DNA of 64,000 nucleotides from Betaproteobacteria bacterium (GTDB lineage: Bacteria; Pseudomonadota; Gammaproteobacteria; Burkholderiales; SG8-39). The stretch is from positions 1-64,000 of the forward strand of contig SHXR01000017.1 in NCBI GenBank assembly GCA_009693235.1. Direction: 5' to 3'. Position numbers and translations under genes: made by a program. Below the pieces are notes generated by a model. It searched no databases, had not been told where the DNA came from, and worked only from the letters and a program-made list of their open reading frames with translations. Shown here one piece after another: positions 1 through 64,000 of the stretch (position 1 is the stretch's first letter; each line of letters begins with the position of its first letter).

Positions 1-85
1 ATCTTGGACTCGTTCATGTCGATCACCATCCTTCGATGATCGACTCCCCGCCCCCTCTACGCGCCCCACTCGCCAGCGCCCTTCA

Positions 86-139
86 GGATCAAACCTCGTT
101 GGAATCACGGCCTTCGGTTCGGGATCAAACCTCGTTGGA
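86..139. repeat. Two exact 18-bp direct repeats GGATCAAACCTCGTTGGA at 86-103 and 122-139 (36-bp period)
   Basis: Direct reading of the sequence; noncoding, downstream of the minus-strand acyl-CoA dehydrogenase. Confidence 0.85.
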
Positions 140-150
140 CAAGACTGTGA

Positions 151-1305
151 CTACCCCTTCAACAGCTCCCGCGCGATGATGAGCTTCTGCACTTCGGTTG
201 CGCCTTCGTAAATGCGCAGCGCGCGAATCTCCCGATAAAGCTTTTCAACCGGGTGGTTGCTGGTGACGCCCTGCCCACCGAACATCTGCACCGCCCGGTC
301 GATGACTTTCTGCGCCTCTTCGGTGGCCACCATCTTCGCCATTGCGGCCTCACGCGTGGTGCGCTCGCCTTTGACATCACGCAGCCAGGCGGCGCGGTAG
401 GTGAGGAGCATGGCGCTATCGATGGACGTTGCCATGTCGGCAAGCGCTGCCTGAGTCAACTGAAAATCAGCGAGTGTTTGACCGAACATTTTTCGCGATT
501 TGGCGTGCTTGACCGCTTCATCCAGCGCGCGGCGCGCAAAGCCAAGCGCAGCAGCAGCGACGGACGCGCGAAAGATATCCAGATTCTGCATCGCGATCTT
601 GAATCCACCGCCCGCTTCACCGAGACGATTGGTGACAGGGATGCGGCAATTGCTGAATCGCAACGTCGCCAGGGGATGCGGTGCGATCACATCGATTCGC
701 GCCACGACGTCGAGCCCTGGCGTGTTGGCATCGACGACGAATGCACTGATGCTTCGCGCGCCAGGCGCTTCGCCGGTGCGTGCGAACACGGTATAGAAGT
801 CAGCGATCCCACCGTTCGAGATCCATGTCTTCTCGCCGTTCAGCACGTAGGTATCGCCGGCCAATGATGCTGTCATCGCCATTGCCGCGACGTCCGACCC
901 TGCTTGCGGCTCCGATAACGCGAAGGCTGCGATCGCTTGACCGGTGGCAACACGCGGCAGGTAGCGTTGCTTCAGCGCCTCGCTGCCGGCGATGCCGATC
1001 GCACCACTGCCCAACCCTTGCATGGCGAATGAAAAGTCCGCCAGCCCTTCGTAGTAGCCAAGCGTCTCACGCGCTAGACAAAGCGTGCGCGAGTCGAGTT
1101 TTTCCAGTGCACCACCATGCGACGCGGGTACACAATAGCGCAGCCAACCTGCATCGCCCAGGGCTTTGACCAGCTGGCGGCATGTGTCGTCGACATCCAA
1201 TCCATGCGTGTGACCTAAGTGCTGAGCCGCCCAGACGTCGAGTCGAGTCGCAAATGCGCGGTGGCTCTCAGCGAAAAATGGCAGATCGAGGAAGCTGCGT
1301 TCCAT
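151..1305 (-). CDS. Acyl-CoA dehydrogenase family protein
   Basis: [67 protein letters not shown] motifs; start taken at MERSFLDL. Confidence 0.93.
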
Positions 1306-1393
1306 GGTTTGAAATGGAAGGAGTAGAGTCGTTGGCGAATGCAGTGGGGCACCGCTTCTGCCTCGTTTGAGTTTATCGCAATCCAACCTTCAA

Positions 1394-2167
1394 TTACCCC
1401 GCCATCACCTCACCGCCGGCGATGGGTATCGCCTGTCCGTTGATGGCTTCGCTGCCGGGCGCACACAGCCAGAGGACTGCATTGGCAATTTCTTCCGGCT
1501 GCACCAGTCGGCCCTGTGGGTTGGTGGTAACGAGTGCCGCACACGCCTCTCCTTCAGACTTGCCGGTCTTGGCCATGATGTTCGCGATCGCTTCCCGAAC
1601 GAGATCGGTATCGGTAAATCCCGGGCAGAGCGCGTTGACCGTGACCCCTGATTTTGCGGCTTCCAGGGCGAGTGAGCGAGTGAGGCCCACGACGCCATGC
1701 TTGGCCGCCACATAGGCGCTCACATAGGCATAGCCGATCAATCCCGCGGTGCTCGCGATGTTGACGATGCGTCCGAAACGCTCTTTCATCATGGCCGGCA
1801 ACACTTCCCGGGTACAGAGGAACGTGCCGGTCAGATTCACGCCGAGCATACGCTGCCAGGTATCGAGGGTCGTCTTGGCAAAGGGCGCGCTGTCCGCTTG
1901 GCCGGCGTTGTTGACCAGGATGTCGATGCGGGGAAAGCGCTCGCGGATCTGGCCGAATGCCGTTTTGACCGACTGCTCATCGCTGACATCGACGGCCACG
2001 CATTGGGTATCACCCGCGATCGCTTTCGCGGTGGCTTCGAGTCGGCGCATGTCTCGACCAAGGAGCGCAACGTCAGCACCGCTATTGGCCAGCGCACGGG
2101 CGATGGCGGCGCCGATGCCACGTCCACCGCCGGTGATGACGGCATGCCTGCCGGTAAGCGGCATCAA
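1394..2167 (-). CDS. SDR family oxidoreductase (FabG-like)
   Basis: TGGGRGIGAAIA cofactor motif, NNAG, YVAAKHGVVGLT. Confidence 0.93.
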   Translation of the reverse strand: MMPLTGRHAVITGGGRGIGAAIARALANSGADVALLGRDMRRLEATAKAIAGDTQCVAVDVSDEQSVKTAFGQIRERFPRIDILVNNAGQADSAPFAKTTLDTWQRMLGVNLTGTFLCTREVLPAMMKERFGRIVNIASTAGLIGYAYVSAYVAAKHGVVGLTRSLALEAAKSGVTVNALCPGFTDTDLVREAIANIMAKTGKSEGEACAALVTTNPQGRLVQPEEIANAVLWLCAPGSEAINGQAIPIAGGEVMAG

Positions 2168-2767
2168 TCAGTCCGGTGCGCCCGGACCAAGCAGCGCATC
2201 GCGAAATCGCGTGCGCAGGTAGGTGCCATCCAGGCTGGGCGGCAAGGCAATCGGCGTGGGTTCCGCGGTGACTTTGATGGTGGCAAAGACGGGCCCTGCT
2301 ACCGAATAGATGCGGTCCTCTAGCGCATCGAGCTCAGGCTGTGTCCAGATCACTGCTGCCGAGGCGAAACATGCGCCCTTGGCGATCGTGGCGAGATCGA
2401 CGCCGTGTCCGGTATGCGCGCGTTGCATGCCGGTTTCCGCGTACAGGCCGTTATCGATCACGACGACGGCCAGATTCTGCGGGCGAGATACGCCAGCCGT
2501 GGCGAGCGAGCCCAAGCCCATCAGCATTTCACCGTCACCGGTGATGACGAGGACGCGCCGATCCGGGCGCGCCTTGGCGAGGCCGAGGCCGATCATAACC
2601 GCCGACCCCATGGCGCCGAGGAGGGGAAACGTGAGCGGATGATCACCCGCTGCACAGGCATCGTAGGTGGTGGAGCCAAGGCCAGTCACCACCAGGGCAT
2701 TATCGCGCTTGCGCAGTAACTGGGCAGTGACGGCGCGTCGATTGAGCGTTGCTGCTGGCATCATCAT
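2168..2767 (-). CDS. Thiamine-diphosphate-dependent decarboxylase, C-terminal (beta) subunit, sulfopyruvate/phosphonopyruvate decarboxylase-like
   Basis: ThDP-binding GDGEMLMGLGSLAT...NLAVVVIDNGLY; small separate subunit. Confidence 0.8.
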   Translation of the reverse strand: MMMPAATLNRRAVTAQLLRKRDNALVVTGLGSTTYDACAAGDHPLTFPLLGAMGSAVMIGLGLAKARPDRRVLVITGDGEMLMGLGSLATAGVSRPQNLAVVVIDNGLYAETGMQRAHTGHGVDLATIAKGACFASAAVIWTQPELDALEDRIYSVAGPVFATIKVTAEPTPIALPPSLDGTYLRTRFRDALLGPGAPD

Positions 2768-2772
2768 CGTCC

Positions 2773-3327
2773 CTATTTGAATGGTTTGGTGCCGATGACC
2801 TTCTGGCCGATCAGCACGGCGACTTGGCGGCGCGTATTAAAGGCCAACGCGGTACAAGCCTTAACCGTGTCTGCGACTTGGTCGCGCTCATCGACCCGGT
2901 AGACCAGTACGCCCATCGATTCGAATGCTGACGGCGTGCCTTGTCCCATCCAGACCTGCCATGGGACGAACTCGCCCCATTCGCCGCGCATGGTGACCAG
3001 CATGACGAGCGGAATCCGGCATTCCGCGGTGAGCGAAAGCATGTTGATGCAATTGCCGACGCCGCTCGATTGCATCAGCAGCACACCGCGTTGGCCGCCT
3101 AAGTAGGCGCCCACCATCAAGCCGATGCCTTCCTCTTCGGTAGTGAGCGAGGTGGTAGCCAGTTGCGGGTTGGCATGACAGCGCTCGATGAGGCGCCGAT
3201 GTCCAGCGTCAGGAACGTAACCGACTTGCCGGACATCGGCAGCCATCAGCGCTTCGTAAAGCTCATCGGGCCAGGTAGGGGTGTTCATCGCGTTATGCCG
3301 GGTCGTTGGGGCGACCGATTCTGGCAT
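2773..3327 (-). CDS. Thiamine-diphosphate-dependent decarboxylase, N-terminal (alpha) subunit, sulfopyruvate/phosphonopyruvate decarboxylase-like
   Basis: TTEEEGIGLMVGAYLGGQRGVLLMQSSGVGNCINML, characteristic of the Pyr half of split decarboxylases. Confidence 0.78.
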   Translation of the reverse strand: MPESVAPTTRHNAMNTPTWPDELYEALMAADVRQVGYVPDAGHRRLIERCHANPQLATTSLTTEEEGIGLMVGAYLGGQRGVLLMQSSGVGNCINMLSLTAECRIPLVMLVTMRGEWGEFVPWQVWMGQGTPSAFESMGVLVYRVDERDQVADTVKACTALAFNTRRQVAVLIGQKVIGTKPFK

Positions 3328-3454
3328 TGTTCGTACCTCTTTGCCGAATCACGTGATCACACGTGCTTCGGCAAAGCGTGACGGTGTGGCGGTCCGCCGG
3401 ATCAGCGTTGCACTATAGCGGACGCTTGACTGCGTCGATGCAGGCCTTAAGGTA

Positions 3455-3486
3455 ACGCTGATTAAGCTATCCCGCGTAATCAGCGT
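3455..3486. repeat. Palindromic element, copy 1: ACGCTGATTA-12 nt-TAATCAGCGT (perfect 10-bp arms)
   Basis: Exact inverted repeat; near-identical element at 28619-28650. Confidence 0.8.
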
Positions 3487-3509
3487 GCTCAAATGTTCAG
3501 GGAGTTACG

Positions 3510-3526
3510 AGGGGGCCGAGCCCCCT
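3510..3526. terminator. GC-rich hairpin AGGGGGC-CGA-GCCCCCT followed by a T-rich stretch on the plus strand
   Basis: Perfect 7-bp arms; position suggests transcription termination, not proven. Confidence 0.4.
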
Positions 3527-3540
3527 TGTTTAATGATTCC

Positions 3541-3741
3541 TTAGCGGGCGTCCTGAGATAGATACGAGGCACCCTCTTGGCGCACCACCCACGACTGCCA
3601 TCGAGACTCAACGCGATGATGGTCAAGACGGGCCTGTCGCTCTTCGTCACTGGTCGATCGAAAGCCGAATTTACAAAAGGTATCCAGTACATTCGTCTTG
3701 ACCGCATGGATGTAATTGAAACGTGGATCGAGTGGGTTCAT
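3541..3741 (-). CDS. Small uncharacterised protein (66 aa)
   Basis: ORF MNPLDPRFNYIHAVKTNVLDTFCKFGF... preceded by AGGAGAGG Shine-Dalgarno-like sequence. Confidence 0.5.
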   Translation of the reverse strand: MNPLDPRFNYIHAVKTNVLDTFCKFGFRSTSDEERQARLDHHRVESRWQSWVVRQEGASYLSQDAR

Positions 3742-4094
3742 TGACCTCTCCTTGGAATTACTTTACCAAAGGAACCGCGAGCAAATGATAACGCGAGTTT
3801 GCCTTGGCAACAGCAATTCCATCGTTACACGCCGGCTAACTGCCGAGTCGTATCTTTATTATTCCGCCGCCGATCACGCACATGGCTATCCATGCTTCAC
3901 ACACGCTGATTTAACAGCCGGTCGATGTCCATCAAGCCTGCGAACGAATCTCGCCCAATGTCGTTGCCTCGGACCACCACTACCCCGGCGGCCTCAACCG
4001 TTCCGACCGGTGGACAAGTAATGGCATGATAGAGGACGCTGCACCACCGGACGATCGACGCGCGTGGGCAGCATAGAGGCTGGTGGGGCTAATC

Positions 4095-4707
4095 ATGTTC
4101 GGTGTGGCAGATTACGGTGCATTCGTTGTCGCGGTCATTGTTTTTCTTTGCATTCCCGGCCCGGGAAATATCGCGTTGATCACGTCGACCGGCAAGGGCA
4201 GTTTTGCGGCGGCATGGCGGCAACGTTCGGCGTGATCGTGGCCGATCAGATATTGATGTGGACTGCGGTAGCGGGTGTTGCTGCGGTGCTCACTGCCTGG
4301 CCGGTGGCGTTCGGTGCGATTCAGTGGCTGGGTGCGGTGTATCTCGCCTGGATCGGTTTTCGCATGATTACGCGAAGGCGGGCGATGCGCCGATTCTCAA
4401 CATCCGGCCACGACGATACTTTCAGCAAGCGCTGGTGATCACCCTGCTCAACCCGAAAGCAATCGTTTTCTATATGGCCTTCTTTCCGTTGTTCGTCGCT
4501 CCCGATCACCATCATGGGCTGGCGACCTTCGCGTTCATGGCGGTGACTATTGCCGTCCTGACGCTGACCTATTGCGTAATCGTTGCATCGCTTATCCGGA
4601 ATTTCGCGGATAGCCTGCGTGCGAGCCCGCGTATTGCCGGCCTCTTGAATCGCATCGCCGGCGTGCTTCTCATCGGCTTTGGCCTGAAACTCGCCTTGTC
4701 CCGCTAG
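4095..4707 (+). pseudogene. LysE family translocator, split by two apparent -1 frameshifts (about 4201-4213 and 4374-4378)
   Basis: FLCIPGPGNIALITSTGKG / GGMAATFGVIVADQILMWTAVAGV...YLAWIGFRM / RPRRYFQQALVITLLNPKAIVFYMAFFPLFV found in three successive frames. Confidence 0.8.
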
Positions 4708-4716
4708 GACCAACGC

Positions 4717-5941
4717 ATGCGCACCTCTCACACCTGGATCGGAACAGTTCTTGCAGCGGTGATCACCTTGTTCGTCGTTGCACCGGTCACCGGTCAGACA
4801 CCGACCGCTGATCCGGTTGCATTCGTCCAGTTCACCGATGCAGAAGTGCAAACGATTCTTTCGCGCGGACCGTGGCCCCTCCCTGGCAGGCAGATGCCAG
4901 CAATCGCGTATCGGGCAATAGCGCCGCAATCTATCTCGGTGAGCGCCTGTTCTTTGATAAGCGCCTGTCCGCCGACGACACCTTATCGTGCGGGCAATGC
5001 CACACGCCAGATCTGCGCTGGACCGATGAACGCACCCGTGCCGTTGGCAGGGCGGTCTTGGATCGCAATACCCCGCATCTCGACAATGTAAGGCTCAACC
5101 GGTGGTTCGGTTGGGATGGCGGCAATGACAGTCTGTGGTCGCAAAGCATCCAACCCATCCTTGACCCGCGTGAACTCGGGGCGAGTCCCCAACACGTCGT
5201 CCAGGTGCTCGAACGAGACGCCGACCTGCGCTGCCGTTATGAGAAATCCTTCGGCAAAAACTCGCCGGCACGGATGAACTGGAGGTCCTCGCGAATGTCG
5301 GCAAAGCGCTTGCTGCGTTTCAGGAAACGCTTGGCAGCGGTCGCACCGCCTTTGACGAATTTCGCGACGCTTTGGCTCGCAATGATCGGGCCGTGGCCAT
5401 GCGCTATTCGCTGGCGGCGCAACGCGGCCTGCAGATTTTTGTCGGCAAGGGCGCCTGTAGTACCTGCCATACCGGGCCCGCTTTTACCAACGGTGAGTTT
5501 CATGCCATCGGCGTGTCGTTCTTTGCCGCACCCGGGCGGGTCGACGCCGGCCGTTATGAGGGCATCAAGCGATTGCAGGCGAATCCGTTCAACCTACTGG
5601 GCCGCTTCAATGATGATCCGCAACGATCCACTGCGACCAGCACCCGTCATGTCGCGAGCGAGCAGCGGAACTATGGGGAATTCCGGACGCCGTCACTGCG
5701 CAATGTATCGACGACCGATCCGTATATGCACGACGGGCAGAAAAAGACATTGCGCGACGTGTTGAGGCACTACTCGGAACTCAATCCCGATCGCCTGCAT
5801 GTCGATGGTGAAAGCCTGCTGAAGCCGCTCCGACTAACCGGAGCGGAGTTGAACGATCTGCAGATTTTTCTTGAAATGCTGACCAATCACGCCGACAACT
5901 GGTGGCATACGCCGGAGCACATCGCGCCGAAGTGTCCGTAG
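4717..5941 (+). pseudogene. Di-haem cytochrome c peroxidase (CcpA/MauG family), split by two apparent -1 frameshifts
   Basis: CGQCH and CSTCH haem motifs, GERLFFDKRLSADDTLSC; adding one C in the run at 4876-4879 and one A in the run at 5256-5260 restores a single ORF. Confidence 0.85.
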
Positions 5942-6044
5942 CGTTGCTTCGTCACTGAATGCCTGATTGATCCGCACCCCACGCCGCGAACGGGTAGGGT
6001 GGGAGGGTGTTGCGCATTCCAGTGCGCTGTACCGCGTAATGGAT

Positions 6045-6830
6045 TCAGCTGTGCTTCGCGATGAAAGTCGTCAAGGCACGCGTAAAGGCTTCCGGCTGAT
6101 CCACGTTCGACAGGTGCGCCGCATTCGGGATCATCACCAGGCTTGAGCCGGGCATGGCTTTCTGGATCGCCTGCGACATCGCAGGTGGCGTGCCGGCGTC
6201 CAATTCGCCGCAGATGACTTGCGCCGGGGCGCGAATCTCCCGCAGGCGATCGGTCGTGTTGATCTTGGAGATCGCCGCGATGCAACCGGCATAGCCATTG
6301 ACCGGTGTTGATCGGATATAGCCGGCGATTTCCTCGGTGCGAGCGATATTCGTGTTGCGGAATGACTCGGTCAGCCAGCGCTCCAGCGTGCCCTGCACGA
6401 TCGCCCCCATGCCCTGCTCGCGCGCGGTCTTGATGCGGCCTTCCCACAGCGATTTCGCTTCGGGCGCGTACCGGCTGGTAGTGTCGGCAAGGGTTAGGGT
6501 CTTGAAGATTCCCGGATATTTCAAGGCGGCGGCTTGCCCGATCATGCCGCCCATCGATAGTCCGCAAAAATGCGGTTGCTTGACGTTGATGGTGTCGAGC
6601 ATCGCCTTCATGTCGTCGGCCAGCTGATCGAGCGTGTAGTCGCCGGCCGGCGCAGTGGTTTGACCATGGCCGCGGGTATCGACGCACACCACGCGAAAGC
6701 GCTTGGAGAGATCTTGAACCTGTTCATTCCATTCGCCGCCGTGACAGGCGAGTGAATGACTGAATACGATGGATGGGCCTTCGCCCACCATTGTGTAATG
6801 GATATCGATGCCGTTGGCGCGAACTTGCAT
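6045..6830 (-). CDS. Alpha/beta-fold hydrolase, 3-oxoadipate enol-lactonase-like
   Basis: GLSMGGMIGQ nucleophile elbow, VDTRGHGQT, C-terminal AAHLSNVDQPEAF. Confidence 0.88.
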   Translation of the reverse strand: MQVRANGIDIHYTMVGEGPSIVFSHSLACHGGEWNEQVQDLSKRFRVVCVDTRGHGQTTAPAGDYTLDQLADDMKAMLDTINVKQPHFCGLSMGGMIGQAAALKYPGIFKTLTLADTTSRYAPEAKSLWEGRIKTAREQGMGAIVQGTLERWLTESFRNTNIARTEEIAGYIRSTPVNGYAGCIAAISKINTTDRLREIRAPAQVICGELDAGTPPAMSQAIQKAMPGSSLVMIPNAAHLSNVDQPEAFTRALTTFIAKHS

Positions 6831-6878
6831 GGTGACCTCCTAATCTTTGTGGGAAATAAAAGCGGGTAAAACGTGCTG

Positions 6879-7304
6879 CTAGGCCCTATTAGATTCCGTG
6901 GATTGATCGGCCGCTGCCATGAACTGCTTTCGAAAGGCGAGCGGGTTGGCGATTCCCTGAATGGGGGCGGCTGCCATGCCGGTTCCCGCGATCACGAGTG
7001 TTCCGTAGTTGAGCATGCGTCCTAAGATCGTCTGATCGACGCGCACGCTCTCGACCTTGCCCAAGTTTATCTCGACGGTGGATCGCGAGATGAGGCCCTC
7101 CTTGACAATGATTCGTTTGGTGGTGATGGCGACTTCCGTTGCCTTGACTTTCACATAGACCCACGCAAGCACCAGCAAGCCGACGACGACCACGGCGAGC
7201 ACGACACCGATCAGGATGTGCATCGCAAACGGCCACAGCGAGATACGCGCCCGGTGCAAGACGCGTTCACCGGGAATCAGAACTTCCTCAACGTAGGACG
7301 ACAT
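6879..7304 (-). CDS. PH domain-containing membrane protein (bPH2/YdbT-like)
   Basis: TM segment plus TTKRIIVKEGLISRSTVEINLGKVESVRVDQTILGRMLNYGTLVI. Confidence 0.85.
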   Translation of the reverse strand: MSSYVEEVLIPGERVLHRARISLWPFAMHILIGVVLAVVVVGLLVLAWVYVKVKATEVAITTKRIIVKEGLISRSTVEINLGKVESVRVDQTILGRMLNYGTLVIAGTGMAAAPIQGIANPLAFRKQFMAAADQSTESNRA

Positions 7305-7334
7305 GTTGGGGCGCTGAAGTGAAGGAACCGGGGA

Positions 7335-7909
7335 TCATCGCATTTCCTCGAGAGTGATGCCGCGCCAGGCGAACAGCGTGTCGATGACGCGGGTCGGGCA
7401 GCACGGGTCGTCTTGCGGGGCGAACTGATAGGTGCGCAGCGCCGCCCGATCGAGATCCAGGAACTCAAGGGTAGCCAGACGTTCGCCCGATTTGCCGACC
7501 TGGGTGCGCAGGCTCTGGTGCAAGCGCGTTCCCACGATTTCGATTGCCTCGAGGTAGGTCCAAAAGCGCTCATTTTCGTGTTCATGCGTCAACGCATAGA
7601 GCCGTACCATGCGAACGCCATTGCCGATATTGACGTCTTCGCCTTGCAGAACTTTTCGACCGCGTAGCGCCGTCGCCGCTCGCGGGCATCGCGTTGGCGT
7701 TCGGCGATGTGGCGCGCTACGATCTCCCGGATGGACTCCTCTTTCAGAGTCGCCAGAGCGATGCCGGTCTGGTCGCTATTCAACAAAGCGCGTACATCGG
7801 CGGTCGTGATCGGTACGACCTTGGGTGTTGGCTCAACGGTCGAACAGCCGGCGATGACTGTCAAACTCAGGCTGAGCGCGATGCGCGGTAACCGCTGGTG
7901 GACACCCAT
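7335..7909 (-). pseudogene. Putative lipoprotein, apparent single frameshift near 7665-7672
   Basis: Signal/lipobox LSLTVIAGC in ORF 7589-7909; downstream half continues in another frame as ...RKVLQGEDVNIGNGVRMVRLYALTHEHENERFWTYLEAIEIV. Confidence 0.6.
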
Positions 7910-7921
7910 GCATCCGCCCCG

Positions 7922-10036
7922 CTATTCCTTGACGCGCGTGATTCGCACCACGGCGGGGATGGCGCGCACCCGCCGCATGACTTGCGCCAGATGATCGCGC
8001 GTCGTCACTTCGAGCGCGAAGTGCATCGTCGAGTACATGCCCCGTTCCTCGTCGAGGCTCAAATTGTCGATGTTGGACCCGGCATCGGCGATCGCCGATG
8101 CCACTTTGGCAAGCACACCGCGCTGATTGGCGGCGGTGACCCGAAGGCTCACCTGGAACATCTTCTCGGTATCGGTGCCCCACTCGAGATCGAGCCAGCG
8201 CTCCGGATCGGAGCGTGCGCGAAACGCGGTCGGGCAGTCGTGAATATGCACGACCAGCCCCTGCCCTTTTTTGATAAAGCCGATGATCGAATCACCGGGA
8301 ATCGGATGACAGCATTTGGCGAACTGCACTGCCATACCTTCGGAACCGCGGACGACGATGGAGCCCTGCGGCTTGGTATCGTGGCGCGTTTCGTCACCGG
8401 AAATCAATTGACGCGCGACGATTGCGGCATGGCGTTTGCCAAGGCCGATATCGGCGAGGATTTCCGCGCGTGACCGTGCCCCGGAATCGCGGACGACGCG
8501 TTCCCACTGCTCGGGGGTGAGTGCGTCCACGGTCGATTCGAGCGCGCGCAACGCCTGGCTCAATAGACGTTCGCCCAGTTCGCTCGATTCTTCATTGTGG
8601 ACGGTCTTCAGGAAGTGACGAATCTGCGACCGCGCCTTGCCGGTCTTGAGATAGCTCAGCCAGATCGGATTCGGGTGCGCGTGACTGGCGGTAACGATCT
8701 CGACCCGGTCACCATTCTTGAGCTCGGTACGAAGCGGCACGAGATCGCCATTGATCTTTGCCGCAACGCACCGATTGCCGATATCGGTGTGCACCGCGTA
8801 GGCGAAGTCCACCGGCGTGGCGCCCCGCGGCAGTGCGAGGATCTTGCCGGCTGGGGTAAACACATAGACGTCATCCGGGAAGAGATCGACCTTGACGTGC
8901 TCCAGAAACTCCGCCGAATCGCCACTCATGTTCTGCAGCTCAAGGAGTGACTGCAGCCACTTCGTCGTGCGCTGTTGAACGTCGGAGAATTTCTCCTTGC
9001 CGTCTTTATAGAGCCAGTGCGACGCCACACCCGATTCGGCGATACGGTGCATTCCCCAGGTGCGAATCTGAATCTCGATCGGCGTCCCGAACGGACCGAT
9101 GAGGGTCGTGTGCAGTGACTGGTATCCGTTTGACTTCGGTATCGCGATGTAGTCCTTGAATTTTCCCGGCACCGGCTTGTAGAGCGCGTGCAGTGCACCG
9201 AGTGCGAGATAGCAGGCCGGAATATCGTCCACGATCACGCGAAATCCGTAGATGTCCAGCACCTGCGAGAAGGTCAGTCGTTTCTCGACCATCTTCTCGT
9301 AGATGCTGTAGAGATGCTTTTCCCGACCGACCACCTGCTGTTTGACGCCGGCTTCATCCAGTTGTTTCTTGATGGCCTTCAACACCCGGGCGATGAGTTC
9401 GCGGCGGCTGCCGCGCGCGACCTTCAGCGCCTTGGAGAGCACTGCAAAGCGTAGTGGAAACAGAAATTGAAACGAGAGTTCCTGCAACTCGCGGTAAATC
9501 GAATCAAGGCCGAGACGATTGGCGATCGGGCCATAGATGTCGATCGTTTCGCGGGCAATGCGCCGGCGCTTTTCGGCGGGCACCGCCTCGAGCGTTCGCA
9601 TATTGTGCAAACGGTCGGCCAGCTTGATGAGAATGACGCGGACATCGCGCGCCATCGCAAGCAGCATCTTCCGGAAATTCTCGGCTTGTGCGTCTTGCTG
9701 GGTCTGGAATTCGAGGCGGTCCAACTTCGAGACGCCGTCGACCAGATCGGCGACCGACTTGCCGAATTTGACGGTGATTTCTTCTTTGGAGACGTGCGTG
9801 TCTTCGACGACATCGTGCAGCAGGGCCGCAATCAGCGTTTGCGCATCGAGTTGCCACTGCGAGAGGATCTCGGCAACCGCGATCGGATGTGAGATATACG
9901 GCTCACCGCTTTTCCTGAACTGGCCCCGGTGGGCTTCTTCGGCCAGATGGAACGCATCGTCTATCCGGGCGAGATCGGCCGGTTTGAGATAGGCCGAAAG
10001 AGTCTGCTGAAGCTCAGCAATATGACCCAAGGCCAT
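7922..10036 (-). CDS. spoT: Bifunctional (p)ppGpp synthetase/hydrolase, RelA/SpoT family
   Basis: HD domain, RelA synthetase domain, TGS and ACT domains; adjacent to rpoZ. Confidence 0.96.
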   Translation of the reverse strand: MALGHIAELQQTLSAYLKPADLARIDDAFHLAEEAHRGQFRKSGEPYISHPIAVAEILSQWQLDAQTLIAALLHDVVEDTHVSKEEITVKFGKSVADLVDGVSKLDRLEFQTQQDAQAENFRKMLLAMARDVRVILIKLADRLHNMRTLEAVPAEKRRRIARETIDIYGPIANRLGLDSIYRELQELSFQFLFPLRFAVLSKALKVARGSRRELIARVLKAIKKQLDEAGVKQQVVGREKHLYSIYEKMVEKRLTFSQVLDIYGFRVIVDDIPACYLALGALHALYKPVPGKFKDYIAIPKSNGYQSLHTTLIGPFGTPIEIQIRTWGMHRIAESGVASHWLYKDGKEKFSDVQQRTTKWLQSLLELQNMSGDSAEFLEHVKVDLFPDDVYVFTPAGKILALPRGATPVDFAYAVHTDIGNRCVAAKINGDLVPLRTELKNGDRVEIVTASHAHPNPIWLSYLKTGKARSQIRHFLKTVHNEESSELGERLLSQALRALESTVDALTPEQWERVVRDSGARSRAEILADIGLGKRHAAIVARQLISGDETRHDTKPQGSIVVRGSEGMAVQFAKCCHPIPGDSIIGFIKKGQGLVVHIHDCPTAFRARSDPERWLDLEWGTDTEKMFQVSLRVTAANQRGVLAKVASAIADAGSNIDNLSLDEERGMYSTMHFALEVTTRDHLAQVMRRVRAIPAVVRITRVKE

Positions 10037-10125
10037 CCTCGCATGACGTGCGTACTCCGCCGCGTGCCGCGCTGCCTGAAACGGGCCGGCTGCGTAGGAT
10101 TGGGGCGTGCGGGTCGCCGATCAAA

Positions 10126-10338
10126 TTAGCCCTGCGAGTGGACGCGCTTCAGCATCTCGATGCCGATACGTCCGGATGCCACTTCGCGCAAGGCGGTGAC
10201 GGTGGGCTTATCGCGCTGCGCATCGACGAGTGGTTCGGCGCCCTGTGCGAGCTGACGCGCGCGATAGGTCGCCGCGAGCGTCAACTGAAAACGATTCGGG
10301 ATACGCGCCAGACAATCTTCAACGGTAATACGGGCCAT
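10126..10338 (-). CDS. rpoZ: DNA-directed RNA polymerase omega subunit
   Basis: [30 protein letters not shown]. Confidence 0.96.
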
Positions 10339-10421
10339 GATGGTTCTCGCTAGGTTAGGTATGAATCGATGCCGGCGCGCAGGGATTGATCGCACCGCGA
10401 GCCGTACGGTGCTTGGGAAAA

Positions 10422-11093
10422 CTACGTCTCGCCCCTGCGTGCCTGGGCCGATTCTGCAGGCGTTGAGAACGCAGGTATCGAGGACAATGGTAATGAGAAC
10501 AATTCGGGGTGCCGCATTTGCTGCCGCGCCGTTGCCAACCGCGCTGCGCGCATGATCGCGAGCAGATCGTCCCTCGCAACATCGAACGTCTCGTTGATCA
10601 TAACATGGTCGAATTCAGGCGCATGACTGATCTCAGTGGTGGCGGCCGCCAAACGCCTGCGGATGGTTGCATCAGAATCTTGCCCGCGGGCGCGCAGCCG
10701 CCTCTCAAGCTCTTCCAGCGATGGCGGCAGGATAAAGATGGCAACGGCGTCCGGGAATTTCCGGCGCACTTGCCTCGCGCCCTGCCAGTCGATCTCGAGG
10801 ACGATGTCGACATCCTGACTGCGTGCCGTCTCGATTTGCTTGCCGGACGTTGCATAAAAGTTGCCGTGGACCTCGGCGCTTTCCAGAAACTCACCGGCCC
10901 TTTGCATCGCCTGGAATGACGCCAGATCTACAAAAAGATATTCGCGCCCGTTCTGTTCGCCCGGGCGCGGAGAGCGCGTCGTATACGAAACGGAAAGGCG
11001 CAGCCGGCGATCGACCGCCAGCACCGCGTTGACGAGTGACGACTTCCCCGCCCCCGACGGCGCGGCCACGATGAATAGCATTCCGCGTAACAT
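10422..11093 (-). CDS. gmk: Guanylate kinase
   Basis: [22 protein letters not shown]...[19 protein letters not shown]. Confidence 0.96.
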
Positions 11094-11106
11094 GTTTGTG
11101 ATCACG

Positions 11107-11973
11107 TTACTCCAGATTTTGAACCTGCTCGCGAATCTGCTCGATCGACAGTTTGAACTCGACCGCGGCCTCCGATAGCTCGCGGGCCACCGATTTCGAG
11201 CCAAGCGTATTGGCCTCTCGATTGAGCTCCTGCATCAGGAAGTCTAGGCGTTTTCCGACCGCGCCACCCTTGGCCAGCACGCGTTCTACCTCATCCAAGT
11301 GGGCGGAGAGGCGAGATAGTTCCTCTGCGACATCGATCCGCACGCCAAACACGGCGATCTCTTGACGGATGCGGTCATCGTCTTGCGTGCTGAGGGCCTC
11401 CCGCAATTTGCTGGCGAGTTTTTCCTGATAGGCCGCAATCGCCTGCGGGATGATGGGTTCGAGGGTGCTCAGTCGAGTGCGCATTTGCCGAGTCCGCTGG
11501 GTGATGGTCTCCCCAAGCTTGGCGCCTTCCCGTTCGCGGGTCGCCGTAAGCTCGTCGAGTGCTGCCCGGAGCAGTGCAACCCCCTCACCGCGCAGCGCGT
11601 CGGAGGTCGCGGCACTATCGGCGATGATTCCCGGCCAACTGATGACCTCCGAGACGCGCATCGGTTGCACATCCGGCATAACGCGGCGCACCTCCGTGGC
11701 CAGCCGCGCGAGCCGCTCAAGCGCCGTCTGATCGACGGCGATCTTCTCATCGGCAAGGGGCCGGAGCGTATAGGAGAGCCGGCAATCGACCTTGCCACGG
11801 CCAATGCGCGCGCTGATTAATTCGCGAAACTGCGCTTCCACCGCACGGAATTCATCAGGTATGCGAAACCCGATATCCAGGAATCGGCTGTTCACGCTGC
11901 GAAGCTCAAGTTGCACGGCACCTTGCGGCAGTTCACGCGCAACGGTGGCGTAACCGGTCATGCTATGAATCAT
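11107..11973 (-). CDS. YicC family protein
   Basis: MIHSMTGYATVARELPQGAVQLELRSVNSRFLD; C-terminal DFLMQELNREANTLGSKS. Confidence 0.95.
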   Translation of the reverse strand: MIHSMTGYATVARELPQGAVQLELRSVNSRFLDIGFRIPDEFRAVEAQFRELISARIGRGKVDCRLSYTLRPLADEKIAVDQTALERLARLATEVRRVMPDVQPMRVSEVISWPGIIADSAATSDALRGEGVALLRAALDELTATREREGAKLGETITQRTRQMRTRLSTLEPIIPQAIAAYQEKLASKLREALSTQDDDRIRQEIAVFGVRIDVAEELSRLSAHLDEVERVLAKGGAVGKRLDFLMQELNREANTLGSKSVARELSEAAVEFKLSIEQIREQVQNLE

Positions 11974-12189
11974 AGAATCTGGTCTTTTTACGCATACGTC
12001 TGAGTGAGTTCTCTGGGCATAATCCGGGGATCAACTAAGACGCCGATTCAAAGCGACGCCAAACGGCCTTAATTTAGGGGAGTATGAGGGGATGTCTCTC
12101 CTCATTTTGCAACAGGTTCAAAACAGCGACTCGCACGTTTTCAACACACCGCAATCTTAGCCGTGAATTCAGCCGCAAACCCGCGAGTC

Positions 12190-13141
12190 ATGCCAACGCA
12201 AGCGAATCATTCTTTGCCCGCCGGCTACCGGTTGCACGTATACGAGATCGAGAAGGTCTTGTCTTCGGGGGGGGGGGATTTCGATCGTCTATCTCGCCAA
12301 GGATGAAGCGGGCGAGCGCATCGCCATCAAGGAATATCTGCCAAGTTCGCTGGCGCTCCGCGGTGAGCATGAAGTTACGCCGGTGGTCTCGGATGAAAAT
12401 CTCGCCACGTTTCGCTACGGCATGAAGTGTTTTTTTGAGGAGGGACGGGCGCTCGCTGGGTTATCGCATCCGAACATCATTCGCGTAATGAATTTCTTTC
12501 GCGCCAATGAAACCGTCTACCTCGTCATGAAATACGAACGTGGGCGCACGCTGCAGGAGCATGTGCAGGTGAAGAAAGGCAACGTCCGCGAAAACTTCAT
12601 TCGCCGCGTCTTCACGATGTCGCTCAATGGATTGCGCGAAGTGCATGCCAACAAGTTGCTGCACCTCGATCTGAAGCTGGCCAATATCTATATCCGTACC
12701 GACCACACGCCGGTCTTGGTCTATTTCGGCGCGGCACGCCAGACGCTCACGCAAGGTCAGTTCAAGCTGAACCCGATGTACACCCCAGGGTTCGCCTCAC
12801 CTGAGCAGTACAAGAATCGCGAACTCATGGGGCCGTGGAGCGATTTGTACAGCATCGGGGCGGCCATGTATGCCTGCGTCGCCGGCGGCGCGCCGCCTGC
12901 GGCGGATCAACGCATCGAGCGGGACAAATACATTCCGGCGATCAAGCAGTTTGCCGGCCGCTACACCGAACAGCTGCTGAAGACGATCGACTGGTGTCTG
13001 CAACTGGGTTACCTCAAACGCCCGCAAAGCGCGGTGGCACTGCAAAAGGTCTTGCTGCGCGAAAAGGATCCGGAGGTGCCGAGTCGCCGTACGTTCGTGA
13101 ACAACCTGCGCGGCGCGCTCACCCGGCCGGCACGCTGGTAA
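12190..13141 (+). pseudogene. Ser/Thr protein kinase, frame interrupted at a G11 tract (12267-12277) in the glycine-rich loop; G10 restores MPTQANHSLPAGYRLHVYEIEKVLSSGGGISIVYLAKDEAGERIAIKEYLP...
   Basis: N-terminus in one frame, remainder in ORF 12383-13141 (kinase motifs HLDLKLANIYI, APE-like FASPEQY). Confidence 0.88.
12267..12277 (+). repeat. Homopolymeric G11 tract inside the kinase P-loop codons
   Basis: Direct count of G residues. Confidence 0.97.
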
Positions 13142-13163
13142 CGGCAACGGGCAAGGTTCGGTC

Positions 13164-13892
13164 ATGCGGTTTCTCATCTACCAAGACAGCCGGCTGGGCG
13201 GCCGTAAAAACAACGAGGATCGTCTCGGTTATTCATACAGCAAAGAAGCGTTGTTGATGGTGGTGGCCGATGGCATGGGTGGCCATCTGCATGGCGAAAT
13301 CGCGGCTGAAATCGCGGTGCAAACGATCGTTCAGGCGTTCCAACGCGAAGCGCAACCGAAGCTTGCCGATCCGCAGCGCTTTCTCATCGACGCCATCACC
13401 ATGGCGCACCTCGCTATCATTGGTCTTGCCGCGGCACGCCAACTTCCCGAAACGCCTCGCACGACATGCATCGCCTGCATAGTCCAGGACGGTGCGGCGC
13501 ATTGGGCGCATGTCGGCGATTCGCGGCTTTATCTTGTCCGCGACGGCCGTATCGAAGTGGTCACGAAAGACCACTCGCGCGTGCAACTACTGGTGGACGC
13601 CGGTCGGGTGCGTCCCGAGGCCATGCTGGTCCATCCGGAGCGGAACAAAATTTTCAATTGCCTCGGTCAGATGCATTTGCCGCGCATCGACCTGTCGCGA
13701 AAGACCGCGCTCAATTACGACGACACCCTATTTCTCTGCAGCGACGGATTTTGGGGCCCGCTGCCGCCAAGCCTGATGGTCGATGCGCTGCAACGCAACA
13801 ACATCCTGAAGTCGATGTCTGAGTTGATCGACGCGGCCGAATTGCGAGCCGGCAACGAGGCGGACAATATTTCAGTGGTCGCGATGACCTAG
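13164..13892 (+). CDS. PP2C family Ser/Thr phosphatase; in-frame TAG at 13890-13892 followed by 61 coding-like codons to TGA at 14076-14078
   Basis: VVADGMGGHLHGE, HVGDSRLYLVRDGRI, CSDGFWG motifs. Confidence 0.92.
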   Translation: MRFLIYQDSRLGGRKNNEDRLGYSYSKEALLMVVADGMGGHLHGEIAAEIAVQTIVQAFQREAQPKLADPQRFLIDAITMAHLAIIGLAAARQLPETPRTTCIACIVQDGAAHWAHVGDSRLYLVRDGRIEVVTKDHSRVQLLVDAGRVRPEAMLVHPERNKIFNCLGQMHLPRIDLSRKTALNYDDTLFLCSDGFWGPLPPSLMVDALQRNNILKSMSELIDAAELRAGNEADNISVVAMT

Positions 13893-14163
13893 CGGGATGC
13901 GTCTGATCCGGCTGATGGCGGCATCGCGACCAAAGATCTTGCCGACGGCCATCACGAAACGCATCTGGCGCCGGCGGGCGTCGAAGCCGGTATGCAAGGC
14001 ACCTTGGCGCTTACCAATGAAGATATCGCGAGTGCCATCAACGAGATCCGCAGTGTTCTCGCCAAAGCGCAGCGATGATCGATCGCTCCTCGCCGGCATC
14101 TTTATGAGATGCGTTCTAATCCACTACACTCGCGCCCCATTCAACGATTAGATTCGATCTGCC

Positions 14164-14880
14164 ATGCGCCCCTCCGGACGTCGCCTTGATGAGCTCCGCC
14201 CCGTCACACTGACACGTCGATTCACCCAGCACGCCGAAGGCTCGGTGCTGGTCGAATTCGGCGCGACGAAAGTCCTTTGCACCGCATCGGTCGAAGAAAA
14301 GGTACCCCCCTTTCTGCGCGACAAGGGTGAGGGATGGGTCACCGCGGAGTACGGCATGTTGCCGCGATCCACGCATACACGCTCCGATCGTGAAGCCACG
14401 CGCGGCAAACAGTCGGGGCGCACCCAGGAAATTCAGCGATTGATCGGACGCAGCCTGCGCGCCGTGGTGGACATGAAGGCGCTTGGCCCGCGTTCGATCC
14501 AGATCGATTGCGATGTTCTGCAGGCCGACGGTGGCACGCGTACCGCTGCCATTACCGGTGCCTATGTGGCGATGCATGACGCGGTGGATTGGCTGCTGAA
14601 GCGCTCCCTCATTGACGCCTCGCCGATTCGGGATGCGGTGGCTGCGGTATCGGTCGGGATTTATGCAGGCGCTGTGGTTCTCGATCTCGATTACGCCGAA
14701 GATTCGGCATGCGAGACCGACATGAATGTCGTGATGACCGGATCGGGCGGGTTCGTCGAAGTACAGGGCACCGCCGAGGGCGCGCCGTTTTCCAGAGCGC
14801 AGATGAGTGACTTGATGGCGCTGGCGGAAACCGGTATTCAAGCGCTCGTTGGCAAGCAGCGCGCGGTGCTCGGACGATGA
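14164..14880 (+). CDS. rph: Ribonuclease PH
   Basis: [33 protein letters not shown]...[11 protein letters not shown]. Confidence 0.97.
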
Positions 14881-14929
14881 GACAGTTGTTACTGATTCGC
14901 TTACTGTCCAAACCAGGTCCGCACTCACG

Positions 14930-15520
14930 ATGAAGCGAATCGTCCTGGCCTCATCGAATAGCGGAAAGTTACGCGAATTTCAGCAGCTCCTCGCGTCTGT
15001 GGGAATGGAAGTCGTTCTGCAGGGGGCACTCGGTGTTCCCGACGCGGAAGAGCCCCACGCGACCTTCGTGGAAAATGCACTCGGCAAGGCGCGGCACGCC
15101 GCCATGCGGACCGGTTTGCCGGCACTGGCTGATGATTCAGGGATCGTGGTCGAGGCACTGGCTGGCAAGCCGGGCGTGCACTCGGCGCGTTTTGCCGGTG
15201 AACCGCGTGCCGATGATCGTAACAACGCTCATCTGATCGAATTGATGCGCCACCATCGCGATCGGCGCGCGCACTATTACTGCGTCATCGTGTTGGTTCG
15301 CCATGCGGCGGATCCTGAACCGCTCATTGCTGATGGTCGCTGGCATGGCGAAGTGATCGATACCCCGCGCGGGGCGGGCGGCTTCGGCTACGACCCGTAC
15401 TTTTTACTTCCCAGTCTGGGCTTGACGGCGGCCGAGATGACTGCAACCGACAAGAACCGTGTCAGCCATCGTGGCATCGCGGTGCAGCGCTTGTTGGCGT
15501 TGTTGCAAGGGCGCGCGTAA
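14930..15520 (+). CDS. rdgB: XTP/dITP pyrophosphatase (RdgB/HAM1)
   Basis: ASSNSGKLREFQQLL, ALADDSGIVVEAL, GAGGFGYDPYF. Confidence 0.96.
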   Translation: MKRIVLASSNSGKLREFQQLLASVGMEVVLQGALGVPDAEEPHATFVENALGKARHAAMRTGLPALADDSGIVVEALAGKPGVHSARFAGEPRADDRNNAHLIELMRHHRDRRAHYYCVIVLVRHAADPEPLIADGRWHGEVIDTPRGAGGFGYDPYFLLPSLGLTAAEMTATDKNRVSHRGIAVQRLLALLQGRA

Positions 15521-15546
15521 AGCCGGCATTTTATAGAAAGCGTTAA

Positions 15547-16371
15547 TTGGATCCAATACTACTTTTGAAGGCGTTGCTACTCGGTGTGGTCGAGGGACTT
15601 ACCGAGTTCTTGCCGATATCGAGCACCGGCCATTTGATCCTTGCTGCCGATCTCCTCAACCTGAATAACGAGAAGGGCAAGGTCTTTGAGGTCTTCATCC
15701 AAACCGGCGCGATGCTGGCGATCGTGTGGGAGTATCGCAGGCGGCTATGGGATGTCGTCACCCGTTCCGTCTACGAGCGCCGTGCACGCCAATTTATCCT
15801 GAATATCGGCATTGCCTTCATTCCCGCAGCAGTCCTTGGGCTGGCCGTGGGCAGCATCATCAAGCTGCATTTATTCAAGCCGGTACCGGTCGCGGCGGCC
15901 TTCATCGTCGGTGCGCTGATCATCTTGTGGGCCGAACGGCGCCGGCAATCGGTGCGCGTCCAAACTGTCGAAGACATGAGCTGGCTCGATGCGCTGAAAG
16001 TCGGCTGCGCGCAATGCTGTGCGTTGATTCCGGGCACATCACGGTCGGGGGCCACGATCATCGGCGGCATGCTCTTTGGGTTGTCCCGCAAAGCAGCGAC
16101 GGAATTTTCATTCTTTCTGGCGATTCCGACGCTGATCGCAGCCGGCGGCTACGACCTCCTCAAGAATCGTGCGTTGTTCAGCTTTGATGATGTGCCAATG
16201 ATGAGCGTGGGACTCATTGCATCATTCGTCTCAGCGTTTGTCTGCGTGCGCTGGTTGTTGCGCTATATCGCGACCCACGACTTCACGATCTTTGCCTGGT
16301 ACCGCATCGTGTTCGGCGTCGTTGTGCTGTTGACTGCCTGGACCGGTCTGGTGAGGTGGGGCGTATTGTAG
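15547..16371 (+). CDS. uppP: Undecaprenyl-diphosphatase (BacA/UppP), TTG start
   Basis: [33 protein letters not shown]. Confidence 0.96.
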
Positions 16372-16381
16372 GGTTGTCTTC

Positions 16382-17993
16382 CTAGAACGCTGCAACTGCC
16401 CCGTCGCTGCGCGGATCGAAACCGCCTTCGAACGAACCATCGGCATGCCGCACAATGGCGCCTGCGTGTCCCATGGTTTCGTCGAACTCCTTTAACACCT
16501 CGACATCATGTCCGCGGCGGCGCAGTGCATCGATGACGGCCGCTGGGAAGCGCGCTTCGAGCTTGAGCGTGTCGGTGACTTGTCCCCAGGTCCGACCCAG
16601 CAACCAGCGCGGCGCCGTCACAGCGGCCTGGGGTGACATGCCGTAGAGCGCATAGCGGGTGAACACCGCACTTTGCGACTGCGGCTGCCCATCGCCACCC
16701 ATGTTGCCGAATACCATCGTCCGCCCGTCCTTGAAGTGGGCAAGGGCGGGATTCAAGGTGTGGAAAGGTTTGCGACGCGGCATGAGCGCGTTGAGGGCAC
16801 CTGGCTTGAGTGAAAAGCTGCAGCCGCGGTTCTGCCATGTGATCCCGGTTTCGGCCAATACGATGCCCGCCCCAAACTCGTGATAGAGACTCTGGATAAA
16901 ACTCACCGCCCGACCCGCCCCATCGATTACGCCCATCCAGATCGTATCGCCCGGCCCGACGCCCGTTCCCCAGGGGGCAGCTTTGGTGGCATCGATGCGT
17001 GCGGCGAGTTCCTGGATGTGCGTGCGTTCCAGAAACTCGCGGGGATCAACCGTCATATACGCCGGATCGGTGATATAGCGATCCCGAATACGAAATGCGT
17101 GTTTGACCGCCTCAACGGCGAGATGAACATAGTCGGCGCTGCCGGGATCGATGCGGTCGATATGCAGCGCATCGAGAATGCCAAGGATGAGCAGCGACAC
17201 CACGCCCTGCGTCGGCGCGGGCATGTTGTAGAGCGTGCCGACGCTATGTTCAAGCGATAGCGGCACGCGCCACGCCGCTTGGTTGCTTTGCAAATCATCG
17301 AGCGTCACCGGACTGCCGGCCGTGGCGAGGTCTGCGGCAATCGAGTGTGCGAGCTTGCCCGTGTAAAAGCTCGGGATGCCCTCGTTAGCCAGGGCGCGCA
17401 GGGTGGTGCCAAGCCGTGGTTGCCGGAACATTGCACCGGGCGCCGGCACGCTGCCGCCTGGCAGGTACGTTGCGGCGAAGCCGGGCTGTTGCTCGAGGTC
17501 CTGGCGTCTGCTGCGCGTGTTGTTCGATTGGCTGTCAGTGACCGGAACGCCTTGCTCCGCGTAGTAGATTGCATCTGCGAGCAGCCTGGTGAGCGGGATT
17601 TTTCCTCCCAGCGATGTGCGGCTGAATTCCAGCGCCAGGTGCCAGCCGCCGAGCGTGCCCGCCACGGTATTTGCGGCAACGCCGCCGCGAAACGGAATGG
17701 CATCGGTGATGCCGCGCGCCGCATAGTACTCACGCGTTGCGTGTTCGCCGGCCGCGCCGCAGGCATCGATGCCTCTTGGTGCTTGTCCCGGCGCGCTGAG
17801 CAGCCAGAACGAATCGCCGCCGATCGAATTCATATGCGGATAGACCACCGCAATGGTTGCGGCGGCGGCGATTATCGCCTCGACGGCATTACCCCCTTCC
17901 CGGAGGACGGCATGGGCGGATTGCGCAGCGAGGGAATGGGGCGCCACGGCCATGCCGCGGGTGCCACGAGAGGAATTCAGCATGACGCCTTTC
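16382..17993 (-). CDS. Gamma-glutamyltransferase family protein
   Basis: AVAPHSLAAQSAHAVLREGGNAVEAIIAAAATIAVVYPHMNSIGGDSFWL; FGNMGGDGQPQ. Confidence 0.92.
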
Positions 17994-18121
17994 AAAGTGA
18001 GGGCCGTCGCAGCCGACGGCAACAGGGTGCACCGCTCCATGCATTACAAGAAACAGCGCCTTGGTCGCGATGATATCCAAGCATTGCGTGTGTCCGGGCG
18101 CCTGGAAGGTCGTCGATGCGC

Positions 18122-18136
18122 GCACTAATGTGGTGC
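18122..18136. promoter_or_regulatory. NtrC-like binding site GCAC-TAATGTG-GTGC
   Basis: Exact match to GCAC-N7-GTGC dyad. Confidence 0.75.
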
Positions 18137-18152
18137 TTTGGTGTGGCAGAAT

Positions 18153-18167
18153 GCACTGATCAGGTGC
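18153..18167. promoter_or_regulatory. NtrC-like binding site GCAC-TGATCAG-GTGC
   Basis: Exact match to GCAC-N7-GTGC dyad, 31 bp from the first site. Confidence 0.75.
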
Positions 18168-18233
18168 CTTGCCGAGTTTTCTTAGAAATTGCAAAGGCAT
18201 TTTATATCAGAGAGTTATCAGGCTTTATCAGCG

Positions 18234-18249
18234 TGGCATGGATCATGCA
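18234..18249 (+). promoter_or_regulatory. Sigma-54-type promoter TGGCATGGATCATGCA
   Basis: GG-N10-GC spacing and near-consensus -24/-12, about 95 bp upstream of the glnA start codon. Confidence 0.7.
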
Positions 18250-18344
18250 CCATTGCGGGCCGCTCCAATGCGGTCGTTGTGGCACACGGACCTGCGCGCA
18301 CCGCGAATCACACCCATTCACATAGAAAAGAAAGGAACCCACCC

Positions 18345-19760
18345 ATGGCGAATTCGGCCGCTGATGTGCTGAAGATGATCAAGGACAAAGAGATCAGGTT
18401 CGTCGACCTGCGATTTACGGACACACGTGGCAAGGAGCAGCACGTTACGGTTCCTTCGCATCAATTTACGCAAGACAAATTTGATAGCGGGCATGCGTTC
18501 GACGGTTCATCGATTGCGGGTTGGAAAGGCATTGAAGCCTCCGACATGCTGCTTTATCCGGCCCCTGAATCGGCACGGCTTGATCCGTTCTCGGACGAAT
18601 CGACCCTCAACATCCAGTGCGACGTCATCGAGCCGTCCACCGGCAAGGGCTACGACCGCGATCCGCGCACCATCGCCAAACGCGCTGAGGCCTATCTCAA
18701 ATCGACCGGTATCGGCGACACCGCCTACTTTGGCCCGGAGCCCGAATTTTTCGTGTTCGACTCGGTGACCTGGAATGTCGACATGTCCGGTTGCTTCGTG
18801 AAGATCGATTCTGAAGAAGCGCCTTGGTCGACCGGCAAGGAATACGACGGCGGCAATATGGCGCACCGCGCGCCGGTGAAGGGCGGTTACTTCCCCGTTC
18901 CGCCGATTGACACGCTGCAGGACATTCGCAATGCGATGGTGATCGCCTTGGAAGAGCAAGGTGTCGAAGTGGAGGTTCATCATCATGAGGTGGCGGCCCC
19001 GGGACAGTGCGAGATCGGCACCAAGTTCGAGACCCTGGTGAAGCGTGCCGACTGGATGCAGATCCTCAAGTACACGGTGCAGATGGTGGCCCATTCCTAC
19101 GGCAAAACGGCCACGTTCATGCCGAAGCCGGTGGTTGGTGACAATGGCTCGGGGATGCATGTGCACCAGTCGGTGTGGAAGGCCGGGCAAAATCTGTTCG
19201 CCGGCAACGGCTATGCGGGTCTGTCGGATTTCGCGCTGTATTACATCGGCGGCATCATCAAACATGCGCGCACGCTGAACGCGATTACCAATCCGGGTAC
19301 GAATTCGTACAAGCGCCTGGTTCCCGGCTTTGAGGCACCGATCAACCTCGCCTACTCGGCACGCAATCGGTCGGCGTCTTGCCGCATCCCCTACGTCTCG
19401 AATCCGAAAGGCCGTCGTGTCGAGGTACGTTTCCCGGATCCAACGGCCAATCCCTATCTCGCATTTGCCGCGATGTTGATGGCTGGGCTGGACGGCGTGC
19501 AAAACAAGATTCATCCGGGCGATCCGATCGACAAGAATCTCTACGAATTGCCGCCTGAGGAAGCCAAACGCGTTCCCACAGTGTGCCATTCCCTCGATAT
19601 GGCGCTTGGTGAGTTGGACCGCAACCGGGAGTTCCTGACGCGTGGTGGGGTCTTTACCAATGACTTCATCGATTCGTATATCGAACTGAAGATGCAGGAA
19701 GTGACCCGCTTTCGCATGACGACCCATCCAGTTGAGTTCGATATGTACTACAGCTCGTAA
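18345..19760 (+). CDS. glnA: Type I glutamine synthetase
   Basis: [37 protein letters not shown]; adenylylation-site region NPIYELPPEE-like ([11 protein letters not shown]). Confidence 0.98.
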
Positions 19761-20031
19761 TACGACCGAGCGGGTGAGCCACCCCTTGCCCGCTCCTCAC
19801 CGATCCCGAGATCCCCTGTGCGCTTAATGCAACCAACAGCGACTTATCACGATGGCGACGGGTTGCGCCGCGGTTCTTGTCACTGGCACGATCGGGCAAA
19901 TGCGACGTGGGCCATCTCGCCAAACGGATGGTCGTTCGGGGACACTATCGTGACTTATTGTCACTCGTCGATTTGTTCCCGGCATTGCATTGCCCTAAAC
20001 TCCTCCGACCTTCCCGGGAGTACGTGCGGCG

Positions 20032-20517
20032 ATGACTTCGATTCGGATCAGTGCTTTTGCCACCCTTGCCATGTTGGCGGGCGGCGCGTGGTCACAGACG
20101 ACCCAGAATGTCGTGTTTCGTTGTGTCGACGATGCCGGCCGTCCCCAGTACACCAACGTCCGCGCCGACACGGCCGGCCGGCAGTGCCATGTGGTGCAAA
20201 AAGAGGTCACGGTGATCCCGAGTGCAACGCTGGTCAAGCCGCAGCCGGCGCAGACGAGCGAGCGCATGTCCGTCGCGACATCGGCAGGCAGTCCCCTGCG
20301 GGTGGACAAGGAAACCCCAAAAGGGCGCGACAGCAGCCGGCGCAAGATTCTCGAAGACGAACTGGTTCAAAAACAGCAGCTTCTCACGCATGCGAAAAAC
20401 GCCATGGCGCAGCAGGAAAGCGTACGGAACGCCGACGAGCGCAACTACCAGCGGGTGCTCGATCGCCATGCGCGCAACGTCGAAGCGCTGACCAAAGAGA
20501 TCGCCAGCACGCGCTAG
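20032..20517 (+). CDS. DUF4124-type periplasmic protein
   Basis: Signal peptide, VVFRCVDDAGRPQYTN, C-terminal coiled coil. Confidence 0.7.
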   Translation: MTSIRISAFATLAMLAGGAWSQTTQNVVFRCVDDAGRPQYTNVRADTAGRQCHVVQKEVTVIPSATLVKPQPAQTSERMSVATSAGSPLRVDKETPKGRDSSRRKILEDELVQKQQLLTHAKNAMAQQESVRNADERNYQRVLDRHARNVEALTKEIASTR

Positions 20518-20602
20518 CAGCGTGGTTCGGCCCTGATTTCCGGGCCGCGCCGCGCGGGTGGCAGATGTGGCCGCTCGTTCGGTCACTCGCGCGGTGGTCG
20601 GC

Positions 20603-21703
20603 ATGACTCACGACACGTATGCGTGCCTTGATCTGCTCTCCACGGCCATCGTATTGCTCGATGCCGACTTGCGGATTGTCGATATCAATAGTGCCGCCGA
20701 AGACATGTTCTCACTGTCCAGGCGCTCGCTCACCGGCCAGCCCTTATCTCGTCTGGTCACCGCCCACGGCGAACTCGGCATCAAGTTGCGCTATGCAATC
20801 GCGGAAAATCGCGGCTTCCGGCAAGAAAGTATCAGCGTGACAGGCGGCAATGGCCATGGCTCACTCCATGTCGATTGCATGGCCACACCGGCCGATGGCG
20901 AGACGGTCAAGATTGCCCTCGAACTGCGCGCGATGGATCAACAGTTGCGCGTCGAACGCGAGGCGGCGCAGCTCACGCAAAGCCAAGCCAATCGCGAGCT
21001 CATTCGCAACCTTGCGCACGAAATAAAAAATCCCCTTGGCGGATTGCGTGGTTCGGCGCAGCTCCTGGAGCGCGAACTGGATCGGTCCGATCTGCGCGAG
21101 TACACGCAAGTCATCATCAACGAGGCCGATCGCCTGCAACGATTGATGGAGCGCCTGCTCGCTCCGCACCGCATACCGGAACGAAAACCGGTCAATATTC
21201 ACGAGGTCTGCGAGCGTGTGCGAAGCCTCGTGCATGCCGAGTTTCCGCAGGGTATCAACGTGGTGCGGGACTACGACGTCAGCTTGCCTGAAATCATCGG
21301 TGATCGGGAGCAGCTGATTCAAGTCGTTCTCAATATCGTCAAGAACGCCGCACAGGCCATTCTCGGCCAACCGGCGCCTGCGACCCGCCGGGGCAACATC
21401 ATTTTGCGCACCCGGGCGATTCATCAAGTCACGCTTGCCAAGCGCCGGTACCGTCTGGCTTTCGATCTGCAGATTATCGACGACGGCCCGGGCATTCCAG
21501 AGACTATTCGCGATCACATTTTCTATCCGCTGGTGTCGGGGCGCGCCGATGGCCACGGCCTCGGGCTCACGCTCGCGACGAACTTCATTGAGTATCACCG
21601 CGGCGTTATCGAATGCGATAGCCAGCCCGGCCGTACGGCATTTCGGATTTTGCTGCCGATTGGTACCGACGAAACAGCGACGCAACGCGAGGTGGCGGTA
21701 TGA
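20603..21703 (+). CDS. glnL: Nitrogen regulation sensor histidine kinase NtrB
   Basis: PAS domain, H-box RNLAHEIKNPLGGLRGSAQLLE, DDGPGIP; followed by ntrC. Confidence 0.96.
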   Translation: MTHDTYACLDLLSTAIVLLDADLRIVDINSAAEDMFSLSRRSLTGQPLSRLVTAHGELGIKLRYAIAENRGFRQESISVTGGNGHGSLHVDCMATPADGETVKIALELRAMDQQLRVEREAAQLTQSQANRELIRNLAHEIKNPLGGLRGSAQLLERELDRSDLREYTQVIINEADRLQRLMERLLAPHRIPERKPVNIHEVCERVRSLVHAEFPQGINVVRDYDVSLPEIIGDREQLIQVVLNIVKNAAQAILGQPAPATRRGNIILRTRAIHQVTLAKRRYRLAFDLQIIDDGPGIPETIRDHIFYPLVSGRADGHGLGLTLATNFIEYHRGVIECDSQPGRTAFRILLPIGTDETATQREVAV

Positions 21704-23106
21704 AACCGGTATGGGTCGTCGATGACGACCGTTCGATCAGGTGGGTATTCGAGAAGGCCCTCGCGCGGGAAGGTATCGCGCATCAGACTTTCGAGGGGGC
21801 GGGGGATGTCATGCGCGCACTGGCGCTCGGATCCCCACAAGTCCTGGTCTCCGACATTCGCATGCCGGGCGCCACCGGGTTTGAGTTGCTCACCACTATC
21901 AAGGAGCGATTTCCCCGCTTGCCGGTCATCATCATGACGGCCTATTCCGACCTCGATTCGGCGGTGCAGGTTTTTCAGGGCGGCGCCTTTGAGTACTTGC
22001 CAAAGCCGTTCGATGTCGACCGCGCCATCGCGTTGATTCGCCGTGCCATGGCCGAGGGATTCGAAGAAACCGAGATACCGGCAATACCGGACGGGCCGGA
22101 AGAGATTCTTGGTCAGGCGCCGGCGATGCAGGATGTGTTTCGCGCCATCGGGCGTCTTGCGCAGTCCAATGCAACGGTGCTCATCACCGGTGAGTCGGGC
22201 ACCGGCAAGGAATTGGTGGCGCGCGCATTGCACCGGCACAGTCCCCGCGCCAATCATTCATTCGTGGCGATCAACACGGCCGCGATGCAAAAAGATCTAC
22301 TCGAGTCCGAACTCTTCGGTCATGAACGAGGGGCCTACACCGGCGCGCAGGCGTTGCGGCGCGGGCGCTTCGAACAGGCCGAGGGCGGCACCTTGTTTCT
22401 CGACGAGATCGGCGACATGTCACCCGATTTGCAGACGCGACTGCTGCGCGTGCTGGCCGATGGGCAATATTATCGCGTCGGCGGCCATGCTCCGTTGCGT
22501 GCGGATGTGCGGGTGATCGCGGCCACGCACCAGGATCTCGAGCAGCGGGTGCGTCGGGGGGAGTTTCGTGAAGATCTCTATCATCGGCTCAATGTGATTC
22601 GCCTCCGACTGCCGTCCTTGCGCGAGCGGCGCGAGGATGTGCCGGCGCTGGCACGCCACTTTCTCGCCAAGAGTGCACGCGAATTGGGCGTGGAGCCAAA
22701 GCGCCTGTCACCCGAGGCGATGCGGTTTCTGGCGGCGTATCGCTTCCCGGGCAACGTCCGGGAACTGGAAAATATGTGCCGTTCGGTGACGGTGATGGCA
22801 CCGGCGCAGTCGGTCGAGATCAATGATCTGCCGGTAGAGATCCAATCGACCTCGACGATGTCCCCGGAAGCGGTATGGACCACGGTGCTGGAAAGTGCCG
22901 TGAATCTCGCGTTGTCGCTTGGCGAACGTGATTTGATGGATCGCATGATGCGCGAATTCGAGGGCGTGCTGATTCGCCGTGCCCTGCAACACACGGCGGG
23001 GCGTCGGATCGAGGCGGCGCAGCTGCTTGGCATTGGGCGCAATACGATCACCCGCAAGATCAACGAACTCGGGCTGGACGCCAAGGCGGAAGACGTCGCG
23101 CAGTAG
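21700..23106 (+). CDS. glnG: Nitrogen regulation response regulator NtrC
   Basis: Receiver domain, [15 protein letters not shown] sigma-54 AAA+, Fis-type HTH at C-terminus. Confidence 0.97.
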
Positions 23107-23139
23107 CGGCGCGTTCCGGCTCGTTCGGATCGATCGCCG

Positions 23140-23156
23140 CTAGTGTCCTGCGTCAG
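23140..23156. repeat. Intergenic 17-mer CTAGTGTCCTGCGTCAG (copy A)
   Basis: Similar 17-mers at 40864-40880 and 42546-42562. Confidence 0.6.
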
Positions 23157-23199
23157 CCGACGTTCACGGTCTAGAATTGCCATCTAGCCAGAACGAAAG

Positions 23200-24525
23200 A
23201 TGCCCATGTCGATGCGCGCGAAGCTTGCCACCCTAATCGATGAGTCGAAAGATCGATTCCGCATCGATCGCGCCGTCTATTCCGATCCCGATGTGTTCGA
23301 AGCTGAGCTCGACTGCTTTTATGAGGGCAATTGGTTGTATCTCTGCCACGAGAGCCAGATCAAACAGCCGGGCGAATACTTCGCGACGCAAATGGGGCGC
23401 CAGCCGGTCTTTATCGTGCGCCAACAAGATGGCGGTGTTGGCGGGTTTATCAATGCGTGTGCGCATCGGGGTGCAACCTTGGTCCCAACCCAAAACGGCA
23501 AGGTACGCGCGTTCACCTGCCGCTTTCATGGCTGGGTGTTCGCTCTGGATGGCCGCTGCATGAAGATCAAGAATGAAGAGTCGGGCGCCTATGCCAATCC
23601 CGACTGCCGCGCCGAATGGAGCCTTACCCCGATTCCTCGCATCGAGAGTTATCGCGGCTTCGTGTTCGGTAGCCTGCGCGCCGATGTTGCTCCGCTTGGT
23701 GACTATCTCGGGCCGACCCGGCCATGGATTGATCTGATGGTCGATCAATCGCCCGATGGTTTGGAAGTGCTGCCCGGCTCGTCCACCTATGTGGTGCGCG
23801 GCAACTGGAAGATGCAAGCCGAAAATGGTGTCGATGGCTATCACGTCTCGACGGTGCATCGGGTGTTCGCCGCGACGGTGGCAAACCGTGAGGCCAAGCT
23901 CGGCTTATCCGGCATCGAGCGCACCGAGTCCGGGCGCCTCACCGGCAATGTCGCATCCGGCGGCTACGATTTCGGCAATGGGCATATGGCGATCTGGGCG
24001 CAGCACACCGACCCGACCAAGCGGCCGATCTACCTGCAAAAGGAACGATTGGATCGCGAGTTCCCGGTTGCCAAGGTCGATTGGATGATCAATCGTGGCC
24101 GCAACTTGTATCTTTTTCCGAACCTTCTGCTCATGGACAATCCGTCCTCACAGATTCGCACCATTCAACCGGTGAATTGTGATCGCGCTGAAGTAACCGT
24201 TCGCTGCGTCGCGCCGATCGGCGAGAGCAAGGCCGCCCGCACCGCCCGACTGCGAAAGTTTGAGGACTTCTATCTCACCACCGGCATGGCAACTTCAGAC
24301 GACCTGGCCGCGCTCGAAGCCACCCATGTGGGTGGGTATGGCAAAACGGCGCGCTGGAACGACTTCGCGCGCGGCGCCAAGGCCAACATCATGCACGGCG
24401 CCGAGGACAAAGATGCCGCATCGATTGGCTCGGAACCTGCGGCCAGTACTAACAATTGGGACCACGAGATCATGTATCGGGGCTTCTACCGGAATTGGCG
24501 GCAGCGCCTGCTGGAGCGCGCATGA
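23200..24525 (+). CDS. Aromatic ring-hydroxylating dioxygenase, Rieske alpha subunit (set 1)
   Basis: Rieske CAHRGA...CRFHGW; mononuclear iron motif DGYHVSTVHR. Confidence 0.93.
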   Translation: MPMSMRAKLATLIDESKDRFRIDRAVYSDPDVFEAELDCFYEGNWLYLCHESQIKQPGEYFATQMGRQPVFIVRQQDGGVGGFINACAHRGATLVPTQNGKVRAFTCRFHGWVFALDGRCMKIKNEESGAYANPDCRAEWSLTPIPRIESYRGFVFGSLRADVAPLGDYLGPTRPWIDLMVDQSPDGLEVLPGSSTYVVRGNWKMQAENGVDGYHVSTVHRVFAATVANREAKLGLSGIERTESGRLTGNVASGGYDFGNGHMAIWAQHTDPTKRPIYLQKERLDREFPVAKVDWMINRGRNLYLFPNLLLMDNPSSQIRTIQPVNCDRAEVTVRCVAPIGESKAARTARLRKFEDFYLTTGMATSDDLAALEATHVGGYGKTARWNDFARGAKANIMHGAEDKDAASIGSEPAASTNNWDHEIMYRGFYRNWRQRLLERA

Positions 24526-25016
24526 CGTTCCCGACCATCGACGCTGCGGCCAGCGCCCTCGTCCTGCAAGAAGCCTTGCTGCTGGATGAAAAAAAATGGG
24601 CGGCATGGCTGGGTCTCTACACTGACGACGCGATGTTCTGGGTACCCGCTTGGAAGAGTGAGTTGGAGACGACGAGCGACCCCGATAATGAATTGAATCT
24701 CTTATACCTGCGCGGCCGTGCAGGTCTGGAAGACCGTGTGTTTCGCATCGAGGCGGGCGACTCGTTTGCTTCCGTGCCGCTCGATCGCACCGTTCATGTG
24801 GTGGGCGGCGCGCTGGTCACCGGCGAGTCGAACGGCGAACTCGAGGTCGCGGCCAGTTGGCTCTGTCATGTCTACGGTATTCGCGGCAGCTTTACCCGTG
24901 GTGGGCGCTATGAGTACCGGCTTCGCCAAACCGCTAGCGGCTTCAAGATCGCCCGCAAGAAAATCATCATGATCGACGACAAGTTGGAAGGGCCGGTGGA
25001 TGTCTTTCACGTTTAG
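24522..25016 (+). CDS. Aromatic ring-hydroxylating dioxygenase, beta subunit (set 1)
   Basis: LQEALLLDEKKWAAWLGLYTDDAMFWVPAW; ATGA overlap with alpha. Confidence 0.92.
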   Translation: MTFPTIDAAASALVLQEALLLDEKKWAAWLGLYTDDAMFWVPAWKSELETTSDPDNELNLLYLRGRAGLEDRVFRIEAGDSFASVPLDRTVHVVGGALVTGESNGELEVAASWLCHVYGIRGSFTRGGRYEYRLRQTASGFKIARKKIIMIDDKLEGPVDVFHV

Positions 25017-25038
25017 GTGCACGTGCACATTTCACTTT

Positions 25039-25539
25039 TCACAGACTATATACGTCCAACTTCGCCGGCAAATAATCGTTCAGCAGAATGATCTTCTTTC
25101 GTGCGATCAGCCAAGTCGCTCCGTGCAAGACGAGAGTGTGTTCATAGCGCCCAAAAAAAATCTCGACGGTCTTGTCTTTGGGTGAGAACTGATGGGTGGT
25201 GAAGTTGGCATGCACCTTGATGCATGTCTCGCTTGCGGCGTCGCCAAGCAGAATATTGGTCACCGCATGCTGCGTGCGGGGTAGCACGAACGACGCGACT
25301 GAACGATTGGAGCGAGCGCGCCAGATACGATCTTCCAATCCCGCGCGCTTTGCGTAGTAGATGAGCGAGATCTCGCGGCGCGGGTCCTCGGTTGGGGCAT
25401 GTTCCCCTTTCCAGGCCGGCACCCAGTACTCGCAGTCCTCCGTAAATTGGGCGGTCCACTCGTCCCAGCGCTGCGTGTCGAGATAGAGCGCCTCGCGATA
25501 GAGGACCTCAGTCGCGATTGCAAGCAAGTCCGTGTTCAT
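25039..25539 (-). CDS. Aromatic ring-hydroxylating dioxygenase, beta subunit (set 2)
   Basis: YREALYLDTQRWDEWTAQFTEDCEYWVPAW; start overlaps alpha stop. Confidence 0.92.
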   Translation of the reverse strand: MNTDLLAIATEVLYREALYLDTQRWDEWTAQFTEDCEYWVPAWKGEHAPTEDPRREISLIYYAKRAGLEDRIWRARSNRSVASFVLPRTQHAVTNILLGDAASETCIKVHANFTTHQFSPKDKTVEIFFGRYEHTLVLHGATWLIARKKIILLNDYLPAKLDVYSL

Positions 25540-26870
25540 CACTTGGCGCCCGCCTTCATCAAGCGGAGCCATTCCCGGTAGCTCGCGTGGAAAATAGTTT
25601 CATCCTGAATGTCGTGCGGGCCGTGTTGGCTCGTCACCGGCGTAATCCCGATCGTCTTGGCATAGTCGTCGGCGCCACGTTGCACGGCGGTGATGCCGCG
25701 TGCATAACCTTGCTGCCAATTGATCGAGTGTGCGCGATAGCCGGTCTGGCAGTCCTCATAGCAAGTTGTATCGTCCGGCGTTGCTAGGCCGCTTACATTA
25801 AAAAAATCTTCATACTGCCGGATGCGAAAGGTACGGGTATGGTCCGACTCGCCGATTGGGGCGAGGCAATAAATCCGCATCTCTGTTTTATCCACGGCGA
25901 GCGGCCGGATCACCCGCATCTGCAGCGAGGCGTTCTCCGCGATTTGCACGTTAGGGTACAGTGTCAAATTGCGCGAATAAAGCATCCATTCGGCCTTGAT
26001 GGCGCCGACCCGCTGTTTGATTTCGTCGATCATCGGAAAGAGCGGACGAATCTGCGGCGTGGCGTTCTGGGCCCAGATGACGGCATGCCCGTAATCGAAC
26101 GTAAAGCTGCCGCGTGTGATGGCGGCGGATCGGTAGGCGGCAAAATCGAGCGCCTCCAACTGATTGGCGGACTCGCCGCTACGCCGGCGCTCCACGATCT
26201 TCACGAAACTAGAATGCGCGGACAATACGTGATAGACATCGACGCAATTTTCGATCTGCAGCTTCCAATTCCCGTTGAAGGTGTAGGTCGATGAACCGGG
26301 CACAAGCTCGACACCATGCGGGCTTTGATCGACCACGAGGTCGAGGAAAAAGCGCGTGTCGCCCAGATGCTGTGGAAGGGGTGGCGCATCGGCGTTCAAA
26401 CAGCCAAAGAGAAATCCGCGGTAGTTGCCAAACTTGGCGATGGCAGCAAGGTCATGGCTGTCCCGATCAAAGGCCGCGCTGTATTGGCCGTGTTGGCGGT
26501 CACGGACGTCGAGATTCTTGCCGGCGCTGTCGTACGCCCAGCCGTGATACGGGCATACATGGTACTTGGCGTGTCCTTGTTCATGCGGGCACACCGTTGC
26601 ACCGCGATGGCGGCAGCTGTTGAGAAAGGCACCGAGCACGCCTGTGGCATCACGCATGATCACGACTGGTTGGCGTCCGATCCATGTTGTGAAGTAATCG
26701 TGCGGATTGGGCGCCTGCGAAGCCAAGCCGAGAAACACCCAGCTGCCCTCGAAGATGTGCTTCATTTCCAGATCGAAAAGCGTCCGATCGCGAAACAGAT
26801 CGCGATGCACATTGAACTCGCCATCACCAACCCGGTCGATGACAAATTGATCGAGATCTCGTCCAGTCAT
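25539..26870 (-). CDS. Aromatic ring-hydroxylating dioxygenase, Rieske alpha subunit (set 2)
   Basis: Rieske CRHRGA...CPYHGW; DVYHVLSAHSSF. Confidence 0.93.
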   Translation of the reverse strand: MTGRDLDQFVIDRVGDGEFNVHRDLFRDRTLFDLEMKHIFEGSWVFLGLASQAPNPHDYFTTWIGRQPVVIMRDATGVLGAFLNSCRHRGATVCPHEQGHAKYHVCPYHGWAYDSAGKNLDVRDRQHGQYSAAFDRDSHDLAAIAKFGNYRGFLFGCLNADAPPLPQHLGDTRFFLDLVVDQSPHGVELVPGSSTYTFNGNWKLQIENCVDVYHVLSAHSSFVKIVERRRSGESANQLEALDFAAYRSAAITRGSFTFDYGHAVIWAQNATPQIRPLFPMIDEIKQRVGAIKAEWMLYSRNLTLYPNVQIAENASLQMRVIRPLAVDKTEMRIYCLAPIGESDHTRTFRIRQYEDFFNVSGLATPDDTTCYEDCQTGYRAHSINWQQGYARGITAVQRGADDYAKTIGITPVTSQHGPHDIQDETIFHASYREWLRLMKAGAK

Positions 26871-26873
26871 TGC

Positions 26874-27749
26874 TTACTCCACAAACGCAATCGTGCAGTG
26901 CATTGTTTCGCCGGCGGGGACTGCCATGCTAGCTTGCGTATCACGAGTAAGGCGCGTCGTGGCAAAGCCGCCGTCCCGCACGACCTGTTCAGCGCGATGC
27001 AAGTCTTGCACTTTGATGGTCAGCATCGCCATGTAGTCGGCAAGCGGCCGACCTGCGGAGTCAATCGGGGCACATGCGAGTGGACCGAGGTCCGCAGCTA
27101 GCGTCTGCGCCGTGATTAACTCGAGTTCCGCATGGCCGAGGGTGATGCGCGCGCAGGCGGGTGTGCAAACGACTGCAGGTACGCCAAGAATTCGTTCGTA
27201 CTGCGCCATTTCCTGCATCGGTGCCGGCACGACAATCGTAAATTTGACGATCGCGCGGGCCCCATTGCGATGGGACTGAAACGGTGGATGCCAAACCAGA
27301 TGCGGGGTCTCATGCTGACAATAATAGACGCGCCCGCCCGCTAGCGCGCCGCGCGGAAAGCGCACGGTGGTGAATCGCGCTTCTTCCTCGGCCTGCCCCC
27401 CTGGGAGCCTCACCTTGCGGGCTAATGTTTCTGGCGCGCTGACTGGTAATCCCTTGGTGGCCAATTCGCGATGGACGCCATGCGCATCGTCGGTACGCAG
27501 CACGAGACCGTCCAATCCAATCGGCGCATCCAAGAGATCCGGTCGAATCGCTTGGCCGGACGGTGGCCATCCGATGAGTTCGAAATAGTCCTGCTCGAAG
27601 ACCATCAAGTGATTGCATGAACCGGCCGAGTGGAAGCTGCGCTCGGTCAGCGTGAATCCCATGCGCGTGAAGATTGAGGCCGCCTCGTCGATGCGATCGC
27701 GAACGCTGATCACTGCATGGTCAAGCGGACAATTGGTAGGCGAGGGCAC
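26874..27749 (-). CDS. VOC-superfamily (glyoxalase-like) protein
   Basis: LDHAVISVRDRIDEAASIFTRMGFTLTERSFHSAGSCNHLMVFEQDYFELIG; 3 bp upstream of set 2 alpha subunit. Confidence 0.85.
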   Translation of the reverse strand: MPSPTNCPLDHAVISVRDRIDEAASIFTRMGFTLTERSFHSAGSCNHLMVFEQDYFELIGWPPSGQAIRPDLLDAPIGLDGLVLRTDDAHGVHRELATKGLPVSAPETLARKVRLPGGQAEEEARFTTVRFPRGALAGGRVYYCQHETPHLVWHPPFQSHRNGARAIVKFTIVVPAPMQEMAQYERILGVPAVVCTPACARITLGHAELELITAQTLAADLGPLACAPIDSAGRPLADYMAMLTIKVQDLHRAEQVVRDGGFATTRLTRDTQASMAVPAGETMHCTIAFVE

Positions 27750-27800
27750 TCAGCGATCCTGCGCTTGCGCAGAGCCGATCAGTCGGTCTGGCCAGCGGGC

Positions 27801-28568
27801 TTAAAGATCAAGCACGGCATAAACGGGCGCATGGTCTGACGGGCGCTCAAGTTTTCGTGGTGCGAGATCGATCGCGCATGATCTGCACTGCTTGACGATC
27901 GCATCGGACACGAGAATATGGTCGATGCGCAGGCCCAGATTGCGCTTGAAGCCGTTCATCCGGTAGTCCCACCAGGTGAAGGATTTGTCGGCCTGCTCGA
28001 ACAGTCGAAAGCTGTCATGCAAGCCAAGCGTGAGGAGCCTTTGGTAGGCGGCGCGCTCGGGCTCACTACAAAGGATCTGGCCTGCCCACTGCTTTGGGTC
28101 ATGGACATCGCGATCATCTGGCGCGATGTTGTAGTCGCCCACAACGATTAGCTTTGGATAACGGGCAAGTTCTGCCTTCAGCCATTGCGAAAGCGCGCCG
28201 AGCCAACGAAGCTTGTATTCATACTTGTCCGCGCCCACGGCCTGGCCGTTTGGCACATAACAGCAGATCACTCGTACATCGCCCAATGCGCACGCGAGCA
28301 CACGTTTTTGCTCGTCAGCGAAGTCCGGAATATTGCGGACCACATCAGTGGCCTCGATGCGGCTGAGTATCGCAACGCCGTTATAGGTCTTCTGGCCCAG
28401 GAACAGCGCCTGGTATCCCGCCGCTTCGATTTCTGCGCGCGGGAACACCGCGTCCTCTATTTTCAATTCCTGGAGGCAGAGCGCGTCGGGTTGCTGCGTT
28501 GCCAGCCAGTCGAGGACATGTGGCAGGCGGACTTTGAGGGAGTTGACGTTCCAGGTGGCGATCTTCAT
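27801..28568 (-). CDS. xthA: Exodeoxyribonuclease III
   Basis: MKIATWNVNSLKVRLPHVLDWL, LCLQELK, GDYNIAP, RPSDHAPV. Confidence 0.96.
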   Translation of the reverse strand: MKIATWNVNSLKVRLPHVLDWLATQQPDALCLQELKIEDAVFPRAEIEAAGYQALFLGQKTYNGVAILSRIEATDVVRNIPDFADEQKRVLACALGDVRVICCYVPNGQAVGADKYEYKLRWLGALSQWLKAELARYPKLIVVGDYNIAPDDRDVHDPKQWAGQILCSEPERAAYQRLLTLGLHDSFRLFEQADKSFTWWDYRMNGFKRNLGLRIDHILVSDAIVKQCRSCAIDLAPRKLERPSDHAPVYAVLDL

Positions 28569-28618
28569 CCGCCACATTGTAGGGAATGTCGGACTTGGAT
28601 GTCGCAGCAGCTAGGGAT

Positions 28619-28650
28619 ACGTTGATTAAGCTATTTTGCGCAATCGGCGC
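28619..28650. repeat. Palindromic element, copy 2: ACGTTGATTAAGCTATTTTGCGCAATCGGCGC
   Basis: Aligns without gaps to 3455-3486. Confidence 0.75.
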
Positions 28651-29235
28651 CACCATATTTAGTCCGCGTAGCGTCCCTTGGGTCGCGGCACGCCTGCAGA
28701 ATCATTTTTATATCGCCGGCAGGTTGCGCCGACGACGGCGTGCCTGCAACAGCTTTCTTCGCTTGGCCTGGAGCGGCCGATTTTGCATAGCCGGCGGCAT
28801 CGAGCGCGCCGCTATACATGCTCGCTTCGAAACCCTTGTTGATTTGTTTCCCAACGCGAAGCATCGGAAGCTCGGCGCCGCCCGCCAACTTCACCAGCTC
28901 GTCGTGCTGCTTGGCATCGGTAATCGACACCTCAGAATACGGAACACCGCGCTTGTTGAGGTAATTGCGGGCGTTATCACAAGGTGCGCCGCACTTGGGC
29001 GCGGTGTAGAGCGAGACCGGAAAGTTTTCGCGGCAACCTGATTTTCGTAGCTCAATCCGCCCGCTTCCGCGGCGGGAGCCGCTAAGGCGCGCTTTTTGGT
29101 CTTGACGTTGCGGTCCGTGGGCGCGGTGTCGGTGTAATGCACTTTGCCGTTCACATCGACCCAACGATAGAGACCGTCCGCCGCGGCGGATATCGAAACC
29201 AAGGCCAAGCTTAAGGTGAATATTGCTCGCAACAT
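28631..29235 (-). pseudogene. DUF4124-glutaredoxin fusion protein, apparent -1 frameshift at the T4/A4 run 29025-29028
   Basis: ADGLYRWVDVNGKVHYTDTAP in one frame, VSLYTAPKCGAPCDNARNYLNKRGVPYSEVSI in another; adding one A gives AAKNFPVSLY. Confidence 0.8.
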
Positions 29236-29287
29236 CGCTGTTCTCCCGATTCGTTGGGCCGCGCAGCGATGCAATCACTGTTCGGCG

Positions 29288-31327
29288 TTATGCAGGCACC
29301 ATGCCGCTGTGCCGAAGCAGCGCTTCGACATTCGGCTCACGTCCACGAAATGCCTTGAATGATTCGATCGCGGCCCGGCTTCCCCCAACGGCAAGAATCT
29401 CATTCCAGAAACGCTCGCCGGTGGCTGGGTCGAGGACCCCGTTCTCTTCGAACAGGCTATACGCGTCCGCCGACAACACTTCCGCCCATTTGTAGCTGTA
29501 GTAACCCGCCGAGTACCCGCCCGAAAAAATATGGCCAAAACTATTCGGGAAACGGTTGTACGCAGGCGGATGGATGACGGCGACTTGCGCACGAACCTCC
29601 GCGAGTAGATCCAGCGGTGTTTTCGTTCCTCGCGGATCGAATTGCTGGTGGATCAGCATGTCGAACATCGCCAGCTCGATCTGCCGCACGGTCGCCATGC
29701 CGCTCTGAAAATTTTTTGCCGCCACCACCTTCTCGAATAACGGCTTGGGCAACGCTTCTCCGGTGTCGATATGGGCGGTCATGTGACGCAGTATCTCCCA
29801 CTCCCAGCAGAAGTTTTCCATGAACTGGCTGGGGAGTTCGACCGCGTCCCATTCGACGCCGCGAATTCCCGAAACTTGCGGTTCATCAACCCGGCTCAGC
29901 AGATGATGCAGGCCATGCCCGAATTCATGGAAGAGCGTATTCACATCATCATGAGTGAGAAGCGCGGGCTTGCCGCCGATCGGCGCCGAAAAATTGCAGA
30001 CAAGATAGGCAACCGGCGTCTGGATGCCGCTCGCCAGACGCCGGCGCACGATGGCCTCATCCATCCACGCGCCGCCCCGCTTCGATTCGCGCGCGTACGG
30101 GTCAAGATAGAACTGACCGATCGTCGCGCCGTTCCGACCGCGCACCCGGAAGAATCGCACCGAGGGGTCCCATGTTTCGGCCTGATCCGGCTCAGTCGTG
30201 ATGCCATATAGAGTCTGCACGACGCGAAACATCCCTTCCAGCACCTTGGGCTCCGGAAAGTATTGCTTCACTTCCTGTTCAGAAAACGCATAGCGCTTGG
30301 CACGCAGTTTTTCCGACGCGTAGGCGATATCCCAGGATTCCAACGTCGAGAGTTTCAATTCTTCTCGCGCGAACGCACGCAATTCATCCATGTCGCGCTG
30401 GGCAAAGGGCAGCGACTTGGTGGCCAGATCGCGCAGGAACGCGAGCACTTGTTCCGGATCCTTCGCCATCTTTGGGATCAGCGAAATTTCCGCGAAGTCG
30501 TGATAGCCAAGCAGCTTCGCTTCGTCGGCACGCAATTCGAGAATGCGCCCGATGAGCGGTGTGTTGTCGAGTTCTTGTTTGCCGAATTCGGCCGCGCGGG
30601 TGGCGTGCGCACGATAGAGCTCTTCGCGCAGGGCGCGGTGGTCCGCATATTGCATTACCGGCAAATAGGAGGGCAATTGCAACGAGAGCTTCCAGCCGGT
30701 CTTGCCGTCGCGTTCTGCCGTGGCACTAAAGCCTTCCAGGACATCTGCCGGGACACCGGCCAAGTCTTCCTTTCGCTCGATCAGTTTGTCGAACGTGTTG
30801 GTGGCATCGAGGATGTTCTCGGAGAACCGCGTCTGCAGTTTGGCGAGTTCGGCCTGGATCTCGGTGTAGCGCGTCTTGTCCGCATCGGCGAGCTCCGCGC
30901 CGGATAAACGAAAATCGCGGATCGCATGATCGATGATGCGCTGCTGCGAGCGATTCAAGGTGGCGAAAGTGGCGCCGGCACGCAATGCTTTGTACTTCTC
31001 GAAAAGCGCGAGGTTTTGCCCTAGCTCGGAGAAGTAATCGACGACCTTCGGTTGATTGGCGTTGTAGACCTCGCGTAATGCCGGGCTATCCAGCACGCCA
31101 TGCAAGTGACCGACCACGCCCCAAGCCCGTTCCAGTCGCTCATGCACATTGGCATGCGGCAAGACGAAATCATCCCATGTGGCCGGGACGTCTGGATTGG
31201 TCAGTTGCGCATCGGCGGCACGGCACTCGGCCAGCAAGGTGTCGACCGCCGGTGTGATGTGGTCGGTCGTCACCGCGCCATACCGTGGCAGGCCGGAAAA
31301 ATCGAGGAGCGGATTGCCAGATGTCAT
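29288..31327 (-). CDS. prlC: M3 family metallopeptidase (oligopeptidase A)
   Basis: HEFGHGLHHLL zinc motif. Confidence 0.95.
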   Translation of the reverse strand: MTSGNPLLDFSGLPRYGAVTTDHITPAVDTLLAECRAADAQLTNPDVPATWDDFVLPHANVHERLERAWGVVGHLHGVLDSPALREVYNANQPKVVDYFSELGQNLALFEKYKALRAGATFATLNRSQQRIIDHAIRDFRLSGAELADADKTRYTEIQAELAKLQTRFSENILDATNTFDKLIERKEDLAGVPADVLEGFSATAERDGKTGWKLSLQLPSYLPVMQYADHRALREELYRAHATRAAEFGKQELDNTPLIGRILELRADEAKLLGYHDFAEISLIPKMAKDPEQVLAFLRDLATKSLPFAQRDMDELRAFAREELKLSTLESWDIAYASEKLRAKRYAFSEQEVKQYFPEPKVLEGMFRVVQTLYGITTEPDQAETWDPSVRFFRVRGRNGATIGQFYLDPYARESKRGGAWMDEAIVRRRLASGIQTPVAYLVCNFSAPIGGKPALLTHDDVNTLFHEFGHGLHHLLSRVDEPQVSGIRGVEWDAVELPSQFMENFCWEWEILRHMTAHIDTGEALPKPLFEKVVAAKNFQSGMATVRQIELAMFDMLIHQQFDPRGTKTPLDLLAEVRAQVAVIHPPAYNRFPNSFGHIFSGGYSAGYYSYKWAEVLSADAYSLFEENGVLDPATGERFWNEILAVGGSRAAIESFKAFRGREPNVEALLRHSGMVPA

Positions 31328-31358
31328 GTTGAGTCCCTTGGTTGGATCGAAGGTTGAA

Positions 31359-32219
31359 TTACTTGGGTGCCTGCATCCGCTCGGCGGCGAGCACGGTGTT
31401 GGCGATCAACATGGCCACCGTCATCGGACCCACGCCGCCTGGGACCGGTGAGATCCAGCCTGCAACCTGGCAGGCGCCGTCGAAATCAACATCGCCTGAC
31501 AATTTCCCATTGCTAAGCCGACTGATACCCACATCGATGACGGCCGCGCCCGGCTTCACCATGGCCCCCGTGATGAGCCCGGGCCGTCCGACCGCAACGA
31601 TGAGAATGTCGCCTTGTCGCGTCATGGCTGCAAGATCGGGCGTCTTTGAATTGCAGAGCGTGACCGTCGCGCCCTGTTGCAAGAGGAGCATCGCAACCGG
31701 CTTGCCAACGATGTTGCTGGTACCGACCACCACTGCATGCTTGCCCCAAAGCGGCACCTTGCCACTTTCCAGCATTACCATGATGCCGGCGGGCGTGCAG
31801 GGGATGATCGTGGGTCGACCGGACACCAGCGCGCCAACATTCTGCGGATGAAAGCCGTCAACATCCTTTTCCGGAGCGATTGCCGCGATCGCATGGTGCG
31901 ACGCAATGTGGTCTGGGAGAGGCAGTTGCACTAGGATGCCGTGGATCAGCGGATCGGCATTGAGCGGTGCGATCCGCTGCAGCAACTCCTCCTCCGAAGT
32001 GGTATCACTGAGACGATGAACCGCCGATTCGACGCCGATTTCGCCTGCCGTGCGCATCTTGGTGCGAACGTACACCGCCGATGCGGGATCATCGCCTGCA
32101 ACGATTACATCCAGCCGGGGTCTGACGCCATGACCCTGCAGGGCCGCGATGCGCGGCCGCAATGCCTCACGCTGCTGTGCGGCCAGCGATGTGCCGTCAA
32201 GGATGATGGCGTGCGACAT
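31359..32219 (-). CDS. folD: Bifunctional methylenetetrahydrofolate dehydrogenase/cyclohydrolase
   Basis: VQLPLPDHI, EKDVDGFHPQNVG, PCTPAGI, VVGTSNIVGKPVAMLLL. Confidence 0.97.
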   Translation of the reverse strand: MSHAIILDGTSLAAQQREALRPRIAALQGHGVRPRLDVIVAGDDPASAVYVRTKMRTAGEIGVESAVHRLSDTTSEEELLQRIAPLNADPLIHGILVQLPLPDHIASHHAIAAIAPEKDVDGFHPQNVGALVSGRPTIIPCTPAGIMVMLESGKVPLWGKHAVVVGTSNIVGKPVAMLLLQQGATVTLCNSKTPDLAAMTRQGDILIVAVGRPGLITGAMVKPGAAVIDVGISRLSNGKLSGDVDFDGACQVAGWISPVPGGVGPMTVAMLIANTVLAAERMQAPK

Positions 32220-32474
32220 GGGAAGGTGCGGAACGCTTTAAAGATGGATGAAGATGAGGCCGGCACCCGCGATTATCAGCGAGGGGTATCCCTCCGGTTG
32301 AGCGATTTTCTCCCGCATGGGTCTTCCCGTAATGCGGAATTTCTTTTTGCAATATGATATTTTACAGTCTGAGACAGTGCATCTCAGGCGAGTTAACCAT
32401 CATGTTTATGATTAATCGCTATTCCCGGCCCTCGACTTACCAGGCCGCCCCTTTCTTCGGTGATCGGAGTTGCC

Positions 32475-35162
32475 ATGACCGCAGCCCTCCCTGATTTTTC
32501 CAAATCGTCCGACGTCGATTCGCAGGAAACCCGCGAATGGCTCGATGCGTTGACGGGCATCGTCGAACACGAGGGGCCGGAACGCGCGCATTTCATTCTC
32601 GAACGCTTGGTTGAGCAAGCGCGACGATCGGGCGCCTACATTCCGTTCAGCGCGAATACCGACTACGTCAATACCATTCCGCCGCACCTGGAAGATCGTT
32701 CTCCCGGCGATCCGGCGATGGAAGAACGGATTCGATCGTATTGCCGCTGGAATGCGCTGGCGATGGTCGCAAAAGCCAATAAAGGCGATGGTGATCTCGG
32801 TGGGCATATCGCAAGCTTCGCCTCGGTGGGGGCGCTCTTTGGGGTCGGCTTTAATCACTTCTGGCACGCGCCGACCGAAGACCATGGCGGCGATCTAATC
32901 TACTTTCAAGGTCACTCTGCGCCTGGCATCTATGCACGCGCATTTCTCGAAGGCCGTCTCGATGAATCGCAACTGAACAATTTTCGCCGCGAAGTGGACG
33001 GCAAGGGCATCTCGTCCTATCCGCATCCTTGGTTGATGCCCGACTTCTGGCAATTTCCAACTGTTTCGATGGGCCTAGGTCCGATTCAGGCGATCTATCA
33101 GGCGCGGTTTCTCAAGTATCTGCATGCACGCGGACTGGCCAACACCGAACAACGCAAGGTATGGGTATTCTGTGGTGACGGCGAGATGGACGAGCCAGAA
33201 TCGCTTGGGGCGATCGGCATGGCCTCGCGCGAGAAGCTCGACAATCTGATCTTCGTCGTCAACTGCAATCTGCAGCGGCTCGATGGACCGGTGCGCGGCA
33301 ACGGCAAAATCATCCAGGAATTGGAAGCCGATTTTCGCGGCGCCGGTTGGAACGTCATCAAAGTGATTTGGGGCTCGTACTGGGATCCGTTGTTCGCCCG
33401 CGACAAGGATGGCGCGCTCCGGCAGATCATGATGAACACCGTCGATGGCGAGTACCAGAACTACAAGGCCAACGATGGCGCGTTCGTGCGCAAGCACTTC
33501 TTCGGCAAAGATCCGCAAACGCTCGAACTGGTTTCGCGTATGACCGACGATGACATCTGGCGCCTCAATCGCGGCGGACACGATCCGCACAAAATCTATG
33601 CGGCGTATGCGGCGGCGACCAAGCATAAGGGGCAGCCCACCGTCATCTTGGCGAAAACCATCAAAGGTTATGGTCTTGGCAAGCAAGGTCAGGCGAAGAA
33701 TCCGACTCATCAATTGAAGAAGCTCGATCTGGAAACGATTCGCGAATTCCGCGATCGATTCAATATTCCGATCGCCAATGCCCTGCTGGAATCACTGCCG
33801 TTCTACAAGCCGGCGGCCGATGATCCGGTCATGAAATACCTGCATGAACGGCGCCGCGCGCTCGGTGGCTTTTTGCCGGCGCGCCGTCGGGAAGCTGCGC
33901 GCCGCTTGCCGGCGCCGCCACTCGCCAGTTTTCAGCAGGTGCTTCAGCCGACCGCCGAGGGCCGCGAAATCTCCACCACGATGGCATTCGTGCGGGTGCT
34001 GACGACATTGCTTCGCGACAAGGAAATCGGCAAGAAGATCGTACCGATCGTGCCTGACGAAGCGCGCACGTTTGGGATGGAGGGCATGTTCCGTCAACTG
34101 GGGATCTATTCCGCGGAAGGGCAAAAATACGATCCGGTCGATCGCGATCAGGTGATGTACTACCGGGAGGATAAAGCCGGGCAAATTCTCGAGGAAGGCA
34201 TCAACGAAGCGGGCGCGTTTTCATCATGGATCGCCGCGGCCACTTCGTATTCGAACAACGGGGTCAACATGATCCCCTTCTATATTTTCTATTCGATGTT
34301 CGGTTTCCAGCGCATCGGCGATCTGGCATGGGCCGCGGGCGATTTGCGTTCGCGCGGTTTTCTGCTCGGCGCGACGGCTGGCCGCACGACTTTGAACGGC
34401 GAAGGTTTGCAGCATGAAGATGGCCACAGCCACATCATGTCGTCGGTCATCCCCAATTGTGTTTCGTACGATCCGACCTTCGCTTACGAATTGGCGGTGA
34501 TCATTCAACATGGTCTGGTGCGCATGCTGGAGCGCCAGGAAGATGTGTTCTATTACATCACCGTCATGAATGAAAATTACGCGCATCCGGGGATGCCCGA
34601 AGGCATCGAGCCGGACATTCTCAAAGGGATGTATCTCCTAAAGGAAGGCGGCAAAGGCAAGACCCGTGTGCAACTGCTTGGCTCGGGCACCATCCTTCGG
34701 GAAGTGATGGCAGCAGCCGTTCTGCTGGAGTCCGAGTGGAAGATTGCGGCAGATATTTGGAGCTGCCCAAGCTTCACCGAACTCAGACGCGACGGTCTCG
34801 ACTGCGATCGCTGGAACATGTTGCATCCTGGCGCAGGCGAGCGGGTACCGCATGTGACGCGATGTCTCACTGACAGAGCCGGGGCGGTGGTCGCCGCGAC
34901 CGACTACATGAAGGCGTTCGCCGACGGTGTTCGACAATTCATTCCGCGCGAGAAGACTTATCGTGTGCTGGGCACCGATGGGTTCGGGCGCTCCGACACG
35001 CGTGCCAAGCTTCGTGAACATTTCGAAGTGAATCGCTATTACGTCGTCGTGGCGGCGTTGAAGGCGCTGGCCGATCAAGGTGAAGTAAAACCTACGGTCG
35101 TTGCCGAAGCACTGAAAAAATACGGTATCAACACCGACCGGCAAAATCCCGCATACGCGTGA
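32475..35162 (+). CDS. aceE: Pyruvate dehydrogenase E1 component (homodimeric)
   Basis: FVFCGDGEMDEPESLGA, full-length AceE. Confidence 0.98.
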   Translation: MTAALPDFSKSSDVDSQETREWLDALTGIVEHEGPERAHFILERLVEQARRSGAYIPFSANTDYVNTIPPHLEDRSPGDPAMEERIRSYCRWNALAMVAKANKGDGDLGGHIASFASVGALFGVGFNHFWHAPTEDHGGDLIYFQGHSAPGIYARAFLEGRLDESQLNNFRREVDGKGISSYPHPWLMPDFWQFPTVSMGLGPIQAIYQARFLKYLHARGLANTEQRKVWVFCGDGEMDEPESLGAIGMASREKLDNLIFVVNCNLQRLDGPVRGNGKIIQELEADFRGAGWNVIKVIWGSYWDPLFARDKDGALRQIMMNTVDGEYQNYKANDGAFVRKHFFGKDPQTLELVSRMTDDDIWRLNRGGHDPHKIYAAYAAATKHKGQPTVILAKTIKGYGLGKQGQAKNPTHQLKKLDLETIREFRDRFNIPIANALLESLPFYKPAADDPVMKYLHERRRALGGFLPARRREAARRLPAPPLASFQQVLQPTAEGREISTTMAFVRVLTTLLRDKEIGKKIVPIVPDEARTFGMEGMFRQLGIYSAEGQKYDPVDRDQVMYYREDKAGQILEEGINEAGAFSSWIAAATSYSNNGVNMIPFYIFYSMFGFQRIGDLAWAAGDLRSRGFLLGATAGRTTLNGEGLQHEDGHSHIMSSVIPNCVSYDPTFAYELAVIIQHGLVRMLERQEDVFYYITVMNENYAHPGMPEGIEPDILKGMYLLKEGGKGKTRVQLLGSGTILREVMAAAVLLESEWKIAADIWSCPSFTELRRDGLDCDRWNMLHPGAGERVPHVTRCLTDRAGAVVAATDYMKAFADGVRQFIPREKTYRVLGTDGFGRSDTRAKLREHFEVNRYYVVVAALKALADQGEVKPTVVAEALKKYGINTDRQNPAYA

Positions 35163-35176
35163 ATCAGGACATAACA

Positions 35177-36478
35177 ATGGGTGCGATCAAAGAGGTATTT
35201 CTTCCCGATATCGGCGACTTCAAGACGGTCGACGTCATCGAAATTCTGGTCAAGGCAGGCGATACCGTTGTCGCTGAGCAATCGCTCATTACGGTTGAGT
35301 CCGACAAAGCGACGATGGAGATTCCATCGCCGGGCACGGGTGTGGTGAAAGAGCTCCGGGTCAAGATTGGCGATAAGGTCTCGCAAGGAACCGTCATCCT
35401 GATTCTCGAAGCCAGTGACGCCGCAGCGCCGCTACCACCCGCCGCGCCGAAAGCCGCGAGCGCGCCGATGGAACGCCCAGGCGCACCCATCGCAGCGTCC
35501 AGTGTGCCGACTCCTGCGTTCGACAGCGTGCCCACACTGCCACCAGCTCCCGCGCCCGCCACCGATAGCGCGACGAGCAACACGGCTCACGCCAGTCCGT
35601 CGGTACGGAAATTTTCGCGTGAGTTGGGCGTCGATCTTGCGGGGGTGGTCGGCACCGGGCCCAAGGGGCGCATTCTGCAAACTGATGTCCAGACGCATGT
35701 GAAAGCTGCGATGGCAGGTGACGGGGCACCAGCGATCGGCGCGGGATTCAACCTACTGCCGTGGCCAAAAGTGGATTTTGCAAAGTTCGGCCCGATCGAG
35801 ACCCAGCCGCTATCTCGCATCAAGAAGATTTCGGGCGCTAACTTGGCACGTAACTGGGTGATGATTCCGCATGTCACCAACAATGACGAAGCCGATATCA
35901 CCGAGTTGGAAGCGTTTCGCGTTCAGCTCAACAAGGAAAATGAAAAGGCGGGCGTCAAGGTGACCTTGCTGGCCTTTCTTATGAAGGCTTCAGCGGTGGC
36001 GCTCAAGCGTTATCCGGAATTCAACGCGTCCCTGGATGGCGATAACCTCGTCCTCAAGCAGTATTACAACATCGGCTTCGCCGCGGATACGCCTAACGGA
36101 TTGGTGGTGCCGGTCGTCAAGGATGCCGACCGAAAAGGCATCCTTGAGATCGCGCGGGAGACCACTACGCTCGCCGCCGCTGCGCGCGAAGGCAAGCTGA
36201 AACCGGCGGATATGCAAGGCGGTACCTTCTCGATATCGAGCCTGGGCGGCATCGGTGGAACGCATTTCACGCCGATCATCAATGCACCGGAAGTCGCCAT
36301 TCTCGGCGTATCGAAAGCGGCCATGCAACCGGTCTGGGATGGCAAGCAATTTGCACCGCGCCTGATGGCGCCCTTATCGCTGTCGTTCGATCACCGGGTG
36401 GTGGACGGTGCCGCTGCCGCGCGTTTCAACGTCGTGCTTGTCCAATTGCTCGCCGACATGCGAAGAACATTGTTGTAA
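35177..36478 (+). CDS. aceF: Dihydrolipoamide acetyltransferase (E2)
   Basis: Lipoyl domain [28 protein letters not shown]. Confidence 0.97.
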   Translation: MGAIKEVFLPDIGDFKTVDVIEILVKAGDTVVAEQSLITVESDKATMEIPSPGTGVVKELRVKIGDKVSQGTVILILEASDAAAPLPPAAPKAASAPMERPGAPIAASSVPTPAFDSVPTLPPAPAPATDSATSNTAHASPSVRKFSRELGVDLAGVVGTGPKGRILQTDVQTHVKAAMAGDGAPAIGAGFNLLPWPKVDFAKFGPIETQPLSRIKKISGANLARNWVMIPHVTNNDEADITELEAFRVQLNKENEKAGVKVTLLAFLMKASAVALKRYPEFNASLDGDNLVLKQYYNIGFAADTPNGLVVPVVKDADRKGILEIARETTTLAAAAREGKLKPADMQGGTFSISSLGGIGGTHFTPIINAPEVAILGVSKAAMQPVWDGKQFAPRLMAPLSLSFDHRVVDGAAAARFNVVLVQLLADMRRTLL

Positions 36479-36511
36479 TAGATGGTTGTAATAGATGCCA
36501 GGCGCCAGGCG
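36472..36511. repeat. Adjacent tandem duplications: GTTGTAATAGATG x2 (36472-36497) then CCAGGCG x2 (36498-36511)
   Basis: Direct reading; spans the aceF stop codon. Confidence 0.9.
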
Positions 36512-36564
36512 CCGCTTCCTCTCAGTCGATAAACCATTAATACGCATCGATCGCCAATACGAGC

Positions 36565-37143
36565 ATGACTACGATTGTCGTTACCCGGAAGAACGGCACC
36601 GTCGCGATCGGCGCGGACAGCCTCACTACGTTCGGTGATACGCGCCTGGGTGATCATCACAAGCGGGTGCACGACAAGATCCTCACGGTCGGCGATTCCT
36701 ATGTCGCGCTGTGCGGCAGCGCCGCGCATTTCGTCGTCATGGAGAATGTATTTGCCAAGACCGATCACGTGGACTTTTCATCGCGCGCGGCCATCTATGA
36801 AACGTTCCGGCGCCTGCATCCGCTCCTCAAGGAACACGCCTTCCTCAACCCGAAGGAAGACGATGATGATCCCTACGAGTCATCCCAAATTACCGCGCTC
36901 ATCGCCAATGAAACCGGCATCTACGGGGTCTATTCGTATCGCGAGGTGTTCGCGTTCGAGCGGTTCTGGGCCGCGGGCTCCGGGCGTAATTTCGCCCTTG
37001 GCGCAATGTTTGCCGCCCATAACCGTGCACGCACCGCCGACGATCTTGCGCGCATTGGTGTCACGGCCGGTGTCGAGTTCGACAAGAATTCGGGCGGACC
37101 GGTCGAGATTCATACGATGCGCATCAAGAAAGGCAAGGCATGA
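36565..37143 (+). CDS. HslV/proteasome-like Ntn hydrolase, candidate beta-proteobacterial proteasome homolog (BPH)
   Basis: [29 protein letters not shown]...: N-terminal Thr after Met, conserved GADS, resembles HslV [26 protein letters not shown]. Confidence 0.75.
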
Positions 37144-38930
37144 GCCCGGTTGAAGTCAAGGTGCCAGACATTGGGGATTTCAAGAGCGTCGATGTCATCG
37201 AGATCCTGGTGAAGTCTGGTGATCGCGTGGAAAAAGAGCAGTCGCTCATTACCCTGGAATCCGACAAGGCCACCATGGAAATTCCGTCGCCTGCAGCGGG
37301 CGTGGTGGGCGATATCAAGGTGAAAGTGGGGGATCAGATCGCCGAAGGCGCGGTGATCCTAATGCTAAACGCAGCCTTGCCACAGTCGGCGGCTCAGCCG
37401 GTCGCGGTATCTGCGCCAAGCGGGTCCCCGCAAAGTCGTGTGTCTGTGGTCCCTGCCGCCAGTGCACCGCCCGCATCGCCGCCGCCCGCGCCACGAGCGT
37501 CGGCTGCCGGTGCAGTTGTTGCCGATCTAGCCTGCGATGTGGTGGTGTTGGGTTCCGGTCCAGGTGGCTATTCCGCGGCGTTCCGTGCGGCCGATCTTGG
37601 CCAGAACACCGTGCTGGTCGAGCGTTATCCCACCCTGGGTGGTGTGTGCCTCAACGTGGGCTGCATTCCATCCAAGGCGCTGCTGCATGTAGCGGCAGTG
37701 GTCGATGAAGCGCAGACGATGGCCGAGCATGGCATTGTGTTTGGCAAGCCACAGATCGATCTCGCCAAGCTGCGCGGCTGGAAATCGAAAGTCGTCGGCA
37801 AGCTCACGACCGGTCTTGCGGCCATGGCGAAGATGCGCAAAGTGACGGTCGTACAAGGAGTCGGCGCGTTCATCGATCCGCACCATATGGCGATCGAGAC
37901 GCCGAGCGGTAAGCGCGTGCTGCGATTCGATAAGGCCATCATCGCTGCGGGTTCCGAGTCGGTAGCGCTGCCCTTCTTGCCCGCCGATCCGCGCATCATG
38001 GACTCGACCGGCGCGCTCGAATTGCGCTCCATACCAAAGAAGATGCTGGTGATCGGCGGTGGCATCATCGGCCTTGAAATGGGGACGGTCTATTCGACGC
38101 TTGGTACGCGCCTCGATCTGGTGGAAATGATGGATGGCCTGATGGCAGGCCCGGATCGCGATCTGGTCCGTGTCTGGCAAAAAATCAATGCACCTCGCTT
38201 CGATCGCATCATGTTGAAAACGAAAACGGTCAAGGCCGAGGCAACGTCCGCCGGCATCGCCGTGTCATTCGAAGGCGAGCAGGCGCCGGCCGGCCCGCAA
38301 CTGTATGACGCTCTTCTGGTGTCGGTTGGGCGCAGTCCCAACGGCAAGCGAATTGGCGCCGAGTATGCCGGCGTGAGCGTCGATGCCCCGGGTTTCATTG
38401 CGGTCGATTCGCAAATGCGCACCAATGTTCCGCACATCTATGCAATCGGTGACATCGTCGGCCAGCCGATGCTTGCGCACAAGGCCACGCATGAAGGGCA
38501 CCTTGCCGCGGAGGCCGCCGCCGGGCAGAAGAGTCACTTCGATGCGAAAGTTATTCCGTCAGTGGCTTATACCGATCCGGAGGTGGCTTGGGTCGGCCTC
38601 ACCGAAGATCAGGCTGCCCGGGACGGTCGTAAAGTCGGCAAGGGCCTGTTCCCCTGGGCGGCGTTGGGCCGGGCCATCGCGAACGGTCGCGACGAGGGCT
38701 TCACCAAACTCCTCTTCGATGAAGACACGCACCGAATCGTCGGTGGTGGCATCGTCGGAACCCATGCCGGTGACTTGATCGGTGAAATCGCACTGGCGAT
38801 CGAAATGGGGGCTGATGCGACCGACATTGGCAAGACCATCCATCCGCATCCAACCTTGGCTGAATCGGTTGGCCTGGCGGCCGAGCTATACGAAGGTGTT
38901 TGCACTGATCTTCCACCCAAACGGCGCTAA
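37140..38930 (+). CDS. lpdA: Dihydrolipoyl dehydrogenase (E3) with N-terminal lipoyl domain
   Basis: Lipoyl [13 protein letters not shown], then [17 protein letters not shown] and [17 protein letters not shown]. Confidence 0.97.
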
Positions 38931-38957
38931 CACCGGCCGGATTGCACTCGCTACATC

Positions 38958-39626
38958 ATGACTAACGACGAATTGAAGCAAGCCGTCGCCGCCGCGGCGA
39001 TCGCCCATGTGGTGGAAGGCGCCATCATCGGCGTGGGGACCGGATCGACCACCAATTTCTTTATTGACGAACTCGGCCGGGCGCCCTCACGAATCGCCGG
39101 TGCAGTGGCGAGTTCCGAGCGAACCGCGGAGCGGCTTGCCCGGTATGGCATTCGCATCGTCGATCTGAACGAATTGACCGAGTTGTCGGTCTATGTCGAC
39201 GGCGCGGATGAAATCACCGCGACCCTTGCCATGATCAAAGGGGGCGGCGGCGCATTGACCCGCGAGAAGATCGTGGCGGCATGCGCACGAAAATTTGTCT
39301 GCATCGCCGATGAATCGAAAATGGTGCCCATGTTGGGGCGATTTCCGCTGCCTGTTGAGGTGATTCCGATGGCACGTGGTCATGTCGCGCGTGAACTGGT
39401 CAAGCTCGGCGGACAGCCCCACGCGCGCGAAGGGTTTATTACCGATAACGGTAACGTCATTCTGGATGTTGCCGGCCTCTCCATTGATAATCCTGCTCGG
39501 CTTGAGGCGGCGATTAACAATATCGTTGGAGTGGTCACGAATGGACTTTTCGCGATACGCGGCGCCGACGTACTGCTTCTCGGTACGTCGTCTGGCGTCA
39601 AATCGGTGATGCGATCGGCAACGTAA
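38958..39626 (+). CDS. rpiA: Ribose-5-phosphate isomerase A
   Basis: [34 protein letters not shown]. Confidence 0.96.
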
Positions 39627-40867
39627 TGCATCGAACTCTTCTGATTGGCCTTTCATCGTCCCGTGCGCTCTTACGGACAATTACATATGCGATAACGCTC
39701 GCGTGCGCAATGGATGCGCTGGCGGATGTTGCCGCAAAGCAAACCGATTCGAGCGAACCTGCCGCGCTCAAACCAGCCCCCGCTGTTCGCCCCTCCACGC
39801 GTGGTCCACGCAACGGCGCCTGGTGGACCAGCGCATCGAGAATCTTGGCCGGCATGAGTGCACCGGTTGTGCCCGATCTCGTCGAGTTTTCCAAGCATCA
39901 AGCGGTCGTCCAGCATCGAGCGGACTTTCATCGCGCCTGGCTCAAGTTTGCGGCCGAGCGGCTGAAGCCGGTCACCACGTTTGCCGGCCGCGAATTGAGC
40001 GGACCAGAGTCAGCCGGGCCGCTTTACTACCCGTTCAGTGGTCCCGATATTCTTTATGGACTCGCACTGTTTCCGAACGCGGCTGAAATTGCGCTGACGG
40101 GTCTGGAGCCGGTGGGCGATGTTCCTGATCTCACGAATCTGGACGACGAGCAAATTGCCGGCAGCCTTGCGCAACTACGTCGATCACTCAACGCAATCCT
40201 CGCCTTCAGCTTTTTTCGCACCAACGACATGCGTGATGAATTCGCCAACAATCGGCTGAGCGGCGTCACGCCGATCATGCTGATTTTTCTGGCGCGGCAT
40301 CAGGCGGTGATCACAGGGGTGCAGCCATTCATCCTGGAAAAGGATAGCAACTTGCGCAATGTCCCACCTTGGTTCCTGTATAACCTTGTGGTTGAGCGCA
40401 TCCCAGGGGTGCGTATCTCATTTACGCTTCCCAACGATGCGCGTGAGCGCAAACTCTATTATTTTTCTGCCGATCTGAGCGACGCGGGGCTTGCCAAGAC
40501 ACCGCAGTATCTTGCTTGGATGAATGCCTTCGAGCCGCGCGTGTCGCTGGTGAAGTCAGCGTCCTATCTGATGCACAAGAATTATTTTTCGGACGTGCGC
40601 AGCTTCATTTTGGAGCGTAGCAACCTGGTCGTGCAGGACGATTCTGGCGTGCCGATGCGTCTGTTCGCCGAGCAGATCTGGGACCGGAAGATGTTTGGCA
40701 GCTATGCCGGACCGATTCCGCTCTTCGCGAACTGGTATCAGAAGGATATGAAATCGGCGTATGACAAGGCTGCGCTATCGATTGAATTCGGCATCGGCTA
40801 TCAGCATGTGAGCAAAAAGAGCAACTTGCAGATTTTCCAGCGCCGCGTGCATCGCGCGAGCAGCTAG
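39626..40867 (+). CDS. Uncharacterised probable exported protein (413 aa)
   Basis: Intact ORF overlapping rpiA stop; N-terminal hydrophobic signal-like segment; no recognised family. Confidence 0.75.
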   Translation: MHRTLLIGLSSSRALLRTITYAITLACAMDALADVAAKQTDSSEPAALKPAPAVRPSTRGPRNGAWWTSASRILAGMSAPVVPDLVEFSKHQAVVQHRADFHRAWLKFAAERLKPVTTFAGRELSGPESAGPLYYPFSGPDILYGLALFPNAAEIALTGLEPVGDVPDLTNLDDEQIAGSLAQLRRSLNAILAFSFFRTNDMRDEFANNRLSGVTPIMLIFLARHQAVITGVQPFILEKDSNLRNVPPWFLYNLVVERIPGVRISFTLPNDARERKLYYFSADLSDAGLAKTPQYLAWMNAFEPRVSLVKSASYLMHKNYFSDVRSFILERSNLVVQDDSGVPMRLFAEQIWDRKMFGSYAGPIPLFANWYQKDMKSAYDKAALSIEFGIGYQHVSKKSNLQIFQRRVHRASS

Positions 40868-40880
40868 TGTCCTCGATCAG
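40864..40880. repeat. Intergenic 17-mer CTAGTGTCCTCGATCAG (copy B)
   Basis: See 23140-23156. Confidence 0.55.
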
Positions 40881-40889
40881 TTGCGCAGA

Positions 40890-41159
40890 TCAGGCCGGCG
40901 GTACATAGCCGGTCGCGTCGTCCGCCCCGCCGGTGAAAAAATAGCGTTCGGTCTGTTCGAGCAGGTACTTGCGCGCTTTCGGATCAGCAAGCGATAAACG
41001 GTTTTCGTTGATCAGCCGCGTCTGCTGGGCGACCCAGCCTTGCCAGGCCTCTTTGGAAACGGTTTCCCAGATGCGTTTGCCAAGCGCACCCGGGATCGGT
41101 GCGAAATCGAGCCCTTCCGCTTCGCGGCCAAGCTTGATGCAATGGACCATGCGTGCCAT
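40890..41159 (-). CDS. yggX: Oxidative damage protection / Fe(2+)-trafficking protein YggX
   Basis: [57 protein letters not shown]. Confidence 0.95.
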
Positions 41160-41188
41160 CTTAGTCTCCAGAGTAATGCATTGATTAT

Positions 41189-42520
41189 TCAGACCGATCT
41201 CATGAGCACGTGCGAGCGGCGCTGCAGGTTGTACAGCGCTTTTCTTTCCGCGGGCAGTTTGTCGATCGTTACCTCGCGGAATTCGCGCTCGACGAACCAA
41301 TGCATGGCGCGGGTGGTGAGCACGAAAATACGCTTCATGCCCATCTTGCGCGCGTTGTCGCAGATCGCATCGGCGAGTTTGTCGCCATAGCCATTGCCGC
41401 GCGCTTCGGGACGTACGGCGAGGCACGCCAACTCACCGGCGCGATCCTTTGGAAACGGGTAGAGCGCCGCGCAGCCAAGAATGACGCCGTCGTGTTCGAG
41501 GACGAAAAAGCGCGAGATCTCCCGTTCCAGCCGCTCGCGGCCGCGCCGCACCAGCGTGCCGTCCTCCTCCAATGGCTCGATAAGCTGCAAGATCCCGCCG
41601 ACATCATCGATGGTGGCGGTGCGCAGCTGCTCCAGTTCGCCAGACGTAATGATGCTTCCGGAGCCATCGTGGGTGAAGAGCTCGATCAGGATCGAACCGT
41701 CCACCTTGTGGCTCACCAGATGCGCGCGGCGGACACCCGCGCGGACCGCTTCGACCGCGTGCGCGAGGTAAAGGCGCGTATCGTCGGTCAGGTGCTCGCC
41801 GCTTGCCAATAGAACATCGGCGCGGTCCGCCGAGAGCTCGGGAACCGGTTTGCCGTTGTTGTCCTGTACCGGTGCATCCGAAAGAAAGATGAGTTTGTCG
41901 GCAACCAACGCCTTGGCGGTCGCGACAGCGACGTCTTCCATCGCTAAATTGAAGACTTCTCCGGTTGGGGAATTGCCGATCGGTGACACGATGACGATGT
42001 TGCCGGCGTCGAGACAGCCACGCACGGCGGCCACGTCAATCTTGCGAACGCTGCCGGTGTATTGATAGTCAATGCCGTTGTGCACGCCAAGCGGTTGCGC
42101 AGTGATGAAATTTCCCGAGGCGGTATTGATCGCGGCGCCCCCCATGGGCGAATTGGGCAGGCCTTGCGAGAGCACCGCATCGATCTCGACCCGCAGCAGG
42201 CCGACCGCCTCCTTGACGCACTCAAGCGCCACCGGATCGGTGATCCGAAGGCCATTGTGATAACGCGAGCGGGCCTTCCGCTGTTTTAGCTGTGCCTCGA
42301 TCTGCGGCCGTGATCCGTGGACCAGCACGACGCGGATGCCGGCGCTATGGAGCAGATTGAGATCGTGGGCGAATTCGAAAAAGCGGGCCCGATCGACCAG
42401 TTCGCCACCGAACGCCACGACGAAGGTCTTGCCGCGAAAGGCGTGGAAATACGGCGCGACCGAGCGAAACCATGCCACGAACTGCGGCGCATTCGACCCT
42501 GGGGTTGGCTTCTTTTGCAT
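41189..42520 (-). CDS. argA: Amino-acid N-acetyltransferase (N-acetylglutamate synthase)
   Basis: Amino-acid kinase domain plus C-terminal GNAT ([13 protein letters not shown]). Confidence 0.95.
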
Positions 42521-42545
42521 GCAGGGATTGTAACGTCGCGGTGCG

Positions 42546-42562
42546 CCAGTGTCCTGGGTCAG
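42546..42562. repeat. 17-mer CCAGTGTCCTGGGTCAG (copy C), overlaps the rsmE stop codon
   Basis: See 23140-23156. Confidence 0.55.
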
Positions 42563-43311
42563 CAATCGCCCCACAGCGCTTGCATGGTCGCCAGCATCGC
42601 AAGGGGCGCGGTTTCGGTGCGCAAGACGCGTGGTCCGAAGCGCACAAAGCGGAACTGACGATCGCTTAGCAACTCGCGTTCATCTTTGGCAATGCCGCCT
42701 TCCGGCCCGATGAATACTACGATCGACGATGCGACCGGCAAGGTACGCAAGCGATCATCCCCGGTGGGGCTGCAGGCGATGCGCAGATCGGCCTCCGGGA
42801 TTCCGGCGATGAACGCATCGAAGCGTACCGCAGGCGAAACCTCCGGAATGCGGTTGCGCCCGGATTGCTCGCAGGCGGCAATCGCAACGTTTTGCCAATG
42901 CGTTTCACGACGCTCCTGGCGCTCCTCCGAGAGGCGCATGACGGTGCGGCTGGTGATGACGGGAACGATGCGATGAACGCCCAACTCGGTCGCCTTTTGA
43001 ATCACCAGATCCATCCGTTCCGCGGCGCAGATGCCCTGCGCGAGGATGACCCGCAGCGGCGATTCGCGATCGACCGCCATTTCACTACGCACCTGCACCA
43101 CGGCGCCCCGTTTCGCGAGTTCGATCAGTTCGGCGACGCTCTCATGCCCATCGCCGTTGAAGAGCACGATTTGATCGCCACGGCGCAGCCGCAACGCCTG
43201 CACATGGCGGGTCGTCGCCGCATCCAACACGATCGTTGCATGCAGGCGCACCGGCGCATCGACGTGAAAGCGGGGCGCGGAAGACAGGTCACTTGGCGTT
43301 GGCGAAGACAT
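42559..43311 (-). CDS. rsmE: 16S rRNA (uracil1498-N3)-methyltransferase
   Basis: HVQALRLRRGDQIVLFNGDG, VFIGPEGGIAKDE. Confidence 0.95.
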   Translation of the reverse strand: MSSPTPSDLSSAPRFHVDAPVRLHATIVLDAATTRHVQALRLRRGDQIVLFNGDGHESVAELIELAKRGAVVQVRSEMAVDRESPLRVILAQGICAAERMDLVIQKATELGVHRIVPVITSRTVMRLSEERQERRETHWQNVAIAACEQSGRNRIPEVSPAVRFDAFIAGIPEADLRIACSPTGDDRLRTLPVASSIVVFIGPEGGIAKDERELLSDRQFRFVRFGPRVLRTETAPLAMLATMQALWGDC

Positions 43312-43477
43312 TATTCGGGTGAATGAAAAGAGACGCGTGCTAACATTCTAGCGGTCGCTAGTCGATCAGACCGCGCCATTGCAAAACCGACCCGCTCAAG
43401 TGCCAGCTTCGTCAACGTCTGCGTGCGATCGACGCTGCGCCATGGCTCCTCCGAAATGTTGATCCTATTGTCCTTGC

Positions 43478-44272
43478 ATGCTTGATGCAGTCATCGATCT
43501 GGTGCGACGTATGGCAAGGGATGAGGTCCTGCCGCGCTTTCGTTTCGGTAAGGGATCCAAGAAGACCGATGGGACGTTCCTCTCGGAAGTCGATCGTGCT
43601 GCACAAGATGCCCTCGTTAAGGCACTGCAGTTGATTGCACCAGTGCCGGTGCTGGGCGAGGAGATGAGTTCTGCCGACCAGGCCGCTGCGTGGTCGCAGG
43701 GTGACAGCGGTCTTTGGTGCGTCGATCCGCTCGATGGCACAACCAATTATCTGCACGGCTTGCCGCACTTTTCGATCTCGGTGGCCTATTTGCGCCATGG
43801 TCGCGCCACGCATGGTGTGGTGTACCACCCGATGCACGATGAGCTCTTCGCCGCGGTAGCGGGAGGTGGTGCCACGCTGAATGGTGCGCGACTGACCGCG
43901 CATGGGGCAACGGTGGCATTGAGCGATGCGCTGGCTGCCATCGAACCAAAGCAGCTGCCCGTGCCGCTCCGGTCCATCCTCGCCAGCCGCCCACCGTACT
44001 ACTCGATGCGCAACTGGGGCGCTGGCACGCTCGACTGGTGTTATCTGGCGGCTGGACGATTCGATGTTTTTCTGCATGGCGGACAGAAGCTTTGGGACTA
44101 TACGGCCGGCGCCTTGATTCTCGAAGAAGCAGGTGGCGTCCTGGAAACGATTGAGGGACAGTCGTTCTGGTCTGCTTCACCATGGCAACGTTCGGTGATC
44201 GCCGCCGGCAATCCGTCGACGTTCAATGCATGGGCGGCATGGGTTCGCGCCGCCCATGGCGCGCCGAACTGA
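43478..44272 (+). CDS. Inositol monophosphatase family protein (HisN-like)
   Basis: GEEMS, WCVDPLDGTTNYLHGLPHFSISVA. Confidence 0.92.
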   Translation: MLDAVIDLVRRMARDEVLPRFRFGKGSKKTDGTFLSEVDRAAQDALVKALQLIAPVPVLGEEMSSADQAAAWSQGDSGLWCVDPLDGTTNYLHGLPHFSISVAYLRHGRATHGVVYHPMHDELFAAVAGGGATLNGARLTAHGATVALSDALAAIEPKQLPVPLRSILASRPPYYSMRNWGAGTLDWCYLAAGRFDVFLHGGQKLWDYTAGALILEEAGGVLETIEGQSFWSASPWQRSVIAAGNPSTFNAWAAWVRAAHGAPN

Positions 44273-44275
44273 TCC

Positions 44276-45049
44276 ATGACCGCTGCTGTCATCGTGGAAA
44301 ACCTGGTGAAGCGCTTCGGCGATGTCCGCGCGGTCAACGATATTTCATTCACCGTCGCGGCCGGCAGCACCACCGCGTTATTGGGCGGCAACGGCGCCGG
44401 AAAGACCACCACGATTTCCATGCTGCTTGGCGTCTTGCTGCCGACCACGGGTCGCATCAACGTTCTCGGCGCAGACATGCTCCAGCATCGCTACCGCGTG
44501 TTGCCGCGCATGAATTTCACCTCGCCGTATGTCGATCTGCCAAAAAAACTCACCGTGGTCGAGAACCTGATGGTGTTTGCCGGGCTTTATGGTGTCGTGC
44601 AACCGAGAAAGCGCATTGCTACGCTGGTGGAAGAACTGGAAATCGGCAACTTCGCCGGCCGGGCCTACGGCACGTTGTCCGCCGGACAACGGACGCGGGT
44701 CTCGGTTGCCAAAGCGCTCCTCAATACACCGGATCTGATCCTCCTCGATGAGCCGACCGCATCACTGGATCCAGACATGGGTGATCGCGTTCGTCACTCG
44801 TTGATGCAATACCAACAGCGGACCGGCGCAACGCTCGTGATCGCCTCACACAACATGGCGGAAGTAGAGCGAATGTGCGATAGCGTCCTGATGATGAAGG
44901 GCGGCAAGATCGTTCATCAGGGATCGCCCGATGAATTGATTGAGCGCTTCGGTCGCGACTCAATGGAGGAGGTGTTTCTCGACATCGCGCGCGCGGTGCA
45001 CCCGGGGCAGGCGCCCTCGCACGCGACCGAGCGTGCGGCAAAGCCATGA
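44276..45049 (+). CDS. ABC transporter ATP-binding protein
   Basis: GGNGAGKTTTISMLLG, LSAGQRTRVSVAKALL, LILLDEPTASLDP. Confidence 0.95.
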   Translation: MTAAVIVENLVKRFGDVRAVNDISFTVAAGSTTALLGGNGAGKTTTISMLLGVLLPTTGRINVLGADMLQHRYRVLPRMNFTSPYVDLPKKLTVVENLMVFAGLYGVVQPRKRIATLVEELEIGNFAGRAYGTLSAGQRTRVSVAKALLNTPDLILLDEPTASLDPDMGDRVRHSLMQYQQRTGATLVIASHNMAEVERMCDSVLMMKGGKIVHQGSPDELIERFGRDSMEEVFLDIARAVHPGQAPSHATERAAKP

Positions 45050-45855
45050 ATCTTCATCTGCACGCCACCATGCGCCGGGTCGCTGCAATGGTGCTCAGGC
45101 ACACCTATCTCATGCGAAAGTCGTGGATTCGCATCATCGAGACCGCGTATTGGCCGACCATGAACATGATCATGTGGGGGTTCATCGCGCAATACTTCGC
45201 CACGACATCGAGCGTTATTGCGCAGGTTCCCGGCATGCTGGTGACTGCACTTCTCTTGTGGGAGGTGCTGTTCCGCGGTCAATTGGGCTTCGCGCTGGCC
45301 TTCCTCGAAGAACTTTACGCTCGCAACCTCGGACACTTGTTCGTCAGTCCATTGCGACCGTATGAGTTGGTGATCTCCATGATTGTCGTGAGCTTTATCC
45401 GGACCGCGATCGGCGTCGGCGCCGCGATCATCCTTGCCTATGTGTTGTATGCAACCTCAATCTTCGATCTGGGTTTTTTGCTGCTTGCCTTCTTCGTGAA
45501 TCTCCTCGTCACCGGATGGGCAGTTGGCCTCATGGTCGCCGCGCTCATCATGCGCTATGGGCTGGCGGCCGAGAATCTTGCATGGGGACTCATTTTTGTC
45601 GCAGCACCCATCAGCGGCGTCTACTACCCGATCGGCACATTGCCAGAGTGGCTGCAGCATGTCGCATGGGCATTGCCGACCAGCCATGTATTCGAGGGCA
45701 TGCGCGCAGTCTTGACGGGCGGTACGTTCATGTGGGACGGTCTGCTCCACGCCGTCTGGCTCAACATTGTCTATATGGCGATGGGCATCGCCCTGTTCCT
45801 TCTCTCATTCAGGGCGGCGCGTATTCGCGGTACGCTCTTGCAGGTCGGCGAATAA
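45046..45855 (+). CDS. ABC transporter permease (ABC-2 type)
   Basis: Multi-TM, ISGVYYPIGTLPEWLQHVAWALPTSHVFEGMR. Confidence 0.92.
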   Translation: MNLHLHATMRRVAAMVLRHTYLMRKSWIRIIETAYWPTMNMIMWGFIAQYFATTSSVIAQVPGMLVTALLLWEVLFRGQLGFALAFLEELYARNLGHLFVSPLRPYELVISMIVVSFIRTAIGVGAAIILAYVLYATSIFDLGFLLLAFFVNLLVTGWAVGLMVAALIMRYGLAAENLAWGLIFVAAPISGVYYPIGTLPEWLQHVAWALPTSHVFEGMRAVLTGGTFMWDGLLHAVWLNIVYMAMGIALFLLSFRAARIRGTLLQVGE

Positions 45856-45885
45856 TTCCCCAACGTTCTAATTCCCGGAGCCGGT

Positions 45886-46389
45886 ATGACTACTTCCCCC
45901 ACCATCTGGCCGTATGTCTTGAAGCTTTACGGCATTCCTGAATTCGGTCCGGCCGGCATCGCGCTGCAAGACAGCGTGGGCGCTGATGTCGACATCCTGT
46001 TGTTTCTATGCTTTCTCGCCGATCGCGGTCGTCAAGCGAGTCGTGATGATGTCGCGCGCATCGACACATCTATCAAGGGCTGGCGCGAGACGGTGGTGAA
46101 ACCGGTCCGTGCGTTGCGCCGTCAGTTGAAGGATGGTATTGCGCCGGTGCCCCTTACCGCGAGTGATGCGATTCGCAATGTCGTGAAGAACATCGAACTC
46201 GATAGCGAGCGGATTCAACTGGAAACGCTCGAGCGGGAGTTTGCGGTTGATACGATGAAGCCTTCGGGTCTCGACCGCGTCGCGCTGGCGCGACGCAACG
46301 TGATGGCGTATGGCGATTATCTCGGTGGATTCGCCGAGCCGTCGCTGGCCGCGCTCATCGGGGCGTTTGCAAAGCTCGGTGCCACATAG
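45886..46389 (+). CDS. TIGR02444 (DUF2390)-like protein
   Basis: LYGIPEFGPAGIALQDSVGADVDILLFLCFLADRG. Confidence 0.8.
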   Translation: MTTSPTIWPYVLKLYGIPEFGPAGIALQDSVGADVDILLFLCFLADRGRQASRDDVARIDTSIKGWRETVVKPVRALRRQLKDGIAPVPLTASDAIRNVVKNIELDSERIQLETLEREFAVDTMKPSGLDRVALARRNVMAYGDYLGGFAEPSLAALIGAFAKLGAT

Positions 46390-46414
46390 ATCTCTCGATC
46401 GATCGCTTCAAGGG

Positions 46415-46725
46415 GGTAGACCCAGGCACGAACGGCCAAATACGATCGCGGCGATAGCTTTCCGTTCGTTCGAGAAAACTGACGAAATTGGCGATTCCCA
46501 CCTCATCGATCGCGCAAGCGTTGCGCTCGCTGTAAAGCGTTGCCGGCGCAACGCTCAGATAGCCGCCGTAGCTTGCGCCCGACACGAGGATCCGCTTGCC
46601 GTCGAATTGCGGATGGGCGGCAATCCAATCCAATGCGGCGGCGGCGTCCTTGACGGAATCTTCTCGCTTGCGGCCATCGTCTGCTGCGACCGCGGTATAG
46701 ACGAGTGGTGTCCCGCCCTCCTTTT
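46415..46725 (-). pseudogene. Remnant of an S9 (prolyl oligopeptidase) family peptidase
   Basis: AADDGRKREDSVKDAAAALDWIAAHPQFDGKRILVSGASYGGYLSVAPATLYSERNACAIDEVGIANFVSFLERTESYRRD, truncated at both ends. Confidence 0.75.
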
Positions 46726-46907
46726 GTTCGCCAGGGGCCGCATCCAGGCAGTGCTGCCGATGCGCACTGCCAGGTCGGTGAGCGGTGTGACCCACTATTC
46801 CGCCGCGAACGTCGATGTGACCATACCCAGGATCAGTGCGAGACCGCCATATGCCGCGCCGCGAATCTATTTGGAGTACATCGGTATCATGCTGCGCTTG
46901 ACGATCT

Positions 46908-47693
46908 ATGAATGAAGGGCGAATGATGACCGATACGCTTGTTATTGAACGTCGTGGACGGCTCGCGATCGTGCGCATGAATCGACCGGAGCGGCGAAAC
47001 GCGCTGTCGGTTGATGCAATGCTGCGGCTTACGCAATGCGCGAACGAGCTGGCGATGGACAAGGCGCTCGATGTGGTCGTCCTCACTGGGTCCATCCAAT
47101 GCTTCTCGGCGGGGGCTGATCTCAAAGATAGCGCGTGGTGGGAAGCATTGTCCAAACCGTTGATGGAAGCCCGTGATATTGCAGGCGCCGGCTATCGCAT
47201 GGCGCGCGCCTGGGAGGAGATGCCGCAGATGACCATCGCTGCCATTGAAGGCTATGCGATCGGCGGCGGGATCGCATTGGCCCTTGCCTGTGATTGGCGG
47301 GTGGCCGCCGACAATTCGTATATTAGTCTGCCGGAAATTGGGCTCGGGATTCCACTCACCTGGGGAACCCTCGCCAGGCTGGTCGCACTCGCTGGGCCCG
47401 CCACCGCCAAGCGCCTGACGATTCTCTGTGAACGCATCGAAGCGACTGAGGCGAAGTCCATGGGTATCCTCGACTATGTGGTGCCGCAAGGACAGGCCCT
47501 TGATAAGGCGCTGGCGATTGCTGCTCAAGTACAGGACAAGCCGCAGGCGGTGGTGAGAATGAGCAAGGAAACGATCAATGCCACGGCATTTACCTTGGCC
47601 CATCTTGCTTCGCACGCGGCCGCCGACCAATTCACCCTGGCCGCGAAGAGCGATGAGTCGCGCGCGGCACGTGCGCGGTTCAGCAAAAAATAG
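46908..47693 (+). CDS. Enoyl-CoA hydratase/isomerase family protein
   Basis: SAGADLKD, AIEGYAIGGGIALALACDWRVA. Confidence 0.94.
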   Translation: MNEGRMMTDTLVIERRGRLAIVRMNRPERRNALSVDAMLRLTQCANELAMDKALDVVVLTGSIQCFSAGADLKDSAWWEALSKPLMEARDIAGAGYRMARAWEEMPQMTIAAIEGYAIGGGIALALACDWRVAADNSYISLPEIGLGIPLTWGTLARLVALAGPATAKRLTILCERIEATEAKSMGILDYVVPQGQALDKALAIAAQVQDKPQAVVRMSKETINATAFTLAHLASHAAADQFTLAAKSDESRAARARFSKK

Positions 47694-47696
47694 TAG

Positions 47697-48066
47697 CTAC
47701 TTGGTGCATGCCCAGACGATGGGTATGCAGTGCTTCGCGCTATGGCATTTGTTGAGCGCGCGGGTTTCGGCTTCATCGCGCGTGGCGCCCTGTGCCACAA
47801 AGGGTCGTTTTCGCCTTGTACGAGGGCTGCACAGCTATTGCGAAAGTGGACCATTACAAGGCAGCCTGATTGTCCGCATTGTGCGAGCGCTGATTCCTGG
47901 GCGGCCCGCGCCGCCGGAAAATCGAAGCTGAAGCCGAAGGCGCCGGATTTCTCATGATAGGCAAGGGCGCCGTGCGCCCCAGAGCGACCGGCCTTTGACG
48001 GTGGATTGGCGGCGACTAGCGCCGCATAGCCCGCCAGGGCGAACCCAAGCAAAGTGGCCCGCCGCA
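47697..48066 (-). pseudogene. DUF4189-type protein, apparent -1 frameshift at the T4/A4 run 47818-47821
   Basis: GALAYHEKSGAFGFSFDFPAARAAQESALAQCGQSGCLVMVHFRNSCAALVQGE in one frame; adding one A continues as KRPFVAQGATRDEAETRALNKCHSAKHCIPIVWACTK*. Confidence 0.8.
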
Positions 48067-49587
48067 TTACATCGTCGCGCCGAGCATCCACGGGGCAAAT
48101 TCGTCGTCCCCGTATCCCCATAATTCGCTCTTCGATTTTTCACCGGACGCGGTTTTCAGAATCATTTCGAAAAACCGCGCCCCGGCAGCTGGAATCGATT
48201 CCTTGCCTTCGACGACGGTGCCGCAATTGATGTCCATATCGTCCTCTTGTTTTTCGAAGAGGGCGGTATTGGTGGCAAGTTTGAGCGAGGGGGATGGCTT
48301 GCAACCGTACGCCGAGCCACGCCCGGTGGTGAAGCAGATCATGTTGGCGCCACCGGCAACCTGCCCGGTCGCAGATACTGGATCGAATCCCGGCGTATCC
48401 ATATAGACGAAACCACGCGCGGTGACCGGCTGGGCATATTCGACCACCTCTACCAGATTCGTCGTGCCGCCTTTCGCGACTGCGCCGAGTGATTTTTCGA
48501 GAATGGTAGTGAGACCGCCCACCTTGTTGCCAGGCGATGGATTGTTGTTCATTTCATTGCCGTTGCGTGCCGTGTATTGCTCCCACCACTTGATGCGCCG
48601 CACGAGCTTTTCGCCGACTTCGCGCGAGATGGCGCGCCGTGTCAACAGGTGCTCAGCGCCGTATATTTCGGGCGTCTCAGAGAGGATCGCGGTGCCGCCA
48701 TGGCGAACCAGCAGATCGACCGCAGCGCCAAGCACCGGGTTCGCGCTGATGCCGGAGTAACCATCCGAGCCGCCGCATTGCAGGCCAAGCGTCAGATGAC
48801 TGACTGGGACCGTTTCGCGTTTCATTTGGTTGGCAGAAGGCAGCAAGGCTTTGATGCGCGCCACGCCTTCTTCCACGGCTTTGCGCGTGCCACCCTTGTC
48901 TTGAATCGTGTAGGCATGCAGATGATCGGTGCGCTTCAATCCATGTGCTGACAGCAGGTTGTTGATCTGGTTGGCTTCGCAGCCAAGACCCACCAGCAAC
49001 ACCGAATGAAAATTGGCATGGCGGATATAGCCTGCGGTGGTGCGACGCAGAATATCGATCGCTTCGCCGTCGGAGGCCATGCCGCAACCGGTCTTGTGCG
49101 TGAGTGCCACCACGCCGTCCACATTCGGAAAATCGTCCAAGCGATTCTCGAATTGGCGAGCGATCAGTCGCGCCACCGTCGCCGAGCAATTGACGCTGGT
49201 GATGATGCCGATGTAATTGCGGGTGGCAACGCGTCCATCCGGGCGCACGATGCCTTGAAAGGTGGCTTGCGGTTTGATGAAATCAGTGGGCTTTGCTTCC
49301 ACACAAAAGGCGTAGTCGCGCTCGAAATCGCCCATCGATACGTTGTGCACGTGCACGTGGTCGCCCGCCTTGATGTCGCGGGTCGCAAACCCGATGATCT
49401 GGTTATACCGGCGTACCGGTTTGCCCGCAGCGACATCGCGGGTCGCAATTTTGTGGCCCGCTGGAATGAGCACGTTCGCCCGGACACTCTCCTTGACGAG
49501 CAACGTGCCGTTGGGGATTTCAATGCGCGCGATAACGACGTCATCGGCGGCGTTGAGGCGAATAACGATGTCAGCGGCTTGCAGCAT
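48067..49587 (-). CDS. UxaA family (altronate/galactarate) hydrolase/dehydratase
   Basis: SAF-like N-terminus, RNYIGIITSVNCSATVARLI, LGLQCGGSDGYSGISANPVLGAA. Confidence 0.92.
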   Translation of the reverse strand: MLQAADIVIRLNAADDVVIARIEIPNGTLLVKESVRANVLIPAGHKIATRDVAAGKPVRRYNQIIGFATRDIKAGDHVHVHNVSMGDFERDYAFCVEAKPTDFIKPQATFQGIVRPDGRVATRNYIGIITSVNCSATVARLIARQFENRLDDFPNVDGVVALTHKTGCGMASDGEAIDILRRTTAGYIRHANFHSVLLVGLGCEANQINNLLSAHGLKRTDHLHAYTIQDKGGTRKAVEEGVARIKALLPSANQMKRETVPVSHLTLGLQCGGSDGYSGISANPVLGAAVDLLVRHGGTAILSETPEIYGAEHLLTRRAISREVGEKLVRRIKWWEQYTARNGNEMNNNPSPGNKVGGLTTILEKSLGAVAKGGTTNLVEVVEYAQPVTARGFVYMDTPGFDPVSATGQVAGGANMICFTTGRGSAYGCKPSPSLKLATNTALFEKQEDDMDINCGTVVEGKESIPAAGARFFEMILKTASGEKSKSELWGYGDDEFAPWMLGATM

Positions 49588-49655
49588 GGGAATTCTCCTT
49601 GAGGGGCGGTAATGCTTGCCCGATGCCTGGGATCGGGTAAATCTTGTGGTCCTGC

Positions 49656-50666
49656 CTACGCCTTCATCTTCATCAGCTTCATCGCATTGCCAAAATAGAT
49701 TTTGCGCTTATCAGACTCCGATAAATGCAAATCCTCGATGGAGCGGATGCCCTCCCGAATGAACATCGGCCCGCCTTCCGGATCGAACGGGCAATCACTC
49801 GCGAAGACGACCTTATCGGCGCCGAAGAAATCGAGCCCACAGCGCAGCGCCGATGCGGAGCCGCCCAGCACGGTATCACCATAGAACATCTTGAAGTATT
49901 CGATCGGTGGTTTCGACATACGCTTCAGGATGGCGCCGTAGTCTTCATCGGCGGTACGCGACCCAAGCTGGGCCCATAGCGTTTCCGCACGCCCCGCGAA
50001 GTACGGAATCATGCCGCCGCAGTGATGGGTGATGAGCCGCATATTAGGCAGCTTATCCAGCATGCCCGAGAACACCATGCGCGCCAATGCCACGCTGGTT
50101 TCGAACGGCCAGCCAAGCACTTGCCAGATCTCGTATTTTGATTTCGCTTCGTTGACGTAGTCAGGGCGCGTCGCCGGTCGTGCCGGATGCATCCAGATCG
50201 GTAGATCATGGTGGTTGGTCGCGCGTTCAAAGACCGGGAAGAACTCCGGCTCATCCAGCGGGCGCCCGTTGACGTTCGACAATACCTGCACACCGCGTGC
50301 GCCCAGTTTTTCGATGGCACGATCCATCTCCTCCAGCGCGGCGGGCACATTGTTCATCGGCAGCGACGCGACGAACGCCGGAAATTTCTTCGGCCACTTG
50401 GCGCAAATCGCTGCCAACTCATCGTTAGCGATGCGCGCGAGTTCCGGCGAGAGGTCCGGGCCGCCCACCATCTCAGGCCCCGGCAAGGAGAGCGTTAGCA
50501 CCTGTTGCACGTCTGGCCATTGGTCCAACATCTGCACGCGTGATTCCATATCCCAGAGGATGCGAATGCTGGTCATGCGCTTCACGATGCCCGCGTCTTT
50601 CATGTGCTGTTTCATCAACTCCAGATAACGGGGCGTCATAACGTGATTGAAGATGTCGATCTTCAT
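49656..50666 (-). CDS. Amidohydrolase family protein (ACMSD/gamma-resorcylate decarboxylase-like)
   Basis: TIM-barrel amidohydrolase_2: LITHHCGGMIPYFAGR, FASDCPFDPEGGP. Confidence 0.88.
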   Translation of the reverse strand: MKIDIFNHVMTPRYLELMKQHMKDAGIVKRMTSIRILWDMESRVQMLDQWPDVQQVLTLSLPGPEMVGGPDLSPELARIANDELAAICAKWPKKFPAFVASLPMNNVPAALEEMDRAIEKLGARGVQVLSNVNGRPLDEPEFFPVFERATNHHDLPIWMHPARPATRPDYVNEAKSKYEIWQVLGWPFETSVALARMVFSGMLDKLPNMRLITHHCGGMIPYFAGRAETLWAQLGSRTADEDYGAILKRMSKPPIEYFKMFYGDTVLGGSASALRCGLDFFGADKVVFASDCPFDPEGGPMFIREGIRSIEDLHLSESDKRKIYFGNAMKLMKMKA

Positions 50667-50776
50667 GGTTTGCTTTCGGGGATGGGAGGTGGGATGGGAT
50701 ATCGTACCCGGGAGCTTGGCATCGACCGCCGCACGCTGTCAAACTCCACGTTTAACTCGTGAGAATGTGATCTTGC

Positions 50777-52438
50777 ATGGCAGATGCGCAGCGCACCAAC
50801 GTTCTGATTGCAGGAGGTGGACCAGCCGGCTTGATCACAGCCATTGAGCTTGGCCGGCGGGGTATCGGCTGCGTGTTGGTGGAAGACGATGCGGGCCCGC
50901 CCCAATTCCCCAAAGCGAACGCCACGACATCGCGCTCCATGGAGCACTACCGGCGTCTTGGCTTCGCCCCGGAAATTCGCGCGCTTGGCATGCCGGCCGA
51001 CTATTCACAAGACATCACTTATTTCACCCGGTATGGACACCACGAGATTGCACGCATCCGCGGGCGGTCGCGTCGTGAGGCGGAGACGGCGAGGGAGACA
51101 GCGCACTCCCGGTGGCCCACACCCGAACCTTTGCATCGCACGCAGCAGATGTACATTGAAGCGGTGCTCAAGCGCCAAGCCGAGCAATGGCCGGCCGTCG
51201 ATGTCAGGTTCGGTTGTCGCCTGATCGATTTTGCATCGGATGCTGAGGGCGTCACGGCACGGATCGAAGAGATTGCGACCGGGCGGATATCGATGCTTGG
51301 CAGCAAGTATCTGGTGGGATGTGACGGTCCGCGTTCGATTGTTCGCACCGCGCTTGGCATCGAATATCAGGGCTGGGCGAACGAAGCGCGGGATTTCATG
51401 GGCGGTCGCATGCTTGCCGCCTACCTGCGGGCGCCGGCGTTCTACGACATCACCCCTACTCGTCGCAGCTGGCAATATTGGTCGATCAACCGCGCTTGCC
51501 GGGCGTTCACCTGTGCGGTTGATGGCGAGGGGCTGTTCGTGTTTCACGCGCAGATGCCGCATGGTGCTGAGCCTTCCGAAACGTACGCTCGCGAGCTGAT
51601 TACGCAGGCAACCGGTCGAGAATTCCCGTTCGAGGTGATTGCGACCGCGACCTGGACCGCCGGATTCACGCTGGTCGCCGAGCGCTACACCGATTCGCAT
51701 CGGCGCGTTTTTCTCGCCGGCGATGCCGCCCACCTTTTTACGCCGACCGGTGGACAGGGCTACAACACTGCGGTCGACGCCGCCGCTAATCTTGGCTGGA
51801 AGCTTGCGGCGATGTGCCAGGGGTGGGGCGGTCCGCGGCTGTTGGCGAGCTATGAAACGGAACGCAAACCCATTGGCCATCGCAATACCGCGTTTGCGCG
51901 TGCGATGGCCGATTCAATTGGTCGCATGGCGTTACCGGCCGAACTCGAAGACGATTCCGCGGCCGGTGTGGCGGCGCGTGTGGCAATTGGCCAACAACTC
52001 ACTGATCATTGCAGCAGGGAATTCGATATACCCGGGATCCATTTTGGTGTGTTCTATGGTGGATCGCCGATCGTATGGACCGAGAAAGGTGCGGCGCCGG
52101 CGGATGATTGGCACCACTACACGCCGCATGCAACGCCGGGCGCGCGCGCACCGCATTGGTGGGTCGATGACGGCGTTTCGATCTTTGACCGCTTCGGCCG
52201 CGACTTCACGCTGCTTAAATTAGGATCGAGTCAACTCGATACACGGGCGATCGAAGGTGCCGCGGCCGCACGCAAGGTACCGCTCTCCATCGTGGCAATT
52301 CGCGGCAATGATGCGCGCGCTTTATATGCGGCAGATTTGGTGTTGATTCGGCCGGACCATCATGTTGCTTGGCGAGGCAACCGCGTAGCGGACGCGGAAC
52401 AATTGATGACGAGGGTAATCGGCGCAGTCGGTACGTGA
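50777..52438 (+). CDS. FAD-dependent monooxygenase (PheA/MhpA type)
   Basis: VLIAGGGPAGLITAIELGRRGI, RRVFLAGDAAHLFTPTGGQGYNTAVDAAANLGWKLA. Confidence 0.93.
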   Translation: MADAQRTNVLIAGGGPAGLITAIELGRRGIGCVLVEDDAGPPQFPKANATTSRSMEHYRRLGFAPEIRALGMPADYSQDITYFTRYGHHEIARIRGRSRREAETARETAHSRWPTPEPLHRTQQMYIEAVLKRQAEQWPAVDVRFGCRLIDFASDAEGVTARIEEIATGRISMLGSKYLVGCDGPRSIVRTALGIEYQGWANEARDFMGGRMLAAYLRAPAFYDITPTRRSWQYWSINRACRAFTCAVDGEGLFVFHAQMPHGAEPSETYARELITQATGREFPFEVIATATWTAGFTLVAERYTDSHRRVFLAGDAAHLFTPTGGQGYNTAVDAAANLGWKLAAMCQGWGGPRLLASYETERKPIGHRNTAFARAMADSIGRMALPAELEDDSAAGVAARVAIGQQLTDHCSREFDIPGIHFGVFYGGSPIVWTEKGAAPADDWHHYTPHATPGARAPHWWVDDGVSIFDRFGRDFTLLKLGSSQLDTRAIEGAAAARKVPLSIVAIRGNDARALYAADLVLIRPDHHVAWRGNRVADAEQLMTRVIGAVGT

Positions 52439-52595
52439 TCGCTGCGATGGGAATTAAGGAATCACTGAACGGCTCGGCCCTTCGTAATGGACTCAATATC
52501 TGAGCCGTGCCGCGACATTTTGCAACGGCGTCTTATTTACTCCGTTGCTTTGGCCCCAGGCTTCGTAGGTGAAATTTGCCGTCGTTATTGAATAG

Positions 52596-53134
52596 TCATG
52601 TCTCGGTCACTTCGACCATGCCGCCATGCAAGACATTCGATCCGGGTGCCGGGAGTGCGCCGGCACGCTCTAAGCTACTACGTGCGAGGCGCTCGGCCGC
52701 CGACTCTGGGGAGCGTAAGGTGCGTACGTCGCGCACCGTACCGCTGCCGTCAACGTGAAACTGCAGGACCACCACGGCTCTCAGGAGCGGCTGCAGGTCC
52801 CTTGCAACAACGCGGCCGGCATTCGATGAAAAGATATGGCGCGCGAGTGCCTGTTTGTACTCATCGAGCGTTTGTATGGGACGGGCGATGCGGGCTTTCC
52901 CGCCATCGCGACCGGCGGAATCGTCTTGAGATCCGGAGCGGGTTTCGCTTCCACCGCAGGTGGCACCGGTGCCGCCTGCGGCGTAACAGGTAGCTCTGGT
53001 GTCGGTGCCGGTGTCGCCGCGGGCATGGGCGGTGACGGTGGTGTCGGCGGCGTCAGTGCGAAGTGCTCGCAGGCGGCGAGTACCGAGGCTAACAACGTGC
53101 AGATGCAACGGATCTGCCAGTGGCGAGGGATCAT
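52596..53134 (-). pseudogene. Putative lipoprotein with TonB-like C-terminal domain, apparent -1 frameshift at 52896-52898
   Basis: LLASVLAAC lipobox plus Pro-rich linker in one frame; LQPLLRAVVVLQFHVDGSGTVRDVRTLRSPESAAERLARSSLERA in another; adding one A gives AGKARIARPIQTLDEYKQALARHIF. Confidence 0.7.
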
Positions 53135-53428
53135 ATTTTCGACTCGACGTCCAGATCGACATGAAGGCTGTCATTGAAAGGAAAGGCCCGGGCCGAGATC
53201 CCGTTTGCGATTCGACTTTCACCTGTCCAATGGATTCGCAAGTCTCCGCTCGCTACCGATGGAAACAAAGGGAATTCTTGCCACCGGTGCAACGGTGCTT
53301 TGAAATACGCAGACGCGCAATTTCACTGTTTCAGCCGGCGGGTTGGCCCGATCGCATCGGCATGCGTAGCGACCGCCGTGACGGGTCGATCGGTGCGAAA
53401 GAAAGCGGCGCGGTGATTCATATGCAAG

Positions 53429-56400
53429 ATGACCGCCCGAGTACAATCCAATCCGACAGCAGATGCGACAGGAGCCAACTCGTTGGCATGGTTACCCGAA
53501 CAGCCGACTGATGCTGCGCAAAGCGAGCGCGTGCCTCCGGCTACGCCTAAGGAATCCCTCGTCGGCCTCATCGATTACATCGAGCGCGTTGAGGGCCTGC
53601 TGAGGAAGCCTTCTTTTGTGGTGCCGGCTGAGTTCTACTGCGCGTATGAGGAAGAGCTGCACGGTTTGCCGGGCGTCGAATGCAACCTCACCAGTGAAGG
53701 CGACGAGCTTTGGTTGCGTGTCGCGCATTTGCAAGAAAGCGCGCCGCCTGCACTGCCCGAAGACTTGGCTGCTTGGGTCGTCATTTCGTCCCGACCCGAT
53801 CAACCGCCGGTCGTGCGCGATGCCATCACCAGTTCGTCGCGAACCGAATCAAGCGGCGGGAGCATGGTCAATCGGTCAGAGATCGCTGGGCTCGACGCAG
53901 CATTGGCACGCTATCTTGCGGCGTGGTCGGCTTGGGCCGATGAGGAGCGGCCGCGCCGATTGGCGATGACCGTCTACCACCAGCTGCAATACATACACCG
54001 GTTGATCGAATCGGAGGGCAGCGAGATGCCGCTTGAATTGGTCTGGGGTGTTGGCATTGCGCTTTGGAAGCATCCAAGTGGGCAGCACGTCGTCCATCCT
54101 ATCGTTACGATGCCGGTCGAATTGCGGGTGGACCGTCGCACCCTCGCTTTCGAGATCCGACCGCGCAATGCGGCGCCCGTGTTGGCAGCGGAGCCCTTTG
54201 ATGTACTTGGAGTGCGGGGGCTTCCTGAGCTCGAAGAGGCATGGCGCACGCAGCAAACGCGCGCCGAAGGCGGCATTCTCCCGTTTCAATCGAATACCTT
54301 TGAGCCGATCCTGCGCGCGGCGATCGCACAGTTCGATCCGGCGGGTCGCTACTGGCCGGATGTAAGCGCCGATCGCACCCTTCCCGATCGCACCGAACAG
54401 CTGACCGTCACCGACACATGGGTTATCTTCGCGCGTCGCCGATCACCGAATTTTCTGATCGATGATTTGCAGCGCCTTCGTGCCAGCGTTGCGGCGGCAT
54501 CCGAGCTGCCGCGCGGGGCCGCGATGCTCGTCTCGGCGCATGATGACGTCGTCCGCGACAAACAGCCGATCCATTTCCGTGGCCTTTCCTATACCGGGTT
54601 CACCGGGGAAGCCACTGCGCAGGGAACGGCGCTCCGCGAGTTGTACTTTCCAAAGCCTTACAACGATGAGCAGGTATCCATCGTGCAAAAGCTGGAAAGT
54701 GCCGATGGCGTGGTGGTGCAAGGACCACCCGGGACCGGCAAGACCCACACGATCGCCAATATTATTTGCCACTACCTGGCAAATGGACGCCGCGTCTTGG
54801 TGACGTCCGAGGGTGTGCCCGCGCTGGCCGCCCTGCACGACCATATCCCCGATGGGGTGCGCTCCCTCGCCGTGTCGTTGTTGACCGATGAAAAAGACGG
54901 CATGCGGCAATTTGAGCAATCCGTGCAAAGCATCGCCACGAATATCGCGCAGCTGGATCCTCTTGAACTCGAGCGCGAAATCACTGCGCTCTCGGTGCGC
55001 ATCGAAGATTTGCATACGCGGCTTGCGACGGTTGATCGGGAGATCTCACGCTGGGCCAGGTTGCATCTACGGCGGGTGAGTTTCCAGGGCTGCGAAATGT
55101 TGCCCGACGAATTGGCACGTCATGTCTTTGAGCGGCGCGGCGAGTTCGAATGGCTGACCGATCGTCTGAGCGCGCAGGGCACCGACCCGAAATTTTCAGA
55201 TGCCGACATTGGCTCGGCACGGAAAGCGCGGCTCGTCTTAGGCGCGGATGTCGCCTATGTGGGCATCGAATTGCCGCCACTCGATGGCCTGCCTTCGAGC
55301 GCCGCGATGGGTGCTTTGCATGATGATGTGCTGCAGAGTCGTCAATTGGCCACCCGCATGCGCGCGGAGCGAACGCCGCCACTGATCAACGCCCGGCCCG
55401 ACACCTACCAGCACGCGGCCGAGCTGCTCGCTTTCGCGGAGGAAATCATCGCGCGCCATCAAGCCATCTTTGGCGATGGAAATGCCGGCGCGAAGGCCGC
55501 GTATACGAGTTATCGCGACGCCCGCGCTGACGCCGTTAAACGCCTCGACGACCTCCTTGCGGCGATCGTGCGGATTGATACGGCGCGCCGGGTCTTCGTC
55601 GAGCGTCCGGTCGAAATTCCAGACGATGCCGAAGTCGACGCCGAGTTCGTCGATGCGGTGGCGCGCGGTGCGATCGGTAAGAATCCACTCGGCCTCGTTC
55701 GATTCGGCAAAGGGCACCTCAAGCTGAAGTTGGAAAGCGTGCGATCGGGCGGCCTGCAGGCACGCACCGCGGCCGATTGGCAACATGCGCATGCGTGGGT
55801 CCACTGCTTGAAAGATGCGCGAACGGTCGTTGCGCAATGGAATTCCACCGCTCGCGAAATTGGGTTGACGCTGATCGATCCGGCGCCGCATGAAATGTTG
55901 CGCCGCCTGGCGAACGAGGGCGAGCAGCTTGCCAAGGTGAAAGACATTGCGACCGACCGTGAGCCGCGCCTCGAAGCACTGGTGCGGCAGGTATTTGGTC
56001 CGGAAGTGCGATCGCGGGGAATGGGCGAAGCGCGCGATGCATTTGAACGGGTCGCGGCAATCGTCAAAAGCCACTTGGAACGTCATCGCCTGGCCGGTGC
56101 AATCGCCCAACTCAATGAACTTCTCGATCTATCCATGGGTCGCGGTGGCGCGATCAGCGCATCGATGCGTGCGTTTCTCGCCAATGAATTGGGTAAGGAA
56201 AGCCTCACTGCCTCGCAGGCGAGCGAGCGCTGGTCGCAGCTGCGTGCAGAATTACGCAGGCTGGTCGGGCTGCGTCCGGCATTGCTGCGCGTCGAACGCG
56301 TTGCCAATCTCGTCGCGGAATCGGGTGCCATGCATTGGGCGGACCATCTTCGTACCGTTCCCGCATTGGACGGGCGCGATCCGTGGACACCGACCAACTG

Positions 56401-58093
56401 GCGGCAAGCCTGGCAATGGCGGCAAATCTTTACGCTGCTGGAGACGATCGATGGACGCGAGCCGCTCGCCCGGTTGCAGAAAATACGGGGCGAAATCGAA
56501 GAGGATCTGGCGCGTTCCTATCAACGTCTGGTGGAGAAAAGGACCTGGCTGCAGGTGAGCCGCAATTCATCCGATGCGGTGAAGTCCGCGCTGCAGGCTT
56601 ACCTGAATGCGGTGCTGCATATTGGCCGCGGCGCCGGCATTCGCGCCAATCGGTATCGGAACGAAGCGCGCCGTGCGATGCAGGAGGCCAATCGGGCGGT
56701 ACCCTGCTGGATCATGCCGCATTGGCGTGTCTCGGAGACGCTGCCGGCAGACCTCGGCAAATTCGATCTCGTCATCGTCGATGAAGCGAGTCAATCGAAT
56801 CTGTGGGCCTTGCCTTCGCTCTTGCGCGGCGCAAAGATCCTGATTGTCGGTGACGAGAAGCAGGTGGCGCCCGAGAGCGTCGGTGTTGGTGAGGAGCGGA
56901 TCGTCGATTTGAAGAGTCGCTTTTTGGCCGGTCAGGTGTATGCCGACCAGATGACGCCGGAAAAATCCCTCTACGATCTTGCGCGCGTGGCGTTCGCCGG
57001 CAACATGGTGATGCTCCGTGAGCATTTCCGCTGCGTAGCGCCGATCATCGAATTTTCGCGGCGCGAGTTCTATGGCGATGCGCTCAGGCCCTTGCGCGTG
57101 CCGCGGGTATCTGAGCGTCTCGATCCGCCGTTGATCGACGTGCTGGTGCGTGGCGCGACCCGGCGCGGCGCGGTGAATGACGCCGAAGCGCGCGCGATCG
57201 TCGATGAGATCAAATCGATTCTTGCCGATTCCCGTTGCGCCGGCCGCACCATCGGCGTCGTATCGTTGCTTGGCATCGAGCAGGCCCATTGCATTTTCGA
57301 TTTGATTCGGGCGTGTATTTCACCTGCGGAAATCGTGGCGCGCCAAATCACGGTGGGCGATGCGAGAACTTTTCAAGGCAAGGAGCGCGACATCATGCTG
57401 CTGTCGATGGTGGCGACCCCGGACCAGAAAATAACCTCGGCCGGGCCCACATTCGAGCAGCGCTTCAATGTTGCGGCCAGTCGAGCGCGTGACCGCATGG
57501 TGTTGTTCCGATCGGTTGAATTGTGTGACCTCTCGACCCTTGATTTGAAAGCCCGGCTCATCGAGCATTTTGCGATGCCGTACAAGGAGGCGGCGCCCGC
57601 CGCCAGGGCGCTGCGCGACTTTTGCGAGACGACCTTCGAACGGGAACTGTTCGACGCCCTGTCGGAGATCGGCTATCGCGTGTGGCCGCAGGTGCGCGCG
57701 GGCGTGCATGCCATTGATCTGGTCGTCGAAGGGGATGGCGATCGGCGCCTCGCCATTGAATGCGACGGCGATCGACACCAGGCCGTCGATTCTTGGGCGC
57801 TCGACATGAGCAGGCAGCGGGTGCTGGAGCGTGCCGGCTGGACATTCTGGCGCTGTTTTGCATCGAGCTTCACGTTGCATCGAGACACCACGCTGAAAGA
57901 CCTGGTTGCGCTCCTTAATGCGATGAAGATCGGACCGATCGGTGCGGTGCATAGTGGACCGATGAGCTATACCGAACATCGCGAGGTGACCGCGGTCCCG
58001 CAGGTAGCGCAGAGCGCCCCGCTGCGCTACCTGCTATTGCGCGCCATACCGAGGGAAGGAATGCTCAAGCCACCTTGGCACGGCGAAGATTGA
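53429..58093 (+). CDS. Large SF1 (AAA_11/AAA_12-type) helicase with C-terminal PD-(D/E)XK nuclease domain (MTES_1575/DUF559-like)
   Basis: Walker A GPPGTGKT (54722-54745), Walker B IVDEAS (from about 56774), motif V/VI DARTFQGKERDIML and RFNVAASRARDRMV, C-terminal IDLVVEG...LAIECDGDRH...DMSRQRVLERAGWTFWRC. Confidence 0.9.
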   Translation: MTARVQSNPTADATGANSLAWLPEQPTDAAQSERVPPATPKESLVGLIDYIERVEGLLRKPSFVVPAEFYCAYEEELHGLPGVECNLTSEGDELWLRVAHLQESAPPALPEDLAAWVVISSRPDQPPVVRDAITSSSRTESSGGSMVNRSEIAGLDAALARYLAAWSAWADEERPRRLAMTVYHQLQYIHRLIESEGSEMPLELVWGVGIALWKHPSGQHVVHPIVTMPVELRVDRRTLAFEIRPRNAAPVLAAEPFDVLGVRGLPELEEAWRTQQTRAEGGILPFQSNTFEPILRAAIAQFDPAGRYWPDVSADRTLPDRTEQLTVTDTWVIFARRRSPNFLIDDLQRLRASVAAASELPRGAAMLVSAHDDVVRDKQPIHFRGLSYTGFTGEATAQGTALRELYFPKPYNDEQVSIVQKLESADGVVVQGPPGTGKTHTIANIICHYLANGRRVLVTSEGVPALAALHDHIPDGVRSLAVSLLTDEKDGMRQFEQSVQSIATNIAQLDPLELEREITALSVRIEDLHTRLATVDREISRWARLHLRRVSFQGCEMLPDELARHVFERRGEFEWLTDRLSAQGTDPKFSDADIGSARKARLVLGADVAYVGIELPPLDGLPSSAAMGALHDDVLQSRQLATRMRAERTPPLINARPDTYQHAAELLAFAEEIIARHQAIFGDGNAGAKAAYTSYRDARADAVKRLDDLLAAIVRIDTARRVFVERPVEIPDDAEVDAEFVDAVARGAIGKNPLGLVRFGKGHLKLKLESVRSGGLQARTAADWQHAHAWVHCLKDARTVVAQWNSTAREIGLTLIDPAPHEMLRRLANEGEQLAKVKDIATDREPRLEALVRQVFGPEVRSRGMGEARDAFERVAAIVKSHLERHRLAGAIAQLNELLDLSMGRGGAISASMRAFLANELGKESLTASQASERWSQLRAELRRLVGLRPALLRVERVANLVAESGAMHWADHLRTVPALDGRDPWTPTNWRQAWQWRQIFTLLETIDGREPLARLQKIRGEIEEDLARSYQRLVEKRTWLQVSRNSSDAVKSALQAYLNAVLHIGRGAGIRANRYRNEARRAMQEANRAVPCWIMPHWRVSETLPADLGKFDLVIVDEASQSNLWALPSLLRGAKILIVGDEKQVAPESVGVGEERIVDLKSRFLAGQVYADQMTPEKSLYDLARVAFAGNMVMLREHFRCVAPIIEFSRREFYGDALRPLRVPRVSERLDPPLIDVLVRGATRRGAVNDAEARAIVDEIKSILADSRCAGRTIGVVSLLGIEQAHCIFDLIRACISPAEIVARQITVGDARTFQGKERDIMLLSMVATPDQKITSAGPTFEQRFNVAASRARDRMVLFRSVELCDLSTLDLKARLIEHFAMPYKEAAPAARALRDFCETTFERELFDALSEIGYRVWPQVRAGVHAIDLVVEGDGDRRLAIECDGDRHQAVDSWALDMSRQRVLERAGWTFWRCFASSFTLHRDTTLKDLVALLNAMKIGPIGAVHSGPMSYTEHREVTAVPQVAQSAPLRYLLLRAIPREGMLKPPWHGED

Positions 58094-58160
58094 ATCGTCG
58101 CCAGTTGAGAAAATACTCGCAAGGTGCCAAACCCCGCCAGCCGCGCAGGATGACGGGATA

Positions 58161-59885
58161 TCAGTGATTGTCGCGCGGCACTTTGCTGCCGCTTGATCCC
58201 ACCAGAAAATCGAGATCGGCGCCGTCGCTCGCCTGATTCACATGATCGATGTAGAGCTTGTAGTAGCCACGCGTAAGGGGTGGGGTTGGCGCTTTCCACT
58301 TCTTGCGCCGCTTCGCCAGCTCATCTTCGGTCACATGCAGATGCAGCGTTCGCTTCGCGACATTAAGTTCGATGATGTCGCCGTTTTGTACTAGTCCAAG
58401 CGTGCCGCCTGCTGCGGCTTCCGGCGATGAATGCAACACCACGGTGCCGTAGGCTGTGCCACTCATCCGTGCATCCGAGATGCGCACCATGTCGGTAATG
58501 CCCTTCTTCAACACCTTGGGTGGGAGCGGCATGTTGCCCACCTCGGCCATGCCGGGATAACCCTTCGGACCGCAGTTCTTGAGCACCATGATGCAGTGCT
58601 CATCGATGTCGAGTTGCGGATCGTCGATACGCTTGTGGAAATCTTCAATGTTCTCGAAGACGACCGCGCGACCCTTGTGCTTCATGAGCTTCGGGGTGGC
58701 CGCTGATGGCTTAATGATTGCACCGTCCGGGCACAGGTTGCCGCGCAGCACCGCGATGCCGGTGTTCTTCTTGAACGGCTTTTCCCATGGGGTAATGACG
58801 TCCGTGTTGTAACACTCGGCGTCCTTGTTGTTGTCCCAAATCGACTCGCCATTGACGGTGAGCGCTTTCTTATTGAGCAGCCCTTGCTCGCCCAGCGTGC
58901 GTAGCACGACCGGCAGGCCGCCCGCGTAATAGAAATCCTCCATCAAGTATTTGCCTGAGGGCATTAGATTGACGAGCGTGTGAACGTCGCGACCAAGCTT
59001 GTCCCAATCATCGAGGTCGAGCTTGACACCGATGCGCCGTGCAATCGCGATCAGATGAATCACCGCATTGGTCGATCCACCGATGGCCGCGTTCGCACGA
59101 ATCGCATTCTCGAAGGCCTCGCGTGTCAGGATCTGCGAGAGCTTGACATCTTTCTTGACCAACTCCACCGCGCGTCGACCGGCCATCCGGGCGAGCACGT
59201 TACGTCTGGCATCGACCGCCGGAATAGCCGCGTTGCCCGGCATACCAACACCGAGCGCTTCGACCATGCTGGCCATGGTGGAGGCGGTGCCCATCGTCAT
59301 ACAGTGCCCATGCGAACGATGCATGCATGATTCGGCTTCATGAAATTCTTCGAGCGGCATTTTGCCCGCGCGCACGTCTTCAGACATCGACCAGGTGTTG
59401 GTGCCAGAGCCGATGTGCTTGCCCTTGTAGACCCCGCGCAGCATCGGCCCACCCGATACGCCGATGGTGGGCACATTGACGCTTGCCGCACCCATCAGAA
59501 GGGCGGGCGTGGTCTTGTCACAACCAAATAGCAGGACCACGCCATCGAGCGGATTGGCGCGGATGGACTCTTCGACATCCATCGAGGCGAGGTTGCGATA
59601 GAGCATCGCGGTGGGCCTGAGCAGCGTTTCGCCCAATGACATCACCGGGAATTCGAGAGGGAAACCACCCGATTCCCAAACACCGATCTTGACCTGCTCG
59701 GCCAGCGTCCGAAAGTGCGAATTGCAGGGAGTAAGTTCGGAGTAGGTATTGCAGATGCCGATGACGGGCTTCCCTTCGAACTGGTCATGCGGGATGCCAC
59801 GGTTCTTGGTCCAGCTGCGATAGAGAAACCCGTAGATGTCTTCGCGACCGAACCACTCCTGGCTACGAAGTTTCTTCTTTGCCAT
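58161..59885 (-). CDS. IlvD/Edd family dehydratase (pentonate/arabinonate dehydratase-like)
   Basis: FGCDKTTPALLMGAASVNVPTIGVSGGPM, GTASTMASMVEALG, ISDARMSGTAYGT. Confidence 0.92.
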   Translation of the reverse strand: MAKKKLRSQEWFGREDIYGFLYRSWTKNRGIPHDQFEGKPVIGICNTYSELTPCNSHFRTLAEQVKIGVWESGGFPLEFPVMSLGETLLRPTAMLYRNLASMDVEESIRANPLDGVVLLFGCDKTTPALLMGAASVNVPTIGVSGGPMLRGVYKGKHIGSGTNTWSMSEDVRAGKMPLEEFHEAESCMHRSHGHCMTMGTASTMASMVEALGVGMPGNAAIPAVDARRNVLARMAGRRAVELVKKDVKLSQILTREAFENAIRANAAIGGSTNAVIHLIAIARRIGVKLDLDDWDKLGRDVHTLVNLMPSGKYLMEDFYYAGGLPVVLRTLGEQGLLNKKALTVNGESIWDNNKDAECYNTDVITPWEKPFKKNTGIAVLRGNLCPDGAIIKPSAATPKLMKHKGRAVVFENIEDFHKRIDDPQLDIDEHCIMVLKNCGPKGYPGMAEVGNMPLPPKVLKKGITDMVRISDARMSGTAYGTVVLHSSPEAAAGGTLGLVQNGDIIELNVAKRTLHLHVTEDELAKRRKKWKAPTPPLTRGYYKLYIDHVNQASDGADLDFLVGSSGSKVPRDNH

Positions 59886-59906
59886 GTCTCCCGCCCTTTT
59901 ATGCTG

Positions 59907-60965
59907 TTATGCGGCTTTTGCTTTTTTACTGGCGTCCCGCGCTTTGACCAAATCGAGGGCCACATCGACGATCATGTCTTCCTGCCCGCCCACCATGCGG
60001 CGCTTACCGAGTTCAGCAATGATGTCGAAGGTCGGGATGTCGTAGCGCGCTGAGGCTGTTTCGGCATGGCGCAGGAAGCTCGAATAAACGCCGGCGTAGC
60101 CGATGGTGAGGGTTTCGCGATCGACACGCACCGGCCGATCCTGCAATGGGCGCACGAGATCATCGGCGGCGTTCATCAGCATCTTCAAATCGCAGCCATG
60201 GTTCCAGCCCAGGCGATCCAGCACCGCAATCAGCACTTCGAGCGGCGTATTGCCGGCGCCCGCGCCCATGCCGGCAAGCGAGGCATCGACACGGTAGGCG
60301 CCTTGCTCGATCGCAATGATCGAGTTCGCGACACCGAGCGACAGGTTGTGATGGCAATGGATCGCGACCTGCGTTTCCGGTTTCAGCGCATCGCGCAGCG
60401 CCTTCACTTTTTCAGAGACTTCGTGCATCAGCGTCGCCCCGCCCGAGTCGGTGACGTAGACACATTGCGCGCCGTACGATTCCATCAACTTCGCCTGCTT
60501 GGCAAGTTGATCGGCCGGGATCATATGCGCCATCATCAGAAAGCCCACCGTGTCCATGCCGAGTTTGCGGGCATGTTCGATATGCTGCTTGGAGATATCC
60601 GCCTCGGTGCAGTGGGTGGCTACGCGCACGACGCGCGCGCCTGCTTGGTAGGCCTCCGTGAGGTCATGCACGGTGCCGATGCCCGGGATGAGCAACGTGG
60701 CGACCTGTGCGCGCTTGAGTGCACCGGCTACCGCGGCAATCCATTCGACATCGGTATGCAGGCCAAAGCCATAGTTGAAGCTGGAACCGGCCAGGCCATC
60801 GCCGTGCGAGATCTCGACCGAATCGACACCAGCGGCATCGAGCGCCTTGGCGATCGTGATGCATTGATCGAGCGTGTACTGATGGCGGCGCGGATGCATG
60901 CCATCGCGCAGCGTCACGTCGGAGATGTAGATTTTCTTTTTGGGATCGACTTGGTTGATCAACAT
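59907..60965 (-). CDS. 4-hydroxy-2-oxovalerate aldolase
   Basis: [35 protein letters not shown]; adjacent to acetaldehyde dehydrogenase. Confidence 0.95.
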
Positions 60966-60981
60966 GGCGGCTCCTGCCGGA

Positions 60982-61923
60982 TCAGGCGGCGATTTTTGTG
61001 ATGGCCAGACGTTCGGCGGTTGCCATGGCGGCCGAGGTCATGATGTCGAGATTGCCGGCGTAGGCGGGCAGGTAATGCGCCGCGCCTTCGACCTCCAGAA
61101 AGATCGAAACCTTCAAGCCGTGCAGCTTGCCAAGGCCCGGAATATTGAGCGCCTTGTCAGCCGGAATCCGATCGAACTGCACTTCCTGCTTCAAACGGTA
61201 GCCCGGTACATAGGCCTGCACCTTTGCCACCATGTCTTTGATCGAAGCATTGATGGCCGCTTCATCGGCGCCTGCTTCGGCGAGGCAAAACACGGTGTTA
61301 CGCATGATGAGCGGCGGTTCGGCCGGGTTCATTACGATCAGCGCTTTGCCCCGTACCGCGCCACCGACTTTGACGATGCCGCGCGAGGTGGTTTCGGTAA
61401 ACTCATCGATATTCGCGCGGGTGCCGGGGCCGGCGGACTTGCTCGCAATCGAGGCGACAATCTCGCCGTAATGCACTTTGGCGATCCGCGACACGGCGCG
61501 GACCATCGGAATCGTCGCTTGTCCGCCGCACGTCACCATATTGACGTTGGGACTGGCGAGGTTGTCATCCATGTTCACCACCGGCACCACATAGGGGCCG
61601 ATGGCAGCGGGCGTCAGATCCACGACTTGAATGCCATGCCCTTGCAGCACCTCATTGTGCTTGGCATGCGCGCCGGCCGAGGTGGCGTCGAAGGCGATGC
61701 GGATGTCTTTGAAATTCGTGAGCTGGGTAAGCCCGTCGATGCCTTTGTCGGTCGTAGGCACGTCCATGCGCTTGGCGCGGGCGAGGCCATCGGAGGTGGG
61801 GTCAATGCCGACCATCGCTCCCATCGACAAGTGCTTGGAAGTGCGCAGCACCTTGATCATGAGATCGGTACCGATGTTGCCCGAGCCGATGATGGCTACC
61901 GGGACGCGAACGTCGCCTTCCAT
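60982..61923 (-). CDS. Acetaldehyde dehydrogenase (acetylating)
   Basis: [33 protein letters not shown]. Confidence 0.95.
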
Positions 61924-62002
61924 TGCTTTCTCCTGGACCCAAATAAACTGCGTAGTTTAGCGCAATGAAGCGATATTCCGCGGTTTCGTCCGACCAGCGC
62001 CG

Positions 62003-62899
62003 TTACAGCAGATCGTGCACGGCATCAAAGTAGCGGCGCACCGCATCCACATGAATGCGCGGGGATTTCTCGAGGATCGGCTGATGATGGTAGCGGTCGA
62101 ACGCGGTATTGAGCGTGACATGCGAGACGCCAATATCGCGCCAGGCTTTGATTTCAGCTCGCCATTGTTCCGGTGTGGTATTAGCCATCGAGACCCAGGT
62201 GTCGGTGCCGACGCTATCGGCAGCGCGTCCGGCCTTCTTTGCCAGTTCACGTAGCTTGTTGATCGCGGCGCGGCCTTCGGCGTCCGGTTTGTATTGCAAC
62301 AGGATCCAACCGTCGCCCATGCGCACGATGCGGTCCATCGTTTGGTCGACATGGCCGCCAAACCAGATCGGTATCGGCCGCTGCACCGGCAATGGATTGA
62401 GGCCTGATTCCTTCACTGCATGCCATTTACCTTTGAAGCTGACATTGGGATCGGTCCAGAGCGCCTTCATCAACGCGATCTGTTCTTCCGAGCGTGCGCC
62501 CCTGTCGTGGAAATTCTCGCCGAGCGCCGCATACTCGGGTTGATTCCAGCCGACGCCGATGCCAAGGCGCAGTCGCCCGCCGCTCAGATAATCCACGCAC
62601 GCCGCTTGCTTGGCCACCAACACGGTCTGACGTTGCGGGAGGATCAGGATTTGCGTCGTAAAGGTGATCCGTTTGGTGAAGCCGGCCAGAAAACCGAATA
62701 AGACAAACGGATCATGAAAGGTGATCGACGAGTTGTATCGTGACTTGCCGTCGGTCCGGACGCCCGTGTTGACGCCAAGAACATGATCGTAGACGGAAAG
62801 ATGCTGAAAGCCGATTTCCTCGGCCGCCTGGGCAAAATCCTTGACGATGAGCGGATCACCGCCGATGGCCAATTGTGGCAGGGCAACACCGAGTTTCAT
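62003..62899 (-). CDS. LLM class (F420/FMN-dependent) oxidoreductase
   Basis: GGRLRLGIGVGWNQPEYAALG, PIWFGGHVDQTMDRI. Confidence 0.92.
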   Translation of the reverse strand: MKLGVALPQLAIGGDPLIVKDFAQAAEEIGFQHLSVYDHVLGVNTGVRTDGKSRYNSSITFHDPFVLFGFLAGFTKRITFTTQILILPQRQTVLVAKQAACVDYLSGGRLRLGIGVGWNQPEYAALGENFHDRGARSEEQIALMKALWTDPNVSFKGKWHAVKESGLNPLPVQRPIPIWFGGHVDQTMDRIVRMGDGWILLQYKPDAEGRAAINKLRELAKKAGRAADSVGTDTWVSMANTTPEQWRAEIKAWRDIGVSHVTLNTAFDRYHHQPILEKSPRIHVDAVRRYFDAVHDLL

Positions 62900-62932
62900 T
62901 GCGGGTTTCCTTGAATGGCAGATAGGGAAGCG

Positions 62933-63166
62933 CTACTTGACGGGCTTGAAGATTCGCTCAACTGAGGCTGGAAACTTCAACAGTTTCGTGGCTGGCCGGA
63001 TCGGACGCCGCACCAATTCGCCGCCGCAATTCGGGCAAATTCCTTGCAGTTCGCCCTCTGCACAGGTCGTACAAAACGTGCATTCGAATGAACACATCCT
63101 GGCACTGCGACTGTCGGGTGGCAAATCAACATTGCATCGCTCGCAATTGGGTCTCAGTTGAAGCAT
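62933..63166 (-). CDS. DUF1272 family small Cys-rich protein
   Basis: MLQLRPNCERCNVDLPPDSRSARMCSFECTFCTTCAEGELQGICPNCGGELVRRP. Confidence 0.88.
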   Translation of the reverse strand: MLQLRPNCERCNVDLPPDSRSARMCSFECTFCTTCAEGELQGICPNCGGELVRRPIRPATKLLKFPASVERIFKPVK

Positions 63167-63323
63167 GTGTTGGGTCTCCCTGGCGCTAGCCTTCCAGGCC
63201 GATGCTATCAATGATTCCGTAAATGGATGTGTTGCCATCCGGCATGGCCCATAATCGGCAAAGAACACACCACCGCATCGTCAAAAGCGAGATGGTGTGC
63301 AAACGTAATGTCGACGGAGCCTC

Positions 63324-63991
63324 ATGGAAGCATTTCTTTTGTACTTGAACCAGCCCGTTGTCCAATTCGGGGTAGCGCCATTTCTTGCTGGTCTGGTGGT
63401 CGCGTTGGTGTTGCACCGGTTTCATCTGGGCGGTCTGGCGATGATTGCCGGACTGGCCACGGCTTTTTTATGGTCGTGGGCTTTTTCTTTACGCCGCTCA
63501 CCACGCTGCGCAAGATTTTTATCGTCGCGCTCGCCACCCCGCTCATCGGTTTCTTCATCGATGTCCCATTCCGGGGCAATCGACTCGGTGCTGCCTGCAT
63601 GGCGCTCGTAGCGGCGGCGGCTGCGGTCTGGGGGTTTTACCCGGTGCTGCGGCAGGTGGGGATGCCTAATGTGCTGCTATCAGGTGGCGTGATGGTCATC
63701 TCGATCATGTGGCTGGTCTACGTGTCCTTGACCGCTCTGGTCGAGCGGTCGGTGCCCTGCACGGTATTTGCACTCGCGATAGCCCTTGGGGCAGGAGCGC
63801 TTTCAACAGTCGGCGCGGCGCCGTCAATGGCGGATTTTGGTTTTGCGCTGGGTGCGGAGGTTGGGGCCTTTCTGCTCGTGTTGATCATATCGGGCCGCAC
63901 GTATACGGCGGGCGCGACCCTTGTTTTGACCGCGGCGGTGACATGCGGCTTACTCGTCAATGCCGCGATGATCACGGCGCATTTGCACTGA
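63324..63991 (+). pseudogene. Multi-TM membrane protein, apparent -1 frameshift at the T6 run 63465-63470
   Basis: Hydrophobic N-terminal half (63324 frame) and C-terminal half (MVVGFFFTPLTTLRKIFIVAL...) in different frames; adding one T gives LATAFFMVVGFFFTPL. Confidence 0.7.
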
Positions 63992-64000
63992 CATGCCGTC

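Follow-up and report, generated by a model that had tools for sequence, protein, structure and literature searches.

A divergent UPF1-like helicase-nuclease, settled among metabolic genes, as a putative single-gene defence protein

Why should a very large helicase fused to a nuclease be encoded on its own among the metabolic genes of a betaproteobacterium? The window considered here, a stretch of 64,000 nucleotides from a Betaproteobacteria bacterium contig, carries on its forward strand one such gene, P0001 (53429-58093), whose 1554-amino-acid product is a UPF1-like SF1 helicase joined to an MTES_1575 (Vsr-like) nuclease. The original prediction had read it as a one-gene defence system. In our view P0001 is probably a single-gene defence protein that targets nucleic acids, a reading drawn from sequence comparison; its relatives are mobile and linked to defence, but its nuclease signature is not fully canonical and the copy in the window holds the same position in both species sequenced from its genus and is not recent.

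In regard to protein architecture, most of what had been foreseen is borne out. The reading frame is uninterrupted over 1554 codons, and an intact orthologue exists in the sister species G001; the opposite strand, read in one register, is broken by stops. P0001 is single-copy in its genome. Its translation may start up to about 38 codons further downstream, because residues 1-28 are disordered in the structural model and most homologues begin near residue 39. The Walker A motif GPPGTGKT occupies residues 432-439 (54722-54745), with a Pfam AAA_11 match around it at 411-462, and Walker B, VIVDEASQ (56771-56794; D1118 and E1119), follows 680 residues past K438, close to the spacing of about 690 originally described. 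Motifs III-VI lie in the second RecA-like domain, identified by Pfam and by fold (AAA_12, residues 1190-1359, 56996-57505), and include the anticipated motifs V (DARTFQGKERD) and VI (NVAASRARDRM); in an alignment of homologues, both Walker motifs and motifs V and VI are invariant or nearly so. The insert between motifs I and II, which had looked helical from its sequence, is modelled by AF2 as about 500 residues (approximately 510-1030, 54956-56518) of almost entirely helical structure with long antiparallel helices (mean pLDDT 84.8). A Foldseek search with the helicase part, one of the checks initially proposed, returned SETX (2.7e-11), IGHMBP2, UPF1, Sen1 and Dna2, each at probability 1.00, and the profile comparison with UPF1 gave 1.8e-23. 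P0001 thus carries a UPF1-like SF1 helicase core, as established by its motifs and its UPF1/Dna2-type fold, and the helicase-nuclease architecture is confirmed far beyond chance.

The C-terminal nuclease had been expected to be of the MTES_1575/DUF559 type. Residues 1403-1495 (57635-57913) match MTES_1575 (PF18741) at 91.4 bits (E 4e-26; Pfam gathering cut-off 38.2 bits); the DUF559 match is sub-threshold. The active-site pattern, whose loss had been raised as a possible objection, is not fully canonical. D1430, E1444 and D1446 are retained, but the His of the DGDxxH pattern, which 26 of 28 homologues carry, is replaced in P0001 by Gln1451, with a His one residue before. By pattern alignment, the replaced His would be the counterpart of the catalytic His of Vsr; a sequence search with the nuclease domain alone found no solved Vsr relative. 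Gln or Glu also stands at this position in six other homologues (G124, G159, G232, G241, G291 and L047), and one separate clade within the order combines this substitution with intact acidic residues; the nearest relatives outside, from Variovorax VAI-C and G193, have the canonical pattern. Because such relatives keep their acidic residues, the change from His to Gln is by itself no demonstration of lost activity. We considered a dead nuclease in the window copy and did not adopt it, given this recurrence and the purifying selection on the domain.

The sister genus, g9, presents a further step in this series. One member carries D1430N and two carry E1444A, and the His is absent in all three, so that these orthologues appear from their sequences to be nuclease-dead helicases. 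The three genes (L029, L030 and L027, from G030, G028 and G029) share one common locus and keep all helicase motifs. Because of the acidic residues lost in this sister genus, together with the His replacement in P0001 itself, nuclease activity in the latter is a prediction.

The N-terminal region, residues 1-400 (53429-54628), had been described as matching no recognisable family, and this description holds in part. Pfam gave no match there, and Foldseek found nothing in the PDB below E 0.2; one viral predicted AAA protein matched at 9e-7. The structural model of the region is nevertheless ordered (pLDDT 80.6) and comprises a 46-residue helix at 149-194 and a beta-rich domain at about 200-250. 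In profile-profile comparison of N-terminal regions only, residues 204-252 align weakly, over 46-47 columns, with the latter half of DUF4011. The score was 29.3 with three sequences, against a maximum of 17.3 in 20 shuffles, and 22.2 with a different sequence set, against a maximum of 18.4 in 60 shuffles. Because of this weak match the N-terminus may be a diverged form of a known module; the comparison is suggestive, not proof, of a far-diverged DUF4011-type module as in PDC-S37 and ProA.

Turning to the locus, P0001 belongs to an 8.57-kb segment (49588-58160) that also encodes an amidohydrolase, an FAD monooxygenase and a TonB-like protein, and that is flanked by galactarate dehydratase-like and dihydroxy-acid dehydratase genes. 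The segment is accessory, since in related genera the two dehydratase genes nearly adjoin: in four genomes (G015, G019, G045 and G056) they lie 36-115 bp apart and the segment is absent. In other genera 1-2.7 kb separates the pair and holds transporter-like ORFs, as judged by sequence only. The interval therefore varies by genus among nothing, transporter-like ORFs and the four-gene segment, and is possibly an insertion hotspot. The neighbours checked on both sides of P0001 are metabolic, apart from the weak TonB-like ORF and some ORFs without a family match, and no defence, toxin or mobile gene was found among them, in agreement with the solitary setting originally described. A promoter scan upstream of P0001 returned nothing.

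This segment is also old, because the arrangement is shared with the sister species and the divergence of P0001 falls in the range of the neighbouring genes. The 1520-residue G001 orthologue, in the same place, is 86% identical to P0001, with a dS of 0.745 compared with 0.48-0.83 for flanking genes and an overall dN/dS of 0.109. The GC3 of P0001 is 0.70, and that of neighbouring genes 0.69-0.73. Recent horizontal arrival in the window genome is rejected on these grounds of divergence and composition. In its genus P0001 is a settled chromosomal copy under purifying selection, a vertical retention that is also compatible with a cellular role.

Beyond the genus the picture is one of patchy occurrence. 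A scan of a genome collection found at least 374 relatives; among the matches listed, those most similar to P0001 form a group with 36-49% identity across almost the full length, drawn from Proteobacteria, Hymenobacter and a Chlorobiaceae metagenome-assembled genome, and more distant relatives come from Bacillota, Actinomycetota and Planctomycetota. Near-full-length copies are present in 22 plasmid records, and relatives in six viral contigs. Within the GTDB family of the window, any match at all occurs in 15 of 98 genomes, a close relative in eight of them (in four genera), and most genera of the family lack the gene. Uniform syntenic conservation across the order had been named in advance as evidence that would count against a defence role, and it was not found: a strong match occurs in 24 of 300 genomes and 14 of 140 genera, and a housekeeping gene of the order is rejected on the same count. 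The tree of homologues mixes phyla and cuts across taxonomy. Members from the window's family fall into separate clades: one holds the window copy and g9, another joins G010 to a viral contig, and a third unites G090, Chromobacterium and a Variovorax plasmid. Such a pattern amounts to horizontal spread. The Rhizorhabdus plasmid pDC01 (L175, 9686-17148) carries a homologue broken up by an IS1380 transposase gene.

The neighbourhoods of homologues, whose inspection the original prediction had recommended, lend it partial support. Defence genes occur in eight independent contexts out of about 25 viewed, a raw count, but about two-thirds of the distinct contexts contain no recognisable defence gene, most of these judged by start sequence only. 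On two Acinetobacter plasmids (L127 and L128) the homologue directly follows brxL of a complete type I BREX operon, on the same strand and after a 64-nt gap, making it a candidate BREX accessory nuclease. This arrangement fits a 2026 survey that names PD-(D/E)XK nucleases as the accessory effectors found most often at BREX loci (PMC12839542). In Chromobacterium the homologue lies about 120 nt after JetC-JetD, one Variovorax plasmid has it near a Wadjet JetC, and another has PDC-S14 beside it. Three sphingomonad plasmids carry a methyltransferase and a type III-like restriction endonuclease, followed by the homologue. Within the window's own family, G011 encodes a CBASS cyclase, a 2TM effector and a type II methylase (L031, 14408-17004) beside a homologue that is split across contig ends. 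On a viral contig its neighbours are type I methylases and a serine recombinase, and in G193 it adjoins a type ISP restriction-modification gene and an integrase. HipA or other toxin-like genes are adjacent in two further contexts. A DUF2924 gene and a large serine recombinase gene recur near homologues on a viral contig (L117, 3187-4988) and an unrelated chromosome (L164, 5246-7143), possibly as a carrier element of the helicase-nuclease gene.

The settled position of the window copy lends itself to another explanation, in which a once-mobile defence protein has been domesticated as a housekeeping helicase for DNA repair or RNA surveillance, its nuclease altered or dispensable. The shared locus and neighbour-like dS in both species of the genus are consistent with this idea, as are the helicase core, which has the lowest dN/dS in the protein (0.047, compared with 0.16 for the N-terminus), the loss of the His in the window's clade, and the loss of acidic residues in the three g9 genomes, which also have the gene at a common locus. 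Yet the nuclease domain is under constraint as strong as the rest (dN/dS 0.096), its three acidic residues are intact, and the same Gln or Glu recurs in a separate clade whose sites are otherwise preserved; the absence of the gene from most genera of the family also argues against domestication, which we consider unlikely. The changes in the active site in the window clade and g9 might instead mark a decaying relic without present function, but a full-length ORF in both species and a dN/dS of 0.11 had already made that reading unlikely, and we give it very little credence.

Alternatively, the protein may be carried mainly by mobile elements as a weapon against plasmids or other rival elements, and not against phages. 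Wadjet, an anti-plasmid system, is a frequent partner, copies reside on plasmids and viral contigs as described above, and relaxase-like (LPD7) and recombinase genes lie near the homologues in G180 and G234. However, homologues are equally found next to BREX and restriction systems, whose targets are phages, and no element genes are found near the window copy; we judge such competition between elements to be still less probable than domestication.

If P0001 is a defence protein, its domains suggest how it might work. The N-terminal region would recognise invader nucleic acid or gate access to it, and the helicase would load on single-stranded stretches of phage or plasmid DNA that is replicating, recombining or uncapped, or less likely of RNA, and translocate using ATP. 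The long helical insert could couple this movement to the C-terminal Vsr-like nuclease, which would then cut the bound strand or duplex. UPF1-like helicases act on DNA and RNA, and Vsr-type domains cut DNA; because of the latter, and because the partner systems are DNA-based, DNA seems the more plausible target. Hachiman (PMC12278908) and Druantia III (PMC13192584) provide working precedents for helicase-nuclease defences that respond to damaged or single-stranded-containing DNA. In many relatives the helicase-nuclease may supplement BREX, Wadjet, CBASS or restriction-modification as an additional layer. A more ambitious proposal, which we offer tentatively and regard as rather doubtful, is that the clade constitutes a distinct immune system, encoded by a single gene and equipped with a recognition domain of its own, which has been recruited repeatedly as backup to BREX, Wadjet, CBASS and restriction, and that in two genera it has settled in the chromosome as a resident helicase, with its nuclease undergoing alteration or loss.

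These findings matter for annotation as well as mechanism. None of the curated models we used covers P0001 over its full length, and near-full-length relatives occur in about 8% of the sampled genomes of the order, in addition to plasmids and viral contigs; thus, an abundant defence gene probably goes unrecognised in genome annotation. Furthermore, the Acinetobacter homologue linked to BREX and the naturally occurring series of active sites (intact, His replaced by Gln or Glu, acidic residues lost) make the contributions of cutting and of translocation alone directly testable.

How, then, does P0001 relate to systems that already have names? Among PADLOC models the best is PDC-S37, a single-gene phage defence candidate, at 181 bits (E 8e-54), far from the 1140-1678 bits of the full-length matches in the same class that we used as reference. 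The best NCBIfam model is NF058533, 'anti-phage protein ProA' (E 1.6e-56, residues 641-1500), where P0001 scores 191.6 bits against a curated cut-off of 1500; for Hhe (NF042953), a DUF4011 anti-phage protein, it scores 122.5 bits against 2000. The PDC-S37 and ProA models overlap over most of their length, and our literature searches found no paper describing ProA. PDC-S37 and P0001 share, in order, an N-terminal region, Walker A, a long insert, Walker B, the second RecA-like domain and MTES_1575. Unlike P0001, in which Pfam detects neither domain, PDC-S37 has recognisable DUF4011 and DUF3320, placed in front and at the end, respectively, in the match from G390 (L177). ProA differs by DUF4011 and about 350 extra residues in front, and Hhe shares the helicase RecA2 and nuclease half but is set apart by the DUF4011 that P0001 does not match. 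The founding MTES_1575 protein, which gives the nuclease family its name, likewise combines an SF-I helicase with a Vsr-type REase but has additional HEPN, transglutaminase and wHTH (DUF3320) domains (PMC3710099). CoCoNuT CnuH is also a UPF1-like SF1 helicase in which Walker A is followed by a large helical insert, and in type III-B it is fused to a Vsr-like nuclease (PMC11090510). CoCoNuT systems, however, are defined with McrB/McrC partners (CnuB/CnuC), and no such McrBC-like genes are among the P0001 neighbours checked, which sets it outside type III-B; an McrBC-like pair occurs with only one annotated relative, 7-12 kb downstream on a Sphingobium plasmid. By sequence, P0001 is therefore best described as a divergent, unnamed relative of PDC-S37, ProA and Hhe that shares their helicase-nuclease half.
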